Below are positions 1 to 64,000 of a stretch of 64,000 nucleotides of DNA, piece after piece (position 1 is the stretch's first letter; each line of letters opens with the position of its first letter). The notes under the pieces are model-generated. The model saw only the letters and a program-made list of their open reading frames with translations, had not been told where the DNA came from and searched no databases. The stretch is from Polynucleobacter finlandensis (lineage in GTDB: Bacteria; Pseudomonadota; Gammaproteobacteria; Burkholderiales; Burkholderiaceae). Location: assembly GCF_018881755.1 (NCBI RefSeq), contig NZ_JACVPS010000007.1:1-64000 (forward strand), written 5' to 3'. Both the position numbers and the translations under genes were made by a program.

Positions 1-53
1 ATTTGGTAACAAGGCAATACACCACGTTACCGTTAAATTGTGTGGGGTTTTAA

Positions 54-1100
54 ATGAAAATAAAGAAAATTGTAGTTGCCATGGCGCTCGTATTGCCAGC
101 AGCAGGTGCAATGGCATGCGCTAGTTGTGGCTGTAGCCTAAACACTGATATTGGTACTCAAGGCATGGGTATGACCGAAGGCTGGACGCTTGATGTTCGC
201 TACGATACGCTCAACCAAAATAAATTGCGCTATGGCACGAAGAGTATTTCTCAATCTCAGGCAGCCAACACACCAAATCCAAAGACGGGGCAAAACGCAG
301 AGGTAGAGGGGTATACCCAAAACAATTATTTAACAGCTTCATTAGATTACAACGATGGTGAGAGCTGGGGTGTAACTGGAGTATTGCCATACATCATGCG
401 TAACCACAGTACGTTTGGTGTCTATGATGGAAGTGGGGATCTTCCACCAGCCCCTGGTGAAGGAGCATATAGCTCTAAAACCGCCGGCATTGGAGATATG
501 AAAATCATTGGCCGTTATTTTGGCTTTGCGGAGCAAAAGGATTGGGGATTCCAGTTTGGCGTGAAGTTGCCAACCGGCAGCAGAAATCAAACCGGCACAT
601 TAGCCGTTGGAGGCCCAGTTGCGGTAGACCCTGGTCTTCAGGCTGGTACTGGCTCCACCGATTTAATTGCAGGTATATACAAATTTGGCTTTATCAATGA
701 CTTAGAAAATTGGGGCTACTTTGCACAGGCGCAATATCAAGCTGCTGTAATGGTCCAGTCAATTCCTGGATCTTTGGTTGGCGTGAATGACAACCCAGGC
801 GGAACATACAGACCTGGAAATGCAGCTAATGTGAATGTGGGTGTGAACTACCAAGGCTTTGAGAAGTGGGTGCCAACCCTGCAGCTGAATGTTTTGAATA
901 AAACTGCTGATAGTGGAACGGCTGCAGATACTTGGGCAACCGGTGGCACCTTGGCTTATCTCACTCCTGGCGTACTGTATCGCTTGACCGAAAAAACCCA
1001 AGTGTATGCAAACGTCCAGTTACCTGTTTATCAGAACGTCAACGGTATTCAGTTGACCCCGTCTTATATTGCATCTATGGGGGTGAGAGTCTTTTTCTGA
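54..1100 (+). CDS. putative outer-membrane beta-barrel protein with Cys-rich mature N-terminus
   Basis: A 348-residue protein with an N-terminal signal peptide (about residues 1-20, hydrophobic core ending in AMA). The predicted mature chain would begin with the cysteine cluster CASCGC (residues 22-27). The rest is rich in alternating aromatic/polar stretches and Gly/Asn loops and ends in VRVFF; a terminal Phe is the usual mark of a BAM-inserted barrel. The -3 residue of the candidate lipobox is Ala rather than Leu/Val/Ile, so a lipoprotein is unlikely. It abuts the convergent TlpA gene and lies close to a copper chaperone gene, which suggests a link with metal or thiol chemistry at the envelope; this is inference. 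No specific family is recognised with certainty. The ATG follows a GGGG purine run. Confidence 0.7.
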   Translation: MKIKKIVVAMALVLPAAGAMACASCGCSLNTDIGTQGMGMTEGWTLDVRYDTLNQNKLRYGTKSISQSQAANTPNPKTGQNAEVEGYTQNNYLTASLDYNDGESWGVTGVLPYIMRNHSTFGVYDGSGDLPPAPGEGAYSSKTAGIGDMKIIGRYFGFAEQKDWGFQFGVKLPTGSRNQTGTLAVGGPVAVDPGLQAGTGSTDLIAGIYKFGFINDLENWGYFAQAQYQAAVMVQSIPGSLVGVNDNPGGTYRPGNAANVNVGVNYQGFEKWVPTLQLNVLNKTADSGTAADTWATGGTLAYLTPGVLYRLTEKTQVYANVQLPVYQNVNGIQLTPSYIASMGVRVFF

Positions 1101-1604
1101 TTAATGGCCTGATAAAAGCGGGGTGACAATTTCTTCAAGAAGTTTGGTGTCGACTGTTGGATCTCCAGTGAGCCCATTTTTTCTGAGGATACCCTGCTTA
1201 TCAATAATGAATGTACTTGGTATGCGCCAGATTCTGCCGTAGCCTGAGTAGTTGATTTGTTTTTTATCTGCAGACAGAAAGGAATAGTTTTGCATGATCT
1301 TTTGGGCTTGTTCAATGTCTGATGGTTTATCCATCGTGATAGCGAGCACCTCAAAACCCTTACTTTTATTTTTCTTGAGATAGGCTTCGATGATAGGCAT
1401 TTCTTCTCTGCAGGGTTCGCACCAACTGGCCCAAAAGTTGACTAAAACAACTTTACCCTTATGGGCCTGAAGGGAGAATGGCTTGCCATCTAAAAGAGTT
1501 CCCTCTATATTGGGTGCAACTTGCCCAAGCTCAATAGCAGCAAATACTGCATTGCACATGCAGGCTGTCAGCAAGGCAAAAAGTAGGGCGCGGTATCGAT
1601 GCAT
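1101..1604 (-). CDS. TlpA/ResA-like periplasmic thioredoxin
   Basis: A 167-residue protein with a signal peptide (about 1-22) and a thioredoxin fold carrying the redox motif WASWCEPC (Cys62, Cys65). The sequence GKVVLVNFWASWC and the downstream cis-Pro region around IPSTFIID are typical of the TlpA/AhpC-TSA group. Such proteins are periplasmic thiol reductants, often serving cytochrome c maturation or copper-site (cytochrome oxidase CuA) assembly. Its neighbour on the other strand is a PCuAC copper chaperone, and TlpA and PCuAC are known to cooperate in copper delivery, so a CuA-assembly role is plausible. Its stop codon directly abuts the stop of the barrel gene. No clear Shine-Dalgarno sequence is visible, so the start is chosen for the intact signal peptide. 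Confidence 0.85.
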   Translation of the reverse strand: MHRYRALLFALLTACMCNAVFAAIELGQVAPNIEGTLLDGKPFSLQAHKGKVVLVNFWASWCEPCREEMPIIEAYLKKNKSKGFEVLAITMDKPSDIEQAQKIMQNYSFLSADKKQINYSGYGRIWRIPSTFIIDKQGILRKNGLTGDPTVDTKLLEEIVTPLLSGH

Positions 1605-1646
1605 TGCGATCAGTATTTCATGAAAATCAATTTACAGGAGAAGGTA

Positions 1647-2132
1647 ATGATAAATAGTAATAAAGCGAAGAGTAGAAAAGTATTAGCATTCGGTATATTG
1701 ACCGCGGTCTTTGCATTGAGCACTGCTGTTTACGCCCAGACAGCTAAAGTCGGGAGTTTGCAGATTGACAATGCCTATACCCGTGCTACTGCTCCTGGCC
1801 AGCAAGTGGCCGGTGGTTTTATGAAGATTGAGAACAAAGGCGCTGCCGATCAGTTGATTTCAGCAAGCTCTCCTGCTGCTGGTGAAGTGCAACTTCATGA
1901 AATGGCCATGGAAGGCAATGTTATGAAAATGCGTCAACTGAAAGATATTCCTGTGCCTGCTGGCGGCGCTGTTGAATTAAAACCGGGCGGATTACATTTG
2001 ATGTTTATGAACATCAAGACTCCTTTGGCTGCTGGTGAAACCGTTCCAGTAAAGTTAAAGTTTGCCAAGGCTGGTGAAGTTGAAGTGAAATTTCCAGTCA
2101 ATGCTATGGGTGCTGGAGCGATGAAACACTAG
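1647..2132 (+). CDS. PCuAC family copper chaperone (DUF461)
   Basis: A 161-residue periplasmic protein. After a signal peptide ending near VYAQ comes a cupredoxin-like PCuAC domain with DNAYTRATAPGQQ, the ligand stretch LHEMAMEG with downstream Met residues, and GGLHLMFM. These supply the His/Met set that binds Cu(I) in the family. PCuAC proteins hand copper to cytochrome c oxidase or to Sco-type proteins. The reading frame is open further upstream (from 1599), but the ATG at 1647 is preferred because AGGAG lies 5-9 bases before it and the signal peptide then begins correctly. It is divergent from the TlpA gene, with which it probably forms a functional pair. A strong terminator follows. Confidence 0.88.
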   Translation: MINSNKAKSRKVLAFGILTAVFALSTAVYAQTAKVGSLQIDNAYTRATAPGQQVAGGFMKIENKGAADQLISASSPAAGEVQLHEMAMEGNVMKMRQLKDIPVPAGGAVELKPGGLHLMFMNIKTPLAAGETVPVKLKFAKAGEVEVKFPVNAMGAGAMKH

Positions 2133-2153
2133 ACGCTCTTTAATATTTGGCAT

Positions 2154-2188
2154 TAAAAAAGCCCCTAGAGTTTTCTAGGGGCTTTTTG
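2154..2188. terminator. bidirectional rho-independent terminator
   Basis: Stem AAAAAGCCCCTAGA, loop GTTT, stem TCTAGGGGCTTTTT. The A-run on one side and T-run on the other make it work in both directions, serving the copper chaperone gene on the plus strand and ilvD on the minus strand. Confidence 0.9.
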
Positions 2189-2217
2189 TTTTCTGCTTTT
2201 GATTTTAGTTTGGATGT

Positions 2218-3906
2218 TTAGTCTAAATTCAAATCCGTTACCGCACCTTTGCTGGCTGTACTAGCCAGACGCGCGTACTTGGCAAGCAAGCCACGGGTGT
2301 AGCGTGGCTTTGGTTGCACCCAGGTTGAACGACGCTTAGCAATTTCTTCATCACTTACATTGAGCTGGATGAGCAGTTTGTGGGCATCAATCGTCACTGA
2401 GTCACCTTCATGAATCAGGGCAATTACGCCGCCAACATAGGCTTCTGGAGCGACGTGACCAACTACCATGCCCCAAGTACCACCAGAGAAACGGCCATCG
2501 GTAATGAGGCCTACAGACTCTCCTAGGCCTTGTCCTACTAGGGCGGAGGTAGGGGCCAGCATCTCGCGCATTCCAGGTCCACCTTTGGGTCCTTCGTAGC
2601 GAATGATGACCACGTCACCGTCTTTAATTTTCTGCTCCATGATGGCTTGCATTGCATCATCTTCAGAATCAAACACACGGGCTGGGCCGGTAATAGATGG
2701 ATTCTTGAGACCGGTAATTTTGGCCACACAGCCTTCTGGTGAGATATTGCCTTTCAGAATAGCCAAGTGACCCTGTTTGTACATTGGGTTATCCATAGTG
2801 CGAATGACCTTTTGATCTGCACGTGGCACTGATGGGACATCTTTTAATACTTCTGCAATTGTCTGTCCAGTAATAGTGATGCAATCACCATGCAAGAGGC
2901 CGGCATCTAATAAAATCTTCATGACTTGTGGAATGCCGCCAGCTTGATGTAAGTCAGTTGCTAAGTAGGTGCCAGAGGGTTTCATATCAACAAGGACGGG
3001 AACTTGTTTGCGAATGCGCTCAAAGTCATCAATCGTCCAATCAATCTCAGCAGCGCTAGTAATAGCGAGGTAATGCAAGACAGCGTTAGTAGAGCCACCA
3101 ACGGCCATGATGACGCTGACAGCATTCTCAATGGATTTCTTGGTAATGATGTCGCGTGGGCGTAAGTTATTTTTAATGGCTTCCACTAAGACGCGTGCTG
3201 ATTCTGCAGCGCTAGCGACTTTTTCTGCATCTTCGTTAGCCATCGTTGAAGAGTAGGGCAGGCTCATGCCTAAAGCTTCGAAAGACGAACTCATCGTATT
3301 GGCTGTATACATTCCGCCGCAAGAGCCACTACCAGGACAGGCGTGCTGTTCAACACCCTTCAGATCTTCTTCATTCATTCTGCCGGAAGTAAATTCTCCA
3401 ACAGCTTCAAAAGCGGAAACGATATTGAGTTCTTTCCCTTTAAAGTGGCCTGGTTTGATCGTGCCACCATAAACATAGATTGCTGGAACGTTAGTGCGCG
3501 CAATCGCCATCATGCCGCCTGGCATATTTTTATCGCAACCACCGATCACGACAACACCATCTTGCCAAAGACCGTTCACGCAAGTCTCAATACTGTCGGC
3601 GATCACTTCACGAGAAACTAAGGAGTACTTCATGCCTTCGGTTCCCATGCCAATACCATCAGAGACGGTAGGCGTGCCAAACATTTGCGCTTTAGCGCCA
3701 GCTTCTTCTAGCGCCGCAACTGCAGCGTCTGTTAATTTTTGTAAGCCACTGTTGCAGGGCGTAATCGTTGAGTGACCGTTGGCAACACCAACCATGGGCT
3801 TGGTGAAATCCTTTTCTTGGTAACCCATCGCGTAATACATTGACCGGTTGGGTGCGCGAGCAACTCCTTCGGTGACATTGCGCGAGCGTTCATTGAGGCG
3901 TTTCAT
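2218..3906 (-). CDS. ilvD: dihydroxy-acid dehydratase
   Basis: Dehydrates 2,3-dihydroxy-isovalerate and 2,3-dihydroxy-3-methylvalerate in valine, isoleucine and pantothenate synthesis. The 562 residues cover the whole IlvD/Edd family. Iron-sulfur ligands are visible as Cys51 (TPCNSGLQ), Cys124 ([10 protein letters not shown]) and Cys196 ([13 protein letters not shown]), the spacing of the [2Fe-2S] type enzymes. The C-terminal region has [19 protein letters not shown]. The frame is open up to a GTG at 4014, but that extension has no ribosome site and is foreign to the family. The ATG at 3906 is preceded by GGAG and gives the standard N-terminus [20 protein letters not shown]. It stands alone, divergent from a response regulator. 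Confidence 0.96.
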
Positions 3907-4066
3907 GCGGTAATTACTCCAGAAAAGGGATTTGTCGAAAGGCTCTATTGTGCCGTGAGAAAGGGCTTGCTGTACCCCACGTAGATCAAGATGCTTCTCG
4001 TTTAAATATTGCACTGCAATATTTAATGACTTAAAAAGTACCTATTTCTTTGATATTGTTGAGTAA

Positions 4067-4088
4067 ATATTAGCTATAAGGCTAATAT
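4067..4088. repeat. perfect palindrome between ilvD and the response regulator gene
   Basis: ATATTAGC, six-base spacer TATAAG, GCTAATAT: an exact 8-bp inverted repeat in the roughly 240-bp divergent intergenic region. It has no T-run, so it looks more like a regulator binding site than a terminator. A related inverted repeat sits downstream of the regulator gene at 4822-4837. Confidence 0.55.
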
Positions 4089-4146
4089 CCTTCAAAAAAC
4101 AACTGCAGTACATTGGCACATCTATTAATTTTTTTCTTTGAATTCA

Positions 4147-4776
4147 ATGACCAAATCTGCCGGCCATATCTATTTAATTGATGATGACGAATCTATGCGG
4201 ACCTCATTGACCAGAATGTTGCGTGAAGTTGGTTATATGGTTGAAGACCACTCGTCTGCACTGACATTTTTAGAAAAGTCTATTCCGGTTTCACCTGCTG
4301 TGATCTTGCTCGATATGCAGATGCCAGACATGACTGGGCTCGATCTTCAGGAGAAATTGCTGCAATTAGGGCGTAAAACGCCGATTGTGTTTGTTAGCGG
4401 CCAGAGCCACCCCCATCAGATTGTTAAAGGCCTGAAGAAGGGCGCATTGGATTTTCTCTTCAAACCCTTTAACTTGGAAGACTTGCTCAAAGCAGTTGCA
4501 GAGGCAATAGATTTTGATCGACGTCAACTCAAGCGCGTTTCCCAGGATGTGGAAACTAAGAAGGACTACGCAAACCTCACTCCACGTGAGAAGGAGGTTT
4601 GCTCATGGCTGGTCCAAGGCCTTCTCAATAAGGATATCGCCGTAAAACTGGGTACTACCGATGCGACGATCAAGGTTCATAAAGCAAGGGTAATGGACAA
4701 AATGCACGTTGATTCGGTGCAAACATTGGTTAAGAAGTTCCTTGAATCTGATTTGGGTGACCTAGAGCTGGACTAA
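4147..4776 (+). CDS. FixJ/NarL-type two-component response regulator
   Basis: A 209-residue protein with an N-terminal receiver domain (about 8-125) and a C-terminal LuxR-type helix-turn-helix (about 148-205). The receiver shows the acidic pocket in LIDDDESMRTSL, the phosphoacceptor Asp in ILLDMQMPDMTGLDL, the switch Ser in FVSGQ and the conserved Lys in FKPF. The output domain has LTPREKEVCSWLVQGLLNKD and ATIKVHKARVMDK. The layout matches FixJ/TodT regulators. No sensor kinase is encoded nearby, so it is an orphan regulator here. A TTG at 4138 in the same frame is an alternative start; neither has a good ribosome site. Related palindromes lie on both sides of the gene and are candidate autoregulatory sites. 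Confidence 0.9.
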   Translation: MTKSAGHIYLIDDDESMRTSLTRMLREVGYMVEDHSSALTFLEKSIPVSPAVILLDMQMPDMTGLDLQEKLLQLGRKTPIVFVSGQSHPHQIVKGLKKGALDFLFKPFNLEDLLKAVAEAIDFDRRQLKRVSQDVETKKDYANLTPREKEVCSWLVQGLLNKDIAVKLGTTDATIKVHKARVMDKMHVDSVQTLVKKFLESDLGDLELD

Positions 4777-4821
4777 TCAGAAGTTAGCTCTTAGGTGAAT
4801 TGGTGTAATGGTAGATAAGTA

Positions 4822-4837
4822 CTAATATCCGTATTAG
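4822..4837. repeat. inverted repeat upstream of the RodZ-like gene
   Basis: CTAATA, spacer TCCG, TATTAG: a perfect 6-bp inverted repeat in the 129-bp gap between the response regulator and the RodZ-like gene. It shares the half-site CTAATA/TATTAG, and the string CTAATATCC, with the palindrome at 4067-4088. Confidence 0.45.
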
Positions 4838-4905
4838 CATTAATATTTCAAGCTAGAACAATGGCTTGCACATTAAGCTGGCAATATATTTTTGAGACTG
4901 AGTAA

Positions 4906-5895
4906 GTGAATCCAAAATCTAAGCTGCCCGAGATTCGAAATGGGGCCTTTACTAAGGCCCGGGAAAAGCTTGGTTTAAGTATTAAAGATTTGGCAGGTCA
5001 AGCATGTCTTTCTAAGCACCAAATAGAGCAAATTGAAAATGGTGAAATGGGTTCCTTCTATGGCGCTCAGATTAAAGTGACTGCCGCTAAAAAAGTAGCA
5101 AAGCTTTTAGGGCTCAGTGAAGAAGATGCATTCAATCACGGCGAAGTTGTCGAACTCAAAAAAGAAATCGCTGCGATACCAGAAGAGCCTAAAAAATTAG
5201 TGGTGGCGGAGACAAAACAAAACCAAGAGCCAGAGCAAAAACAAAACATCAAAGTAACTCCAGTAAAGGCGGCCTTTACTTTTTCTGCTCTTGGGGCATC
5301 GAACCTAAAACAGCCTCCAAAGAAGCGCCTCTTTATTTGGCTCAGTTTGATTGCGGTAGTAGTGTTTTCTGTTGTGAACTTGCGCCCACTTTTTTTCCCC
5401 GAAAAGCCAGAAGAAATCATTGTTGTTAAAGAGGAAATTGTTGAGCAACCTATTGTCGATGCAAAAGTTTCTGAGACCGTTCCCGCCCCTACCTCAGCGC
5501 CTGTCATAGCCGCTGCCCCTGTGCCAGCCCAGGTTGCCAATGATGTTCCTGCAAATGCAGAGGCTTGCCCCGTAGCAGATGCAATAGTGCCAAGTTACAA
5601 ACCTTTGTCACCTAGAAAGCCAGCTGATCTGGTCTATGTGCAGGCCAAAACAAAGCAGGTCGTTTGCGTAGTGGATGCTTCAGGTAAGACTCAAAATAAA
5701 ACAATCGATCCCAATTTGGGGGCATCTTTTTATGGAACTCCACCCTTTAAGGTTTTGAGCTCAGGGCTCACCCAGGTGGATGTCTATTTTCAGGGAGCTA
5801 AAGTGCGCCCTGCAAACTTAGATGGTAAAACCATTTTGTTGGAGGCGGGTGACATCAGTCAGCCCGCGGCCCCTACGGATTCTGGGTTCCGCTAA
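4906..5895 (+). CDS. RodZ-like helix-turn-helix membrane protein
   Basis: A 329-residue protein with the RodZ layout. It has an N-terminal cytoplasmic Cro/C1-type helix-turn-helix (about 10-75, containing LGLSIKDLAGQACLSKHQIE), a charged linker, one membrane segment (about 141-160, LFIWLSLIAVVVFSVV), a Pro/Ala/Val-rich periplasmic linker, and a C-terminal beta domain (about 243-315) resembling DUF4115. RodZ links MreB to the wall elongation machinery. The usual betaproteobacterial rodZ neighbours (pilF, ispG, hisS) are absent, so this may be a paralogue with another role. It starts at GTG, with only a weak GAGT ribosome site. The gene converges on glnB, with 4 bases between their stops. Confidence 0.75.
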   Translation: MNPKSKLPEIRNGAFTKAREKLGLSIKDLAGQACLSKHQIEQIENGEMGSFYGAQIKVTAAKKVAKLLGLSEEDAFNHGEVVELKKEIAAIPEEPKKLVVAETKQNQEPEQKQNIKVTPVKAAFTFSALGASNLKQPPKKRLFIWLSLIAVVVFSVVNLRPLFFPEKPEEIIVVKEEIVEQPIVDAKVSETVPAPTSAPVIAAAPVPAQVANDVPANAEACPVADAIVPSYKPLSPRKPADLVYVQAKTKQVVCVVDASGKTQNKTIDPNLGASFYGTPPFKVLSSGLTQVDVYFQGAKVRPANLDGKTILLEAGDISQPAAPTDSGFR

Positions 5896-5899
5896 CTTC

Positions 5900-6307
<408 letters not shown>

Positions 6308-6321
6308 CTATTTAGCTATAT

Positions 6322-7941
6322 TTAGGCTCTAAAGCGAGATGTAATAGGGTAGCGCCAATCGCGGCCAAAGGCACGCGTAGTGACCCTCACGCCAGGCGGC
6401 GCTTGGCGACGCTTGTATTCATTGAGTTTAATGAGGCGAGTGACCTTTTCAACACTTTCAGGATCAAAGCCGGCGGCAATGATTTGCTCGATGGATTGAT
6501 TCTGTTCCATATAGCGCTCAACGATCCCATCGAGCACTTCATAAGAGGGAAGACTATCCTGGTCTTTTTGGTCAGGGCGTAATTCAGCCGAAGGGGCACG
6601 CGTCAGAATGCGCTCCGGAATGATTGGAGCAATGCTATTGCGATAGGCGCACAAGCGATAGACCAGCGTTTTGGCAATATCTTTGATCACCGCAAAGCCA
6701 CCGGCCATATCGCCGTAAAGAGTGCAGTAACCAACGGCCATTTCACTCTTGTTGCCAGTAGTTAAGACCAGGCGACCTGTTTTATTAGAGAGTGCCATCA
6801 GTAGGGTGCCACGCACACGCGCCTGAATATTTTCTTCAGTGGCATCGATCTTTAAGCCTTTAAATTGCTCGGCCAGGGCTTTCTCAAAGGCATCTACAGG
6901 CTCGCTAATCGGAATTTCGTCATATTGAACATTCAAGTTCTTAGCCATCTCGCGTGCATCAATCCAAGAGATATCAGCGGTGTAACGGGAGGCCATCATG
7001 ACAGTGCGTACCTTGTCTGCACCTAAGGCATCGACTGCAATCGCTAATACCAAAGCGGAGTCAACGCCACCAGATAAACCAATGATGACGCCAGAAAAAC
7101 CATTTTTTTGAATATAGTCACGCACGCCCAACACAAGCGCTTGATAGGCTTGAGCTTCAACGCTCAGTAGTGAAGTGATCAATCCTTTTTCTAACTCACC
7201 TTGGCTGTCAAGATTGACAAAGCCAAGTGCACTTTCAAATTGCGGCATAGCCATTGCTAGCTCGCCTTTGGAATCGAGTGCGAATGAACCACCATCAAAG
7301 ACCAACTCATCTTGACCGCCAACTGCATTCACATAGACGAGTGGCATTTTGGTCAGAGCAATATGCTGACGCAACACTTCAATGCGTAAAGCTTCCTTTT
7401 GCAAATGGTAAGGAGAGGCATTGGGTACGAGTAGCACTTGAGCGCCTGCGCTATGGGCCTGTTTTGCAGGACCTGCGTGCCACGCATCTTCACATAGAAT
7501 CAGCCCATATTGAATGCCATCGCATTCGAAGACACAAGCTTGATTGCCGGGAACGAAGTAGCGGACTTCATCAAACACTTCGTGATTAGGCAACTCTTGT
7601 TTTGCGTAGCCCGCAATCACTTTGCCATCACGCAGGACGGAGGCGAAGTTTTGTAAACCAGCGGATGTTTTTTGAGGGTGACCCACAATGACAGTAAGAC
7701 CCGGCAAGCTTGCAAGCTCCAACATCAATGTATTGAGTTGCTGCTGAGCCGCTTCAATAAATGCGGGGCGCAACAATAGATCTTCTGGGGGGTAGCCAGT
7801 GAGCGAGAGTTCAGGCGTTAATACGAGTTTAGCGCCTTGCGCATAAGCATCTAAGGCAGCCTTGTGAATGAGCTGCGCATTGCCAGCCAAGTCCCCCAGT
7901 AACGGGTTCATTTGGACTAGGGCAATTTTCTGCGAGCTCAC
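6322..7941 (-). CDS. nadE: glutamine-dependent NAD+ synthetase
   Basis: A 539-residue two-domain enzyme that makes NAD+ from deamido-NAD+ with ATP, using ammonia released from glutamine. The N-terminal nitrilase-type amidase domain (about 4-260) shows Glu in LTPELSLTGYPPEDLL, Lys near GYAKQELPNHEVFDE and the nucleophile Cys in GLILCEDAWH. The C-terminal synthetase domain (about 275-539) has the PP-loop SGGVDSALVLAI and the LTTGNKSEMAVGY stretch. It starts at GTG with MSSQKIALVQMNPLLGD. The linkage nadE-glnB is notable because PII is known to control glutamine-dependent NadE in at least one proteobacterium (Azospirillum). A short hairpin lies at its stop codon. Confidence 0.96.
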   Translation of the reverse strand: MSSQKIALVQMNPLLGDLAGNAQLIHKAALDAYAQGAKLVLTPELSLTGYPPEDLLLRPAFIEAAQQQLNTLMLELASLPGLTVIVGHPQKTSAGLQNFASVLRDGKVIAGYAKQELPNHEVFDEVRYFVPGNQACVFECDGIQYGLILCEDAWHAGPAKQAHSAGAQVLLVPNASPYHLQKEALRIEVLRQHIALTKMPLVYVNAVGGQDELVFDGGSFALDSKGELAMAMPQFESALGFVNLDSQGELEKGLITSLLSVEAQAYQALVLGVRDYIQKNGFSGVIIGLSGGVDSALVLAIAVDALGADKVRTVMMASRYTADISWIDAREMAKNLNVQYDEIPISEPVDAFEKALAEQFKGLKIDATEENIQARVRGTLLMALSNKTGRLVLTTGNKSEMAVGYCTLYGDMAGGFAVIKDIAKTLVYRLCAYRNSIAPIIPERILTRAPSAELRPDQKDQDSLPSYEVLDGIVERYMEQNQSIEQIIAAGFDPESVEKVTRLIKLNEYKRRQAPPGVRVTTRAFGRDWRYPITSRFRA

Positions 7942-7981
7942 TTCGAATTACAAAGCCTTTGATAATAAATACAGGTACGAA

Positions 7982-8518
7982 TTACTGATGTGCTTTGTTG
8001 TAACGTTCGATGCCTTCCAGAATTTCTGTATGGGCATCAGCAACACCAAACCAACCATTTATTTTTACCCACTTACCTGGCTCAAGATCTTTGTAGTGCT
8101 CAAAGAAATGTTGGATTTGGTTTAAACGTAATGGGTTGATATCTTCTGGTTTTTGCCAATGTGTGTAGATTGGCAAAATTTTATCTTCTGGAACGGCCAA
8201 CAATTTTGCATCTTGACCGGCTTCATCTTCCATCTTCAGTAGGCCAATTGCACGGCAACTGACTACAACACCTGGAATAAGTGGGAATGGGGTGATCACG
8301 AGAACGTCAACCGGATCTCCATCGCCAGCAATCGTCTTATTGATGTAGCCATAGTTGCAGGGATAGTGCATTGCAGTACCCATGAATCGGTCAACGAAAA
8401 TAGCGCCACTTTCTTTATCCACCTCATACTTGATTGGATCCGCATTCATTGGGATTTCAATGATGACGTTGAAGCTTTCAGGGATCTTTTTACCTGGTTT
8501 GACGTTGTCAAGACTCAT
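7982..8518 (-). CDS. ppa: soluble inorganic pyrophosphatase
   Basis: A 178-residue family I enzyme hydrolysing PPi to phosphate in the cytoplasm, pulling biosynthetic reactions forward. Active-site stretches include [22 protein letters not shown], and the metal-binding signature [10 protein letters not shown], followed by [10 protein letters not shown]-like [15 protein letters not shown]. Length matches the bacterial family. The ATG has GGAG five bases upstream. It is divergent from the membrane pyrophosphatase gene hppA across 172 bases, so the two alternative PPi-consuming enzymes sit side by side. Confidence 0.96.
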
Positions 8519-8690
8519 ACATACTCCGAATAGTGATTGGTAAATACCCTGATCCTAGTAAGGGCCCAGAGTAGCGATTCTGCTACATACTTATAAAGCT
8601 TATTGACTCTAGTTTAAAGCTTTCAGAAACCAGATCTGCATAGGCGCTAGAAACAAAACATTAAAAAATTAAATTTTAGGGAGTTCAAGC

Positions 8691-10748
8691 ATGAGTAACG
8701 TCACTTTAGGCTTGTATTTTGCCTTGGCTTGTGGTGTCCTGGCCGTGATTTACGGTTTTGTGATGCGCGGCTGGATTTTGAGGCAAGATGCCGGTAATGC
8801 CAAGATGCAAGAAATTGCAGGGGCAATTCAGCAGGGCGCAGCAGCTTATTTATCGCGCCAATATAAAACCATCGCCGTTGTCGGAGTCGTTCTGACAATC
8901 TTAATAGCCCTCTTTTTGGACTATGCAACTGCACTTGGGTTTGTCGTTGGCTCTGTGCTTTCTGGAGCTTGCGGTTTTATTGGGATGAATGTCTCCGTAA
9001 AAGCAAACGTGCGTACTGCACAGGCTGCAACTAAGGGCATGAATGAAGCCTTGAACGTTGCCTTTAAAGGTGGTGCGATTACCGGGATGTTGGTTGTCGG
9101 CCTTGGACTGCTCGGAGTTGGACTCTTCTTTATGTTCTTGGTATCGATTGGTGCCGGACAAGATCTCTCATCGGTATTGCACCCATTGATTGGTTTGGCT
9201 TTTGGTTCTTCATTGATTTCGATCTTCGCTCGTTTGGGCGGCGGCATCTTTACCAAGGGCGCTGACGTTGGTGCTGACTTGGTCGGTAAAGTTGAAGCCG
9301 GAATTCCGGAAGATGATCCACGTAATCCAGCTGTGATTGCAGATAACGTTGGCGATAACGTCGGTGACTGCGCTGGTATGGCGGCTGACTTATTTGAAAC
9401 CTATGCTGTGACTTTGATTGCCACGATGGTGCTAGGTGCATTAATGGTGACAGGTGCGCCGGTTGCTGCGATTGTTTACCCATTGGTTTTAGGTGGCGTC
9501 TCTATCATTGCCTCCATCATTGGTTGCTCATTTGTAAAAGCAACACCTGGTATGAAAAACGTGATGCCAGCCTTATATAAAGGCTTGATTGTTGCTGGCG
9601 GACTTTCACTCATCGCTTTCTACTTTGTAACCAACTTCATCATGCCTGATGACGCTTTGGGCATCCCTGGTAGTCAGTGGCGTTTGTTCGGTGCCACCAT
9701 TGTTGGCTTGGTACTGACTGCAGCATTGGTATGGATTACCGAGTACTACACCGGCACACAGTTCAAGCCAGTACAACATATTGCTGAAGCTTCTACCAAA
9801 GGCCACGGTACCAACATCATTGCTGGTTTAGGCATCTCCATGAAGTCGACTGCTTATCCGGTGATATTTGTTTGTGCTGCTATCTATGCGGCTTATTGGT
9901 TAGCTGGCATCTACGGTATTGCGATTGCAGCAACTGCCATGTTATCGATGGCTGGTATTGTTGTGGCCCTTGATGCTTACGGCCCAATTACTGATAACGC
10001 AGGCGGTATTGCAGAGATGGCTGGATTGCCACAAGCTGTTCGTGACATTACAGATCCATTGGATGCTGTTGGTAACACCACCAAGGCTGTGACTAAGGGC
10101 TATGCCATTGGTTCCGCCGGTTTAGCAGCCTTAGTGCTTTTTGCTGACTACACCCATGCACTGGAATCTATCGGTCAACAAGTTTCTTTTGACTTGTCCA
10201 ATCATATGGTGATCATCGGCCTCTTTATTGGCGGCATGATCCCTTACTTGTTTGGTGCGATGGCAATGGAAGCGGTAGGTCGTTGTGCAGGCGCAGTGGT
10301 TGAGGAAGTGCGTCGTCAGTTCCGCGATATCCCAGGAATCATGGAGGGTACTGCTAAGCCTGAATACGGCAAGGCTGTGGACATGCTGACTTCCGCTGCG
10401 ATTAAAGAAATGATTGTTCCTTCACTATTACCAGTGGTAGCACCAATCGCTGTAGGTCTCTTACTAGGACCTGCTGCTTTAGGCGGCTTACTCATGGGTA
10501 CGATCGTGACCGGCTTGTTTGTAGCCATCTCGATGTGTACTGGTGGCGGTGCTTGGGATAACGCCAAGAAATATATCGAAGAAGGAAATTTCGGCGGCAA
10601 AGGTTCTGAAGCGCATAAAGCAGCAGTGACTGGTGATACTGTAGGCGATCCCTACAAAGACACTGCCGGCCCAGCTGTTAACCCGCTGATTAAGATCATT
10701 AACATCGTGGCATTGCTGATCGTGCCATTGTTGCCAATGGTGCGTTAA
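8691..10748 (+). CDS. hppA: proton-translocating membrane pyrophosphatase, K+-independent type
   Basis: A 685-residue polytopic protein coupling PPi hydrolysis to ion pumping across the inner membrane. The PPi-binding region has [20 protein letters not shown] and [20 protein letters not shown] (about 195-230), and the C-terminal part has [18 protein letters not shown]. Residues 461-466 read GNTTKA; Lys at position 465, where K+-dependent enzymes have Ala, is the established mark of the K+-independent H+-pumping class. About 15-16 membrane helices are apparent. The ATG has the ribosome site AGGGAG. A strong terminator follows. Confidence 0.96.
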
Positions 10749-10767
10749 TGCAATAACAGAGCGGTAC

Positions 10768-10804
10768 AAACAAAAACGCCTAGCAATGCTAGGCGTTTTT
10801 GTTT
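10768..10804. terminator. bidirectional terminator between hppA and trxB
   Basis: AAACAAAAACGCCTAGC, loop AAT, GCTAGGCGTTTTTGTTT. The stem is fully complementary and flanked by A and T runs, so it serves the two convergent genes. Confidence 0.93.
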
Positions 10805-10839
10805 CGGCTTTAACAACATCCGTTACAACTGAGGCCCTC

Positions 10840-14148
<3,309 letters not shown>

Positions 14149-14157
14149 GGTTTCATT

Positions 14158-16210
<2,053 letters not shown>

Positions 16211-16242
16211 ACAGAGTAATCAAGAAATAGCGATCCCAAAGC

Positions 16243-16248
16243 TATAAT
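16243..16248 (+). promoter_or_regulatory. -10 box for tRNA-Ser
   Basis: An exact TATAAT 13 bases before the tRNA 5' end, followed by a C-rich discriminator. No good -35 hexamer is seen at the expected distance, so the -10 carries the call. Confidence 0.5.
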
Positions 16249-16261
16249 TGCCCTTCGGTTC

Positions 16262-16351
<90 letters not shown>

Positions 16352-16452
16352 TGCCAATTTAGTCACTTGATCCCTTTTAACCCTTGGGGCAAGTACTTAG
16401 ATATTCATTTCTAATATTTGTAATAATGGTTCAAAGCAGGAATGAATAAAAA

Positions 16453-17028
16453 TTGATTGAATATAAAAAAAACCTCGTTGAGATTCTTGCCTCGTTTGCA
16501 CTCTACTGGAGCATGGCTTCGATTCTTTACTTTATTCCAGCATTAAAGAGCGGGCCGCTCACGTACTATCTATTTCTTCCTGCAGCAATGAAGTTATTTG
16601 CGATATTAATTGTTAGATGGCGTGCGGTGATTGGGGTTTCGTTGGCAGTTTTTTCTCGGTTGGAGCTAGTTGCCCCCGATGAACCTATGATGAGTTGGTT
16701 AATTGTTGCCGTGTTTTCTACGCTAGCCATATACCTTGTTATTGAGCTTTCATTGAAGTTGCTCAGAATTAACAGGGATTTATCAAACTTAAAATACCTT
16801 CAAGTGGTGATTTTGGCGCTTTTGGCCAGCCTTACCAATGGCTTTACTTTTTCGTTTGGAGTTAGCCACCTGACAGATATGCGGGTCGGCGAAAATATAT
16901 TTCACGGCGGTTTTTTGGCTGGTGTAGGCAGTTTTGCAGGCAATGCTTTGGTCGTTTGCCTCTTGGTATTGATATTGAAGCATAAAACAAGCATCTTAAA
17001 TTTAATCAATACTATGAAAAAAAGCTAG
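16453..17028 (+). CDS. MASE1-like integral membrane protein of unknown function
   Basis: A 191-residue hydrophobic protein with about five or six membrane helices: near 12-32, 37-56, 58-72, 80-104, 118-137 and 157-177. The stretch LFLPAAMKLFAILIVRWRAVIGV resembles the first part of MASE1 sensory membrane domains, but no GGDEF, kinase or other output domain follows. It starts at TTG (AGGA 11 bases upstream); an ATG just before it is closed by a stop after four codons. It sits 101 bases downstream of tRNA-Ser and looks AT-richer than serS. Function is unknown. Confidence 0.6.
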   Translation: MIEYKKNLVEILASFALYWSMASILYFIPALKSGPLTYYLFLPAAMKLFAILIVRWRAVIGVSLAVFSRLELVAPDEPMMSWLIVAVFSTLAIYLVIELSLKLLRINRDLSNLKYLQVVILALLASLTNGFTFSFGVSHLTDMRVGENIFHGGFLAGVGSFAGNALVVCLLVLILKHKTSILNLINTMKKS

Positions 17029-17101
17029 CCTATACAGATACGTCAGGTAATATGCTTATATTAAATCTAGAACTAGGGACCACCCTGATCATGAGACAAA
17101 A

Positions 17102-17452
17102 ATGACTACTATGAACCAATCTTCGTATATACGCTTCCTGAATTGCATTGATGCACTAGAAGAAAAAGGCGGCGTAAAAAAATTGGATGCAATTGAAACC
17201 CAGCTACTTGACTGGGTCATGATGACTGACGCACAAGGTTGTGAAATTTTAGTTGGCGATTTATTGCTGCTGAGTCATATTGGTTCGCAGGCTACTTTGC
17301 ATGGACGTGTACAAAAACTGATCAAATTGGGTTACGTAAAGCAGGCCCTGGATTCAGTAGATGGTAGAAAAAAGAAAATCCTCCCAACAAAGCTGGCGAT
17401 AAAGCGCTATGAAATGCTATCCAAGCTTTTAGAAAAAGCTATCACTGCGTAG
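17102..17452 (+). CDS. small winged-helix (MarR-like) DNA-binding protein
   Basis: A 116-residue protein. From about residue 28 it resembles a MarR-type winged helix: helix LDAIETQLLDWVMM, a recognition region LLLLSHIGSQATLHGRVQKLIKLGYVK, and the wing DSVDGRKKKILPTKLAIKRYE, where the DxR pattern is typical of MarR wings. The long dimerisation helices of full MarR proteins are missing or short, so it is a compact relative. It follows the MASE1-like gene by 73 bases, and the two may be co-transcribed. Target and ligand are unknown. Confidence 0.65.
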   Translation: MTTMNQSSYIRFLNCIDALEEKGGVKKLDAIETQLLDWVMMTDAQGCEILVGDLLLLSHIGSQATLHGRVQKLIKLGYVKQALDSVDGRKKKILPTKLAIKRYEMLSKLLEKAITA

Positions 17453-17549
17453 CAGATAAAGTGAGGCCTTCTTTCGGGGCTTTGCAGGGACCTCATCAAA
17501 CGCTTGAGTATTTGGATTGGGTCGTTACAGAGTTAGTTAATAGACAACT

Positions 17550-18017
17550 TTAGCCGTAACGGTGATATAGCTTTGCTTGCCCATTCTTTGCAATAGCCAA
17601 GACATCATAGGGATCTTTCCTACCCTTGTATTCAGGGCCATCCATGCCGGGAGATCCAACAGGCATTCCAGGAACTGCTAGCCCTGCAATATTAGGCCTT
17701 TCCTTTAAAACCCGAGCAACATCTCTCGCGGGTACATGGCCCTCAAAAGCATAACCATCAATCAGAGCTGTATGGCAGGAACCATATTGAATATCAACAC
17801 CCAATTTCTTTCTAGCTACATCATTGCCATCATCATGGACTTTGCCAAGGGTAAAACCATTTTTAGTCATGTAGTTTACCCAGTCATGACAACAACCACA
17901 TGTTGGCGATTTCCAAATTTCAATAGTTGTTTGATTGCTGGTCGCCATGGCGAGATCCATGGGCAGTAAGCAGGTCAATAATCCCTTGAGTATCTGTCGA
18001 CGGTCAATGTTCTGCAT
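17550..18017 (-). CDS. DUF411 family metal-binding protein
   Basis: A 155-residue exported protein. The N-terminus MQNIDRRQILKGL has a twin-arginine-like RRQIL ahead of a hydrophobic stretch ending in LAMATS, so Tat export is possible. The DUF411 domain then begins with the motif KSPTCGCCHDW (Cys40, Cys42, Cys43, His44), a likely soft-metal site, and ends with VPARDVARVLKERP, VPGMPVGSPGM and DPYDVLAI. DUF411 proteins are commonly linked to copper or other metal resistance loci. It is 8 bases downstream of the beta-propeller gene on the same strand, so the two are probably one operon. Confidence 0.88.
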   Translation of the reverse strand: MQNIDRRQILKGLLTCLLPMDLAMATSNQTTIEIWKSPTCGCCHDWVNYMTKNGFTLGKVHDDGNDVARKKLGVDIQYGSCHTALIDGYAFEGHVPARDVARVLKERPNIAGLAVPGMPVGSPGMDGPEYKGRKDPYDVLAIAKNGQAKLYHRYG

Positions 18018-18025
18018 TTTTTGCC

Positions 18026-19192
18026 TTATTTCTGAAGAGCTGCTTTCCAGTCCCTAAATACATCTAGGTCAACTCCATCGGGATAGTTGAGCAGTCCCTG
18101 GGTATATCCCTTTTTACCTTTTTCACCATATTGCCAAATGATTTCCTTCGTTTTGCGATCAACCACGATAACCCTGTCATTGAGGTCATCTACGATTAAA
18201 ACATCGCCTGTATCTGGGAGCTCTCTAGCGATCGAAGAATGGTCTAAGACGCCATCTCCTTCCTTGGCAAAATACTCCCAAGTAATTTTTCTGGTGAGTG
18301 GATCAAAAATAACTACTCTTCCTGGTTTCCAGAAGTCAGCAACGATGATTTGTTTGCCATCAACCGTTGGAAAGGCATCGGAAGGGTAGCGAATATTCGG
18401 AGCCTTAACGCTCCACACCACCTTACCTTCTCTGGTAATGCGGGAGATCCATGAGTCAGTAATTTCTGTGATGAGAATATCGCCATTCTCCATTGGGGTT
18501 GCGCCGTTTGGATGGGCTAATTCGTAAGGAGGATTGTGTTTGCATTTCCCCGGTGTACCCCATTGAGAAACAGTTGAATTATCTTTGGGATCAATAATTA
18601 GCACACGGCAATTGCGAATATCAGCGGTTATGAATTTTCCATCAGCGAGTAAGTGTGCATCGTCAGGGTAGTTGAGTAAGCCTGGACCGCTGCCACGTCT
18701 GTCTGGAATACCATAAGTCCAAGCAAGCACTTTCTTTTCATAATCCACAATATGGACATCAAAGTTATCTTCTTCGCTCACAGCCAGTTGCTTGCCATCA
18801 GGGGAGAAGTTCACATCCTCATTCCCGCGATAGGCTTTAATGCTGGGTGATGGGAATTCCCAAATAATTTTCTTGTTTGGGGCAATTTCAATTAAGCGGT
18901 TATTGCGTCGATCGGCAATCACAATGGGATAAGGCAAAGGCTTGCCCCAGGAGGCTACTGGTTTTTGACGATTGCCAGTGATCACTGGAATAGGGGGCAA
19001 AACAGCGCCACTGGATACGACTCCTGCGCCCAGCATTTCTGGGGTAACTTGCACTTCAACGCCTGCTGGATTACCAGCCTTAGCGACCTTGGTTTCTGCT
19101 TTGCTGTGTATAGGCGTCAATCCAAGACAAAGAAAGACGGCAACCCAATATAAATCAGAGGTCTTGGGAAATGCTGCAATTTTGGTATGCAT
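18026..19192 (-). CDS. exported beta-propeller protein (arylsulfotransferase/NHL-like)
   Basis: A 388-residue protein with a signal peptide (about 1-32). About six repeated blade units follow, with motifs such as IAPNKKIIWEFPSP, YEKKVLAWTYGIP, TREGKVVWSVKAP, PLTRKITWEYFAKEG and RKTKEIIWQYGEKG. Each unit pairs an 'I/VVD' strand with a 'xxWxY/F' strand, as in ASST-like and PQQ-type propellers. Recurrent LLNYPDDA/LLNYPDGV phrases mark blade starts. No catalytic residues can be assigned with confidence. The ATG has AAGGA six bases upstream. It probably forms an operon with the downstream DUF411 gene; the partnership suggests a metal-related periplasmic task, which is inference. Confidence 0.7.
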   Translation of the reverse strand: MHTKIAAFPKTSDLYWVAVFLCLGLTPIHSKAETKVAKAGNPAGVEVQVTPEMLGAGVVSSGAVLPPIPVITGNRQKPVASWGKPLPYPIVIADRRNNRLIEIAPNKKIIWEFPSPSIKAYRGNEDVNFSPDGKQLAVSEEDNFDVHIVDYEKKVLAWTYGIPDRRGSGPGLLNYPDDAHLLADGKFITADIRNCRVLIIDPKDNSTVSQWGTPGKCKHNPPYELAHPNGATPMENGDILITEITDSWISRITREGKVVWSVKAPNIRYPSDAFPTVDGKQIIVADFWKPGRVVIFDPLTRKITWEYFAKEGDGVLDHSSIARELPDTGDVLIVDDLNDRVIVVDRKTKEIIWQYGEKGKKGYTQGLLNYPDGVDLDVFRDWKAALQK

Positions 19193-19295
19193 GAGAATCC
19201 TTAGTCAAAACACGAGGTGTTGATTTGATTATTGAGGACTTATGCGCTTGAGGATTTGATCTATCGCAACTCGATGACGGATTCTCAATATTGCT

Positions 19296-19970
19296 TTACA
19301 TGCTTTCTAGAATCGGGCGCTGATTGACGGGTTGTGCTGCGCGGGCATTATCAGAAAAAGATTTTTTGTAAACAGCTAACTGTTCAGTGGATACAGAAAT
19401 AGGTTCTTTTAAGATAAGCCATTCGACTCCTTCGGTGCAAGGGGGCGCTGTTAGAGAGCCCATATAACGGTAATAGCCCTTACTCACAGGGAGTAAGCCA
19501 TTGACATTAATTGATGTACTTTGAATGGCTTGATTAGGGCCCACTTGTTTGGGAATATTGCTTAAGAGGGTATCGAAAGTTTTATTCGAATCGCCCACGC
19601 GAAATAGCACAACTAAGGCTAGTAGTTGCCCGCTCGAACTTTTATGTAGAAAGTGAGCGCCCATCGGGAAGGTCTCACCGGAAATTTGGTCTCCAGCTGG
19701 GGTATGAAAATGCACCTGAGAAAGAGTGTAGATTTGTTTGCCAAGCTTGAGCTGGCTGTGGTTATTTAGTCTTACGCGCAAGGTATGCCCATCATTGGCA
19801 ATGACTAATGGTGAAGTCAGGTAGGTAAATTCTAGAGCGGGAAGTTTTTGCTTTTGGGTTGAGGTGATGTTGATGGGTGATTGCAGGCGGCCAGTATTAC
19901 AGGTATTTGCTAGGCAAGAGAATGACACTGAGGCACAGAGCGGTAACAACAATCGAGTAATGAGTCGCAT
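19296..19970 (-). CDS. alpha-carbonic anhydrase-like periplasmic protein, active site altered
   Basis: A 224-residue exported alpha-CA fold protein; the family hydrates CO2 at a His3 zinc. Zinc ligands His87, His89 (QVHFH) and His106 (AHFLH) are present, as are the proton-shuttle position His62 (DGHT), the Thr199-equivalent Thr174 (LTAPPC) and a likely disulfide Cys24-Cys178. However, the family's SEH motif (gatekeeper Glu106 of human CA II) is here AGD (Gly93), and the Glu two residues before the third ligand (Glu117 of human CA II) is Gly104. The usual N-terminal HW-x-Y segment ahead of QSPINI is also missing, making the protein about 20 residues short. Catalysis may be impaired or the role changed. 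It is divergent from thiM. Confidence 0.85.
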   Translation of the reverse strand: MRLITRLLLPLCASVSFSCLANTCNTGRLQSPINITSTQKQKLPALEFTYLTSPLVIANDGHTLRVRLNNHSQLKLGKQIYTLSQVHFHTPAGDQISGETFPMGAHFLHKSSSGQLLALVVLFRVGDSNKTFDTLLSNIPKQVGPNQAIQSTSINVNGLLPVSKGYYRYMGSLTAPPCTEGVEWLILKEPISVSTEQLAVYKKSFSDNARAAQPVNQRPILESM

Positions 19971-20079
19971 ATCCTTACATTACCTCAAATATGGCCGCAT
20001 GATAATTTGTAAGGAGTTATTGATTTAAAACAAATCGCCAGTTACTTCTTAGCCCTACATTACATAGATTTACGGGGCA

Positions 20080-20916
20080 ATGATGAAGCATCAATTGACA
20101 GCAGAACAATTGTGGGAAGATGTTTTAAGCGTACGCACACAGTCCCCGCTAGTTCACAGTATTACGAACTTGGTTGTCATGAATTTCAATGCCAATATGC
20201 TGCTAGCCTTGGGTGCTTCCCCAATCATGGCGCATGCCATTGAGGAGGTTGAGGAAATGGTGGGCATCTCACAGGCCCTAGTACTCAATATTGGTACTTT
20301 AGATGAGGGCTGGGTACGCGCAATGGGTGTGGCTAAAAAATGCGCTCGGGCAAAAGGTGTGCCCGTGACCCTAGATCCCGTCGGCGCTGGGGCGACCTCA
20401 TATCGAAATCAATGCATCACTGAGTTGATTTCATCTGATCCGCCAAATATCATTCGCGGTAATGCATCTGAAATCATGAGTGTTGCAGGTCTAGCAGTAG
20501 TAACAAAAGGAGTTGATAGTTCAGTCAGCTCTGATCACGCTATTGAAGCGGCCATGACTTTGGCTCGACAGATTGATGGGTTTGTTTGTATTTCAGGGCA
20601 GACCGATCATGTGATCGACGGCATGGGACGACATGTAAGCCTCTCAAATGGCAGTCAATTAATGACCAAGGTTACGGGAGTAGGTTGCTCCGCTACTGCA
20701 ATGATTGGTGCATTCTCTGCCGTACAGCCTGATTGGTTCAGGGCTACTGTGGGTGCAATGGCTTATCTGGGGGTGTCCGGAGAAATTGCAGAGCGCACAA
20801 CAAAGGCCACCGGAGGTGGTTCCGGCAGCTATCAAATCAATCTATTGGATGTGGTGAATTTGCTCGACAGGGAAATGTTTATTAAAACCGTCAACCTGGA
20901 ATTAACCAAGTACTAA
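20080..20916 (+). CDS. thiM: hydroxyethylthiazole kinase
   Basis: A 278-residue ribokinase-like enzyme phosphorylating 4-methyl-5-(2-hydroxyethyl)thiazole for thiamine salvage. Typical stretches are VHSITNLVVMNFNANMLLALGASPIMAHA near the N-terminus, VPVTLDPVGAGAT, IIRGNASEI and the catalytic anion-hole region KVTGVGCSATAMIGAF. The ATG ATG start makes the first residue uncertain by one. No THI-box riboswitch is visible in the 109 bases upstream, and no thiE or thiD is nearby. Its last 51 coding bases belong to a 63-bp sequence repeated after the next gene (see the repeat entries). Confidence 0.93.
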   Translation: MMKHQLTAEQLWEDVLSVRTQSPLVHSITNLVVMNFNANMLLALGASPIMAHAIEEVEEMVGISQALVLNIGTLDEGWVRAMGVAKKCARAKGVPVTLDPVGAGATSYRNQCITELISSDPPNIIRGNASEIMSVAGLAVVTKGVDSSVSSDHAIEAAMTLARQIDGFVCISGQTDHVIDGMGRHVSLSNGSQLMTKVTGVGCSATAMIGAFSAVQPDWFRATVGAMAYLGVSGEIAERTTKATGGGSGSYQINLLDVVNLLDREMFIKTVNLELTKY

Positions 20917-20928
20917 GGCAAGAAGTCT
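20866..20928 (+). repeat. imperfect direct repeat, copy 1 (thiM 3' end)
   Basis: Matches 21888-21950 at 49 of 63 positions by hand alignment, without gaps. On the plus strand this copy encodes the true thiM C-terminus (DREMFIKTVNLELTKY, stop). On the minus strand it encodes RLLALVLG-stop, nearly the C-terminus RFLTLVLS-stop of the esterase gene that lies beyond the DUF4239 gene. It marks an old thiM/esterase junction. Confidence 0.8.
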
Positions 20929-21077
20929 GGGTGTGAAAGTCTGCATTAGGGTTATGGATGTCGCCTGACTAGCAAATTCAGGTAAATAAGCTTCGCGGGT
21001 TCATTAAGACTTTTTATTGAGGCCGAATTGGTAATTCAGATAATATCTAGCGATAATTACTGAATCGGAAATAATCC

Positions 21078-21860
21078 ATGCCCAGCTTTATCTATCGATT
21101 TTCAAATCTAGCGATTATGGTGTTTTTTATCATCTTAATTACTACGGTAATGAACTACCTTCCAAAACTGCTTCAATTACTTCCCTTCATGGATCCTAGT
21201 GACGAGAGTACAAAATTAGGTCAGTCCTTATTTTCACCAATTGCTTCTAGTGCAGGCCTGCTGATAGGTTTTTTATTAAATCAGGCGCAAACCAATTTTC
21301 GTGAAGTTGAGATGATAGTTTCTTCAGAGGCGGGCAGAATAAATAACCTTGATAGGCTTCTACTTCGATTTGGAAGTGAACAGGCTTTAGGTATTCGCCT
21401 CAAAATAAGGGCATATATTGAGTCAATCATTCAGGATGAGTGGCCCGATCTCAGGGAAGGTAGGGGTAGCAGTAAAACGCATATGATTTGGCGATCAATT
21501 TCTCAAGATGTATTTCAGCTTGACCCACAAACTCCAAAACAGCTTGCCTTATATTCAGACATTATTAAAAAATCTGAGGAAATTTCTGAAAGTCGCGAGA
21601 TGAGAATTGATAGATCAGAAAAACATTTACCTGCATTATTTTGGGTTGTTATTTTTCTTTGTCTTGGAACACTTATGGGCGTCAATACTTTATTTTTACC
21701 TTCCGATCATTTCGTATTCGGTTTAACCATTCTTCCAATAGCATTTGGGGGATTGATTTCCTTATTAGTAATAACGGATAGACCTTTTAGAGGGCAAAAT
21801 GCCATCACCTCCTCTGCGTTAGGTAAGGTGCTGGCATCAATCAAAACTAGAAATATATAG
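21078..21860 (+). CDS. DUF4239-like (bestrophin-like) membrane protein
   Basis: A 260-residue protein with two N-terminal hydrophobic segments (about 8-36 and 50-66), a soluble helical middle (about 68-185), and two C-terminal helices (about 185-205 and 211-233). The pattern, with SSEAGRINNLDRLLLRFG after helix two, matches DUF4239 bestrophin-related proteins, whose function is not established. It is visibly AT-richer than its neighbours and is bracketed by the 63-bp repeats that reproduce the thiM/esterase junction, so it was probably inserted between two genes that used to be adjacent. No integrase or transposase accompanies it. Confidence 0.7.
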   Translation: MPSFIYRFSNLAIMVFFIILITTVMNYLPKLLQLLPFMDPSDESTKLGQSLFSPIASSAGLLIGFLLNQAQTNFREVEMIVSSEAGRINNLDRLLLRFGSEQALGIRLKIRAYIESIIQDEWPDLREGRGSSKTHMIWRSISQDVFQLDPQTPKQLALYSDIIKKSEEISESREMRIDRSEKHLPALFWVVIFLCLGTLMGVNTLFLPSDHFVFGLTILPIAFGGLISLLVITDRPFRGQNAITSSALGKVLASIKTRNI

Positions 21861-21887
21861 GGCGGCAACCCTCTTCCAGGGCATCAA

Positions 21888-21950
21888 AACAGAGAAAGGT
21901 TTAGTAAAACCGTCAGCCCGGAGTTAACTTAGTACTAAGGTTAAGAATCT
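21888..21950 (+). repeat. imperfect direct repeat, copy 2 (esterase 3' end)
   Basis: Partner of 20866-20928. On the plus strand, in the frame corresponding to thiM, it reads NRERFSKTVSPELT-stop, a decayed thiM C-terminus without a gene body. On the minus strand it supplies the real esterase C-terminus RFLTLVLS-stop. Many differences fall at third codon positions, consistent with divergence while coding. Confidence 0.8.
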
Positions 21951-22589
21951 AGAAATATCCGTTAGCTCATCTGGGTGGAGTGAGTGCTCCATGGGGTAGG
22001 TATTCCAATCCACTTGATAGCTCAGCTTTTCCAATACATCAACAGATGCTTCGGCGCGTTCCGGAATCACAACAGCATCCCAAATTCCGTGAGCCATAAA
22101 AATAGGCGTGTCCTGATTGGCGGCGCTTCTTTCCGTTGCTAATGATGTTGCTAGTGGTAAGTAGCCTGATAGCGCCATGATCCCTGCCAACTTGTGCGGG
22201 AAACGCAGACCTACCTGTAAGGACATGGCGCATCCTTGTGAGAATCCAGCCAAGACAATGTTTTCATAGGCAATGCCACGGGTAGCTTCGCGCTCAATCA
22301 GGGCGGTGATGGCTGCAGCAGATTTCTGTATACCAGATACATCTTGGCGATCGGTGAGATCTCTACCGGTGATGTCATACCAGGCTGGCATAACATAGCC
22401 ACCGTTTACAGTAACCGCCATGCTGGGTGCGCTTGGGAAAACAAACCGAATTGCTGGACAATCTGTCAGTTTGAGCTGAGGAATAATAGGTACAAAGTCG
22501 TTTCCGTCAGCGCCTAGGCCATGGAGCCAGATTACTGAAGCGCTTGGATTGGGTGCAGTTTCTATTTCAATGCAGGGAAGAGTAGTCAT
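21924..22589 (-). CDS. alpha/beta-hydrolase carboxylesterase (phospholipase/carboxylesterase family)
   Basis: A 221-residue serine hydrolase of the PF02230 type. The oxyanion-hole region is VIWLHGLGADGNDF. The catalytic triad is visible as Ser117 (GFSQG), Asp171 (HGIWDAVV) and His202 (MEHSLHP). Members hydrolyse short-chain carboxyl esters and lysophospholipids; the physiological substrate here is unknown. Length fits the family. Its last codons come from the second copy of the 63-bp repeat, showing that this 3' end once faced thiM directly. Confidence 0.92.
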   Translation of the reverse strand: MTTLPCIEIETAPNPSASVIWLHGLGADGNDFVPIIPQLKLTDCPAIRFVFPSAPSMAVTVNGGYVMPAWYDITGRDLTDRQDVSGIQKSAAAITALIEREATRGIAYENIVLAGFSQGCAMSLQVGLRFPHKLAGIMALSGYLPLATSLATERSAANQDTPIFMAHGIWDAVVIPERAEASVDVLEKLSYQVDWNTYPMEHSLHPDELTDISRFLTLVLS

Positions 22590-22670
22590 ATGTATTTAAT
22601 GGTTAATTGCCAAAACGAATATTAAAGCTCCGTTAATATAGGCTTACAGCACCCACGGAGTAGTGTATTC

Positions 22671-22937
22671 ATGAATAAAAATTATCTTACTGTAATTGCT
22701 ATTGTTGGCCTCAGTCTTGCGGCTTGCGGAACCCCACCTAGTCAGTTTGGCGTCTATCGACAGTCTGATGGAACTATTGGGGTGCACTCTCCGAAATCAG
22801 CCACAGAAGAGGAGTCTCACGATGCGGCTGTTGAGGAGTGTAAAAAACTAGGAAAGCGAACCGCAACTGTTCTTGAAGGACGTAAAACAGTAAACGACCG
22901 CTTTCCTATGACTTACATCTATGCCTGTGGTAATTGA
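22671..22937 (+). CDS. small putative lipoprotein
   Basis: An 88-residue protein with a lipoprotein signal peptide: hydrophobic core TVIAIVGLSLAAC with lipobox LAAC (Cys19) followed by GTPP, favouring outer-membrane sorting. The mature part is short, with three cysteines (19, 56, 86), and shows no recognisable domain. Two of these cysteines, in EECKKLG and YACGN, could form a disulfide. It stands alone between the esterase (divergent) and the histone-like gene (convergent). Function unknown. Confidence 0.7.
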   Translation: MNKNYLTVIAIVGLSLAACGTPPSQFGVYRQSDGTIGVHSPKSATEEESHDAAVEECKKLGKRTATVLEGRKTVNDRFPMTYIYACGN

Positions 22938-22947
22938 TCTTTAGAAA

Positions 22948-23838
22948 TTAGCTAAGCAACCACTTCTTAATCGATTTATCCACACACATTGCATCTAAAG
23001 CGATACCAAAGAATTCAGATCCGTTAGTGATCATGCTTTCAATTGCTTCTACCTTGCCAGATTTAATGCCGCGCAAGTAAGTTGCAACACGATATCTGAG
23101 GAAATGCTCATCTTCATCTTCTTCATTGGTTGTGGAGCAAATTTCTAGGCTGCCATAACGCGTTTCCGGATTGATATTCAAGATCGCCAAACCTAAAGCG
23201 GCAATGAGCTTATCTGGAACGGGGATGGGCACGTAGGAGTAGAGGGATACCAGTCGCTCTTCTTCATCGACTTCAATGATGTGATCAATCTCTAAGGTAT
23301 CTTGCTCTGTTAATTCTGTTTCACCAGAGTCGCCGCCACCGAAGGTGGATTCAAACTGCAGCATCGCAGTATTGCTGTCTCTGGAGATCTCGATCATGTC
23401 AGGGTAGCCAAGCAGGCCTTTCCACCAATACATCAGCGAGAAGGTGCATGGCTTTACTTCTACTAAACCTTCGTCGGTGGATTTGGCAAAGTAAAGACCA
23501 TAAAATTCATCGTCCGACTCTAGTCCATATTGATCAACCTTGGGTGATTTAATGGAAGCCTTTTTAACTGGCTTCTTAGCCGGTTTTTTGACAGCAGGTT
23601 TCTTTGCCGCTACTTTTTTAACTGGTTTCTTAGCAACTGGCTTTTTGGCAGCCACTTTCTTAGGAGAAGCTTTTTTGGCAACTACTTTCTTCGTTGCTGG
23701 TTTTTTCACTACCTTTTTCACTACCTTCTTGGCAGGAGCCTTTTTGGCAACTGGCTTTTTGGTAGCTTTTTTTGCAGGGGCTTTTTTTACCACCTTGGTA
23801 GCTACTTTCTTTTTTGCTGATAACTTCTTTGTAGCCAT
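22948..23838 (-). CDS. histone H1-like Lys/Ala/Pro-repeat protein fused to a YbjN-like domain
   Basis: A 296-residue protein in two parts. Residues 1-100 are low-complexity Lys-Ala-Pro-Val repeats (KKPVAKKAPAKK, AAKKPVAKKPVKK), like eukaryotic H1 tails and bacterial H1-like proteins such as AlgP or BphC; this part should bind DNA nonspecifically. Residues 103-296 are an acidic globular domain (SLMYWWKGLLGYPDM, NPETRYGSLEICSTTNEEDEDEH, FLRYRVATYLRGIKSG). It loosely resembles YbjN/type-III-chaperone-like folds, but this match is tentative. The mix suggests a nucleoid-tethered adaptor. A GTGCA-TAG-TGCAC palindrome lies 30-42 bases upstream. Confidence 0.75.
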   Translation of the reverse strand: MATKKLSAKKKVATKVVKKAPAKKATKKPVAKKAPAKKVVKKVVKKPATKKVVAKKASPKKVAAKKPVAKKPVKKVAAKKPAVKKPAKKPVKKASIKSPKVDQYGLESDDEFYGLYFAKSTDEGLVEVKPCTFSLMYWWKGLLGYPDMIEISRDSNTAMLQFESTFGGGDSGETELTEQDTLEIDHIIEVDEEERLVSLYSYVPIPVPDKLIAALGLAILNINPETRYGSLEICSTTNEEDEDEHFLRYRVATYLRGIKSGKVEAIESMITNGSEFFGIALDAMCVDKSIKKWLLS

Positions 23839-23867
23839 GGTTTATTACCCTTCTTTTGGTAGTTATT

Positions 23868-23880
23868 GTGCATAGTGCAC
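23868..23880. promoter_or_regulatory. palindrome upstream of the histone-like gene
   Basis: GTGCA TAG TGCAC, a 5-bp perfect inverted repeat placed between the likely promoter and the ATG of the H1-like gene. A candidate operator; the binding protein is unknown. Confidence 0.35.
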
Positions 23881-23988
23881 TGTTTGATATTACTGCAATT
23901 TATATAAGGATTTGCTGCTTCTATATGAGGGTTTTCCGTGGAATTACAAGTGGGTTGGTGGATTTAGCAAAAAATTGTTTTCAGTACC

Positions 23989-24016
23989 TTGAAATTGGGT
24001 GCTGACTTGCTAAACT
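23989..24016 (+). promoter_or_regulatory. sigma70 promoter of the YdcH-family gene
   Basis: TTGAAA (23989-23994), a 16-base spacer and TAAACT (24011-24016), about 42 bases ahead of the ATG at 24059. Confidence 0.5.
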
Positions 24017-24058
24017 GGAACAGTGCAGTTATCGACCACCAACATCTAAAGAGAGTTT

Positions 24059-24274
24059 ATGTTCCCTGAATATCGTGAATTAATTAGTAAGCTAAAAACG
24101 TCGGATCGCCATTTTTCACATTTATTTGATAAGCACAATGATTTAGACGCAAAGATTTTGCGCATGGAGTCTCATAAAGAGCCCGCTACCCCTGAGGAAA
24201 TTGAAACCCTCAAGAAAGAGAAATTACTTTTGAAGGATCAGATCTACGCGACTTTGAAGAAGGCCAGCGCTTAG
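24059..24274 (+). CDS. YdcH family protein (DUF465)
   Basis: A 71-residue helical protein. The N-terminus MFPEYRELISKLKTSDRHFSHLFDKHNDLDAKI and the closing EIETLKKEKLLLKDQIYATLKK are characteristic of the DUF465/YdcH family, predicted to form a short helical hairpin. These small proteins are widespread in proteobacteria; function is unknown. The gene ends exactly where the convergent yjdM stop begins, with no base between them. Confidence 0.9.
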   Translation: MFPEYRELISKLKTSDRHFSHLFDKHNDLDAKILRMESHKEPATPEEIETLKKEKLLLKDQIYATLKKASA

Positions 24275-24622
24275 TTAGGCTTTTTTAAGGAAGCAGGCTT
24301 TTAACAGCATATTGCCTGCTTCTGTTTTGCAGTCCACTTCATGATCGCCCGAAACTAGGCGAATACCCTTGATCTTGGTACCAACCTTAAGGGTGGTTGA
24401 AGAGCCTTTAACTTTCAGGTCCTTGATGAGGGTAACGGTATCCCCGTCAGCCAGTAAATTGCCATTGGCATCTTTTACGATCAACCCCACTTCAATGTCA
24501 TCTGCTACTGCAGCCATGGGCCACTCATGCCCGCATTGTGCACAGACAAAATTTTCGCCATCTGGATAGGTCATATCCTCCTGGCAGGCTGGGCATTTAG
24601 GTAGGGCGGCTGGAGTGGTCAT
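24275..24622 (-). CDS. yjdM: YjdM/PhnA family zinc-ribbon protein
   Basis: A 115-residue protein. An N-terminal zinc ribbon (Cys10, Cys13, Cys27, Cys30, in KCPACQ and FVCAQCGHEWP) is followed by the PhnA domain with VKDANGNLLADGDTVTLIKDLKVKGSS and LKVGTKIKGIRLV. The family was named for alkylphosphonate utilisation, but no phosphonate genes are nearby and the molecular role of YjdM is not settled. Length matches the family. Confidence 0.93.
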   Translation of the reverse strand: MTTPAALPKCPACQEDMTYPDGENFVCAQCGHEWPMAAVADDIEVGLIVKDANGNLLADGDTVTLIKDLKVKGSSTTLKVGTKIKGIRLVSGDHEVDCKTEAGNMLLKACFLKKA

Positions 24623-24664
24623 GTCATTCTTAGTTGAGGTAATGCAATATTTTAAGCGCTTGCA

Positions 24665-25666
24665 TTATTCATCTTTGATATTGGCTGCCTTAACAATTTT
24701 TGTCCAGCGCGCCACATCCGCCTTTAAGAAGGCTTGAAATTCTGCTGAGCTTCCACCTACTGGCTCGGCACCTAAATTTTTAATGCTGGTAATGACTTCA
24801 GGGTTTGCCAATGCTTTGGTGATAGCAGCATTCAGACGCTTTACCACTGACTCTGGCGTACCTTTGGGGGCAAAGTATCCAACCCATGGAGCCGTGTCCT
24901 CAAAGCCCTTAAAGCCAGCTTCGTTCATAGTAGGCACGCCCGGGAAATCTGGACTGCGCGCTTTAGTGCCGGTAGCGAGAACGCGAATGCGATTATTTTT
25001 AGCCAACTCTGGAACGCCAACAATCGGGTAGAACATGAAATCGACTCTTCCAGCCATCACGTCCATCAGGGCTGGGCCGTTTCCTTTATAGGGGATGCCA
25101 GTCATCTGCAAATGGGCCTCTTCTGCAAACATTTCTGCGGTCAGGTGACCAGAGCTGCCATTGCCTGATATCGCATAGTTAATTACGCCTGGACGTGCTT
25201 TAGCTGCTTGCACAACATCATTCACAGTTTTATAGGGTGATTCAGGGCTAGTCACCATCACCATGGGTAAGTTAGCAACTTGTTCAATCGCAACAAAATC
25301 TTGCAATGGTTTGTAAACATTCTTCTTGAGAATAGGATTTACGTTGAAATGGAGTGATGCGCAAAACAAGGTGTAGCCATCCGGCGCAGCATTGAGTGCT
25401 GCATTCGTAGCAATCATCGAATTGGCACCGGCAATATTTTCCACAATTACAGGCTGCCCTAGATTGAGAGTCATTTCTTTAGCGAGAACTCGCGCAATGA
25501 TGTCAGTAGGGCCTCCAGCAGTAAATCCAATAATGACTTTAATAGGACGGATCGGATAGTTTGCCGCTGAGTTGCTTTGAGCAAATCCTGAAAGGCTAAA
25601 AAAGAAAGCGGCCAAGCAAAGGAAATATTTTATGAGATATTTTTTGGCGTTCATATTTTCTTTCAT
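24665..25666 (-). CDS. tripartite tricarboxylate transporter (Bug) substrate-binding receptor
   Basis: A 333-residue periplasmic receptor of the Bug/TctC family. It has a signal peptide (hydrophobic LIKYFLCLAAFFFSLSGFAQ) and the family landmarks YPIRPIKVIIGFTAGGPTDI, GQPVIVENIAGANSM, NAAPDGYTL, VPYKGNGPALMDVMAG and GVPTMNEAGF. Such proteins bind small carboxylates, but no TctAB membrane partners are present. The gene starts 3 bases after the fumarylacetoacetate hydrolase stop, so the two are one operon, and the ligand is probably that enzyme's substrate or precursor. An internal ATG four codons in is a possible start. Confidence 0.92.
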   Translation of the reverse strand: MKENMNAKKYLIKYFLCLAAFFFSLSGFAQSNSAANYPIRPIKVIIGFTAGGPTDIIARVLAKEMTLNLGQPVIVENIAGANSMIATNAALNAAPDGYTLFCASLHFNVNPILKKNVYKPLQDFVAIEQVANLPMVMVTSPESPYKTVNDVVQAAKARPGVINYAISGNGSSGHLTAEMFAEEAHLQMTGIPYKGNGPALMDVMAGRVDFMFYPIVGVPELAKNNRIRVLATGTKARSPDFPGVPTMNEAGFKGFEDTAPWVGYFAPKGTPESVVKRLNAAITKALANPEVITSIKNLGAEPVGGSSAEFQAFLKADVARWTKIVKAANIKDE

Positions 25667-25669
25667 AAG

Positions 25670-26545
25670 CTAAGCGATGGTATTAGTCAAAGCATCTAGG
25701 TAGGCGATGGATAGCTTGACCTCATCTCCCGGTTTTAACCAAACTGGTGGGTTTCTGAAGGCGCCTATGCCTGCTGGAGTCCCGGTAGCAATAATATCCC
25801 CGGGCTCTAAGGTGGTGAATGTGGAAATATATTCAATCTGAAAGTCCACAGGGAAAAGCATATCCCGAGTGTTGCCATGCTGCATGAGTTCACCATTGAG
25901 CCAGAGGTTTAACTCTAGTTCCTGGGGATTGGTCAGCTCATCTGCCGTCAAAATATAGGGTCCCAATGGGCAAAACCCATCCATGCTTTTGGCGAAAGTT
26001 GTTTGTGGTGGGCTGATATCAAACTGAAACTCTCGGGCGCTGACATCATTCAAGATCGTGTACCCGGCAACATAGTTGAGCGCCTGATCTCTGGAAATAT
26101 TTTTAGCCCTTCTTCCAATCACTACTGCTAATTCAATTTCAAAATCGAGCTTAGTGACACCGGGGGGTGTATGAATAATGGTATTAGGTCCTGTAATGGA
26201 AGATGGAAACTTAGAAATAATGCGGGGTTTCTCAAACGGCTGTACGCCAGTTTCTTTGGCGTGATCGGCATAATTTCTACCCAGGGCAACAATTTTTCCA
26301 GGGCGTAACAAGGGCGCCTGAAGTTCCACCTCTGTCAGCGGGATGAAGTTTTTTGTCGACTGAATATATTGATTAAGTTCAGAAAAAAGTGTCTTATTAC
26401 TTTCTAGCTCTCGCAAAAGCTCAACCATGTTACCCACTGGGTTACATGCTTTTTGGAGGTATGAGGTTAATTCAATAATGTTGGGGTATTGCATGACCCC
26501 AATGAGGTATTGATTTGACTTCGTTTTGTAGGTAACCAGTTTCAT
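25670..26545 (-). CDS. fumarylacetoacetate hydrolase (FAH) family protein
   Basis: A 291-residue enzyme of the FAH superfamily, which cleaves C-C bonds or decarboxylates beta-keto acids with Mg2+. The C-terminal catalytic region contains VALGRNYADHAKETG, the metal-binding Glu pair in LDFEIELAVVIG, FAKSMDGFCPLGPYI and TGTPAGIGAF. The first 70 residues form the small N-terminal domain. Family members act on fumarylacetoacetate, fumarylpyruvate, acylpyruvates or oxaloacetate, and sequence alone does not choose. Pairing with a Bug receptor points to uptake and breakdown of an external aromatic or keto acid. Confidence 0.9.
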   Translation of the reverse strand: MKLVTYKTKSNQYLIGVMQYPNIIELTSYLQKACNPVGNMVELLRELESNKTLFSELNQYIQSTKNFIPLTEVELQAPLLRPGKIVALGRNYADHAKETGVQPFEKPRIISKFPSSITGPNTIIHTPPGVTKLDFEIELAVVIGRRAKNISRDQALNYVAGYTILNDVSAREFQFDISPPQTTFAKSMDGFCPLGPYILTADELTNPQELELNLWLNGELMQHGNTRDMLFPVDFQIEYISTFTTLEPGDIIATGTPAGIGAFRNPPVWLKPGDEVKLSIAYLDALTNTIA

Positions 26546-26641
26546 GGAAATGTAGTCTCGGCACTTATATTTTTATTCCTAAAATACTAACCTGATTGTC
26601 AATGTTGCGGTGCTTTTATGAGGCATGCGCTATATTGAGAT

Positions 26642-28453
26642 ATGCATAAAAACCTGAAGTTATTCCTGCTGGTATTTCTAGCTTTACTCGTTTTAGCGAT
26701 GGGGGGTGCTTGGTACGCCATTAGTACGATTAACCCTGCCCAACTCACGCAGCTATTGAGCTCTTCTGTAAAGGCAGCTACTGGGCGTGATTTGAAGATC
26801 GCAGGACCTGTGAGCTTGACGATCTTTCCCTCTATTGGCGTTAAGGCTGAAGATGTTTCTCTTAGTAATGCCACTTGGGCTTCGGGCTCAGACATGATTC
26901 AGCTCAAGCGGATTGATATTGGCATTCGCTTGCTGCCTTTATTGAGCAAGCGTATAGAAATTACCCGTATCAATCTCAATGGCTTGGATGCTCACCTGCA
27001 ATCCAACGCTGAGGGGCGGGGCAATTGGGTTTTGGCTGCCCCTCTGGCCCAGGGAGTTACAGCGAATGCCAATACTGATAAACCAGAAAGTGCTGCACCT
27101 AGTAATGGCGACGATAGTTTTGTCTCTATCGAAAATGTCAGCATTACAGATGCTCGAATTTCTTATAAAGATGGCTCTGGGCCTCAAAATATTTTTGAAG
27201 TACAGCGCTTATCTTTATCGGGCGGTGGCGATAAGACTGCCATTCAATTGGATATGAAGCATGCTAATGACAGTTTAGGGGTGAGCGGCAAAGTAACGTC
27301 CGTTCGCAAAATATTGAATAGTTGGAATGCCTCGCCATTAAAGGTCAATATTGACCTGGACATTACTTTGAATGGCAAATCACTCTTGGTTCGTGGCGAT
27401 GTTCATAAAACTCCCCAGCAGTTAGTAAGTTTTGATATTGCCCTCAAATCAAAATCTTTTGATTTGACCTCGCTTGTAGCTGGCTCCGCTTTGGCGGCGT
27501 CCGATGGCAATATCCCGCATACTGCCTCAAAACCAAAAAGAAAGTCTAAATACTTCTTTAATGAAGATCATTTGCCATTTGATCTATTGCCGATGGCAAA
27601 TGGCAAGGTTAATGTTGACATTGCTCAGTTGGGCTTGCCAGATCAGGAGCCTATTCGTGATTTGCGTGCAACCTTAACATTCAGTGGTGATCGCATCAAC
27701 ATGCAAGACTTTAGTTTTGAGTTGGGCAATGGTCGTGCGCAGGGAAATGTATCTCTAGATAAGTTTCAGAGTACTGCGCCGAGCCTCTCTATCGATGGCT
27801 TTGCCAAAGGTTTTACGATTGAACAGATTCTCGCTGATGCTAAATCCAAGGTCAGTGGTGGCGACACTAAGGTTGCATTTAATTTGAAGAGTTCCGGAAT
27901 CAGCATGCATCAATTGGCTAGTAGAGCAAACGGTAAAATTCAAATATCGGTTGGCCAAGCAAAACTTGCAACCAGTTTCCTCAATAAAGGCGGTGATTTT
28001 GTGATCACAGTGCTTGATGCTGTGAATCCCTTGCGCAAAAAATCCAATCAAACTGTTTTGGAGTGCGCGGTAGCGTATTTACCAATCAACAATGGCCTGG
28101 TGAGTGTTGTTGATACTGTTGGCGTAGAAACTGACAGGTTAGACGTGGTGCTTAATGGCACTGTGAATTTGAATAATGAGGAAATTAACCTCAAGATCTT
28201 TCCCAGGGAGAAATCAGGGCTTACCTTGGGCGTTGATTTGGGCAACCTGATCAAATTACAGGGAACGCTACAAAATCCTAGCTCGGGAATTAATCAGGCT
28301 GGAGTGGTGAATAGCGCAGTGACAATTGGCCTAGGTATCTTGACTGGCGGCGCTACGATCTTGGCTGAAAATGCTAAGTCGATGGCGACCAAGTCACAGC
28401 CATGCAAGACTGCGCTGCGTCCTTGGTCGGATATTACTGCAGGAGCAAATTAG
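26642..28453 (+). CDS. AsmA family envelope protein
   Basis: A 603-residue protein with a single N-terminal membrane anchor (about 5-25, LFLLVFLALLVLAMGGAWYA). The AsmA N-terminal domain follows, with TGRDLKIAGPVSLTIFPSIGVKAEDVSLSNA and MIQLKRIDIGIRLLPLLSKRIEI. The C-terminal AsmA_2 domain (about 390-560) ends in DLGNLIKLQGTLQNPS. AsmA-like proteins are related to bridge-like lipid transfer proteins and affect outer-membrane lipid balance. A short disordered linker (about 135-160) lies in the middle. It stands alone. Confidence 0.9.
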   Translation: MHKNLKLFLLVFLALLVLAMGGAWYAISTINPAQLTQLLSSSVKAATGRDLKIAGPVSLTIFPSIGVKAEDVSLSNATWASGSDMIQLKRIDIGIRLLPLLSKRIEITRINLNGLDAHLQSNAEGRGNWVLAAPLAQGVTANANTDKPESAAPSNGDDSFVSIENVSITDARISYKDGSGPQNIFEVQRLSLSGGGDKTAIQLDMKHANDSLGVSGKVTSVRKILNSWNASPLKVNIDLDITLNGKSLLVRGDVHKTPQQLVSFDIALKSKSFDLTSLVAGSALAASDGNIPHTASKPKRKSKYFFNEDHLPFDLLPMANGKVNVDIAQLGLPDQEPIRDLRATLTFSGDRINMQDFSFELGNGRAQGNVSLDKFQSTAPSLSIDGFAKGFTIEQILADAKSKVSGGDTKVAFNLKSSGISMHQLASRANGKIQISVGQAKLATSFLNKGGDFVITVLDAVNPLRKKSNQTVLECAVAYLPINNGLVSVVDTVGVETDRLDVVLNGTVNLNNEEINLKIFPREKSGLTLGVDLGNLIKLQGTLQNPSSGINQAGVVNSAVTIGLGILTGGATILAENAKSMATKSQPCKTALRPWSDITAGAN

Positions 28454-28469
28454 TACTTAAGACAAATCC

Positions 28470-28817
28470 TTAAAACAGCACTCCGCTAACAAAGAGGCTG
28501 AACAAAGCAATAAAGATACTGGCAAAAAATGCTGTCCAGAAGCTGGAGATGGTGAAGCCGCTTACTAGTGAAGAAACTAGCATCAACACCAGTGCATTAA
28601 TGACTAGCAAGAATAATCCCATCGTCAACACAGTCAGTGGGAGTGTGAATAGGATGAGAAGTGGTTTCACAATGGCATTAGCAAAGCCAAGCAACAGAGC
28701 TGCAATCAAGAGCGATCCACCATCGGCAAAGCGCAAGCCACTAAAGATATAGCTGGCTACCCACAGGGATAAAGAGGTTAATGCCCATTGAACTAGGAAC
28801 GGCGTTAAGTTACCCAT
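28470..28817 (-). CDS. phage holin family / DUF (PF04020-type) membrane protein
   Basis: A 115-residue protein with four membrane helices (about 7-26, 32-52, 55-80, 86-112). The sequence SGLRFADGGSLLIAALLLGFANAIVKPLLILFTLPLTVLTMGLFLLVINALVLMLVS is the hallmark of the four-helix PF04020 family, often annotated as phage holin family IV. There is no phage context here. Function unknown. The ATG has AAGGAG. Confidence 0.9.
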   Translation of the reverse strand: MGNLTPFLVQWALTSLSLWVASYIFSGLRFADGGSLLIAALLLGFANAIVKPLLILFTLPLTVLTMGLFLLVINALVLMLVSSLVSGFTISSFWTAFFASIFIALFSLFVSGVLF

Positions 28818-28882
28818 GATTAACTCCTTTGAAGTAATTAAATGTCAGTTGCTATTGATGCTGGCTTAATGGTATCAGTTGC

Positions 28883-29086
28883 CTAATAGTGTGGGGGAAT
28901 TTCATCTTTAAGGCTGCCTGAACCGCCACCACCGCTGCTACTGGCTTGTTCTTTAATGGATTTGAGCTCTCGATATAAAAACTCAATTTGCTGTTGTTGT
29001 TTGTAAACAATCTGATTGAGTTTTTCGATGAGGTCTTCTGTGAAACTCAGCTTAATTTCTAGATTAGTAATGCGATCTTCGCTCAT
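28883..29086 (-). CDS. slyX: SlyX family protein
   Basis: A 67-residue coiled-coil protein. EDRITNLEIKLSFTEDLIEKLNQIVYKQQQQIEFLYRELK is the conserved SlyX heptad region, and the C-terminus ends in DEIPPHY as in other SlyX proteins. Its function is unknown. The ATG has GGGAG. A Ser/Gly run (residues 49-57) links the coil to the tail. It lies 14 bases downstream of the DUF1653 gene and is probably co-transcribed with it. Confidence 0.92.
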   Translation of the reverse strand: MSEDRITNLEIKLSFTEDLIEKLNQIVYKQQQQIEFLYRELKSIKEQASSSGGGGSGSLKDEIPPHY

Positions 29087-29100
29087 TTCATGCTCCCGTT

Positions 29101-29322
29101 TTATTCTGTGATGAGTTCAAAGCGCCCATCTTCCATCTCTGCTTTTGGTCTGATCCAAAAATCATGACTTTGCAGAGATTCATAAACATAGGCCGGTTCT
29201 AGATTCGCTTCTACGTTGGCCAGCAGAACGACTTTATAAAAGCCACCTGTCTTTTTGTGCTTAAGCTTACTACCAGGTTTAAAGAGGCCTTCATCAGCCG
29301 CTGCCATTCGCGCTTGGTTCAT
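29101..29322 (-). CDS. DUF1653-like small protein
   Basis: A 73-residue protein. The pattern [33 protein letters not shown], then [17 protein letters not shown], fits the small beta-barrel DUF1653 family (KxYxHxKxxxYxV...VYxxL...WxRPxxMF). Function is unknown. No clear ribosome site precedes the first ATG; a second ATG five codons in is an alternative start. It is divergent from the luciferase-like oxidoreductase, with 33 bases between the starts. Confidence 0.75.
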
Positions 29323-29355
29323 GTCAAATCTTTACTTTCTCAGTATGATCTTGGG

Positions 29356-30372
29356 ATGACTAATAGTGTCCCGTACTCCATTCTAGATATATCTCCGATC
29401 CCGCAGGGATTTACCGCAGCAGATGCTTTGCGCAATTCCTTGGATGTTGCGCAGCATGCCGAGCAGTGGGGCTATACGCGCTATTGGCTGGCTGAGCATC
29501 ACAATATGACAGGTAATGCGAGTTCGGCCACGGCAGTCGTGATTGGGCATATCGCTGCAGGTACCTCGCGTATTCGGGTGGGTTCTGGTGGCGTGATGCT
29601 GCCGAATCACGCCCCCTTAGTCATTGCAGAGCAGTTTGGCACCTTAGCCTCACTCTTTCCCGATAGGATTGATCTGGGGCTTGGTCGTGCGCCTGGTACC
29701 GATCAAATGACAGCAAGAGCTTTGCGTCGAGACTTATTGGGCAGCGATGATCGCTTTCCACAAGATGTGCGTGAGCTGCAACACTACTTTGGACCCATTC
29801 AGGAGGGGCAGGCTGTTAAAGCAATTCCGGGGGCTGACACCGAGGTGCCTATTTGGATTTTGGGCTCAAGCCTATATGGCGCTCAATTGGCAGCCCACTT
29901 TGGCCTGCCTTATGCCTTTGCCTCTCATTTTGCTCCCGAGCAATTGATCGATGCCATGAATACCTATCGCAATCTATTTAAGCCCTCAGATAAATTAGCT
30001 AGCCCTTATGCTGCTTTTGTGATGAATGTGGTTGCTGCTGATACCGATGAACAAGCTCAGTATTTATTTACAACCTTAGAGCAGCATTTTGCAAGAATGC
30101 GTCGCAATACTCGCGGGCAATTACCTCCACCAACTAGCAACATGGAAGACTTCTGGGAGCCGCATGAAAGAGCATCAGTAATACGCTCTTTAGCGTGTTC
30201 TGCAGTGGGCTCTCTCGAGACTGTCAAACAACAGATGCAGCATTGGATGGATCTAACGGGTGCAAATGAGGTGATTGTGACCGGTCAGATATTCGACCAT
30301 CAGGCGCGATTGAAATCATTTCACATTGCTGCGCAAGCAGCGCAAAGCTTGAACCTCAAGCTCTCGGTCTAG
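29356..30372 (+). CDS. LLM class flavin-dependent oxidoreductase
   Basis: A 338-residue member of the bacterial luciferase-like flavin monooxygenase family, single-subunit type with MsnO8/YhbW-like features: [76 protein letters not shown] and [17 protein letters not shown]. The substrate is unknown. The frame is open upstream to 29257, but the ATG at 29356 gives the family N-terminus and avoids running through the divergent DUF1653 gene. Its TAG stop overlaps, head-on, the TAG of the PIN gene. Confidence 0.92.
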
Positions 30373-30785
30373 AGAGCAAAGGCGTTGTAGTCAGCAGTAA
30401 TCCAGACGCCTTCTTTGAGTGCTTGAGTTGCTAGTTTCAATACAGCATTGTCTTTGCTGATTAAGATCGAAGGCCGTACTGTAAAGGCAAGATCTAAAAA
30501 GACCTGATCATCAGGGTCTTGGCATTTCCAAGGCGCCGGTTCTAGCTTGGGATCTTCTATCGACTGACTCAAAGACTGCCACTGCCCCATGATTTCTGCT
30601 TGTCGGCCTTCTTCTAGGTCAAAGAATGGGCGAGAGATGACATCGGCTAATTCTTCTACGCTAGTTTGGTTTAAATAGGTCTTGATCTGTCGATTGAGAA
30701 CAGCATTTCTTAATCGGTCCGCTCTGACATCTTCAAAGACAAAAATATCAAGCAAGATATTGGTATCTAAGATGATGGGCTTCAT
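30369..30785 (-). CDS. PIN-domain protein (putative ribonuclease, COG1569-like)
   Basis: A 138-residue PIN fold. Acidic metal-binding residues are visible in [10 protein letters not shown] near the N-terminus, in the middle ([12 protein letters not shown]), and in the second half ([11 protein letters not shown] and ISKDNAVL). Isolated PIN proteins of this type are usually classed as VapC-like toxins, but no antitoxin gene is adjacent. Instead it lies 16 bases downstream of yaeQ on the same strand. It may therefore be a housekeeping RNase rather than a toxin; this is undecided. Confidence 0.85.
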
Positions 30786-30801
30786 TGCTGAAATTGACTA
30801 C

Positions 30802-31347
30802 TTAGGTATTGTTGCGCCAGATCTCAGGAGTAATAGTGACTTGTCCTTGATCGGAAGAAACGTAGACTTCACCATCCTGAATGTTGATATGGATAACCAT
30901 ACTACGTTCCACTAATTTATTGAGTTCATTGGCCTGTTCAGCTGGAATAGAAATGACTTTTAAGTTGCGAGCACGTGTGAGCTTATTGGCAATGCCATCC
31001 CACCAGATTTTGCTTGTATGCCCGCCATAGCAATACACAATCACCTGGTCGGATCGTCCACATGCTTTGAGAATGCGGCGTTCATCAGGTTGGCCAATCT
31101 CAATCCATAACTTAATCGCATCTGTGAGGTCTTTAATCCAGAGATCCGGCTCATCGGTATCGCTCAGTCCTTTGGTGAAGGTGAGATCTTCTTGTGCCTG
31201 GAGGGCAAAAGCGATGAGCCTCACCATCATCCGCTCTTCGGTCTCGGAGGGGTGTTTAGCAATGGTTAGCGAGTGACTACCGTAGTAATGACGGTCTGAA
31301 TCGGCGACGTGGAGGTCGGCTTTGTGGATAGTTGCGCGTAGAGCCAT
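30802..31347 (-). CDS. yaeQ: YaeQ family protein
   Basis: A 181-residue protein with the YaeQ signature throughout: MALRATIHKADLHVADSDRHYYGSHSLTIAKHPSETEERMMVRLIAFAL, TDEPDLWIKDLTDAIKLWIEIGQPDERRI, YGGHTSKIWW and a C-terminal EVYVSSDQGQVTI. YaeQ has a PD-(D/E)XK-nuclease-like fold. It was linked to haemolysin expression in older work, but its role is not known. It heads the yaeQ-PIN pair. Confidence 0.95.
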   Translation of the reverse strand: MALRATIHKADLHVADSDRHYYGSHSLTIAKHPSETEERMMVRLIAFALQAQEDLTFTKGLSDTDEPDLWIKDLTDAIKLWIEIGQPDERRILKACGRSDQVIVYCYGGHTSKIWWDGIANKLTRARNLKVISIPAEQANELNKLVERSMVIHINIQDGEVYVSSDQGQVTITPEIWRNNT

Positions 31348-31426
31348 GGCGCATTATCGCCTTTAAAGAGCGCTAGCCATATACCCAGTATCATTTTGTG
31401 AATTAGGCCCTTTAAACGGAATATCC

Positions 31427-32416
31427 ATGAATACTTCCCTTGCTCGTCAAATTCGCTATTTCTTAGTCTTAGTGACAGGAGTGATTTTGTCTAGCCTTGG
31501 CCATTCGGCCTTGGGAGCAGAAGTTTGGCCTAGTAAGCTGATTAAGATCGTCGTGCCATTTTCACCAGGCAGTGTTCAGGATGCTTTGGCTAGGTCCTTC
31601 TCAGTTGAATTAGGCCAAGCGCTTGGACAACCAGTCTTAGTTGAGAACAGGGCGGGTGCCGGTGGCACTGTCGGAACTGGCATTGTGGCTAAATCTGCAC
31701 CTGATGGATATACCTTGGTGATGGCTGCAGCGAGCCACAACATCAATGGCACTTTATTTCCTAAATTAAATTTTGATCCGATTAAAGATTTCACGGCAGC
31801 AGCCTATATTGGAACTAGCAGTTACATCTTGATGACTAATACAGAATCTCCAGCAAAGACTGTTGCTGAGTTTGTTGCGCTGGCCAAGGCTAAGCCAGGA
31901 CAATTTAATTACGCTAGTGCTGGTAATGGCAGTGCATCACATTTAGCGATGGCTTATTTCGATAGTATGGCTGGCATTGATTTGGTTCATATTCCCACCA
32001 AAGGGACGGGTGATGCGATTACCGAGTTACTAGCTGATCGTGCACAGGCAGTGATTGCTGCGAACGTTGCTGCACTTCCATTTGCCACTGACAGTCGTAT
32101 TCGTTTCTTGGGGGTATCTTCAGAGAAACCTTCGCCTTTTGTACCCGGCGTTCCTCCTATTGGTAATTCGATAAAAGGTTACGCATTTGACAGTTGGTTT
32201 GGTTTGCTGGCGCCCGCTGGTACACCAAAAGAGGTGACTAATAAAATTTCTGCAGAAATGTCTAAACTACTGAAACAGCCAGAGATCATTGAGCGTATGC
32301 GACGTCAGGGTATTGAGATTGGCAGTCTTACGCCTAATGAGTTCAATCAACTGCTTGTCAAAGATTTCGATCGGATGGCGAATGTGGTTAGAATCTCGGG
32401 GGCGAAGGCAGAGTAA
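31427..32416 (+). CDS. tripartite tricarboxylate transporter (Bug) substrate-binding receptor
   Basis: A 329-residue Bug family receptor. The signal peptide spans about 1-30 (YFLVLVTGVILSSLGHSALGA). Family motifs include WPSKLIKIVVPFSPGSVQDALAR, GQPVLVENRAGAGGTVGTGIVAKSAPDGYTLVM, the beta-strand IPTKGTGDAITELLADR, and GVPPIGNSIKGYAFDSWFGLLAPAGTPKEV. The typical Gly-Gly-Pro of the first loop is replaced by Gly-Ser-Val-Gln. It has no transporter membrane genes and no obvious catabolic partner; the next gene, 28 bases on, encodes a flavoprotein of unknown role. Confidence 0.92.
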   Translation: MNTSLARQIRYFLVLVTGVILSSLGHSALGAEVWPSKLIKIVVPFSPGSVQDALARSFSVELGQALGQPVLVENRAGAGGTVGTGIVAKSAPDGYTLVMAAASHNINGTLFPKLNFDPIKDFTAAAYIGTSSYILMTNTESPAKTVAEFVALAKAKPGQFNYASAGNGSASHLAMAYFDSMAGIDLVHIPTKGTGDAITELLADRAQAVIAANVAALPFATDSRIRFLGVSSEKPSPFVPGVPPIGNSIKGYAFDSWFGLLAPAGTPKEVTNKISAEMSKLLKQPEIIERMRRQGIEIGSLTPNEFNQLLVKDFDRMANVVRISGAKAE

Positions 32417-32444
32417 GCATTCATACTGTGTATCGTAGAACCCC

Positions 32445-34058
32445 ATGATTCGTATTACTGAACTGCGTTTACCGATTGACCATCCTCCTGAGGTATTGGA
32501 GCTGGCCATTCTCAAGCGCCTACATTTAGCCCCTAAAGACTTAAATACATTTACTGTCTTTAAGCGCAGCTACGACGCTAGAAAAAATGTAGCGCTCGCC
32601 TTCATTTACACCGTTGATCTCTCCGTGAAGGATGAAGAGGGCGTACTCAAGCAATTTGCAAATGATATTCACATCAGACCTTCGCCTGATACAAGCTATC
32701 ACTTTGTTGCTAAAGCGCCAGAGGGTATTGAATCGGGAACACTGCTGCGACCTGTCGTGATTGGTTTTGGACCCTGTGGGATTTTTGCGGCATTGGTATT
32801 GGCACAGATGGGATTCAAGCCGATTGTGCTTGAGAGGGGTAAGAAAGTTCGCGAGAGAACCCAGGATACCTGGGATTTGTGGCGCAAAAATGTTTTAAAC
32901 CCGGAATCTAATGTCCAGTTCGGCGAGGGTGGAGCAGGTACATTCTCAGACGGTAAGCTTTGGAGCCAAATTAAAGATCCTAAGTTTTATGGTCGCAAGG
33001 TATTGAACGAGTTTGTCAAATCTGGAGCTCCGGAAGAAATTCTCTACGTCGCTAAACCCCATATTGGCACCTTCCGTTTGGTAGGTATGGTCGAAAAAAT
33101 TCGGGAAGAGATTATTGCGCTGGGTGGCGAGATTCGTTTCTCTCAGAAAGTCATCGGCTTTGATATTCAGAATGATCACATTCAGGGCGTCAAAATAGAA
33201 GGGCATGACGATCTACCGGCTAATCAGGTAGTGCTCGCCTTAGGTCACAGCGCACGCGATACCTTTCAAGCATTGCATGATGTTGGTGTGTATATGGAAG
33301 CCAAACCCTTCTCGGTGGGTTTTCGGATTGAGCATCCTCAATCCCTGATTGATAAAGCGCGCTTAGGTCCCCATGCTGGCAATCCCATGATCGGCGCTGC
33401 CGATTATAAGTTGGTGCATCACGCTAAAAATGGCCGTTCTGTGTATAGCTTTTGTATGTGCCCGGGCGGTACCGTAGTTGCTGCAACCTCGGAGCCAAAT
33501 CGTGTTGTCACTAATGGCATGAGTCAATACTCCCGTAATGAGCGAAATGCGAATGCCGGAATCGTCGTTGGCATTACGCCTGATGATTACCCTGGCGGTG
33601 CAATGGCTGGTATTGAGTTCCAGCGAGCAATTGAATCAAAGGCCTATATCCTTGGTGGGTCAACTTATGAAGCGCCAGGTCAACTGGTCGGCGACTTTTT
33701 AGCAGGTAAGCCTTCTACAGAGTTTGGCAGCGTCATACCATCCTATAAGCCTGGTGTGCATTTAACGGATTTAGCAGATAGCTTGCCTGCCTATGCCATA
33801 GAGGCGATCAGAGAGGCTATTCCTGTCTTTGAAAAGCAGATTAAGGGCTTTTCGATGAAAGATGCTGTCTTAACTGGGGTTGAAACCAGAACTTCTTCGC
33901 CATTACGCATTACCCGGGGCCCTAATTTTCAAAGTCTGAACATCAAAGGCCTATACCCTGCGGGCGAGGGAGCTGGTTATGCGGGTGGAATCTTGTCGGC
34001 AGGCGTCGATGGGATTAAAGTGGCAGAAGCAGTCGCACTTGATTGCCTCTCTCAATAA
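32445..34058 (+). CDS. NAD(P)/FAD-dependent oxidoreductase (COG2509)
   Basis: A 537-residue flavoprotein. After an N-terminal domain of about 100 residues (MIRITELRLPIDHPPEVLELAI) comes a Rossmann FAD-binding motif, VIGFGPCGIFAALVLAQMG (about 105), then VQFGEGGAGTFSDGKL. The C-terminal FAD loop is LYPAGEGAGYAGGILSAGVDGI. The layout matches the COG2509 'uncharacterised FAD-dependent dehydrogenase' family, which has conserved Gly-rich GEGGAGTFSDGKL. No reaction is established for the family. Confidence 0.9.
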   Translation: MIRITELRLPIDHPPEVLELAILKRLHLAPKDLNTFTVFKRSYDARKNVALAFIYTVDLSVKDEEGVLKQFANDIHIRPSPDTSYHFVAKAPEGIESGTLLRPVVIGFGPCGIFAALVLAQMGFKPIVLERGKKVRERTQDTWDLWRKNVLNPESNVQFGEGGAGTFSDGKLWSQIKDPKFYGRKVLNEFVKSGAPEEILYVAKPHIGTFRLVGMVEKIREEIIALGGEIRFSQKVIGFDIQNDHIQGVKIEGHDDLPANQVVLALGHSARDTFQALHDVGVYMEAKPFSVGFRIEHPQSLIDKARLGPHAGNPMIGAADYKLVHHAKNGRSVYSFCMCPGGTVVAATSEPNRVVTNGMSQYSRNERNANAGIVVGITPDDYPGGAMAGIEFQRAIESKAYILGGSTYEAPGQLVGDFLAGKPSTEFGSVIPSYKPGVHLTDLADSLPAYAIEAIREAIPVFEKQIKGFSMKDAVLTGVETRTSSPLRITRGPNFQSLNIKGLYPAGEGAGYAGGILSAGVDGIKVAEAVALDCLSQ

Positions 34059-34084
34059 TGCATATTTAACATCGATTCGTCTTT

Positions 34085-35500
34085 ATGGGCACAGCAGTGG
34101 TTAATTCGTCAAACAGTGAAGTAGAAGTGCTATTCCATCCTGAGCTTTTGAAAAAGTTTGATATCAATGGACCGCGTTATACCTCTTACCCAAGCGCAGA
34201 TCGATTCGATAATGAGTTCGCTGAAGTGGATTATTTGGGCGCGCTTGAACGGGTCGCCAGAGTTGACGAGCCTTTATCGCTGTATTTTCACTTACCCTTC
34301 TGCCCAAACATTTGTTACTACTGTGGCTGTAACAAAATTATTACTAAAGATCATGGCCGTAGCGCCAAGTATATTAAGTATGTAGCCAAAGAAATGGCGA
34401 TGGTGACCGCAGCTATGGGTGCTCAGAAAAAAATCCCTATTACCCAATTGCATTGGGGTGGCGGTACACCAACTTTCTTGTCTCATGAAGAAATGACAGA
34501 ACTCATGTTCTACACGCGTGAGCATTTTGAGTTACTCCCTGGTGGTGAGTACTCGATTGAGATTGATCCTCGCCGCGTTACCGAAGCAGATATTGCATTA
34601 CTAGCTGAGCTTGGATTTAATCGGATTAGCCTTGGAGTTCAAGATTTTAATTTGGCAGTGCAAGAAGCAGTGCACCGCGTCCAAACTGTCGAAGAGACGC
34701 GTGCTGTCATTGACTGGTCCAGAAAGTATGGATTTAAATCCAGAAGCGTCGATTTGATCTACGGCTTACCCAAGCAAACACCCGAAACATTTAAAGAGAC
34801 AGTGGATCTAGTGCTGGAGATGAGTCCTGATAGGCTCTCCGTCTATAACTATGCGCACTTGCCACACATCTTTAAGCCGCAGCGCAGAATTTCTGAGGCA
34901 GAGTTGCCGCCAGCAGCGGATAAGCTCAACATTCTTTCGAATACGATTGAGCGCTTGGGTGAGGCAGGTTATGTCTTTATTGGAATGGATCACTTCGCCA
35001 AACCGGACGATGAATTAGCGATCGCTCAGAAAGAAGGAAAGTTGCATCGCAATTTTCAAGGCTACTCCACTCAGGCTGAGTGCGATTTATTGGCCTTTGG
35101 TATTTCTTCTATTGGCAAGGTGGATGATTGCTATTCGCAAAACGTCAGAACCTTAGATGAGTATTACGCCGCAATTGATGCTGGCCATTTGCCAACCCTT
35201 AGAGGGATGCGTTTGGACAAGGATGACCTATTACGCCGCGAGCTCATTGGCGAGTTGATGTGCCAATTTGCACTAGACACTGATCAGTTTGCAAAAGATC
35301 ATGGAATCGAATTTCCTAAATACTTTAAGGTCGAGCTTGAAGAATTAAAAGGCTTGGAAGAGGCCGGGCTCCTTGAATGGCAAGGGTTTCGCATGGTAGT
35401 GCCTATCAAAGGACGTCTCTTAGCAAGGCGCGTAGCCATGACTTTTGACCGTCATTTAAGAGAATCTCAAGCGCGCGGAACCTACTCCAAGGTTCTGTAA
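34085..35500 (+). CDS. hemN: oxygen-independent coproporphyrinogen III oxidase
   Basis: A 471-residue radical SAM enzyme converting coproporphyrinogen III to protoporphyrinogen IX without oxygen. The cluster motif is in LPFCPNICYYCGCNKII (Cys-x3-Cys-x2-Cys plus a fourth Cys, the true HemN pattern that separates it from HemW). Further marks are ITQLHWGGGTPTFLS, EIDPRRVTEADI, GFNRISLGVQDF and SVDLIYGLPKQT. The length is that of genuine HemN. No FNR site is visible just upstream, unlike many hemN genes, though one lies after its stop. Confidence 0.95.
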   Translation: MGTAVVNSSNSEVEVLFHPELLKKFDINGPRYTSYPSADRFDNEFAEVDYLGALERVARVDEPLSLYFHLPFCPNICYYCGCNKIITKDHGRSAKYIKYVAKEMAMVTAAMGAQKKIPITQLHWGGGTPTFLSHEEMTELMFYTREHFELLPGGEYSIEIDPRRVTEADIALLAELGFNRISLGVQDFNLAVQEAVHRVQTVEETRAVIDWSRKYGFKSRSVDLIYGLPKQTPETFKETVDLVLEMSPDRLSVYNYAHLPHIFKPQRRISEAELPPAADKLNILSNTIERLGEAGYVFIGMDHFAKPDDELAIAQKEGKLHRNFQGYSTQAECDLLAFGISSIGKVDDCYSQNVRTLDEYYAAIDAGHLPTLRGMRLDKDDLLRRELIGELMCQFALDTDQFAKDHGIEFPKYFKVELEELKGLEEAGLLEWQGFRMVVPIKGRLLARRVAMTFDRHLRESQARGTYSKVL

Positions 35501-35521
35501 AAAGATCAAATGTCGCTTGTT

Positions 35522-35535
35522 TTGATATAGATCAA
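35522..35535 (+). promoter_or_regulatory. FNR/ANR box of the OmpW gene
   Basis: TTGAT ATAG ATCAA, a perfect match to the FNR consensus TTGAT-N4-ATCAA. A TTTTAA-like -10 at about 35558-35563 puts the start of transcription near 35570, which would centre this box close to -41.5, the classic class II activator position. Confidence 0.8.
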
Positions 35536-35671
35536 AAACTCGACAAAACATTGTTGCTTTTAAGCAAATGGTGACAAATCTATGACAGTGGGTTTGATGC
35601 AAATCAAATCCATTTCCTTCTCGCAATTTGAAAATGAATTCATCAAATTGAAAACAAAAGAGGGAAATATC

Positions 35672-36301
35672 ATGCGTCTCAAATCACTAGTAGTGGCCAT
35701 GGCCGCAGTAGCTTCATTGGCACCAATTGCATCACAAGCTCAATCATCAGGCGAAAACCCATGGATGGTGCGTGTACGTGCAACAGACTTAATTTGGCAA
35801 AATGGTCAGTCTGGCGCTGTGGTTCAGGGTGCCAACGTTAAAGCTGCTAATAAAGTCATTCCAGAGTTCGACGTTTCCTACTTCTTTACCAAAAATATTG
35901 CTGCGGAGTTGGTGTTAACTTATCCACAAACTATCAACATTAATTACACTGCCAACCAAACAAATCTTGGTTCTATCAAAGCTTTACCACCATCACTCTT
36001 GCTTCAATACCACTTTACTGACTTGGGTGCGCTTAAGCCTTATGTTGGTGCTGGCGTGAACTACACCATTTTTAGTAATCGCAATAACCTTGGTAATGGC
36101 GCTTATTCTGTGGATAGTTCCAGTGTTGGTGCTGTAGGTCAAGTTGGCGCAGACTATATGCTTGATAAAAACTGGGGTCTAAACATTGATGTTAAGTACG
36201 CGACTATGTCTACAAACGTTACGAGTGCTGCTGGAGTAAATGGGGGTAAGTTGACTCTTAATCCATGGATGCCTTCTGTTGGTGTTGCATACAAGTTCTA
36301 A
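35672..36301 (+). CDS. ompW: OmpW family outer-membrane protein
   Basis: A 209-residue eight-stranded barrel. It has a signal peptide (about 1-22, LVVAMAAVASLAPIASQAQ), then NPWMVRVRATDL, VIPEFDVSYFFTKNIAAELVLTYPQ, the membrane strand LPPSLLLQYHF, LKPYVGAGVNYTIF and a C-terminal NPWMPSVGVAYKF with terminal Phe. OmpW forms a narrow hydrophobic channel for small molecules. The frame is open upstream to 35582, but the ATG at 35672 has GAGGG and begins the signal peptide. The FNR box upstream agrees with FNR control of ompW known in enteric bacteria. Confidence 0.93.
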   Translation: MRLKSLVVAMAAVASLAPIASQAQSSGENPWMVRVRATDLIWQNGQSGAVVQGANVKAANKVIPEFDVSYFFTKNIAAELVLTYPQTININYTANQTNLGSIKALPPSLLLQYHFTDLGALKPYVGAGVNYTIFSNRNNLGNGAYSVDSSSVGAVGQVGADYMLDKNWGLNIDVKYATMSTNVTSAAGVNGGKLTLNPWMPSVGVAYKF

Positions 36302-36325
36302 GAATTCAGTTCTTAGGTCTTGAGG

Positions 36326-36354
36326 TAGGGCTCCTGAAGGGGCCCTATTTTTTT
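36326..36354 (+). terminator. rho-independent terminator of ompW
   Basis: TAGGGCTCC, loop TGAA, GGGGCCCTA followed by a seven-T run, 25 bases after the ompW stop. Confidence 0.85.
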
Positions 36355-36362
36355 AATCTTTT

Positions 36363-36959
36363 TTATTGAGTCAGTTGTTCAACGAGTTTCTCAAAGCGCT
36401 CTTCGTTGAACTGAAGATTATCGAATCGAAAAATGGCTGGATGCTCTGGTGGCTCAATTCTGCGTTTGGCATATTGATTCCAGTTTGCTAGCTTCCAATC
36501 ATCTCGTGGATCTTCACGTTGCTCTATCCGAAGCTTTGCTTCCTTCTCTTCTAAATCTATCCAGGCAAGTCGGATGCTGGTTTCTGGTGGAATACCCAAA
36601 GCTGTAGGGCTAAACATCTTGCCACTTTGAATTTCTCTTGAGAATGGTCCAACCAAAATGACATTCACACCGAGGAGTAGATTTTCTCTGGCGATATCAA
36701 TCAGGCCGGAATATTCCCAATCACGCAGATTTTCGAGGTAGTAGGGGCTGTCTCGGTCATTGGGGTTATGGGTAGTCAGCTGCATCATGTGTGAGCTATA
36801 GGCCCCATAAACCGTATCTTTATCCAAGAAGAAAAAATCTGCCCCGGTCTTTTTGACAATCAGGGGCAGAGCCCTCTTGGCTAGAGTAGATTTTCCAGTT
36901 CCGGCATGGCCGGCAAAAAGAATCAGGCGCGGTGCGGAAGTCGATAATTTGCAGGTCAT
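36363..36959 (-). CDS. P-loop ATPase/kinase (AAA_33-like)
   Basis: A 198-residue nucleotide-binding protein. Walker A is GHAGTGKST (about 17-25). An acidic DKDTVYGAYSS stretch (about 47) and the lid-type region KLRIEQREDPRDDWKL are typical of zeta-toxin/AAA_33 small-molecule kinases. Its substrate is unknown. No antitoxin-like partner is present. It converges on ompW and diverges from uup. Confidence 0.8.
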   Translation of the reverse strand: MTCKLSTSAPRLILFAGHAGTGKSTLAKRALPLIVKKTGADFFFLDKDTVYGAYSSHMMQLTTHNPNDRDSPYYLENLRDWEYSGLIDIARENLLLGVNVILVGPFSREIQSGKMFSPTALGIPPETSIRLAWIDLEEKEAKLRIEQREDPRDDWKLANWNQYAKRRIEPPEHPAIFRFDNLQFNEERFEKLVEQLTQ

Positions 36960-37026
36960 ATGCAGCTAGTCTCGCAGAAATTGAGGGAAATATCCCCTCT
37001 TTTGCTGAAGCGTTGATAATGTCGCC

Positions 37027-38952
37027 ATGGCTTTAATCGTACTTACTGATGCAAAACTGGCTTTTGGCCACGTTGACCTCCTCGCAAACACCGCTTTTTC
37101 CCTCGAATCTGGGGAGCGTGTTGGCTTAATTGGCCGCAATGGCACTGGCAAATCTTCTTTATTGAAGATCTTGGCTGGCATAGAGAAATTGGATGATGGA
37201 CTGCTGCAATACCAGCAAGGCCTGCGTATAGCCTATGTCCCCCAAGAACCCATTTTTGAAGCGAATGAAACCGTCTTCGATGCAGTGTCTCAAGGCGTTG
37301 CACAGGCCAAGGCGCTACGTGAAGAGTATGAGGCTCTCAGTATCGGAGAATGGGATGATGCGTCTCACCATCGCCTTGACGAAGTTCAGTCTCAGTTGGA
37401 GTCCGTCAGCGGATGGAACTGGGAACAACGTGTTCATGAAACCTTAGACCGATTACATCTCGAAGCCGATCTGAAGATCAATACATTGTCTGGTGGGACC
37501 AAGAAACGGGTTGCCTTAGCGCGCGCTTTAGTTGAGGTCCCTGATGTACTGATTTTGGATGAGCCTACCAACCATTTGGACTTGGATTCGATTGCTTGGT
37601 TAGAAGAGCTCCTAAAAGAATATCAAGGCTCGGTCATTTTGGTGACGCATGATCGCGCCTTCTTGGACAATGTTTGCACACAAATTGTGGAGCTGGATCG
37701 CGGCATATTGCGCTCATATCCCGGAAACTTTTCAGCGTATGAGGTTTTAAAAGATCAGGAAATGAATTCCGAATCATTGGCTAATGCGCGTGCGGATAAA
37801 TTGCTTGCTCAAGAAGAAGTGTGGATTCGTAAAGGGGTTGAGGCGCGTCGGACACGCAGCGTTGCCCGTATTGCCCGTTTAGAAAATCTTCGCGTGAGCC
37901 GCTCACAAAGGCGCGATGCCATTGGCCAGGTCAAGCTAGCTGTATCTGCTGGAGATCGTAGTGGCAAGATTGTTGCCGACCTACAGAATGTGTCGAAATC
38001 TTATGATCGACCAATCGTGACAGATTTCACAGCAACCATTTTGCGTGGCGACAAGGTTGGTTTCTTGGGACCTAACGGCGCTGGTAAAACAACTTTGCTC
38101 AAGTTAATTTTGGGAACGATTGCACCGGATTCTGGTACAGCGACGATGGGTACCCGTATTGAAGTGGCTTACTTTGATCAAATGCGTGAAGGTCTTGACC
38201 TCAATGCCTCTTTGGAAGATTACATTAGCCCTGGAAGTGAATGGATCGAGATCAATGGCAATCGTAAACATGTGAAGAGTTATTTAAGCGATTTCTTGTT
38301 TTCTCCTGAGCGCACAAATTCCCCTGTAAGCACTTTATCTGGTGGTGAGCGTAACCGCCTACTACTAGCCCGCTTGTTTGCAAGACCCGCAAACGTATTG
38401 GTGCTTGATGAGCCAACGAATGATTTAGATATTGATACCTTGGACTTGCTCGAGCAGTTACTACAAGACTACAAAGGCACTGTCTTCTTAGTAAGTCACG
38501 ATCGCTATTTCTTGGACAACGTGGTTACCAGCATTATTGCGAATGAAGGTGATGGCTTTTGGCGCGAGTATGAGGGTGGCTACGAAGATTGGAAGATTCA
38601 AAAGGCGCGTTCAGATAAAATTCGCGCAGCAAATGGCGCTGCAAAACAAGAGCAAACAACTAAGCCTGTTGAGAAGACGGTTGCTAAGACTGAAGTAAAG
38701 CCTGCGGCAGTTAAAGGTGGGGTGTCAAAGCTAAATGGTAAAGAGCGTCAAGAGCTTGAAGTATTGCCTGTGCAGATTGAGAATCTGGAAACAGAGCAGG
38801 CGGATATTGGAATCGAGATGAGTAATCCCGATTTGTATAAAAATGAGCCTGAGCTGGCGGCCAGCATGCAGGCTCGTTTATCGGAGATTACCGCTGACTT
38901 AGAGCAAAAGATGCAGCGTTGGGAAAGCTTATTGCAAAGGGCTGAGGTTTAG
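37027..38952 (+). CDS. uup: ABC-F family ATPase Uup
   Basis: A 641-residue soluble ABC-F protein with two ATPase cassettes: Walker A GLIGRNGTGKSS (about 35) and GFLGPNGAGKTT (about 347), with signatures LSGGTKKRVALARAL and LSGGERNRLLLARL. The inter-cassette linker spans about 240-310. A C-terminal coiled coil (about 570-640, QELEVLPVQIENLETEQADI...EQKMQRWESL) identifies Uup. ABC-F proteins act at the ribosomal exit site, and Uup also influences transposon excision. The last four bases of the gene overlap the convergent cbpM stop. Confidence 0.93.
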   Translation: MALIVLTDAKLAFGHVDLLANTAFSLESGERVGLIGRNGTGKSSLLKILAGIEKLDDGLLQYQQGLRIAYVPQEPIFEANETVFDAVSQGVAQAKALREEYEALSIGEWDDASHHRLDEVQSQLESVSGWNWEQRVHETLDRLHLEADLKINTLSGGTKKRVALARALVEVPDVLILDEPTNHLDLDSIAWLEELLKEYQGSVILVTHDRAFLDNVCTQIVELDRGILRSYPGNFSAYEVLKDQEMNSESLANARADKLLAQEEVWIRKGVEARRTRSVARIARLENLRVSRSQRRDAIGQVKLAVSAGDRSGKIVADLQNVSKSYDRPIVTDFTATILRGDKVGFLGPNGAGKTTLLKLILGTIAPDSGTATMGTRIEVAYFDQMREGLDLNASLEDYISPGSEWIEINGNRKHVKSYLSDFLFSPERTNSPVSTLSGGERNRLLLARLFARPANVLVLDEPTNDLDIDTLDLLEQLLQDYKGTVFLVSHDRYFLDNVVTSIIANEGDGFWREYEGGYEDWKIQKARSDKIRAANGAAKQEQTTKPVEKTVAKTEVKPAAVKGGVSKLNGKERQELEVLPVQIENLETEQADIGIEMSNPDLYKNEPELAASMQARLSEITADLEQKMQRWESLLQRAEV

Positions 38953-39284
38953 TCCTTTTTGCTGCTAGCAATGCGCACCAGTTGCGCTCTAAGATCAGAG
39001 ATTTGATCCAGTAACTGAAGCGCCAGCGCCAATCCCGGGGTATTGATTTCGAGATCTCTACTCAGGCGCACGGCGGTCTTGGTTCTGCTTAATGAATCGC
39101 CGCCAAAGCGCCAGTCCTGAGGTGATGATCCTGTTGGGCTGAGGACGCCCTCAGTAACCCATGCCATGATGAGTTCTTCGCTAGTGCTTGCCGCTTGAGA
39201 TAGTTCCACAATACTCATGTGAATTTCATTCTCAACAATGGCGCCTTCAATCCAGGTGATATTCGTTTGTGTCATATCCATCAT
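38949..39284 (-). CDS. cbpM: chaperone modulatory protein CbpM
   Basis: A 111-residue MerR-like helical protein that binds and restrains the CbpA J-domain. Visible features are ELSQAASTSEELIMAWVTEGVLSPTG, DWRFGGDSLSRTKTAVRLSRDLEINTPGLALALQLLDQI, the standard CbpM core. It overlaps the end of cbpA by four bases (ATGA), so translation is coupled. The first ATG pair (M-M-D-M) leaves the start uncertain by a few codons. Confidence 0.92.
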   Translation of the reverse strand: MMDMTQTNITWIEGAIVENEIHMSIVELSQAASTSEELIMAWVTEGVLSPTGSSPQDWRFGGDSLSRTKTAVRLSRDLEINTPGLALALQLLDQISDLRAQLVRIASSKKD

Positions 39285-40249
39285 CCCTTCAAGTGTGTTC
39301 TGGGGTTGAATTCAAAAGCTTTCTCAAATTCTTGATAAGCTTCTTTTTGAGCATCATTATCAGCAGGCGGTGTCGCAATTATCGTAACGACATAGAGGTC
39401 CCCAGGCTCCTTGCTTGGAATGCCTTTGCCTTTGAGTCGCATCTTGCGACCTGCAATGGTATTTGCTGGAATAGTTAGCTCTAGTGTCGTGCCTGCTGGA
39501 GTGGGTACTTTTACCGTTGTACCAAGTGCCACCTCCCATGGCGCAAGTGGTAAGTCCAGATAAACATCTTTGCCATCAACTCGGTAGATCGGGTTGGGGT
39601 GGAAATCAATTTCCAAGTAGAGATCACCCGCGCCGCCTTCACCCATACCAGGCCCTCCTTGCCCACTTAAGCGCAGATTTTGTCCGGCTTTAATTCCTTT
39701 GGGAATGCTGACATCGAGTTTGCGCTCTTGGGTTGTGACATGACCGCTTGCATCCAGAGTTGGCATATGCAGAGCAATAGTTCTTTTGGCGCCGTTGTAA
39801 GCATCGGCGAGATCAATCAAAATTTTTGCGTGATGATCTTGGCCCTTAAAGTGCATACCTTGATCTTGTCTAGAATGGCCACCACGTCCACCTTGGCGAT
39901 GCTTACCTCGACCGAAAAGAGATTCAAAGAATTCACTTTGATCTCCTTCGTAGCCGCCACCCCCAAAACCGCCGTCTGAGAATTCAAAACCTTCATTCCA
40001 GTTTGGCGGAGGAGTGAAGTCTTGACCACTCTTCCAGTTGCTACCCATTTGATCGTAAGCTGCGCGCTTCTCTGTATCTTTGAGCACGGCATAAGCTTCA
40101 CCAACTTCTTTAAAGCGCTCTTCAGCATCCTTTTCTTTGTTGACGTCTGGATGATATTTTCGAGCTAGCTTGCGATAAGCACTTTTAATATCGGCTTCAG
40201 TGGCACCACGTGCAACACCTAGCGTTTCGTAGTAATCCTTAAATTTCAT
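39281..40249 (-). CDS. cbpA: DnaJ-class co-chaperone CbpA
   Basis: A 322-residue curved-DNA-binding J protein. The J-domain (about 4-70) contains the HPD motif in KYHPDVN. A Gly/Phe-rich linker follows (about 85-130, GGFGGGGYEGDQ). Two C-terminal beta-sandwich substrate domains begin near HAKILIDLADAYNGAKRTI. There is no DnaJ-type zinc finger, as expected for CbpA. It works with DnaK. Immediately followed by cbpM with a four-base overlap. Confidence 0.94.
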   Translation of the reverse strand: MKFKDYYETLGVARGATEADIKSAYRKLARKYHPDVNKEKDAEERFKEVGEAYAVLKDTEKRAAYDQMGSNWKSGQDFTPPPNWNEGFEFSDGGFGGGGYEGDQSEFFESLFGRGKHRQGGRGGHSRQDQGMHFKGQDHHAKILIDLADAYNGAKRTIALHMPTLDASGHVTTQERKLDVSIPKGIKAGQNLRLSGQGGPGMGEGGAGDLYLEIDFHPNPIYRVDGKDVYLDLPLAPWEVALGTTVKVPTPAGTTLELTIPANTIAGRKMRLKGKGIPSKEPGDLYVVTIIATPPADNDAQKEAYQEFEKAFEFNPRTHLKG

Positions 40250-40329
40250 AAGCCTGCTTTAAGTCCCGATTGAGCTAATAGCATTAATTCTACAGTCCCT
40301 TAGGGATTGATTTCAGCTTCTTTTGAACA

Positions 40330-40354
40330 AAGAAAAAGCGGGCTCGTGGCCCGC
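40330..40354 (-). terminator. rho-independent terminator of the UxaA-family gene
   Basis: On the minus strand: GCGGGC, loop CACGA, GCCCGC, then TTTTTCTTTG, about 30 bases after the stop of the dehydratase gene. Confidence 0.85.
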
Positions 40355-40382
40355 CTGTTCTAGGTACTGCAGTGGCTGGAAC

Positions 40383-41930
40383 TTAGCTCATCACGCCAAT
40401 TTGCCAAGGTACGAACTCATAGTCCCCAAGACCCAGCAATTCACTCTTAGAGGCTTCGCCAGAGGCGGTACGTAGGAAGAGTTCAAAAATCCGCTGCCCC
40501 ATCTCTTGAACTGATACCGTGCCATCCAGAATTTCTCCGCAGTTGATGTCCATGTCTTCAGTCAAGCGTTGATACATGGGCGTATTGGTTGCCAATTTGA
40601 TGCAGGGGGCTGGCTTGGAGCCAAACATAGAACCACGCCCCGTAGTGAAAGCGACTAAATTGGCGCCACCTGCAATTTGCCCTGTTGCAGAAACCGGATC
40701 AAACCCTGGCGTATCCATAAATACAAAGCCTTTTGCAGTAACAGGTTCGGCGTACTTATACACTTCCATTAATGGGCCTGTGCCACCTTTCATGGAAGAG
40801 CCGAGTGACTTTTCAAAGATATTAGCAAGACCGCCAATTTGATTTCCTGGGCTGACTTGACCATTGATCTGAACATCGCGGCCGACTGAGTATTCATCTT
40901 TCCACCAACGAATTCGCTTGATGAGTTTTTCACCAATCTCTTTTGAAGCAGCTCTGCGAGTAAGTGTATGTTCAACCCCGTAGATCTCAGGAGTCTCTGA
41001 CAAGATGCCCGTACCGCCATGACGTGAGAGAATATCAATAGCTGCTCCGAGTGCTGGGTTCGCTGTAATCGATGAGAATCCATCCGATCCACCACATTGC
41101 AAACCAACCATCAGGTGGCTGGCCGAAACAGTTTCTCGTTTTGCTTTATTGGCTTCTGGTAACAGCGCTTTAACGGCTTGGATGCCTGCTTCAATGGTTT
41201 TACGAGTTCCGCCAGATTCTTGCATGATGAAAGTGTGCAGATTGTGACCTTCTTTGAGATCTTCTTGCTCCATCAGGCCCTTGAGTTGATTGCGTTCACA
41301 ACCAAGACCCACGATTAGAGCAGCCGCTAGGTTAGGGTGACGTGCATAGCCTGCCATGGTGCGGCGGAGCAATTGCATTGGCTCACCACTCATTTCCATG
41401 CCACAGCCAATGTCGTGACTAAAAGCGACTACCCCATCCACATTCGGAAAATCTTTTAAGCGTTCAGGCGTAAACCAGTCAGCAATTTTGTTGACAACGG
41501 TTGCTGAACAATTCACCGTTGACAAGATGCCGATGAAGTTGCGTGTGCCCACTTTGCCATTAGGACGCACATAGCCCTGGAAGCTTGCACGCTCAGATTC
41601 TGGCAGCATTTGAGTGGGCTTGAACTCGCTAGCGTAAGCATAGTCACGATCAAATTCCCGGAACTCGGTGTTATGGCTATGCACCATCGTGCCCGGTTCA
41701 ATATCGGTGTTTGCAAATCCAACGGTAACGTTGTATTTGAGAATAGGGTCGCCCTTAGCAATCTTTTTAGTGGCAATCTTATAACCAGCAGGAACCTGAC
41801 TGCGGCTTGTAAAGTGCTCACTCGGCACTTCGGTCCCAATGCTGACATCAACCCGAGCAACAACAATGTTGTCATTTGGATGAAGTCGAATAATCGGGCC
41901 AGCTAATTTTTTTCCAGAAGTTTCAATCAT
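40383..41930 (-). CDS. UxaA/GarD family sugar-acid dehydratase
   Basis: A 515-residue protein of the altronate/galactarate dehydratase family. An N-terminal SAF domain (about 10-95) precedes the large C-terminal UxaA domain (about 112-505), with GYVRPNGKVGTRNFIGILSTVNCSATV, GVVAFSHDIGCGM, GLGCERNQL, GLQCGGSDGFSSITANPALG and the cluster/metal region GKPAPCIKLATNTPMY-like stretch at about 435. Family enzymes dehydrate aldonic or aldaric acids to 2-keto-3-deoxy products with iron. Galactarate, altronate or a related acid are the likely substrates. It lies downstream of a Bug receptor gene on the same strand, 45 bases apart. Confidence 0.9.
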   Translation of the reverse strand: MIETSGKKLAGPIIRLHPNDNIVVARVDVSIGTEVPSEHFTSRSQVPAGYKIATKKIAKGDPILKYNVTVGFANTDIEPGTMVHSHNTEFREFDRDYAYASEFKPTQMLPESERASFQGYVRPNGKVGTRNFIGILSTVNCSATVVNKIADWFTPERLKDFPNVDGVVAFSHDIGCGMEMSGEPMQLLRRTMAGYARHPNLAAALIVGLGCERNQLKGLMEQEDLKEGHNLHTFIMQESGGTRKTIEAGIQAVKALLPEANKAKRETVSASHLMVGLQCGGSDGFSSITANPALGAAIDILSRHGGTGILSETPEIYGVEHTLTRRAASKEIGEKLIKRIRWWKDEYSVGRDVQINGQVSPGNQIGGLANIFEKSLGSSMKGGTGPLMEVYKYAEPVTAKGFVFMDTPGFDPVSATGQIAGGANLVAFTTGRGSMFGSKPAPCIKLATNTPMYQRLTEDMDINCGEILDGTVSVQEMGQRIFELFLRTASGEASKSELLGLGDYEFVPWQIGVMS

Positions 41931-41975
41931 GTTTTCTCACACTTAAATTCAAATTAAATAAATCATTCCAAGTTT

Positions 41976-42995
41976 TTACTCAGGCTTAACGCCGGATTCT
42001 TTCACAATTGGCTCCCACTTCTTCAGCTCGCTCCGAATGTAGCCTCCCAATTGATCGGGAGTACTCAGTCTAATATCAAACCCTTGTCCTGCCAGACGCT
42101 CTTTAACTTCAGGGTTTTCTAAGGCTTTCGCAAGTTGGCTATTTAAGTAGGTAATGACGGGCTTGGGGGTTCCGGTAGGAGCTACAACTGCATAGACTAA
42201 CTCCACTTCGTATCCAGGAATCGTTTCTGCAATGGTTGGTACTTCAGGCGCATTTGGAGAGCGCCTAAGGCTGGTTACGCCGATGCCAATCAATTTGCCT
42301 GTTTTAAGGTATTGAAGAACAGATGGAGTGCCAACCATTGCCAATTGCACTTGACCACCCAATACATCATTCAAGGCTGGTGCAGCGCCTTTGTAAGGCA
42401 CATGAACAATCTTGACGCCTGCGAGATTATTTAAAAGTTCGCCACCCATATGCAATGGAGTGCCCGCACCAGAAGTTGCGTAATTGAGCTTTCCAGGATT
42501 TGCTTTTGCATAGGCAATCACTTCTTTTAGATTTTTAGCTGGCAATTCAGGATTGGCAACAAGCGCGAGCGAAGAGGATGCCACTAAGCTAACTGGCGCA
42601 AAATCTTTCAGAGTGCTGTAACTTAACTTGGGATACATTGCCTCATTAATTGCTTGAGTTCCCACCATCATCAGAAGTAGGGTGTAGCCATCCGCTGGAG
42701 ATTTAGCAACAAAGTCTGCAGCGAGGTTGGTACCAGCACCAGGCTTGTTTTCTACTAAAACAGGTTGACCAGTTAAAACACTTAGGCGCTGTCCAATCGA
42801 CCTTCCCAATACATCTGAAGGGCCTCCAGCTGCAAACGGGATGATGAGGCGAATCGGTTTATCCGGATAAGCGGCTTGCGCCTCGCCTCCCATCATGAAG
42901 GCGCTGGCAATGCCTAGCCCAATCAATGTCAGAATGGCTTTAATTCGGGGCATCAAAAAGATTCTTGTTGCATTCGCTTTCTTGGGGGATATCAT
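41976..42995 (-). CDS. tripartite tricarboxylate transporter (Bug) substrate-binding receptor
   Basis: A 339-residue Bug family receptor with a long positively charged N-region and hydrophobic core (about 15-40, ILTLIGLGIASAFMMGGEAQA). Family motifs are YPDKPIRLIIPFAAGGPSDVLGR, GQPVLVENKPGAGTNLAADFVAKSPADGYTL, VPYKGAAPALNDVLGGQVQLAM and EVPTIAETIPGYEV. The start is supported by the ribosome site TAGGAG. The gene leads the operon with the UxaA-type dehydratase, so a sugar acid is the probable ligand. It diverges from the enolase-superfamily gene, with 53 bases between starts. Confidence 0.93.
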   Translation of the reverse strand: MISPKKANATRIFLMPRIKAILTLIGLGIASAFMMGGEAQAAYPDKPIRLIIPFAAGGPSDVLGRSIGQRLSVLTGQPVLVENKPGAGTNLAADFVAKSPADGYTLLLMMVGTQAINEAMYPKLSYSTLKDFAPVSLVASSSLALVANPELPAKNLKEVIAYAKANPGKLNYATSGAGTPLHMGGELLNNLAGVKIVHVPYKGAAPALNDVLGGQVQLAMVGTPSVLQYLKTGKLIGIGVTSLRRSPNAPEVPTIAETIPGYEVELVYAVVAPTGTPKPVITYLNSQLAKALENPEVKERLAGQGFDIRLSTPDQLGGYIRSELKKWEPIVKESGVKPE

Positions 42996-43048
42996 TTTGT
43001 CTCCTACTTATATTATTAATTTTCTTTCACTACTTTTTACTTCATTCC

Positions 43049-44191
43049 ATGCAAATACGTAGCGCCCAACTATATCCGCTTGAGTTGCCAATGATTAAGC
43101 CAATCAAAATGGCTGGCGAAACCATCACCCATGCACAAACTTTGTTGATTCGATTGATAGATGAAGATGGGCGCGAAGGCTGGGGTGAGGCTAGTGCCGC
43201 GCCACTGATGACTGGCGAAACCTTGGGTAGCATTGCTGCGAGCACTGAGTATTTGACTTCGAAGTTGCTGGGTAAAGAAATTGCTAATCCAGATGCCATT
43301 CAATCCTTGCAAGATCAAGTCTTGTATTCGAACGCATCTGCGAAATCTTGTTATGAAACCGCTCTCATGGATCTGTTTGCGCAAAGACAGGGAGTGCCAC
43401 TTTATCAGCTGCTTGCAGGGGATCAGGTTGTTGATTCCAATGGCAGGCTGGAGATGTTGCATATGCTGGCGTCTGGCAATTTGGAGGCCGAGCTTGAGGA
43501 AGCAAACCAGTTGCGTCAACTTGGCTACCGTCAGTGGAAGATCAAAGTGGGTACTGGCAATCTTGCCAATGATGTCTTGCGTGTGCGCGAACTGAGCAAG
43601 GCCCTGCGAGGTGATGTCGTTTCGGCTGACGCTAATCAAGGTTTGACGATTGAAGAGGCGCTTGCCATTGCTTATGCAGGCGTTGAGAGTGGCTTGAGTT
43701 TCTTTGAGCAGCCATACCCAAGTAGCATGATTGATGCTGCCAGTACCCTGCATCATGAGACGCGTCTTCCCTTGTGTGCCGATGAATCGATTCAATCCTT
43801 GGAAGATATTATTGAGCTTCACGAAAAAGGTGCTGCTCAAGGAGTTAGTTTGAAGTTGATTAAGCTGGGTGGTACTCAGGCAATGGTTCGGGCAGGGCGC
43901 GAGTGCCTCAGACGTGGCATGAATATCAATTTGGCTTGCAAGGTTGCCGAGACCAGCATTTCTGCTGCGGCAACTGCTCATGTTGGCTTTGCTTTGGGTG
44001 AGATTGCATGGGGGTACAGCATGTCTAACCGCTATCTGGCCAAAGACATTTGTGAGAATCCGCTTGCCCCAATCGGTGGTGCGATTTTGATTGAGCAATT
44101 GAGTAAACCTGGTTTGGGCTATGCACCTGAGGCTAAGCACCTTGCCGAATTTGCGAGCAAGACCCTTCCCGTGCGGGAATTTAATATCTAA
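43049..44191 (+). CDS. enolase superfamily enzyme, muconate-lactonizing subgroup
   Basis: A 380-residue barrel enzyme. Catalytic residues are visible: the KxK pair Lys164/Lys166 (WKIKVG), metal ligands Asp194 (SADANQG), Glu220 (FFEQPYP) and Asp245 (CADESI), and the second-side base Lys269 (SLKLIKLGG). This set defines the MLE subgroup (cycloisomerases, dipeptide epimerases, o-succinylbenzoate synthase and lactone cycloisomerases). Context with sugar-acid genes suggests a sugar-acid (lactone) cycloisomerase or racemase. The frame is open to 42965, but that N-terminal extension (a hydrophobic artefact) overlaps the divergent Bug gene; the ATG at 43049 gives the family start MQIRSAQLYPLELPM. Confidence 0.9.
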   Translation: MQIRSAQLYPLELPMIKPIKMAGETITHAQTLLIRLIDEDGREGWGEASAAPLMTGETLGSIAASTEYLTSKLLGKEIANPDAIQSLQDQVLYSNASAKSCYETALMDLFAQRQGVPLYQLLAGDQVVDSNGRLEMLHMLASGNLEAELEEANQLRQLGYRQWKIKVGTGNLANDVLRVRELSKALRGDVVSADANQGLTIEEALAIAYAGVESGLSFFEQPYPSSMIDAASTLHHETRLPLCADESIQSLEDIIELHEKGAAQGVSLKLIKLGGTQAMVRAGRECLRRGMNINLACKVAETSISAAATAHVGFALGEIAWGYSMSNRYLAKDICENPLAPIGGAILIEQLSKPGLGYAPEAKHLAEFASKTLPVREFNI

Positions 44192-44229
44192 GTGATTGTT
44201 GATCGGGTATTGCTGCATTGCTTCCAATA

Positions 44230-44244
44230 TTGTTCGGACAAGTT
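44230..44244 (-). promoter_or_regulatory. operator copy 1 (GntR-type)
   Basis: TTGTTCGGACAAGTT, the exact reverse complement of 44313-44327. Each copy contains the near-palindrome TTGT-N4-ACAA. It lies upstream of the SMP-30 promoter, 39 bases after the enolase-superfamily gene ends. Confidence 0.75.
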
Positions 44245-44312
44245 TTAGTTTGATATAACTATACCCTTAATTATTCATAATTCCATTGTCTTCCGTGGAT
44301 TTGTGTTAAATT

Positions 44313-44327
44313 AACTTGTCCGAACAA
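44313..44327 (+). promoter_or_regulatory. operator copy 2 (GntR-type)
   Basis: AACTTGTCCGAACAA, 83 bp centre to centre from copy 1 and inverted relative to it. It lies 20 bases before the SMP-30 ATG and directly after a TTAAAT -10-like hexamer (44306-44311), where a bound repressor would block initiation. An AGGAGGA ribosome site follows at 44334-44340. Confidence 0.75.
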
Positions 44328-44347
44328 ATAAATAGGAGGAGACCTGT

Positions 44348-45271
44348 ATGTACAACCCATTTCAGCCCGTAGAGAAGATTAAAGCCGAGGTATTCATGAC
44401 GATGCCGGCTAAATTCCGTAAAAAAAGCCGCACAGGCTGGTCTGATCCAAACCGCCAGGGTGCAGAAGTTGAGTGCTTCTTAGAAGGCCCTTCTTTTGAT
44501 CGCGAAGGAAATCTATGGTTCGTAGATATTCCTTTTGGCCGTATCTTCCGCATCACTCCTAAGGGTGATTGGGAGTTGGTCACTCAGTACGATGGCTGGC
44601 CTAATGGCTTGAAGTTTCACAAAGATGGCCGCGCATTCATTACTGACTACAAAGCAGGCTTGCTTTCTTTGGATCCAAAAACAGGAAAAATTGAAACCGT
44701 TCTAGGCTCAATGTATAGCGAGAACTTCAAAGGCTTGAATGATTTACATTTCGCATCCAATGGCGATTTGTATTTCACTGACCAAGGTCAAACTGGTATT
44801 GCCGATCCATCTGGCCGCGTGTTCCGCTTAAGTGCAGATGGCAAATTAGATCGTTTGGTAATTAATGTCCCAAGTCCAAACGGTATTACTTTGAATACCC
44901 AAGAAAAGCATGTATTTGTTGCGGCGACACGTTCACAGCAAATTTGGCGCTTACCTTTGATGGCTGATGGTTCCGTTTCTAAAACTGGTGTAGCGATTCA
45001 GTTATCTGGCGGCGCTGCTGGTCCTGATGGTATTGAGATGGATTCTGAGAATGGTCTGTTGGTATGTCATTTGGGCGTCGGTATTTGGCGCTTTGATAAC
45101 AATATGCTGCCTACCCATTTGGTATATTCAGAAAATCCACATCACCACCATTTAGCCAACTTATGCTTTGGTGGCGACGGCAAAGATCTTTACATTACTG
45201 AATCCATGTCTGGCGATATTTTAAAAGCTCGTATGCCAGTCGCTGGTAAGAAGATGTTTGGTTTGAGCTAA
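44348..45271 (+). CDS. SMP-30/gluconolactonase family lactonase
   Basis: A 307-residue six-bladed propeller enzyme opening sugar lactones with a divalent metal. Metal-binding motifs are visible: Glu in FLEGPSFDREGNLWFVDI, Asn in VPSPNGITLN and Asp in AGPDGIEMD. Blade repeats such as GRIFRITPKGDWELV and GRVFRLSADGKLDRLV are clear. The gene has a strong AGGAGGA ribosome site and sits behind two operators. It is followed 10 bases later by its probable regulator. It would hydrolyse a lactone formed in the sugar-acid pathway of this locus. Confidence 0.92.
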   Translation: MYNPFQPVEKIKAEVFMTMPAKFRKKSRTGWSDPNRQGAEVECFLEGPSFDREGNLWFVDIPFGRIFRITPKGDWELVTQYDGWPNGLKFHKDGRAFITDYKAGLLSLDPKTGKIETVLGSMYSENFKGLNDLHFASNGDLYFTDQGQTGIADPSGRVFRLSADGKLDRLVINVPSPNGITLNTQEKHVFVAATRSQQIWRLPLMADGSVSKTGVAIQLSGGAAGPDGIEMDSENGLLVCHLGVGIWRFDNNMLPTHLVYSENPHHHHLANLCFGGDGKDLYITESMSGDILKARMPVAGKKMFGLS

Positions 45272-45281
45272 GACTATCGAC

Positions 45282-46025
45282 ATGCATGAAAGACTGCTAA
45301 ATCAAGAGCCTGGAATTCCTTTACATCAGGCTCTTGCAGCAACTCTTGAAGAGCAAATTCGCGAGGGGGCTTGGGCTGTAGGCTCTCCCATTCCCCCTGA
45401 AGTTGCGCTATGCAAGCTCTATAGTATTAGTCGGCATACCCTAAGGCATGCCCTAAGCACTCTGGAAGACGGCGGCCTGATCGTTCGTCGACAGGGCGCT
45501 CCAACCCGCGTGATCTCACGTCAACGTCCCAGAAAATTTACCCAAAGTTTCAACTCGCCTGCGGATATTCTGCGCTACCCAAAAGAAACCTATCGGGTTA
45601 ACGAAGTAGAGGAATACGTAGAGTGTGATTCCGCTTTGGCAAGTTTATTAAAGGTGCCCGTTGGATCGTCTTGGTATCACATTGGTGCGGTTCGTAAGCA
45701 GCAAGGCTCTGACCTCACTATTGCATGGTCTGATATTTATATTCTGCCTAAATTTGCCGAGCTCACTTCTGAGCCTGACCACACGCATTCTATGGTGTAC
45801 GAGCAAATCGAAAGGCGTTTTGATGTGCACATTGATCGTGCCGAGGTAGACGTTTATGCTTGCGGCGCATCACCTGAAATGGCTAAGGCCTTGGATATTC
45901 CAGAGGGAACGCCTTGTCTGGCAATTATTCGTCACTACTTTGATGCCAACGGAAGTCCTTTTGAGATTTCCGTTGCCTATCATCCTGAAAAACGATTTGT
46001 CTACAGCATGGAATTTAGAGGCTAA
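45282..46025 (+). CDS. GntR family regulator with UTRA domain (HutC subfamily)
   Basis: A 247-residue transcription factor. The N-terminal winged helix (about 10-78) contains IPLHQALAATLEEQIREGAW, PPEVALCKLYSISRHTLRHALSTLEDGGLIVRRQGAPT. The UTRA effector domain (about 100-243) has SSWYHIGAVRKQQGSDLTIAWSDIYI and ends HPEKRFVYSMEFRG. It is co-transcribed with the SMP-30 gene and most likely binds the two 15-bp inverted operators in front of that gene, with a sugar acid or lactone as inducer; this is inference from position. Confidence 0.92.
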   Translation: MHERLLNQEPGIPLHQALAATLEEQIREGAWAVGSPIPPEVALCKLYSISRHTLRHALSTLEDGGLIVRRQGAPTRVISRQRPRKFTQSFNSPADILRYPKETYRVNEVEEYVECDSALASLLKVPVGSSWYHIGAVRKQQGSDLTIAWSDIYILPKFAELTSEPDHTHSMVYEQIERRFDVHIDRAEVDVYACGASPEMAKALDIPEGTPCLAIIRHYFDANGSPFEISVAYHPEKRFVYSMEFRG

Positions 46026-46031
46026 TTAAAT

Positions 46032-46733
46032 CTAGGCTGTTAGTTCAAATACCAGCACTTCAGCATTTTCGCCATCCTTGATTTGGATTTGGGCTTCGTC
46101 TTGAATGAGTAGTGCATCCCCGCTTGTCAATATTTCGCCGTTCACATTCAGAGAGCCTTGAATCAAGTGAACGTAGGCTTTCAGTTTTGGATTGATCGCC
46201 AAGGTGGCAAACTCTTCGCCGTTAAATAATCCCGCGTATAACTTTGCATCGGCATGAAGCCTGACGGAATGATTGTCACCATTAGGCGACGCTATTAGGC
46301 GAAGCTTTCCTTGCTTATCTTCTAGCGGAATCGTTTTTTGTTCATACCCAGGCGTCACTTCAAGAATGCTAGGCTCAATCCAGATTTGTAAGAAGTGGGT
46401 GGTTTGGTCTTTAGCGTGATTGAACTCACTGTGGGTAACTCCGGTACCTGCGCTCATGCGCTGAACATCGCCTGGCGGAATGCCTTTGACATTGCCCATG
46501 CTGTCTTCATGAGCTAGCTCACCTGAGAGGACGTAGCTAATGATCTCCATATTACGATGCCCATGCTTTCCAAAGCCCATTCCAGCAGCTATACGGTCCT
46601 CGTTGATGACTCGTAAATTACCCCATCCCATGAATTTAGGGTCGTGGTATCCAGCAAAGGAGAAGGAGTGGAAGCTTTTGAGCCAGCCATGGTCAGCATA
46701 GCCACGATCTTGGGATTTTCTAAGGAAGTGCAT
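46032..46733 (-). CDS. pirin family bicupin protein
   Basis: A 233-residue pirin. The N-terminal cupin carries the metal-binding residues in FGKHGHRNMEIISYVLSGELAHEDSMG and the signature RKSQDRGYADHGWLKSFHSFSFAGYHDP; the second cupin follows (about 130-230). Pirins such as E. coli YhhW show quercetinase activity or regulate metabolic enzymes. The frame opens at 46769, but the family N-terminus starts at the ATG at 46733. It converges on the GntR gene with 6 bases between the stops. Confidence 0.93.
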   Translation of the reverse strand: MHFLRKSQDRGYADHGWLKSFHSFSFAGYHDPKFMGWGNLRVINEDRIAAGMGFGKHGHRNMEIISYVLSGELAHEDSMGNVKGIPPGDVQRMSAGTGVTHSEFNHAKDQTTHFLQIWIEPSILEVTPGYEQKTIPLEDKQGKLRLIASPNGDNHSVRLHADAKLYAGLFNGEEFATLAINPKLKAYVHLIQGSLNVNGEILTSGDALLIQDEAQIQIKDGENAEVLVFELTA

Positions 46734-46809
46734 GGTTTGATCTGTTCGCTTGTGAAAGTAAATAAGCACATTATCATTAGCTTTAGATTATTTTGCTAAT
46801 AGGCAAGCC

Positions 46810-48219
46810 ATGGGAAGCTTTCATCAAAACTTAAAAGATACTGGCCTGGGTATAGTAGAGGCTGCGCAAGAGTATTGGCATGACTTCATTCTATTTATGC
46901 GCGAAGCATGGATTTTGCTTTCATTATTATTTGTGGGTTTGGCGATTACTTGGTGGTTTATTGATCCACCGCCGCCAAAGCATGTGATTCTTGCTACGGG
47001 ATCGGTTGGTGGTGAGTACCAGGCTTTAGGTGAAAAGTATGCCGAGTTCTTCGCAAAGAAGCACATCACTCTCGAGCTATTGCCTACAAATGGCGCCCAA
47101 GAAAATATTAACCATTTGGTCGACCGTAAAGATCCTGTGCAGGCGGCATTTGTTCAGGCCGGTGTGGCGAGTTCAAAGGGGGCTGCGGGTGTTCAATCTC
47201 TCGGCAGTATTGGTTATGAACCCATTTGGTTTTTTTACCGTGGCCCAGTTGTAAAGGAGACTGATTTTGAAGAGTTACATGGGCGTCTAAAGTATTTTGT
47301 TAATGCAAAGATTTCAGTTGGCATAGAGGGTAGCGGTACGCATGCGCAAGCAATGCACGTTTTGGAGGCTTCTGGTTTAGTTGGGGGGTCTAAGTTGGTT
47401 TATTTACCAGGTGCGAAAGCAGTTGAAGCTTTGCAAAAAGGCGAGGTTGATGGTGTTTTTATGGCCGATGGTATTGAATCGGCAAACGTTCAGATTTTGC
47501 TGAAGGATCCAAGTCTGCATTTGGTTAATGTCAAGCGTGCTGGTGCTTATGCTCATGCCCTCCCTTTTTTACACGTCTTAAAAGTCCCAGAAGGGGGATT
47601 TAATTTAATTCGTAACTTCCCAAGTAAGGACATCAATCTTTTGGCGACTACCACCCAATTGTTGATTGATGACCGTATGCACCCAGCTATTCAGTTTTTA
47701 TTTTTGGAGGCTGCAAAAGAGATTAATGGTCAAGCCTCATTCTTTGCTGAGCGCGGGGAGTTTCCATCGTTTAAAAATTCAAGCTTTCCTGAAAGCCCTG
47801 TAGCAGTGCATTTTGAGGAAAAAGGTGCGCCATTACTGATGGATTACTTGCCTTTTTGGCTGGCAGAGTTAGTCAATAGACTCTTTGTGGTGTTATTGCC
47901 ATTTTGTGCTTTTGCCTACCCAATTTTCTTGGCTTTACCAAGCTATCGCAAGCGGCGAGTGCAGGTTCGTATTCATCGCATGTATGGCGCCTTGAAGATG
48001 TTTGAGGGGGAGTTAATCGCCTCCTACGATCCTGGAAAGCATAATGAGTACTTGGCCAAAATTGATTTAATGGAGTATGAAGCTTTAAAGCTTCAAGTCT
48101 CTAAGAGCATGTCGAGTGACTACTATGCGTTGCGCACCAGTATTGATTACGTTCGCAATTGTCTGAATCGGGGTGTACACCCCTATCAGACTATTGCTAC
48201 GGAACAATTACCAAGCTAA
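46810..48219 (+). CDS. membrane-anchored TAXI family solute-binding protein
   Basis: A 469-residue protein. An N-terminal membrane helix (about 32-50, AWILLSLLFVGLAITWWFI) precedes a TAXI-TRAP type binding domain (about 57-345, VILATGSVGGEYQALGEKYAEFF, LLPTNGAQENINHLV, VFMADGIES). A second helix region (about 348-378) leads into a roughly 90-residue basic, helical, presumably cytoplasmic tail (SYRKRRVQVRIHRMYGALKMFEGEL). No TRAP membrane subunits are nearby. The tail makes a sensor or signalling role as likely as transport. The stop overlaps that of psiE by four bases. Confidence 0.85.
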   Translation: MGSFHQNLKDTGLGIVEAAQEYWHDFILFMREAWILLSLLFVGLAITWWFIDPPPPKHVILATGSVGGEYQALGEKYAEFFAKKHITLELLPTNGAQENINHLVDRKDPVQAAFVQAGVASSKGAAGVQSLGSIGYEPIWFFYRGPVVKETDFEELHGRLKYFVNAKISVGIEGSGTHAQAMHVLEASGLVGGSKLVYLPGAKAVEALQKGEVDGVFMADGIESANVQILLKDPSLHLVNVKRAGAYAHALPFLHVLKVPEGGFNLIRNFPSKDINLLATTTQLLIDDRMHPAIQFLFLEAAKEINGQASFFAERGEFPSFKNSSFPESPVAVHFEEKGAPLLMDYLPFWLAELVNRLFVVLLPFCAFAYPIFLALPSYRKRRVQVRIHRMYGALKMFEGELIASYDPGKHNEYLAKIDLMEYEALKLQVSKSMSSDYYALRTSIDYVRNCLNRGVHPYQTIATEQLPS

Positions 48220-48674
48220 TCGCTGATACCGTTTTTGCTGGGGTATTTGTAAGAGGCGTAACGAACGACGGCATTCGCTAGCGCTAAAACCAAGATCGTA
48301 ATTCCCATAAAGAGGATGGCCATATCCGCTTCATGCTTGGTATTCACCAAATCAATAATAAGACGCGTTACTGCAGTGATCGCAACATAGATGAGGAAGC
48401 GCACCGGCATATGATTGGTTTTGAAATAAATCCCCACCATGGCGCCAATTTCTAAATAGATAAATAGCAAGAGCAGATCTTCGATCGACGCTGAGCCTTT
48501 ATTTGCCATTCCTATAAAGGCAACACCAGCTGACCAGACTGTCGCAGCTCCGATACCGAATAGGGCAATACGATGAAAGAGGGAAACAAATAAGTTGCCA
48601 ATGGGAACCGTCCATTTTTCAATGGCATCCTCCAGCTTGGATGCATCCTTGGGTAAGGCAGGTGGCAAGTTCAT
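48216..48674 (-). CDS. PsiE family phosphate-starvation-inducible-like membrane protein
   Basis: A 152-residue protein with four membrane helices (about 30-50, 65-85, 90-105, 113-133). The central ASIEDLLLLFIYLEIGAMVGIYFKTNHMPVRFLIYVAITAVTRLIIDL is the PsiE family core. In E. coli psiE is induced by phosphate starvation; no Pho box was identified here. Function is unknown. It converges on the TAXI gene with overlapping stop codons. Confidence 0.9.
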   Translation of the reverse strand: MNLPPALPKDASKLEDAIEKWTVPIGNLFVSLFHRIALFGIGAATVWSAGVAFIGMANKGSASIEDLLLLFIYLEIGAMVGIYFKTNHMPVRFLIYVAITAVTRLIIDLVNTKHEADMAILFMGITILVLALANAVVRYASYKYPSKNGISD

Positions 48675-48734
48675 GAAATCTCCTAATTTAATATTATTTG
48701 TCTCAGTATTAGGTATCTAGCCGAGTTAGTAAAC

Positions 48735-48762
48735 AAAAAAGAGGCATAAAAGCCTCTTTTTT
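48735..48762 (-). terminator. rho-independent terminator of fccAB
   Basis: On the minus strand: AAAAAAGAGGC, loop TTTTAT, GCCTCTTTTTT, about 20 bases after the fccB stop. Confidence 0.9.
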
Positions 48763-48780
48763 ATGAACTCTTGACTTCTG

Positions 48781-50055
48781 TCAAGCTAAGCTATCAGCCC
48801 AGATATTGTGTGCCCAGCCCCAGGCATAGACCCCTTCTAGGGTTGAGGGGGCAGGGGATAGTCCACCTGCACCAGGAACGGCTTTAAAGGTCTTTTCAGT
48901 AGCATCATATTGATGCACGCTGGCTACATGAATGGTTTGCCTTTCATTCACAAAGCTATAGCAGGTATTGGTTAGTACTGGGGCTGGATTGACTTCCCAA
49001 CCACTCAGTTCAGCAACAATCGCGGCAGCTGCAACTTTGGCATGTTGGTTGGCCATATGCCCGGATTTTGGCATCGCTGGTGCAACCTGAATAGAGTCCC
49101 CCAAGACGTGGATATCTTTACGCGCCGTTGACTCAAAATTTAAGTAATGAACGTTGACCCAACGGCCATTGGAATTTGCAAGCCCAGTGTTCACTGCAAT
49201 TGCTCCGGCACTCATTGCTGGCAATATATTTAGCACATCTGCTTTGATGTCATCCTCTACTTCAATCTTCAAGGTTTTTGTTTTGGCATCTACGGCGATC
49301 ACATTATTTCTGGGGCGATAGTCAATCAAGCCAGGGTATTGCTCAGCCCATACCTTTTTAAACAAGGCACCTTTGGAGGTGACATCTTGATTTGCATCCA
49401 AAATAAGCACTTTGGATTTTGGCTTGTGCTGTTTGAGGTAGTTTGCGACCTGGCATGCTCGTTCGTAAGGACCAGGGGGGCAACGATAAGGCGCCTCCGG
49501 AATGCTAATAGCAAATACGCCACCATCACGCATGGCCGCCAATTGCTTATGAAGTGCGACCGTTTCTGGGCCGGCCTTCCAGGCTTGTAGTGTCACACCC
49601 TCTTTATTTGCCTGAGCGAGACCTTCAATGCTACTCATGATGAGGCTGACGCCTGGCGAGACAACCGCCTTGTCATAGGACAAGATTTTTCCTGAGGCGA
49701 GCTTAGCCGTTTTCTTATCTGGGTCGATACTCACAACACTGTCTTGTATGACTTTAATGCCGTGGCGTTTGCTTAAGTTGTCATAGGAAGAGGTGATGTC
49801 TGCCATGGTGCGAGATCCCCCAACCACAAGATTGGAGAGTGGGCACGATAAAAATGCGGCATTAGGCTCTATTAAAGTGACACGGGCAGTGTTGTTAGAA
49901 AAGAGGCGTAAATACTTTGCTGCTGTTGCACCGCCGTAACCACCGCCAATGACTAATATTTCTGCCTTTTGTAGGTTGGCACGAGCTTGCCCAGAGAAGC
50001 CAGCCAGCAAGCCCACTCCTGCAGCACTTTGACCTAAGAAATGTCGACGATTCAT
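48781..50055 (-). CDS. fccB: sulfide dehydrogenase (flavocytochrome c) flavoprotein subunit
   Basis: A 424-residue periplasmic flavoprotein oxidising sulfide. The Tat signal is MNRRHFLGQSAAGVGLLAG. The FAD motif ILVIGGGYGGATAAKYL follows at about 34. Redox/FAD-pocket regions include CPLSNLVVGG (Cys of the active-site disulfide), and IPEAPYRCPPGPYERAC supplies further conserved cysteines; the C-terminus has the FCSD flavin-binding domain (YSFVNERQTIHVASVHQYD). The frame runs up to 50163, but the ATG at 50055 has AAAGGAG and begins the Tat signal. It lies 10 bases after its cytochrome partner. Confidence 0.93.
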   Translation of the reverse strand: MNRRHFLGQSAAGVGLLAGFSGQARANLQKAEILVIGGGYGGATAAKYLRLFSNNTARVTLIEPNAAFLSCPLSNLVVGGSRTMADITSSYDNLSKRHGIKVIQDSVVSIDPDKKTAKLASGKILSYDKAVVSPGVSLIMSSIEGLAQANKEGVTLQAWKAGPETVALHKQLAAMRDGGVFAISIPEAPYRCPPGPYERACQVANYLKQHKPKSKVLILDANQDVTSKGALFKKVWAEQYPGLIDYRPRNNVIAVDAKTKTLKIEVEDDIKADVLNILPAMSAGAIAVNTGLANSNGRWVNVHYLNFESTARKDIHVLGDSIQVAPAMPKSGHMANQHAKVAAAAIVAELSGWEVNPAPVLTNTCYSFVNERQTIHVASVHQYDATEKTFKAVPGAGGLSPAPSTLEGVYAWGWAHNIWADSLA

Positions 50056-50065
50056 ATTGGCTCCT

Positions 50066-50401
50066 TTATTGTTTTTTGCCAAGTTGAAGGGCGATGGTTT
50101 GAAGCTGCTCATCGGTGTAGCCCTTCGTAAGTTGGGGCATGATCGTACCTTCGCGCGAACCATTTTTGTATGCTTGAAGTTGAGTCAGCATGTGTTCGCT
50201 TGTAAAAGTATTGATGAGTGGGATGCTAGCGCCTACGACACCATTCCCATTTGTGCCATGACAGTTAGCACAGGTTGCAGCTAAACCACTTTTATATAGC
50301 TGGCTTGCATTTGATATTTGGGCGATTGTAGGGTTGCTCATGAAGCCCAATCCAATGAGCATGGTCATGAAGTAAGTGAGTTTGGGATATTGATTTCTCA
50401 T
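50066..50401 (-). CDS. fccA: cytochrome c subunit of sulfide dehydrogenase
   Basis: A 111-residue class I cytochrome c with a signal peptide (about 1-27). One haem site, Cys44-Ala-Asn-Cys47-His48, has its likely sixth ligand at Met88 (GTIMPQL). The small size and position directly ahead of fccB identify it as the electron acceptor subunit of flavocytochrome c sulfide dehydrogenase. It leads the operon. An exact 7-bp inverted repeat lies about 63-86 bases upstream of its start. Confidence 0.9.
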   Translation of the reverse strand: MRNQYPKLTYFMTMLIGLGFMSNPTIAQISNASQLYKSGLAATCANCHGTNGNGVVGASIPLINTFTSEHMLTQLQAYKNGSREGTIMPQLTKGYTDEQLQTIALQLGKKQ

Positions 50402-50463
50402 GGGAATACTCTTTATTTTCTCTAGTGCAATATTAATAATGACTAAGCGGTATTGAATGCACC

Positions 50464-50487
50464 TATCTTAAACAGTAGTCTAAGATA
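50464..50487. promoter_or_regulatory. inverted repeat upstream of fccAB
   Basis: TATCTTA, a 10-base spacer, TAAGATA: perfect half-sites with one-helical-turn geometry in the roughly 200-bp divergent gap between fccA and the glycosyltransferase gene. A candidate operator for a sulfide-responsive or other regulator; the protein is not in the window. Confidence 0.45.
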
Positions 50488-50608
50488 AAACATGGTTTTG
50501 AATAGAATCAATCTTCATAAGCTTAGAACTAAAAGTGGCGAATAAGGCTCTCTAGTAGGGCTTCTGGGCTTTTTGCCGCTTCGGTGCTAAGCCCTTTAAA
50601 CTAGGCAC

Positions 50609-52330
50609 ATGCGAAGTACTTTTTCTTACCGCAGTGCCATCCTCATCTTGCTCTTGGGCATATTCACCTATCTTTATGGTTTAGATAGTCGATTTGCCCC
50701 TAAAAACGGTGATGAGTACCCATATATGCATATTGTGCGGATGACCGCTGATTCTGCAGCTTGGTTGCCACTCCAGTCTGAGATGGATGGGATAAAGAAC
50801 ACCAAACCCCCGCTCTTGTTTTGGCAGGGGATTGCTAGTACTGGATGGGCTAGCCAGTGGAGCCTCTCGAGTCTTCGTTGGCCAAGCCTTGCGTATACCG
50901 CCTTGACCGCATTTTTCTTATTTCTGGCGGTGCGTCGTTTTAGTGGCAAGACGCAAACAGGGTTATTAGCTGGTTTAGTGTGGCTCTCATTTTTTGCAAG
51001 CTATCGTTATGGTCGGCCATTTTTAACTGATCCCCCTGAAGTATTTTGGCTGAGCCTATCGTTTATGGCTTTACTGTACTGGGGTAAGTCCGCCTTTGAA
51101 TCAAAATTATTATTCCCATTATTGGCTGCCATCTGTTTCGGTTTGGCGTTACTTTCTAAATCGTTTGCTTATATCGTGCCGGCATCTTTGGCTCTGAGCC
51201 TGTACTACTGGCGTTGGCGTGAATGGAGTATTCCGAAGTTTTTGATACATGACTTCACGAAGGTTGTTTTGATTGCGGTGTTGGCCTTAGGAATCTTTGC
51301 GCTCTGGTTTGCACTCGATCCATTTCCTGAGGCAGTCTGGAAAGAATTTGTACTTGGTGAAAATGCCGGAAAATTTGAGGCACGCAGCTCGAACTATCTA
51401 TTAGATTTTATTCGTGGTGGCGATAGTATTTGGATGTTGTTGCTGACAACGCTAGCAAATGCAGGCCTATTCTTTTTTGTTTTGATTAGCGCCCTCTGGC
51501 AGTGCTGGCGCAATCGTCGCTTTCTTTCTCTAGAAGAGAGCCTCTTACTTTTATTAGTTGCCGCTTTCCTATTGATCTTTAGTCTGCCTAGTCAGCGTTC
51601 TGGCCGCTACCTTTTACCAGTCATGCCGGCCTTTGCCGCATTGATTGCACTGTATTGGGATCGACTACCCTTGTGGGGCTTTAGAGCTGCACTCTTATTG
51701 CAGTTCATCATTCTTTCTGCGCTGATTTGGGTGGGCGGTAATTTACAAGCATCCCACTTTTTAGGTGAGGTAGGTGCTTGGACCTACTCGAGCTGGCATT
51801 GGGCTTTAATGGTGATCAGCTTGATGGTGATCTTGGCTGGCTTGTTTAGAAAAAATCTTGGCAAGACGATTGCTTTAGCTGGATGTTTCTTGTGTTATTG
51901 CGCCTTAACAAGTAGCTTATCTCCTCTTGAGGGTGCGCTAGGGCGCTTTAATCCGGCCACTATGCAAGCTGTTCAAGATCAAGAGGTATGGATTCCTTGT
52001 GACTATCGCGCCAAAGATGAAGAGTACCGCTTGTTGTTGCCAGGCGCCAAACTACATGGTTATTTAGCTAAGGATGCTGGTAATGTGGATGCTCTAGTAA
52101 ATGCCTATCCCTTGGTAGCAGTGCAGGCACCTCTTGGGCTTGCCCCGCAGATTTGTGAGACTTGCAAGATTGTTGGTGGACGCATGGAAATGCGTGCACG
52201 CCACTCTGATGAAGAAATCAAAGATATGCTCATGGGCCATATTGGTGAGCATCTGTTTGTAATGGAGTATTTGATTTCTACCCCTGTAAAAATAACTGAG
52301 CCGCAAAGCGGTAAGGATGCTTGTCGATGA
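50609..52330 (+). CDS. ArnT-like GT39/GT83 family glycosyltransferase
   Basis: A 573-residue polytopic inner-membrane protein of the dolichyl-phosphate-mannose mannosyltransferase (PMT/ArnT) clan. The first periplasmic loop has the conserved acidic residues in APKNGDEYPYMHIVRM and KNTKPPLLFWQGIAS. About 11-12 membrane helices fill residues 8-430, and a soluble periplasmic tail follows (about 440-573). Such enzymes move a sugar from a polyprenyl-phosphate donor to lipid A, protein or polymer. The stop overlaps the ATG of the next gene (ATGA), and the trio appears translationally coupled. Confidence 0.85.
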   Translation: MRSTFSYRSAILILLLGIFTYLYGLDSRFAPKNGDEYPYMHIVRMTADSAAWLPLQSEMDGIKNTKPPLLFWQGIASTGWASQWSLSSLRWPSLAYTALTAFFLFLAVRRFSGKTQTGLLAGLVWLSFFASYRYGRPFLTDPPEVFWLSLSFMALLYWGKSAFESKLLFPLLAAICFGLALLSKSFAYIVPASLALSLYYWRWREWSIPKFLIHDFTKVVLIAVLALGIFALWFALDPFPEAVWKEFVLGENAGKFEARSSNYLLDFIRGGDSIWMLLLTTLANAGLFFFVLISALWQCWRNRRFLSLEESLLLLLVAAFLLIFSLPSQRSGRYLLPVMPAFAALIALYWDRLPLWGFRAALLLQFIILSALIWVGGNLQASHFLGEVGAWTYSSWHWALMVISLMVILAGLFRKNLGKTIALAGCFLCYCALTSSLSPLEGALGRFNPATMQAVQDQEVWIPCDYRAKDEEYRLLLPGAKLHGYLAKDAGNVDALVNAYPLVAVQAPLGLAPQICETCKIVGGRMEMRARHSDEEIKDMLMGHIGEHLFVMEYLISTPVKITEPQSGKDACR

Positions 52331-53562
52331 GTCGTGTCATTGCCTTTTGTTTTTTATTGCTAGCCGCTGTTCTGGGTTTTTTATATATTGATAGTCGACC
52401 AGCGTGGGCGCCTTTTACTGTCTCTGCTGTGGCAGTTGTTGAGGAAGAGCAAGCTCAAAGTAGTCCAGTTAAAAAATCATCCCCAGTTAATAAGCTAACC
52501 ATAGCGCATCCACAATCAGATTGGTTGCCAGATACTGGCGCCGCTTCAGTACATGCTGCATCGTTAATTAGTCTGAAAGACGGTGCTATTCGAGCCTTCT
52601 GGTTTGCTGGTAGTAGAGAAGGCGCATCAGATGTGGTGATTAATAGCGCCATCTATGATTCGAAGTCTGGTGCTTGGAGTGCGCCAACTGTCGTCATGGA
52701 TCGCCTTACCGCAGAAAAAGGTCTATCACGCTATATCGCTAAGCTAGGTAATCCAGTTCCGAGTAGATCTGCTGATGGCCGCCTGCAACTGTTCTTTGTT
52801 ACGGTATCTATCGGTGGCTGGGCTGGAAGTTCAATCTCGACTATCAGTTCAGATGATGAGGGGGCAACATGGAGTCGCCCACATCGTTTGATTACCTCAC
52901 CCTTGACTAATCTGAGTACTTTAGTGAAATCACCCGCGATTCAGTTTGCGGATGGTCGCTTAGGTTTGCCTGCCTATCATGAGTGGATTGGTCGGTTTGG
53001 CGAGTTCTTGAGGATCGAATCTGATCAAGTGATTGATAAGCGCCGCATGAGCTCCGGGCGCAGTGCGATTCAGCCAATTGTTTTTACAGACGGCACTGAA
53101 CAGGCAGCAGCATATTTTCGTCAAGCGAGGAGTGGATCTGCGCCTAAGCAAATTCCTGTGAGCGAAACGCACAATGCTGGGCAGACTTGGCAGACTATCG
53201 GCGACTTAGAAATTGCCAATCCAAATTCAGCGATTGCCGCATTGACCCTATCGAACGGCATGCGTTTATTGGTATTGAATAATCTAGAGGCGGGGCGCCA
53301 TCGCTTGGTTTTGCTAATGGCCGACCCTAGCGATAAAGCTAAGCAATGGCAAGTGGTTCAAGTGCTCGAAGATGATGAAGCATTACCCGACGAGCAGCGT
53401 CGTGAGTTCTCATACCCATACTTGATCACGGGTGATGGTAGTGATGCGCATTTGGTTTACACCTGGGATAGAAAGAAAATACGCCACATGCATTTTGGAT
53501 CCGCTTGGCTCGCCCAGTTACAGAGTCAATTAAAAGATCAGAAAAAAGAAGGGGAGCAATGA
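52327..53562 (+). CDS. BNR-repeat sialidase-like protein, membrane-anchored
   Basis: A 411-residue protein with an N-terminal signal or anchor (about 4-22, VIAFCFLLLAAVLGFLYI). A six-bladed sialidase-type propeller of the BNR_2 group follows. A clear Asp-box is SSDDEGATW and a degenerate one is ETHNAGQTW. The early strand VHAASLISLKDGAIRAFWFAGSREGASDVVI carries the arginine seen in this family. The classical FRIP motif is absent, so true sialidase activity is uncertain. The ATG at 52327 overlaps the upstream stop, and its own stop overlaps the next ATG. Confidence 0.82.
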   Translation: MSRVIAFCFLLLAAVLGFLYIDSRPAWAPFTVSAVAVVEEEQAQSSPVKKSSPVNKLTIAHPQSDWLPDTGAASVHAASLISLKDGAIRAFWFAGSREGASDVVINSAIYDSKSGAWSAPTVVMDRLTAEKGLSRYIAKLGNPVPSRSADGRLQLFFVTVSIGGWAGSSISTISSDDEGATWSRPHRLITSPLTNLSTLVKSPAIQFADGRLGLPAYHEWIGRFGEFLRIESDQVIDKRRMSSGRSAIQPIVFTDGTEQAAAYFRQARSGSAPKQIPVSETHNAGQTWQTIGDLEIANPNSAIAALTLSNGMRLLVLNNLEAGRHRLVLLMADPSDKAKQWQVVQVLEDDEALPDEQRREFSYPYLITGDGSDAHLVYTWDRKKIRHMHFGSAWLAQLQSQLKDQKKEGEQ

Positions 53563-54182
53563 TGGATCGTTTAATGCAAATCGTTGCCTTGATAGAGATG
53601 TCAATCAGTTGCGCCGTCATGGTGATTTGGTTGATAGAAAAAATATTCCAAGTCAGCATGCCACTGAGCGCCCGTATCATTCTCTTGATATTGTTTGGCA
53701 ATCTCTTCTTTTGGCCGCTTGGCTTATTTATGGAGTTGCCCATAGCGGCTTATGTTCGCGGTGTAACGGGCGATCTGAGCATTGTTTCCATGTTATTACT
53801 CTGGTCTACTCTATTGCCTTCTAACAAGCCCAATCCCATTGCATTTAAAGTTGCAGTCGCGATTGTGGCTATTAGTTTCTATCCGCTTGCACTCGGTTTA
53901 GGAATGTTTGATCCATATACGTGGGGGTATGGTTCGATCGGCTTTCTGATTGGAGTCTTGGTATTTGCAGTCATTTGCGGTCTAGCTAACTGGAATAAAG
54001 GGGTCTGGATCATTGCGATCGCCATTATTGCCTGGACCCTTCATTGGCATGAATCCGCCAACCTATGGGACTATTTATTGGATCCTTTCTTGGGTATTTG
54101 GGCTATTGGGTCTATCGTCAACTCGTTTCGGCTAAAGCGACGCGAGCGAGCGCAATCAGGATACTTATTTAGGGCGGGATGA
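53559..54182 (+). CDS. integral membrane protein of the glycosyltransferase/sialidase-like operon
   Basis: A 207-residue protein with about six or seven membrane helices (near 4-26, 35-56, 66-84, 91-112, 119-140, 147-166, 175-192). It has no recognisable domain. The start at 53559 overlaps the sialidase-like stop (ATGA) and has GGGGAG upstream, so translation is coupled. By context it belongs to the same envelope-glycan process as its two upstream partners. Function unknown. Confidence 0.72.
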   Translation: MMDRLMQIVALIEMSISCAVMVIWLIEKIFQVSMPLSARIILLILFGNLFFWPLGLFMELPIAAYVRGVTGDLSIVSMLLLWSTLLPSNKPNPIAFKVAVAIVAISFYPLALGLGMFDPYTWGYGSIGFLIGVLVFAVICGLANWNKGVWIIAIAIIAWTLHWHESANLWDYLLDPFLGIWAIGSIVNSFRLKRRERAQSGYLFRAG

Positions 54183-54202
54183 TTGGCCAATAAATGAAGA
54201 AA

Positions 54203-54232
54203 CAAAAAAGCCAGCGTGAGCTGGCCTTTTTA
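54203..54232. terminator. bidirectional terminator
   Basis: AAAAAAGCCAGC, loop GTGA, GCTGGCCTTTTT. It ends the plus-strand trio and, in the other direction, the long minus-strand run that closes with the Bug receptor gene. Confidence 0.88.
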
Positions 54233-54251
54233 TTGGTACTAGAGAGAATGC

Positions 54252-55238
54252 TTAATCAGCATACGCACCAGCTTTACGAATCACTGGACCCCATTTATTG
54301 ATTTCAGATTCTAGATGGTTCTTGAGTCCAGCAGGCGTTGCTTTGCTTGGTGGAACAATCTCAATATTAGACTCTGCTAAACGTGTCTTCACTTCTGGAT
54401 CATTTAAAGCGGCATTGAGCGCTTTGTTGATTTTTGCAAGCACAGCCGGTGGAGTACCTTTTGATACATACATACCATGCCAAACTTTGACATCAAATCC
54501 CTTAAGGCCTTGCTCATCCAATGTAGGAATATTTGGCAGGGCTGATAAGCGCTTCGGTGTTGTTACGCCGTAGGTCTTGACTAAACCATCTCTGATGTAG
54601 GGAACAGTTTGTGTTGTTTGATCGCACAGCAGGTCAACTTGACCGCCCAATAAATCCGTTAGAGCTGGGCCTGTGCCTTTGTAGGGCACGGTAGTCAATT
54701 CCACGCCTTCGCGGGACATGAATAGCAAACCGCAGAGCTGTGAAACCGCGCCAGGACCGGCATTCGCCAAAGTCACTTTATCTTTATTGGCCTTGATATA
54801 AACCTCAAGCTCTTTAAAGTTGTTAGGCGGGAAGTTCTTGCGACCTAAGAGCACCATTGGTACGTCAACTACTTGACCAATGTATTCAAAATCGGTCATT
54901 GGATCAAATTGGAGTTTCTTATACAAGGCTGGCGCTGTAGCCATACCCATGTGGTGAATAAAAACGGTGTAGCCATCTGGAGCCGACCGAGCAACGCGCG
55001 TTGCAGCAATCGTTCCGCCTGCACCAACTGTGTTTTCAACGATGACTGTTTGCCCCAAGGATTTGCCCATTGGAATGGCAATGAGTCGAGCCACTGCGTC
55101 GGTAGGTCCACCGGCGGCAAATGGTACGACTAGCGTTACCGGCTTATTTGGATAGGGATCAGCTGCAAGAGCAGATCCAATAAAGGAGGAGGCGAGCAGG
55201 GCGCCTAGTCCTGCCAATATGGATGTACGTAATTTCAT
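54252..55238 (-). CDS. tripartite tricarboxylate transporter (Bug) substrate-binding receptor
   Basis: A 328-residue Bug family receptor. The signal peptide is about 1-25 (SILAGLGALLASSFIGSALAA). Motifs: YPNKPVTLVVPFAAGGPTDAVAR, GQTVIVENTVGAGGTIAATRVARSAPDGYTV, VPYKGTGPALTDLLGGQVDLLCDQ and NIPTLDEQGLKGF. It closes a run with CitE-like, PrpD-like and MaoC-like genes, so its ligand is probably the C5 or similar dicarboxylic acid those enzymes process. TctAB subunits are not present. Confidence 0.93.
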   Translation of the reverse strand: MKLRTSILAGLGALLASSFIGSALAADPYPNKPVTLVVPFAAGGPTDAVARLIAIPMGKSLGQTVIVENTVGAGGTIAATRVARSAPDGYTVFIHHMGMATAPALYKKLQFDPMTDFEYIGQVVDVPMVLLGRKNFPPNNFKELEVYIKANKDKVTLANAGPGAVSQLCGLLFMSREGVELTTVPYKGTGPALTDLLGGQVDLLCDQTTQTVPYIRDGLVKTYGVTTPKRLSALPNIPTLDEQGLKGFDVKVWHGMYVSKGTPPAVLAKINKALNAALNDPEVKTRLAESNIEIVPPSKATPAGLKNHLESEINKWGPVIRKAGAYAD

Positions 55239-55330
55239 GGTTTTCTCCGTCTAAATTCTATAAATCGAATGACTTGTTTGAATATATTTATATGCAGGTT
55301 TGATTTTGCCAGCATTCTTGACTTGGCTGA

Positions 55331-56176
55331 TTAGTGTTTACCAGCAATTGCAAGGGTTCTTTGGGCTAAAAGTACCACTGGGCGATCAATCATGCGGCCA
55401 TCTAACTTGATTGCACCACCTTTAGAGGCTTGATCGGCTTCTATCACCCGCTTAGCCCAAGATACCTCTTCCTCACTTGGCATAAAGGCTGTCTTGACTG
55501 GGGCCACCTGTTTAGGGTGAATACAGAGTTTGGCTCCAAAGCCCAGCCGTTTAGCCCGCTGAGCATCAGCCTGAATGCGCTCAATATCATCGGTAGATGG
55601 AGTCACGCCATCAATCGGCGGAGCAATTTGGGCTAGCCGCGAAGCTAAAACGATTTGGTAGCGTGCGACTTGTAGTTCGGTTTCTTGGGGATCGCAAACC
55701 ATTCCAAGATCAGCCTGTAAATCAATATTGCCCAGAGCAAGTCGAAGTACCTGGTTTGAGTTAGCTAGCTCTTTGAGTTTATCTAGCCCAATCGCAGTTT
55801 CAATCATGGGTACGATGGCCGTATTTGGCAAGATTTGTGCAGCCCCATTAATTTGATCGAGAGATTCACTTTTCGGGATTAATAAGCAAGCAATATTGAG
55901 CTCTTGTGCCAATATTAGATCCGCTACATAAAATTTTGTGCCAGGTGAGTTTGACCTCAGAACTAAACGCTTCTTTTGTTCGGCTGTAAATTGAGGCCAG
56001 GCTGCACGAATGGCGCTACGCGCATGTTCTTTTTCATCTTCTGGCACAGCATCTTCTAAATCCAGAATGACGGCGTCAGCGCCACTATCCAAGGCTTTTG
56101 CAAAACGCTCTGGACGTGTGCCAGGAACAAATAAGAAGTTGCTACTAAAGCCAAGAGGTGTGTCGAGTGGGTTCAT
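55331..56176 (-). CDS. CoA ester lyase (CitE/HpcH family)
   Basis: A 281-residue TIM-barrel enzyme. Family motifs are SNFLFVPGTRPERFAKALDSGADAVILDLEDAVPEDEKEHAR (metal and CoA end), LRSNSPGTKFYVADL, IVPMIETAIGLDKL with the catalytic Glu, and RLGFGAKLCIHPKQV. Stand-alone CitE-like proteins cleave citramalyl-CoA, malyl-CoA or methylmalyl-CoA. No citD or citF is present, so it is not citrate lyase. Next to MaoC- and PrpD-type genes, a citramalyl-CoA or similar lyase is the best guess. Confidence 0.9.
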   Translation of the reverse strand: MNPLDTPLGFSSNFLFVPGTRPERFAKALDSGADAVILDLEDAVPEDEKEHARSAIRAAWPQFTAEQKKRLVLRSNSPGTKFYVADLILAQELNIACLLIPKSESLDQINGAAQILPNTAIVPMIETAIGLDKLKELANSNQVLRLALGNIDLQADLGMVCDPQETELQVARYQIVLASRLAQIAPPIDGVTPSTDDIERIQADAQRAKRLGFGAKLCIHPKQVAPVKTAFMPSEEEVSWAKRVIEADQASKGGAIKLDGRMIDRPVVLLAQRTLAIAGKH

Positions 56177-56217
56177 GAAATAGAGAGAAAATGAAATACG
56201 TAAATGAAATGTATCAA

Positions 56218-57594
56218 TTAATTGCGTGGCAGTAAGAAGCCTATCTTGGACTGTTTACGAACATTCCACAAGAGCTCAATAGCTTTACTCATTTCTGCTG
56301 CGCTGGCGCCACCGCTAAATGCAGCAAGACGCATGGCTTTATCGGTAATCTCAGTGCGACTGAGCGTATTGCCTGGATCACCTTTTGGTTCATCGACTCG
56401 ACCATCTAGGATTTGACCATTATGAAGATGTACTTTGACCTTGCCAATCCAGCGTTGCGGGTAAGCGCCATCCACTTCAGGATCCAAAGTCATCGTTACG
56501 CGATCACGGAATAGGCAAATAGCGTCATCATGAAAATGTTGATCGAACTCTTGTAAGCCAGCAAATTGATAGTGTGCAATGAGCGCCAATACCGTTCCCA
56601 TTGAAAACTTGGATTGATGAACGGTGGCTGGATCGGTCACTGGTCCCAAGACATCAATTGCCCCTTGATGAACTAAAGTTTCTACTTTCGCTATATCGCT
56701 AGGTTTGAGTTTGTTTGCGAGCATGACTTGCAGTAAGGCATCTGCTGCAGGGTGAGTATGACGACAAGAAGCGTGATATTTAAAGCTGGTTTCAGCAATA
56801 GCCCAGCGTGTGCCAAGACCATCCACTAACTTGCTTGGGTCTGAGTCGCTTGACATCCCGGCCGCCATACCTTGCTTACCCTCCATGATGTGTTGAGCGC
56901 CAGTAAATCCAGCTTGTGCAATATAGGCAGACATCAAGCCAGTAGAAGCGGCATGTGCTGTGTGTAGTTGTTTTGAATCTGCAGCATCTCGTAAGAACTC
57001 CCAAAGACCGGCAGACTGAGTGCCAGCCGAACCAAAGGCGTGGAGCATTTGTTCGGGCTTGAGTTTGAGGAGGTGGCCAACTGTCGCAGCGGCTGCAAGC
57101 GTGCCGGCAGTGCCAGTGGTGTGAAACACTTTGTAGTGTGAGCGACCCAAGAATTCGCCAACGCGAATACCGACTTCATAACCCGCAACTGCAGCAGTGA
57201 GCATTTCTTCACCAGATGCGCCAAGCGCTTGCGCACAAGCTAAAGCGGGCGGAAACACTACGGTAGCGGGGTGAAAGACTGAGCCGTTATGGACATCGTC
57301 CTGTTCAGCAACATGTGATGCTGCGGCGTTAGCCATGGCTGCTAGAAATGGACTTGAGCTTGCACGAGAAATCAACACTTCAGATGGGCCAGTATGAGCA
57401 CTATCGTAGCCACTCATGTTTTGTGCAAATTGCGTAATGATCTCAACAGGACGCGAGCCCTTACCAGCAATCGCAGAACCAAACCAATCTACTAATAAGT
57501 CTTCTGCACGCGCAATGACATCACTGGGAATGTCAGCAATCTTTAGATTGGCGGCAAAGTTAGCCAGCTCTTTGGATAAATGGGGTGTCGACAT
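56218..57594 (-). CDS. MmgE/PrpD family protein
   Basis: A 458-residue protein of the family that includes 2-methylcitrate dehydratase and cis-aconitate decarboxylase. Typical stretches are VIARAEDLLVDWFGSAIAGKGSRPVEI, AAASHVAEQDDVHNGSVFHPATVVFPPALA with the active-site His/Asp region, GYEVGIRVGEFLGRSHYKVFHTTGTAGTLAAAATVG, FKYHASCRHTHPAADAL, and SKFSMGTVLALI. Which reaction it performs cannot be read from the sequence. The genes around it favour itaconate, citramalate or methylcitrate-type chemistry. Confidence 0.9.
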   Translation of the reverse strand: MSTPHLSKELANFAANLKIADIPSDVIARAEDLLVDWFGSAIAGKGSRPVEIITQFAQNMSGYDSAHTGPSEVLISRASSSPFLAAMANAAASHVAEQDDVHNGSVFHPATVVFPPALACAQALGASGEEMLTAAVAGYEVGIRVGEFLGRSHYKVFHTTGTAGTLAAAATVGHLLKLKPEQMLHAFGSAGTQSAGLWEFLRDAADSKQLHTAHAASTGLMSAYIAQAGFTGAQHIMEGKQGMAAGMSSDSDPSKLVDGLGTRWAIAETSFKYHASCRHTHPAADALLQVMLANKLKPSDIAKVETLVHQGAIDVLGPVTDPATVHQSKFSMGTVLALIAHYQFAGLQEFDQHFHDDAICLFRDRVTMTLDPEVDGAYPQRWIGKVKVHLHNGQILDGRVDEPKGDPGNTLSRTEITDKAMRLAAFSGGASAAEMSKAIELLWNVRKQSKIGFLLPRN

Positions 57595-57612
57595 AAAGGG
57601 CGCCTGTTCTCG

Positions 57613-58497
57613 TTAAGCTAACACTGCGGTTGCTTGCATCGTGAGCCAACCCTCGTGATCTTGGGCCCAGATAGAAATCATCTTACCGCTAGGATCTTTT
57701 TCGAGATCGGGCTTGGCACTTACTTTGAAGATGTTGATATCAAAGGTGGGGCGGATGGCACGGAATTCAAAACTCTTGAGCTTGCATCCCGGAATACTTT
57801 GGCGTACGAGGTCAACCAACAAGGTTGCAATCAGTGGCCCGTGAACAATGAGACCTGGGTAACCCTCAACTTCAGTGACGTACTGGCGATCGTAATGAAT
57901 GCGATGGCCGTTAAAGGTGAGTGCTGAGTAGCGGAATAACAAAACATCATCCGGTGTAATGGTCTTAGACCATTTGGCATCACTTGGCGCTGGTGTTGGT
58001 GCCACGGGCTTGTCATCTGGTCCAGGCGCATCGCGGTACACAATGTCATGTTCTTCAATGAGGGCTAAACCATTTTGGTTGGAGATCTCATGTTTGACTA
58101 AAACAAAAATTAGATCACCGGTGCGACCCGCTTTATGGGTAACAGATTCAATTTTAGAAACCCGTTTGATCTCATCACCAACAGAAAGCGGCGCAAGCCA
58201 TTGCACGCGACTACCAGCCCACATGCGACGGGGTAGCGGAACTGGAGGCAGAAAGCCGCCGCGTTTAGGATGACCATCCGGACCAATTTCAGATTGGCGA
58301 GCATGCGGTAAAAAGTATAGCCAGTGCCACAGTTCAGGCAAGAAGCTACCTTTGCTTGGGGCAGGATCTGGACGATCTAATGTGGCGGAGAGTGCTCTGA
58401 CTGGCGCTGCTGTGACAGTGTCTTCAAGAGACTCCGTTTTGCCGAGCCATTCTTGGAGGTGGGTGATGGTCTGAGGTTCGATTCGCATAACTTCCAT
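57613..58497 (-). CDS. MaoC-type (mesaconyl-CoA/itaconyl-CoA hydratase-like) enzyme
   Basis: A 294-residue double hot-dog protein. The N-terminal FAS1-dehydratase-like half has LPELWHWLYFLPHARQSEIGPDGHPKRGGFLPPVPLPRRMWAGSRV. The C-terminal half has the hydratase-2 type active site in FRYSALTFNGHRIHYDRQYVTEVEGYPGLIVHGPLIATLL, with the catalytic Asn/His/Tyr region. This layout matches mesaconyl-C4-CoA hydratase and related HTD2-like enzymes. It is 18 bases upstream of the PrpD-like gene and 19 downstream of chrA. The start could be the second ATG three codons in. Confidence 0.87.
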   Translation of the reverse strand: MEVMRIEPQTITHLQEWLGKTESLEDTVTAAPVRALSATLDRPDPAPSKGSFLPELWHWLYFLPHARQSEIGPDGHPKRGGFLPPVPLPRRMWAGSRVQWLAPLSVGDEIKRVSKIESVTHKAGRTGDLIFVLVKHEISNQNGLALIEEHDIVYRDAPGPDDKPVAPTPAPSDAKWSKTITPDDVLLFRYSALTFNGHRIHYDRQYVTEVEGYPGLIVHGPLIATLLVDLVRQSIPGCKLKSFEFRAIRPTFDINIFKVSAKPDLEKDPSGKMISIWAQDHEGWLTMQATAVLA

Positions 58498-58516
58498 TAT
58501 GCCAATCTTGAGCTAC

Positions 58517-59872
58517 TTAGGCGCCAAGTAATATGGAGCTGAGATAGGCTAAGAGCCCCGCCAAAGCAGAGCCTGCCAATACCGTGATAACCCCTTTTTG
58601 GTACTTGAAAAGCGCAAGGGCTGCCAATAGGCAGATCACCATCGAGATCCAAGAAATTGAACCTCCTAGGCCATGTGGCAGAAATACGTGATACGCAAAA
58701 AATAGACCTAGATTGGCGATCACACCAACCACTGCTGCAGTAATTGCAGTGAGGGGTGCAGTGAAACTGACATTGCCATGGGTCGACTCAATCAGCGGGC
58801 CACCAACCAAAATAAAAAAGAAGGAGGGTAGAAAGGTGAACCATGTTGCTACGCACGCACCAAGAGCGCCAAACCAAAATGGATTTGCATTACCAATTAG
58901 ATGTTGGATATGGCCAGCCAAATAACCTACAAAGGCAACCACCATGATGAGTGGGCCGGGAGTTGTTTCTCCTAGTGCCAGACCATCCATCATTTGGCCT
59001 GCGCTAAGCCATTGAAATTGATCGACAGCACCTTGATAGACGTAAGGCAGTACAGCATAGGCGCCACCAAAAGTGAGGAAGGCGGCCTTGGTGAAGAACC
59101 AAGCGATTTGTGGATAAAGTGTTTTCCATCCAAACAGAGCCGCAAGACTTGCTATTGGAATAATCCAGAAGAGCGCAGCAATGGCTGAATGCTTGATGGT
59201 TTTCTGAATATTAAATTGTGCGTGCTCTGGCGTGGGCGTGTTGTCGTCAATGATGGCAGGAAGATGCTCAACAACTCCACTTGAACCATGGCTACTTTTT
59301 TGTTGAAAGTATTGTGGGTATTTCTTGCCACCCCAAATTCCGATCAATGCTGCTATGACAACAATGATTGGGAAGGCTACATTCAGAATAAAGATGGCTA
59401 GAAAAGATCCCAGCGCGATCCAGCGTAAAGCTTGATTGTGAATAGTGCGCTTACCAATGCGCACGGCAGCATGGATGACGATCGCCGTTACTGCAGGTTT
59501 AATACCAAAGAAGATGGCTGCAATCCAAGGTACTTGCCCAAAAGTCAGATACACCCATGACAAGCCAATCAAAATAAACAGTGATGGCAAGACGAATAAA
59601 GTACCCGCCAAGATCCCACCCCAACTGCGATGCATGAGCCAGCCAATATAAGCAACTAGCTGTTGCGCCTCAGGACCTGGAAGCAGCATGCAGTAATTGA
59701 GCGCATGTAAAAAGCGCCGCTCAGAAATCCAGCGACGCTTTTCAACTAGCTCTTGATGCAGGACCGAGATTTGTCCTGCGGGGCCGCCAAAACTAATGAA
59801 TCCTAATTTTGCCCAGAACTTTAAAGCTTCTGTAAGGGGAATTGGATTTTGTTTGACTTGCCCAGGATTCAA
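58517..59872 (-). CDS. chrA: chromate transporter ChrA, two-domain
   Basis: A 451-residue CHR family membrane protein with two homologous halves. The N-terminal half has FWAKLGFISFGGPAGQISVLHQELVEKRRWISERRFLHALNYCMLLPGPEAQQLVAYIGW. The C-terminal half repeats the pattern in FFTKAAFLTFGGAYAVLPYVYQGAVDQFQWLSAGQMMDGLALGETTPGPLIMVVAFVGYLAG. It exports chromate, probably coupled to proton or sulfate gradients. The start is TTG, one base after the fabI stop; the next Met is too far inside. It is probably co-transcribed with fabI. Confidence 0.93.
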   Translation of the reverse strand: MNPGQVKQNPIPLTEALKFWAKLGFISFGGPAGQISVLHQELVEKRRWISERRFLHALNYCMLLPGPEAQQLVAYIGWLMHRSWGGILAGTLFVLPSLFILIGLSWVYLTFGQVPWIAAIFFGIKPAVTAIVIHAAVRIGKRTIHNQALRWIALGSFLAIFILNVAFPIIVVIAALIGIWGGKKYPQYFQQKSSHGSSGVVEHLPAIIDDNTPTPEHAQFNIQKTIKHSAIAALFWIIPIASLAALFGWKTLYPQIAWFFTKAAFLTFGGAYAVLPYVYQGAVDQFQWLSAGQMMDGLALGETTPGPLIMVVAFVGYLAGHIQHLIGNANPFWFGALGACVATWFTFLPSFFFILVGGPLIESTHGNVSFTAPLTAITAAVVGVIANLGLFFAYHVFLPHGLGGSISWISMVICLLAALALFKYQKGVITVLAGSALAGLLAYLSSILLGA

Positions 59873-59873
59873 C

Positions 59874-60656
59874 TTACTCGCCCATACCGACCGCTACTTG
59901 GCTAAAGCCATTGTCGACATAAATGATTTCAGCAGTAATGGCACTAGCTAAATCTGAAAGCAAGAATGAAGCTGCATTACCAACTTCCTCAATGGTGACG
60001 TTGCGACGTAAAGGGGCAGCATTTTCAAAGCCACTTAAGAGCTTGCTGAAATCTTTAATGCCTGAAGCGGCTAAGGTCTTGATGGGGCCTGCAGAAATGC
60101 CGTTTACACGAATGCCTTTAGGGCCCAATGAGGTTGCAAGGTAGCGAACAGAAGCTTCTAGTGAGGCCTTTGCAAGACCCATCGTGTTGTAGTGGGGGAC
60201 GGTGCGCATTGCTCCAAGATAGGTCAAGGTTAACAATGAAGAGTTTTCTCTGAGCATCGGCAGTGCTGCTTTGGCCATCGCTGGGAAGCTATATGCAGAA
60301 ATGTCATGGGCAATACGGTAAGCCTCGCGAGTAAATCCATCCAAGAAATCACCGGCAATTGCCTCCCGTGGGGCAAAACCAATGGCATGGACTAAGCCAT
60401 CGAGCTGTGGCCATACTTTGGCCAAATCGGTAAATACAGCCTCAATTTGCTCGTCGCTACCGACATCACAGTCAAAAATGAGCTCTGAATTGAATTCTTT
60501 GGCGAAATCTATGGTGCGCTCTTTAAAACGCTCTCCTACATAGGTAAAGGCTAATTCAGCCCCTTCACGGTGGCAGGCTTTAGCGATGCCATACGCAATG
60601 GAGCGGTTAGAAAGGAGGCCGGTAATCAGAATTTTTTTGCCGGAGAGAAAGCCCAT
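59874..60656 (-). CDS. fabI: enoyl-[acyl-carrier-protein] reductase (NADH) FabI
   Basis: A 260-residue short-chain dehydrogenase catalysing the last reduction of fatty acid elongation. Marks are [27 protein letters not shown] (nucleotide binding, FabI-type spacing), [31 protein letters not shown], and the active-site Tyr and Lys in [24 protein letters not shown]. Met replaces the usual Glu in the YLGAERT motif. It is the main triclosan- and isoniazid-type target family. It heads the minus-strand run ending in the Bug gene, though an internal promoter is likely. Confidence 0.96.
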
Positions 60657-60706
60657 GATGTGTCCTTTGATTCAAATAAGATTTGCTAACTACAATTGTT
60701 GCATAT

Positions 60707-62575
60707 ATGTCCATCCACATCCCCTTCCGTCAAATTACCTGCTTTTTGCTGCTAGCCCTACTGGCTGGGGTGCAGGCCAATACAGCACAGGCCGGACAGG
60801 GCATTTCTCAATATGGCAAACCCAAATATGCCGATGGATTTAGCCACTTTGACTATGTAAATCCCAATGCCCCTAGGGGTGGAACCCTGACTTTGCCCAA
60901 TCCTGGACAAAGAACCAGTTTTGACAAATTCAATCCCTTTACCTTGCGAGGTATTCCTGCGCCTGGGATCGAGCTGATGTTTGAATCCCTGGCTGAAGGG
61001 AGCGCTGATGAAGTTTCCAGTGTTTATGGCTTGCTCGCGGAGGATATTGCAGTGGCAGCGGATCACAAATCAGTCATCTTTCGGATACGTGAAGGGGCAA
61101 AGTTCTCTGATGGCAGCCCAGTTCTAGCTGCCGATGTCAAACATAGTTTTGATGTCTTAATGAGTGGACAAGCGCACCCACGCTACAAAACAACCTTTGG
61201 TGATATCAAGCAAGCCGTGGTTCTATCTGCTCGCGAGGTACGCTTCGATTTTAAAAATACCAACACTGAACTGCCTATCTTGGCAGGAACATTGCCCATC
61301 TTTTCTCATAACTGGGGCAAGAAGGCAGATGGCTCAATGATGCCGTTTGATCAGATGGCCTTTGAAACACCGATTGGCAGTGGTCCTTATTTAATTGAGT
61401 CATTCAAGGCTGGTAAATCCATTACCTATAAAAGAAATCCCAATTATTGGGCCGATCATTTGGGTAAACCTTTAAATATTCGCGTTGGTTTTTATAACTT
61501 TGATCGCGTGCTGTACAAACTTTACAGTGATGATGCTGTGCGGCTCGAAGCATTTAAGGCGGGTGAGTTTGATGCTTTGGTTGAGTATCGCGCCAAGATT
61601 TGGGCTAAAGGGTATGTGGGCGCAAAGTTCAATGACGGCACTTTATTCAAGAAAGCTTTCCTCAATCACAATGGCGCCGGTATGCAAGGCTTCGCCATGA
61701 ATCTGCGTCGCCCTATTTTTCAGGATCCGCGCGTGCGACAAGCAGTGGGGTATGCACTTGATTTTGAGTGGCTCAATCGCCAAATCTTTTTTGATCAATA
61801 TGGCCGTATCAATAGTTACTTCACTAATAGTGATTTGAGTGCAAACTTTGATGGCCCACGCAAACCTACTGAAGCAGAGTTGAAATTACTCAAACCTTTA
61901 AAAGCGAAATACCCTCAGTGGGTACCAGATGCTGCCTTTGGCCCAATGCCACCTGCGCCGTCTACAACACCTCCAGGTAGCTTGCGTCAAAACTTGCGTA
62001 AGGCTAGAGCCTTACTGGCTGAGGCAGGCTGGCAATATCGTGATGGCGCATTACGCAATATTCAGGGTGAGCCATTTCGCTTTGAGATGGTTGAGGATGG
62101 ACCATTCTTTTTAAGAGTGATTTCTGCGTATGTGCGTAATCTTGAAAAGCTAGGCATCCAGGTGGATGTGAGAACCAGCGACTTTGCACTCCATCAAAAG
62201 CGCATGAATGAGTATGACTTTGATATGACTACGATTCGCTTTCAGGACTCTCAAAATCCCGGTAGTGAATTATGGGATCGCTTTGGTAGTCAGGCTGCTA
62301 AAGAAAAAGGTTCTGATAATGTTATTGGAATTCAGTCGCCCGTAGTAGATGCTTTGGTTGAGGAGATTACCAAAGCAAAGAATCGTGATGAGCTGCGTGC
62401 AGCTACCCGTTCTTTAGATCGTGTGCTGTGGAATAGTTACTTTGTTGTACCGCAGTGGTACAACCCAACGCATCGTGTAGCGTATCGTAAAGAGATGCGC
62501 TATCCCGAGCCTCCTTTGTATTATTCAGCAGAGGCCTGGATCATGCAAAACTGGTGGAAAGAGGGATCTCAATAA
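60707..62575 (+). CDS. yejA: ABC transporter peptide-binding protein YejA
   Basis: A 622-residue periplasmic SBP_bac_5 family receptor. The signal peptide is about 1-27 (ITCFLLLALLAGVQANTAQA). Key stretches are ISQYGKPKYADGFSHFDYVNPNAPRGGTLTLPNPGQRTSFDKFNPFTLRG, typical of YejA, and VKHSFDVLMSG with SGPYLIESFKAGKSITYKRNPNYWA. In E. coli YejABEF imports oligopeptides including microcin C. The ATG at 60707 gives a normal signal peptide; the in-frame TTG at 60683 does not. It overlaps yejB by one base. Confidence 0.93.
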   Translation: MSIHIPFRQITCFLLLALLAGVQANTAQAGQGISQYGKPKYADGFSHFDYVNPNAPRGGTLTLPNPGQRTSFDKFNPFTLRGIPAPGIELMFESLAEGSADEVSSVYGLLAEDIAVAADHKSVIFRIREGAKFSDGSPVLAADVKHSFDVLMSGQAHPRYKTTFGDIKQAVVLSAREVRFDFKNTNTELPILAGTLPIFSHNWGKKADGSMMPFDQMAFETPIGSGPYLIESFKAGKSITYKRNPNYWADHLGKPLNIRVGFYNFDRVLYKLYSDDAVRLEAFKAGEFDALVEYRAKIWAKGYVGAKFNDGTLFKKAFLNHNGAGMQGFAMNLRRPIFQDPRVRQAVGYALDFEWLNRQIFFDQYGRINSYFTNSDLSANFDGPRKPTEAELKLLKPLKAKYPQWVPDAAFGPMPPAPSTTPPGSLRQNLRKARALLAEAGWQYRDGALRNIQGEPFRFEMVEDGPFFLRVISAYVRNLEKLGIQVDVRTSDFALHQKRMNEYDFDMTTIRFQDSQNPGSELWDRFGSQAAKEKGSDNVIGIQSPVVDALVEEITKAKNRDELRAATRSLDRVLWNSYFVVPQWYNPTHRVAYRKEMRYPEPPLYYSAEAWIMQNWWKEGSQ

Positions 62576-63651
62576 TGCAAGGACAAATGCGCTCCTACAT
62601 CTTTAAGCGTCTGCTCTTAATGATCCCAACCTTGTTGGGTGTTTTAACCTTGACCTTTGCCGTGGTGCAATTTGTACCTGGTGGTCCAGTAGAGCAAATG
62701 GTTCTGGAATTGAAGGGTAAAGGCAATGCCTCAGTAGGGGGCTCAGAGTCTTCTGGTGCGGGCGCTACCTATCGCGGCCGACAAGGCGTTGATGCTCAGC
62801 GCTTAGAAGAAGTGAAAGCACTCTATGGTTTTGATAAGCCACCACTTGAACGGTATTTCATGATGCTGGGACGCTTTGCAACATTTGATTTGGGGCAGAG
62901 TTATTACCAACATGAAAGCGTCTGGCGTTTAGTGGTGTCTAAGTTGCCGGTTTCGATCAGTATTGGTTTGTGGACCTTCTTCATTACGTATTTGGTCTCT
63001 ATTCCGCTGGGGATAGCCAAGGCAGTTCGCGATGGATCTCGTTTTGATGCTGTGACCAGCAGCATGATCTTGGTGGGTTATGCCATACCGGGATTTGTGT
63101 TGGGCGTGCTCTTACTAGTGTTGTTTGGCGGCGGTAGTTTCTTGCAAATATTTCCTTTGCGAGGACTGACCTCTGATAACTGGAGTGATCTCAGTTTGAT
63201 GGGCAAGGTCTTGGATTATTTATGGCACTTGGTGCTGCCTATTACGGCATCTGTCCTTGGCAGTTTTGCTGTCGTCACCATGTTGACAAAGAATTCTTTC
63301 TTGGAAGAGATCCGCAAGCAGTATGTATTGACTGCCAGAGCAAAGGGCTTGACAGAGAAACAAGTGCTTTGGAAGCATGTGTTCCGCAATGCCTTATTGC
63401 CTTTGGTGACAGGATTCCCAGCCGCATTCATTGGTGCTTTCTTTACTGGCTCATTATTGATTGAGACCTTGTTCTCATTGGACGGCTTAGGTTTGCTGTC
63501 GTATGAGTCAGTGATGCGTCGCGACTACCCCGTGGTGTTTGGGACTTTGTATTTATTCACCTTGATTGGTTTATTCACCAAGCTCATTTCTGATCTTTGC
63601 TATGTCTATGTCGATCCGCGCATTCAGTTTGGTGCTGGGGGTGGTTCATGA
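62575..63651 (+). CDS. yejB: ABC transporter permease YejB
   Basis: A 358-residue inner-membrane permease of the binding-protein-dependent type. The N-terminal helix is in YIFKRLLLMIPTLLGVLTLTFAVVQFVPGGPVEQMV. An insertion-rich periplasmic loop (about 45-85, Gly/Ser-rich) follows, then five further helices and the EAA loop YVLTARAKGLTEKQVLWKHVFRNALLPLVTGFP, which contacts the ATPase. The ATG overlaps the yejA stop (TAATG) and has GAGGGA; an ATG four codons on (AAGGA upstream) is an alternative. The stop overlaps the yejE ATG. Confidence 0.94.
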   Translation: MQGQMRSYIFKRLLLMIPTLLGVLTLTFAVVQFVPGGPVEQMVLELKGKGNASVGGSESSGAGATYRGRQGVDAQRLEEVKALYGFDKPPLERYFMMLGRFATFDLGQSYYQHESVWRLVVSKLPVSISIGLWTFFITYLVSIPLGIAKAVRDGSRFDAVTSSMILVGYAIPGFVLGVLLLVLFGGGSFLQIFPLRGLTSDNWSDLSLMGKVLDYLWHLVLPITASVLGSFAVVTMLTKNSFLEEIRKQYVLTARAKGLTEKQVLWKHVFRNALLPLVTGFPAAFIGAFFTGSLLIETLFSLDGLGLLSYESVMRRDYPVVFGTLYLFTLIGLFTKLISDLCYVYVDPRIQFGAGGGS

Positions 63652-64000
63652 GTCGTTGGCAGCGCTTTAAGGCTAGCCGTACAGGCTATGTGAGCTTATG
63701 GGTCTTTATGACTCTGTTTGGCTTAAGCATGTGCGCCGAATTGATTGCCAACGACAAGCCTTGGATTGTTCGCTATGAAGGCCACTTCTATTTTCCGATT
63801 GCTCACAACCAAGCGGAAACCGTTTTTGGTGGAGACTTTGCAACCCCGACAGATTTTTTAGATCCTGATATTCGTCGGAACATTACGAGTAACGGTAATT
63901 GGGCGATTTATCCACCAATTCAATATAGCTACGAAACACTCAATTACTTTTCACAAGTGCCTAACCCTGCGCCACCTTCTTGGGATAACTGGCTTGGCAC
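63648..64000 (+). CDS. yejE: ABC transporter permease YejE (partial, runs off window)
   Basis: The first 117 codons of a permease whose 3' part lies beyond the window. It starts MSRWQRFKASRTGYVSLWVFM and has a membrane helix (about 14-36), followed by the periplasmic segment AELIANDKPWIVRYEGHFYFPI, VFGGDFATPTDFLDPDI and PIQYSYETLNYF, which is characteristic of YejE. The ATG overlaps the yejB stop as ATGA. The ATPase yejF is expected next. Confidence 0.93.
   Translation, partial: MSRWQRFKASRTGYVSLWVFMTLFGLSMCAELIANDKPWIVRYEGHFYFPIAHNQAETVFGGDFATPTDFLDPDIRRNITSNGNWAIYPPIQYSYETLNYFSQVPNPAPPSWDNWLG

Follow-up and report, generated by a model that had tools for sequence, protein, structure and literature searches.

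A DUF4239 gene between two copies of a thiM/esterase junction in Polynucleobacter finlandensis: probably one old insertion with a long target duplication

Introduction

The target duplications of insertion sequences and transposons measure 2–14 bp. Tyrosine-recombinase islands located at the 3' end of a gene carry a repeat of that 3' end at the far end of the insert. In the Methylophilaceae, additive flexible genomic islands are marked by recurring repeats of tRNA 3' ends (PMC10872708). Conjugation and transformation studies provide cases in which foreign DNA is inserted without a recombinase of its own and part of the target is duplicated. In one such Escherichia coli experiment, 56 of 60 clones gave a PCR product for the duplicated target and duplications of 109–950 bp were confirmed in 14 sequenced ones; its authors concluded that a single crossover with a circular molecule had taken place (PMC3240628).

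Here we analyze a stretch of 64,000 nucleotides (hereafter the window) from Polynucleobacter finlandensis, in which a DUF4239 gene lies between two imperfect copies of the junction of thiM and an esterase gene. Like insertion sequences and transposons, the insert is flanked by a direct target repeat, but the duplication is 62 bp long and neither a transposase-like ORF nor terminal inverted repeats are present. The arrangement also resembles a tyrosine-recombinase island at a gene 3' end, although no integrase gene is found in the insert. With the Methylophilaceae islands it shares variable genes accompanied by repeated host gene ends; unlike those islands, it is bounded by the ends of protein genes and lacks a tRNA-Phe or tRNA-Arg end and a cassette site (PMC10872708). 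As in the E. coli experiment, part of the target is duplicated beside the incoming DNA, whereas that experiment involved duplications of 109–950 bp, cloned homology and a single crossover, and the present case is a natural and old duplication of 62 bp for which no donor was found (PMC3240628). The locus is a clean example of an already known kind, a neat but mostly ordinary gene gain, and it provides an unusually readable record of such a gain, with two empty sites and a measurable duplication. Among the titles listed in searches of open-licence papers, none was found to describe this insertion or tRNA-Phe cassettes of the genus.

Results

The inserted segment of ~960 bp (positions 20929..21888, forward strand) is located between thiM, the hydroxyethylthiazole kinase gene (20080..20916, forward strand; PF02110, E 5.8e-77), and a gene for a phospholipase/carboxylesterase-type hydrolase, here called the esterase (21924..22589, reverse strand; PF02230, E 3.2e-50). 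Its composition is foreign, with a GC content of 38.6% vs 46.2% for the window. The sole credible gene of the insert encodes a DUF4239 protein of 260 aa with a bestrophin-like domain (21078..21860, forward strand; PF14023, Pfam E 6.7e-35) and is preceded by a leader of ~150 bp within the insert. The remaining ORFs of at least 40 aa reach at most 56 aa and were judged by size, the HMM search having covered DUF4239. No recombinase gene was detected in the insert or in the flanking ORFs scanned, as an earlier note on this DNA had said of the insertion. Since inverted ends and a transposase-like ORF are missing, with none of the seven inverted-repeat pairs in 20000–23000 joining the insert ends, a transposon or insertion sequence was ruled out. 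Searches of the 64-kb window with a tRNA-Phe 25-mer (6 mismatches allowed) and a tRNA-Arg 23-mer (5 mismatches) gave no match, and no tRNA family was found in 19000–24000 at E values up to 1. The scan of this interval for RNA elements gave one chance-level match, and no element reached its gathering score in the locus that spans the site (L003); the two tRNA matches of the RNA-family scan lie in two other loci (L084 and L012).

The leader matches only itself in its own genome, and elsewhere in the genus a query spanning it retrieved nothing but junctions. The possibility that decayed esterase or thiM sequence reaches into the insert was rejected, as the similarity of leader and tail is no better than that of shuffled sequences; one leader match, on the reverse strand of a 12-kb stretch of the relative G138, scored 42 against at most 40 in 50 shuffles. 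In phage and plasmid collections DUF4239 had no tblastn match, and in viral contigs no confirmed one. A role in defence was likewise rejected, the PADLOC match being just 0.034.

The insert is flanked by two direct repeats, which are identical at 49 of 63 positions in an ungapped alignment; the earlier note had read them correctly, but had called their 78% identity a divergence of 78%. Copy 1 (20866..20928, forward strand) contains the real thiM 3' end (...ELTKY-stop) and, in the esterase frame of the minus strand, a ghost end that reads RLLALVLG-stop. Copy 2 (21888..21950, forward strand) contains the real esterase 3' end on the minus strand (RFLTLVLS-stop) and a ghost thiM end, NRERFSKTVSPELT-stop, in which the stop comes early; it includes, in diverged form, the last 47 bp preceding the thiM stop codon. 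Both ghost C-termini thus lie in the reading frames that had been claimed for them. The best core of the repeat covers 52 nt (20867–20918 vs 21889–21940) with 85% identity, and the repeat constitutes one of three direct-repeat families of at least 30 nt found within 6 kb of each other in the window. When the 63-mer was searched against the own genome, just two matches were obtained at E ≤ 0.001, namely itself (6.9e-27) and the second copy (2.5e-10). Therefore the repeat is neither a chance similarity nor a dispersed element; the latter reading, which the earlier note had named as fatal to its proposal, is ruled out by the lack of a third copy.

Two relatives that lack the inserted segment at this junction, G138 and G146, show what the site looks like when empty. 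In both, thiM and the esterase are convergent and overlap by 15 bp, including both stop codons, and a single junction is present. This is the arrangement that the earlier note had postulated as ancestral and had predicted for relatives without DUF4239. No match to DUF4239 was found anywhere in G146 or in G138, the latter being 85% complete. Bases 6809–6870 of the G138 locus (L068) align to both sides of the insert, which gives a target duplication of 62 bp and an insert of ~960 bp; the blastn breakpoints are 20928|21889 in the window and 6870|6809 in G138, and copy 1 is colinear with the empty site as far as 20928. The comparison with G146 shows the same double alignment with a duplication of 51 bp, so that the proposed duplication of the junction upon arrival of the gene is borne out against both relatives. 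The identity to G138 is similar on the two flanks (84.3% left, 86.9% right), and no donor tract next to copy 2 was visible against G138 in steps of 200 bp. For the genes themselves, thiM is 85% identical in G138 and 78% in G146, and the esterase is 92% identical in G138. Four other clean indels of more than 200 bp in the same comparisons have duplications of at most 3 bp, indicating that long duplications are not the rule here. A second insertion relative to G138, at 24667–26594 of the window, carries genes for a TctC receptor and an FAA hydrolase and has a target duplication of 3 bp.

The two flanking genes differ in their distribution in the genus. The esterase is matched in 124 of 186 genomes and thiM in 5 of 186 (3 of the 144 good ones); what matches in G140 is a fragment located at the end of a contig. 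Of the five genomes with thiM matches, G134 and G140 have the two genes on separate contigs and the other three have them side by side, so the pairing is seen in three genomes. The esterase loci were compared with respect to a downstream repeat of the esterase 3' end. After removal of one contig-edge locus from 30, a clear repeat was found among the 29 examined solely in the window (score 28.8), while the scores of two others (12.6 in L043 and 12.0 in L062) slightly exceed those of their five shuffles. In G140 (L071, 6955–7997) and G087 (L078, 6844–9431) the esterase 3' end overlaps other convergent ORFs by 4 bp, and thus, judging from these sequences, this end seems to acquire varied convergent partners. 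On its other side, thiM is adjoined by an alpha-carbonic anhydrase gene (PF00194; 19296–19970), which is separated from the bestrophin-like gene by 1.1 kb; G138 has this gene too, and in G146 it is not beside thiM. A bicarbonate link between the carbonic anhydrase and the bestrophin-like gene is only a thought.

To estimate how the two copies have changed, we compared them with the empty sites. Among the 35 positions that belong to thiM only, five changes are unique to copy 2 and none is unique to copy 1. Over the 16 positions that begin with the thiM stop codon the copies are level, with two unique changes apiece, which favors neither; compared with G138, copy 2 differs at two of these positions and copy 1 at four, and beyond them copy 1 retains no resemblance to the esterase. 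The pattern fits a history in which each copy would have kept its coding half while the other half drifted, and this is clearer on the thiM side. Including eight overlap sites, copy 2 has 7 unique changes in 43 positions, or 0.18 per site after correction (binomial 95% interval of the raw fraction, 0.07–0.31). The fourfold-site distance between the window and G138 is 0.53 for thiM (half, 0.26) and 0.42 for the esterase (half, 0.21), and the full distance ranges from 0.25 to 0.73 over the five genes measured. As the drift of copy 2 is somewhat below half of the fourfold-site distance, the event appears to be old and perhaps occurred soon after the window and G138 lineages split. When copy 1, copy 2, G138 and G146 are compared, three sites divide them 2:2: one unites copy 1 with G138, two unite copy 1 with G146 and none unites the two copies. 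A common ancestor of the copies after the G138 split thus receives no phylogenetic support. The divergence of the copies is, by these counts, about what might be expected from the decay of two unneeded gene ends. A second lineage is accordingly not required, although it is possible given the few informative sites; of the two sources of divergence offered by the earlier note, an old event stands and recombination between different lineages loses its necessity.

Relatives of DUF4239 of any degree occur in 98 of the 186 genomes of the genus. The closest one, with 78% identity, is found in G143, and a tRNA-Phe-type cassette site lies ~110 bp upstream of its start. In G027 the gene has tRNA-Phe on one side and the next copy of the tRNA-Phe end on the other, and in G030 a broken gene lies between a tRNA-Phe end copy and a terminator half. 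In G018 (L084, 7900–9202) it is located between two diverged repeats of 167 bp that end in tRNA-Arg(TCT) fragments, with an intact tRNA-Arg at a distance of 4–5 kb. Hence 4 of the 12 neighborhoods fetched from the 98 genomes with a match, including that of the closest relative, place DUF4239 beside or between tRNA 3' ends. The DUF4239 gene of G021 is 3.7 kb from such ends and is not bounded by them; in the seven other neighborhoods no tRNA ends were found when Phe and Arg ends, and for two neighborhoods also Leu ends, were sought. A search for flank repeats within 500 bp of 28 other DUF4239 relatives (30 loci including the window, with the G140 row, L013, dropped as a contig-edge artefact) was clear in G018 alone, where the repeat is the tRNA-Arg unit. 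The alignable part of the relatives in tRNA neighborhoods ends at or just past the DUF4239 gene, so the leader in the window is not shared with them. A cassette origin of the DUF4239 gene is plausible; integration by cassette machinery at the window site is not supported. Several genomes carry distant paralogues of DUF4239 (22–27% identity) upstream of the esterase, at distances of up to a few kb and away from the insert side (for example G017:C3:15574-17133 and G184:C1:1473338-1476269).

Discussion

Our preferred explanation, to which we assign a probability of roughly 60%, is a single old illegitimate insertion of a foreign DUF4239 gene with a target duplication of 62 bp. The gene and its leader of ~150 bp would have entered once, at the 15-bp overlap of the convergent thiM and esterase genes, and 62 bp of the target would have been copied, namely the thiM stop codon with the 47 bp that precede it and the 12 bp that follow. 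Both genes would thereby have kept their 3' ends whole, each in the copy on its side of the insert. The joining was probably illegitimate, for example by fill-in of a long staggered break or, alternatively, by a template switch during replication that returned 62 bp upstream; neither would require a sequence-specific enzyme. Two spare ends would then have drifted, that of thiM in copy 2 and that of the esterase in copy 1, the latter being antisense to the last codons of thiM. This explanation is supported by the single target copy at the empty sites of G138 and G146, by the recombinase-free insert and by its foreign composition, whereas 62 bp is long for a staggered break and the failure of all three 2:2 sites to unite the copies counts against it.

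We think that the long duplication is a survivorship effect, in which selection explains the exception. An insertion that copied less than the 15-bp overlap would have altered one protein end, and the present insertion may have survived because the duplication supplied each of the overlapping genes with a separate end. Overlapping convergent genes thus offer a reason for the survival of a long target duplication, which suggests as a general expectation that, between such genes, insertions with target duplications no shorter than the overlap would be overrepresented.

Homologous import would instead start from a donor in which DUF4239 already lay beside the same junction; recombination there, via linear DNA with one homologous end or via a circle and a single crossover, would leave the recipient and the donor copy on either side of the gene. 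Flanking duplications follow naturally from a single crossover, as in the E. coli experiment (PMC3240628), and the 2:2 sites that burden a single insertion speak for separate copies. Such a route was proposed in the earlier note, in which a relative sharing this junction supplied the DNA that brought in the gene; the duplication stands, and a donor is possible but was not found among 186 species. With at most four candidates per genome scored, the junction was found in 3 of the 186 genomes and beside DUF4239 solely here; this and the near-equal identity to G138 on both sides, with no donor tract near copy 2, speak against such an import. We consider it unlikely.

In a site-specific integration, a tyrosine recombinase supplied in trans would use the thiM 3' end as its attB and insert a cassette that brings along its own copy of the gene end. 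The layout of an intact gene upstream, cargo and a partial 3' end is that of tRNA-targeting islands, tRNA 3' ends adjoin or enclose the DUF4239 relatives in G143, G027, G018 and G030, and in the own genome a tRNA-Phe cassette array has a gene for a tyrosine integrase (PF00589, E 1.3e-7) next to it. DUF4239 aside, however, the insert has no ORF of integrase size, the window contains no tRNA-Phe or tRNA-Arg fragment, and the insert ends and the junction do not resemble a cassette site, the best of eight comparisons being matched by 2.1% of shuffles. Moreover, the thiM–esterase pair was found in 3 of 186 species, seemingly too few for an integrase dedicated to this site to persist, and we regard this integration as very unlikely. 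The related idea that DUF4239 is a travelling cassette gene of tRNA-anchored arrays, whose trans-acting machinery can also land at the 3' ends of protein genes, thiM among them, has an equally slim chance of being right; if true, single-gene cassettes would spread beyond tRNA arrays and rebuild the ends of the genes they hit. That the versions of the junction from two strains were joined around the gene during assembly is hardly credible: the genome is an assembly of 41 contigs, but a 62-bp repeat with 78–85% identity seems too short and too diverged for a misjoin, and the early stop in the thiM frame of copy 2 is unexpected for a real thiM junction.

The tRNA-Phe cassette array elsewhere in the own genome may merit more attention than the DUF4239 insertion. 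In this integron-like array (L134, G000:C2:1-16000), the tyrosine integrase gene (395–1648, reverse strand) lies beside tRNA-Phe, and the tRNA 3' end recurs ten more times, with up to 5 mismatches, each time closing a segment that contains 0 to 3 ORFs of at least 70 aa. A left arm that is absent from the tRNA (37-mer, up to 3 mismatches) is carried by six of the ten copies, and by eye most of the tRNA-end copies are followed by a terminator-like hairpin. The left-arm 37-mer was found in 96 of 186 species, compared with 0 for the reversed control, and close relatives of the integrase are absent from some of the genomes with such tRNA ends. The cargo of the array includes members of the GST, MFS, lipid A acyltransferase and molybdopterin families.
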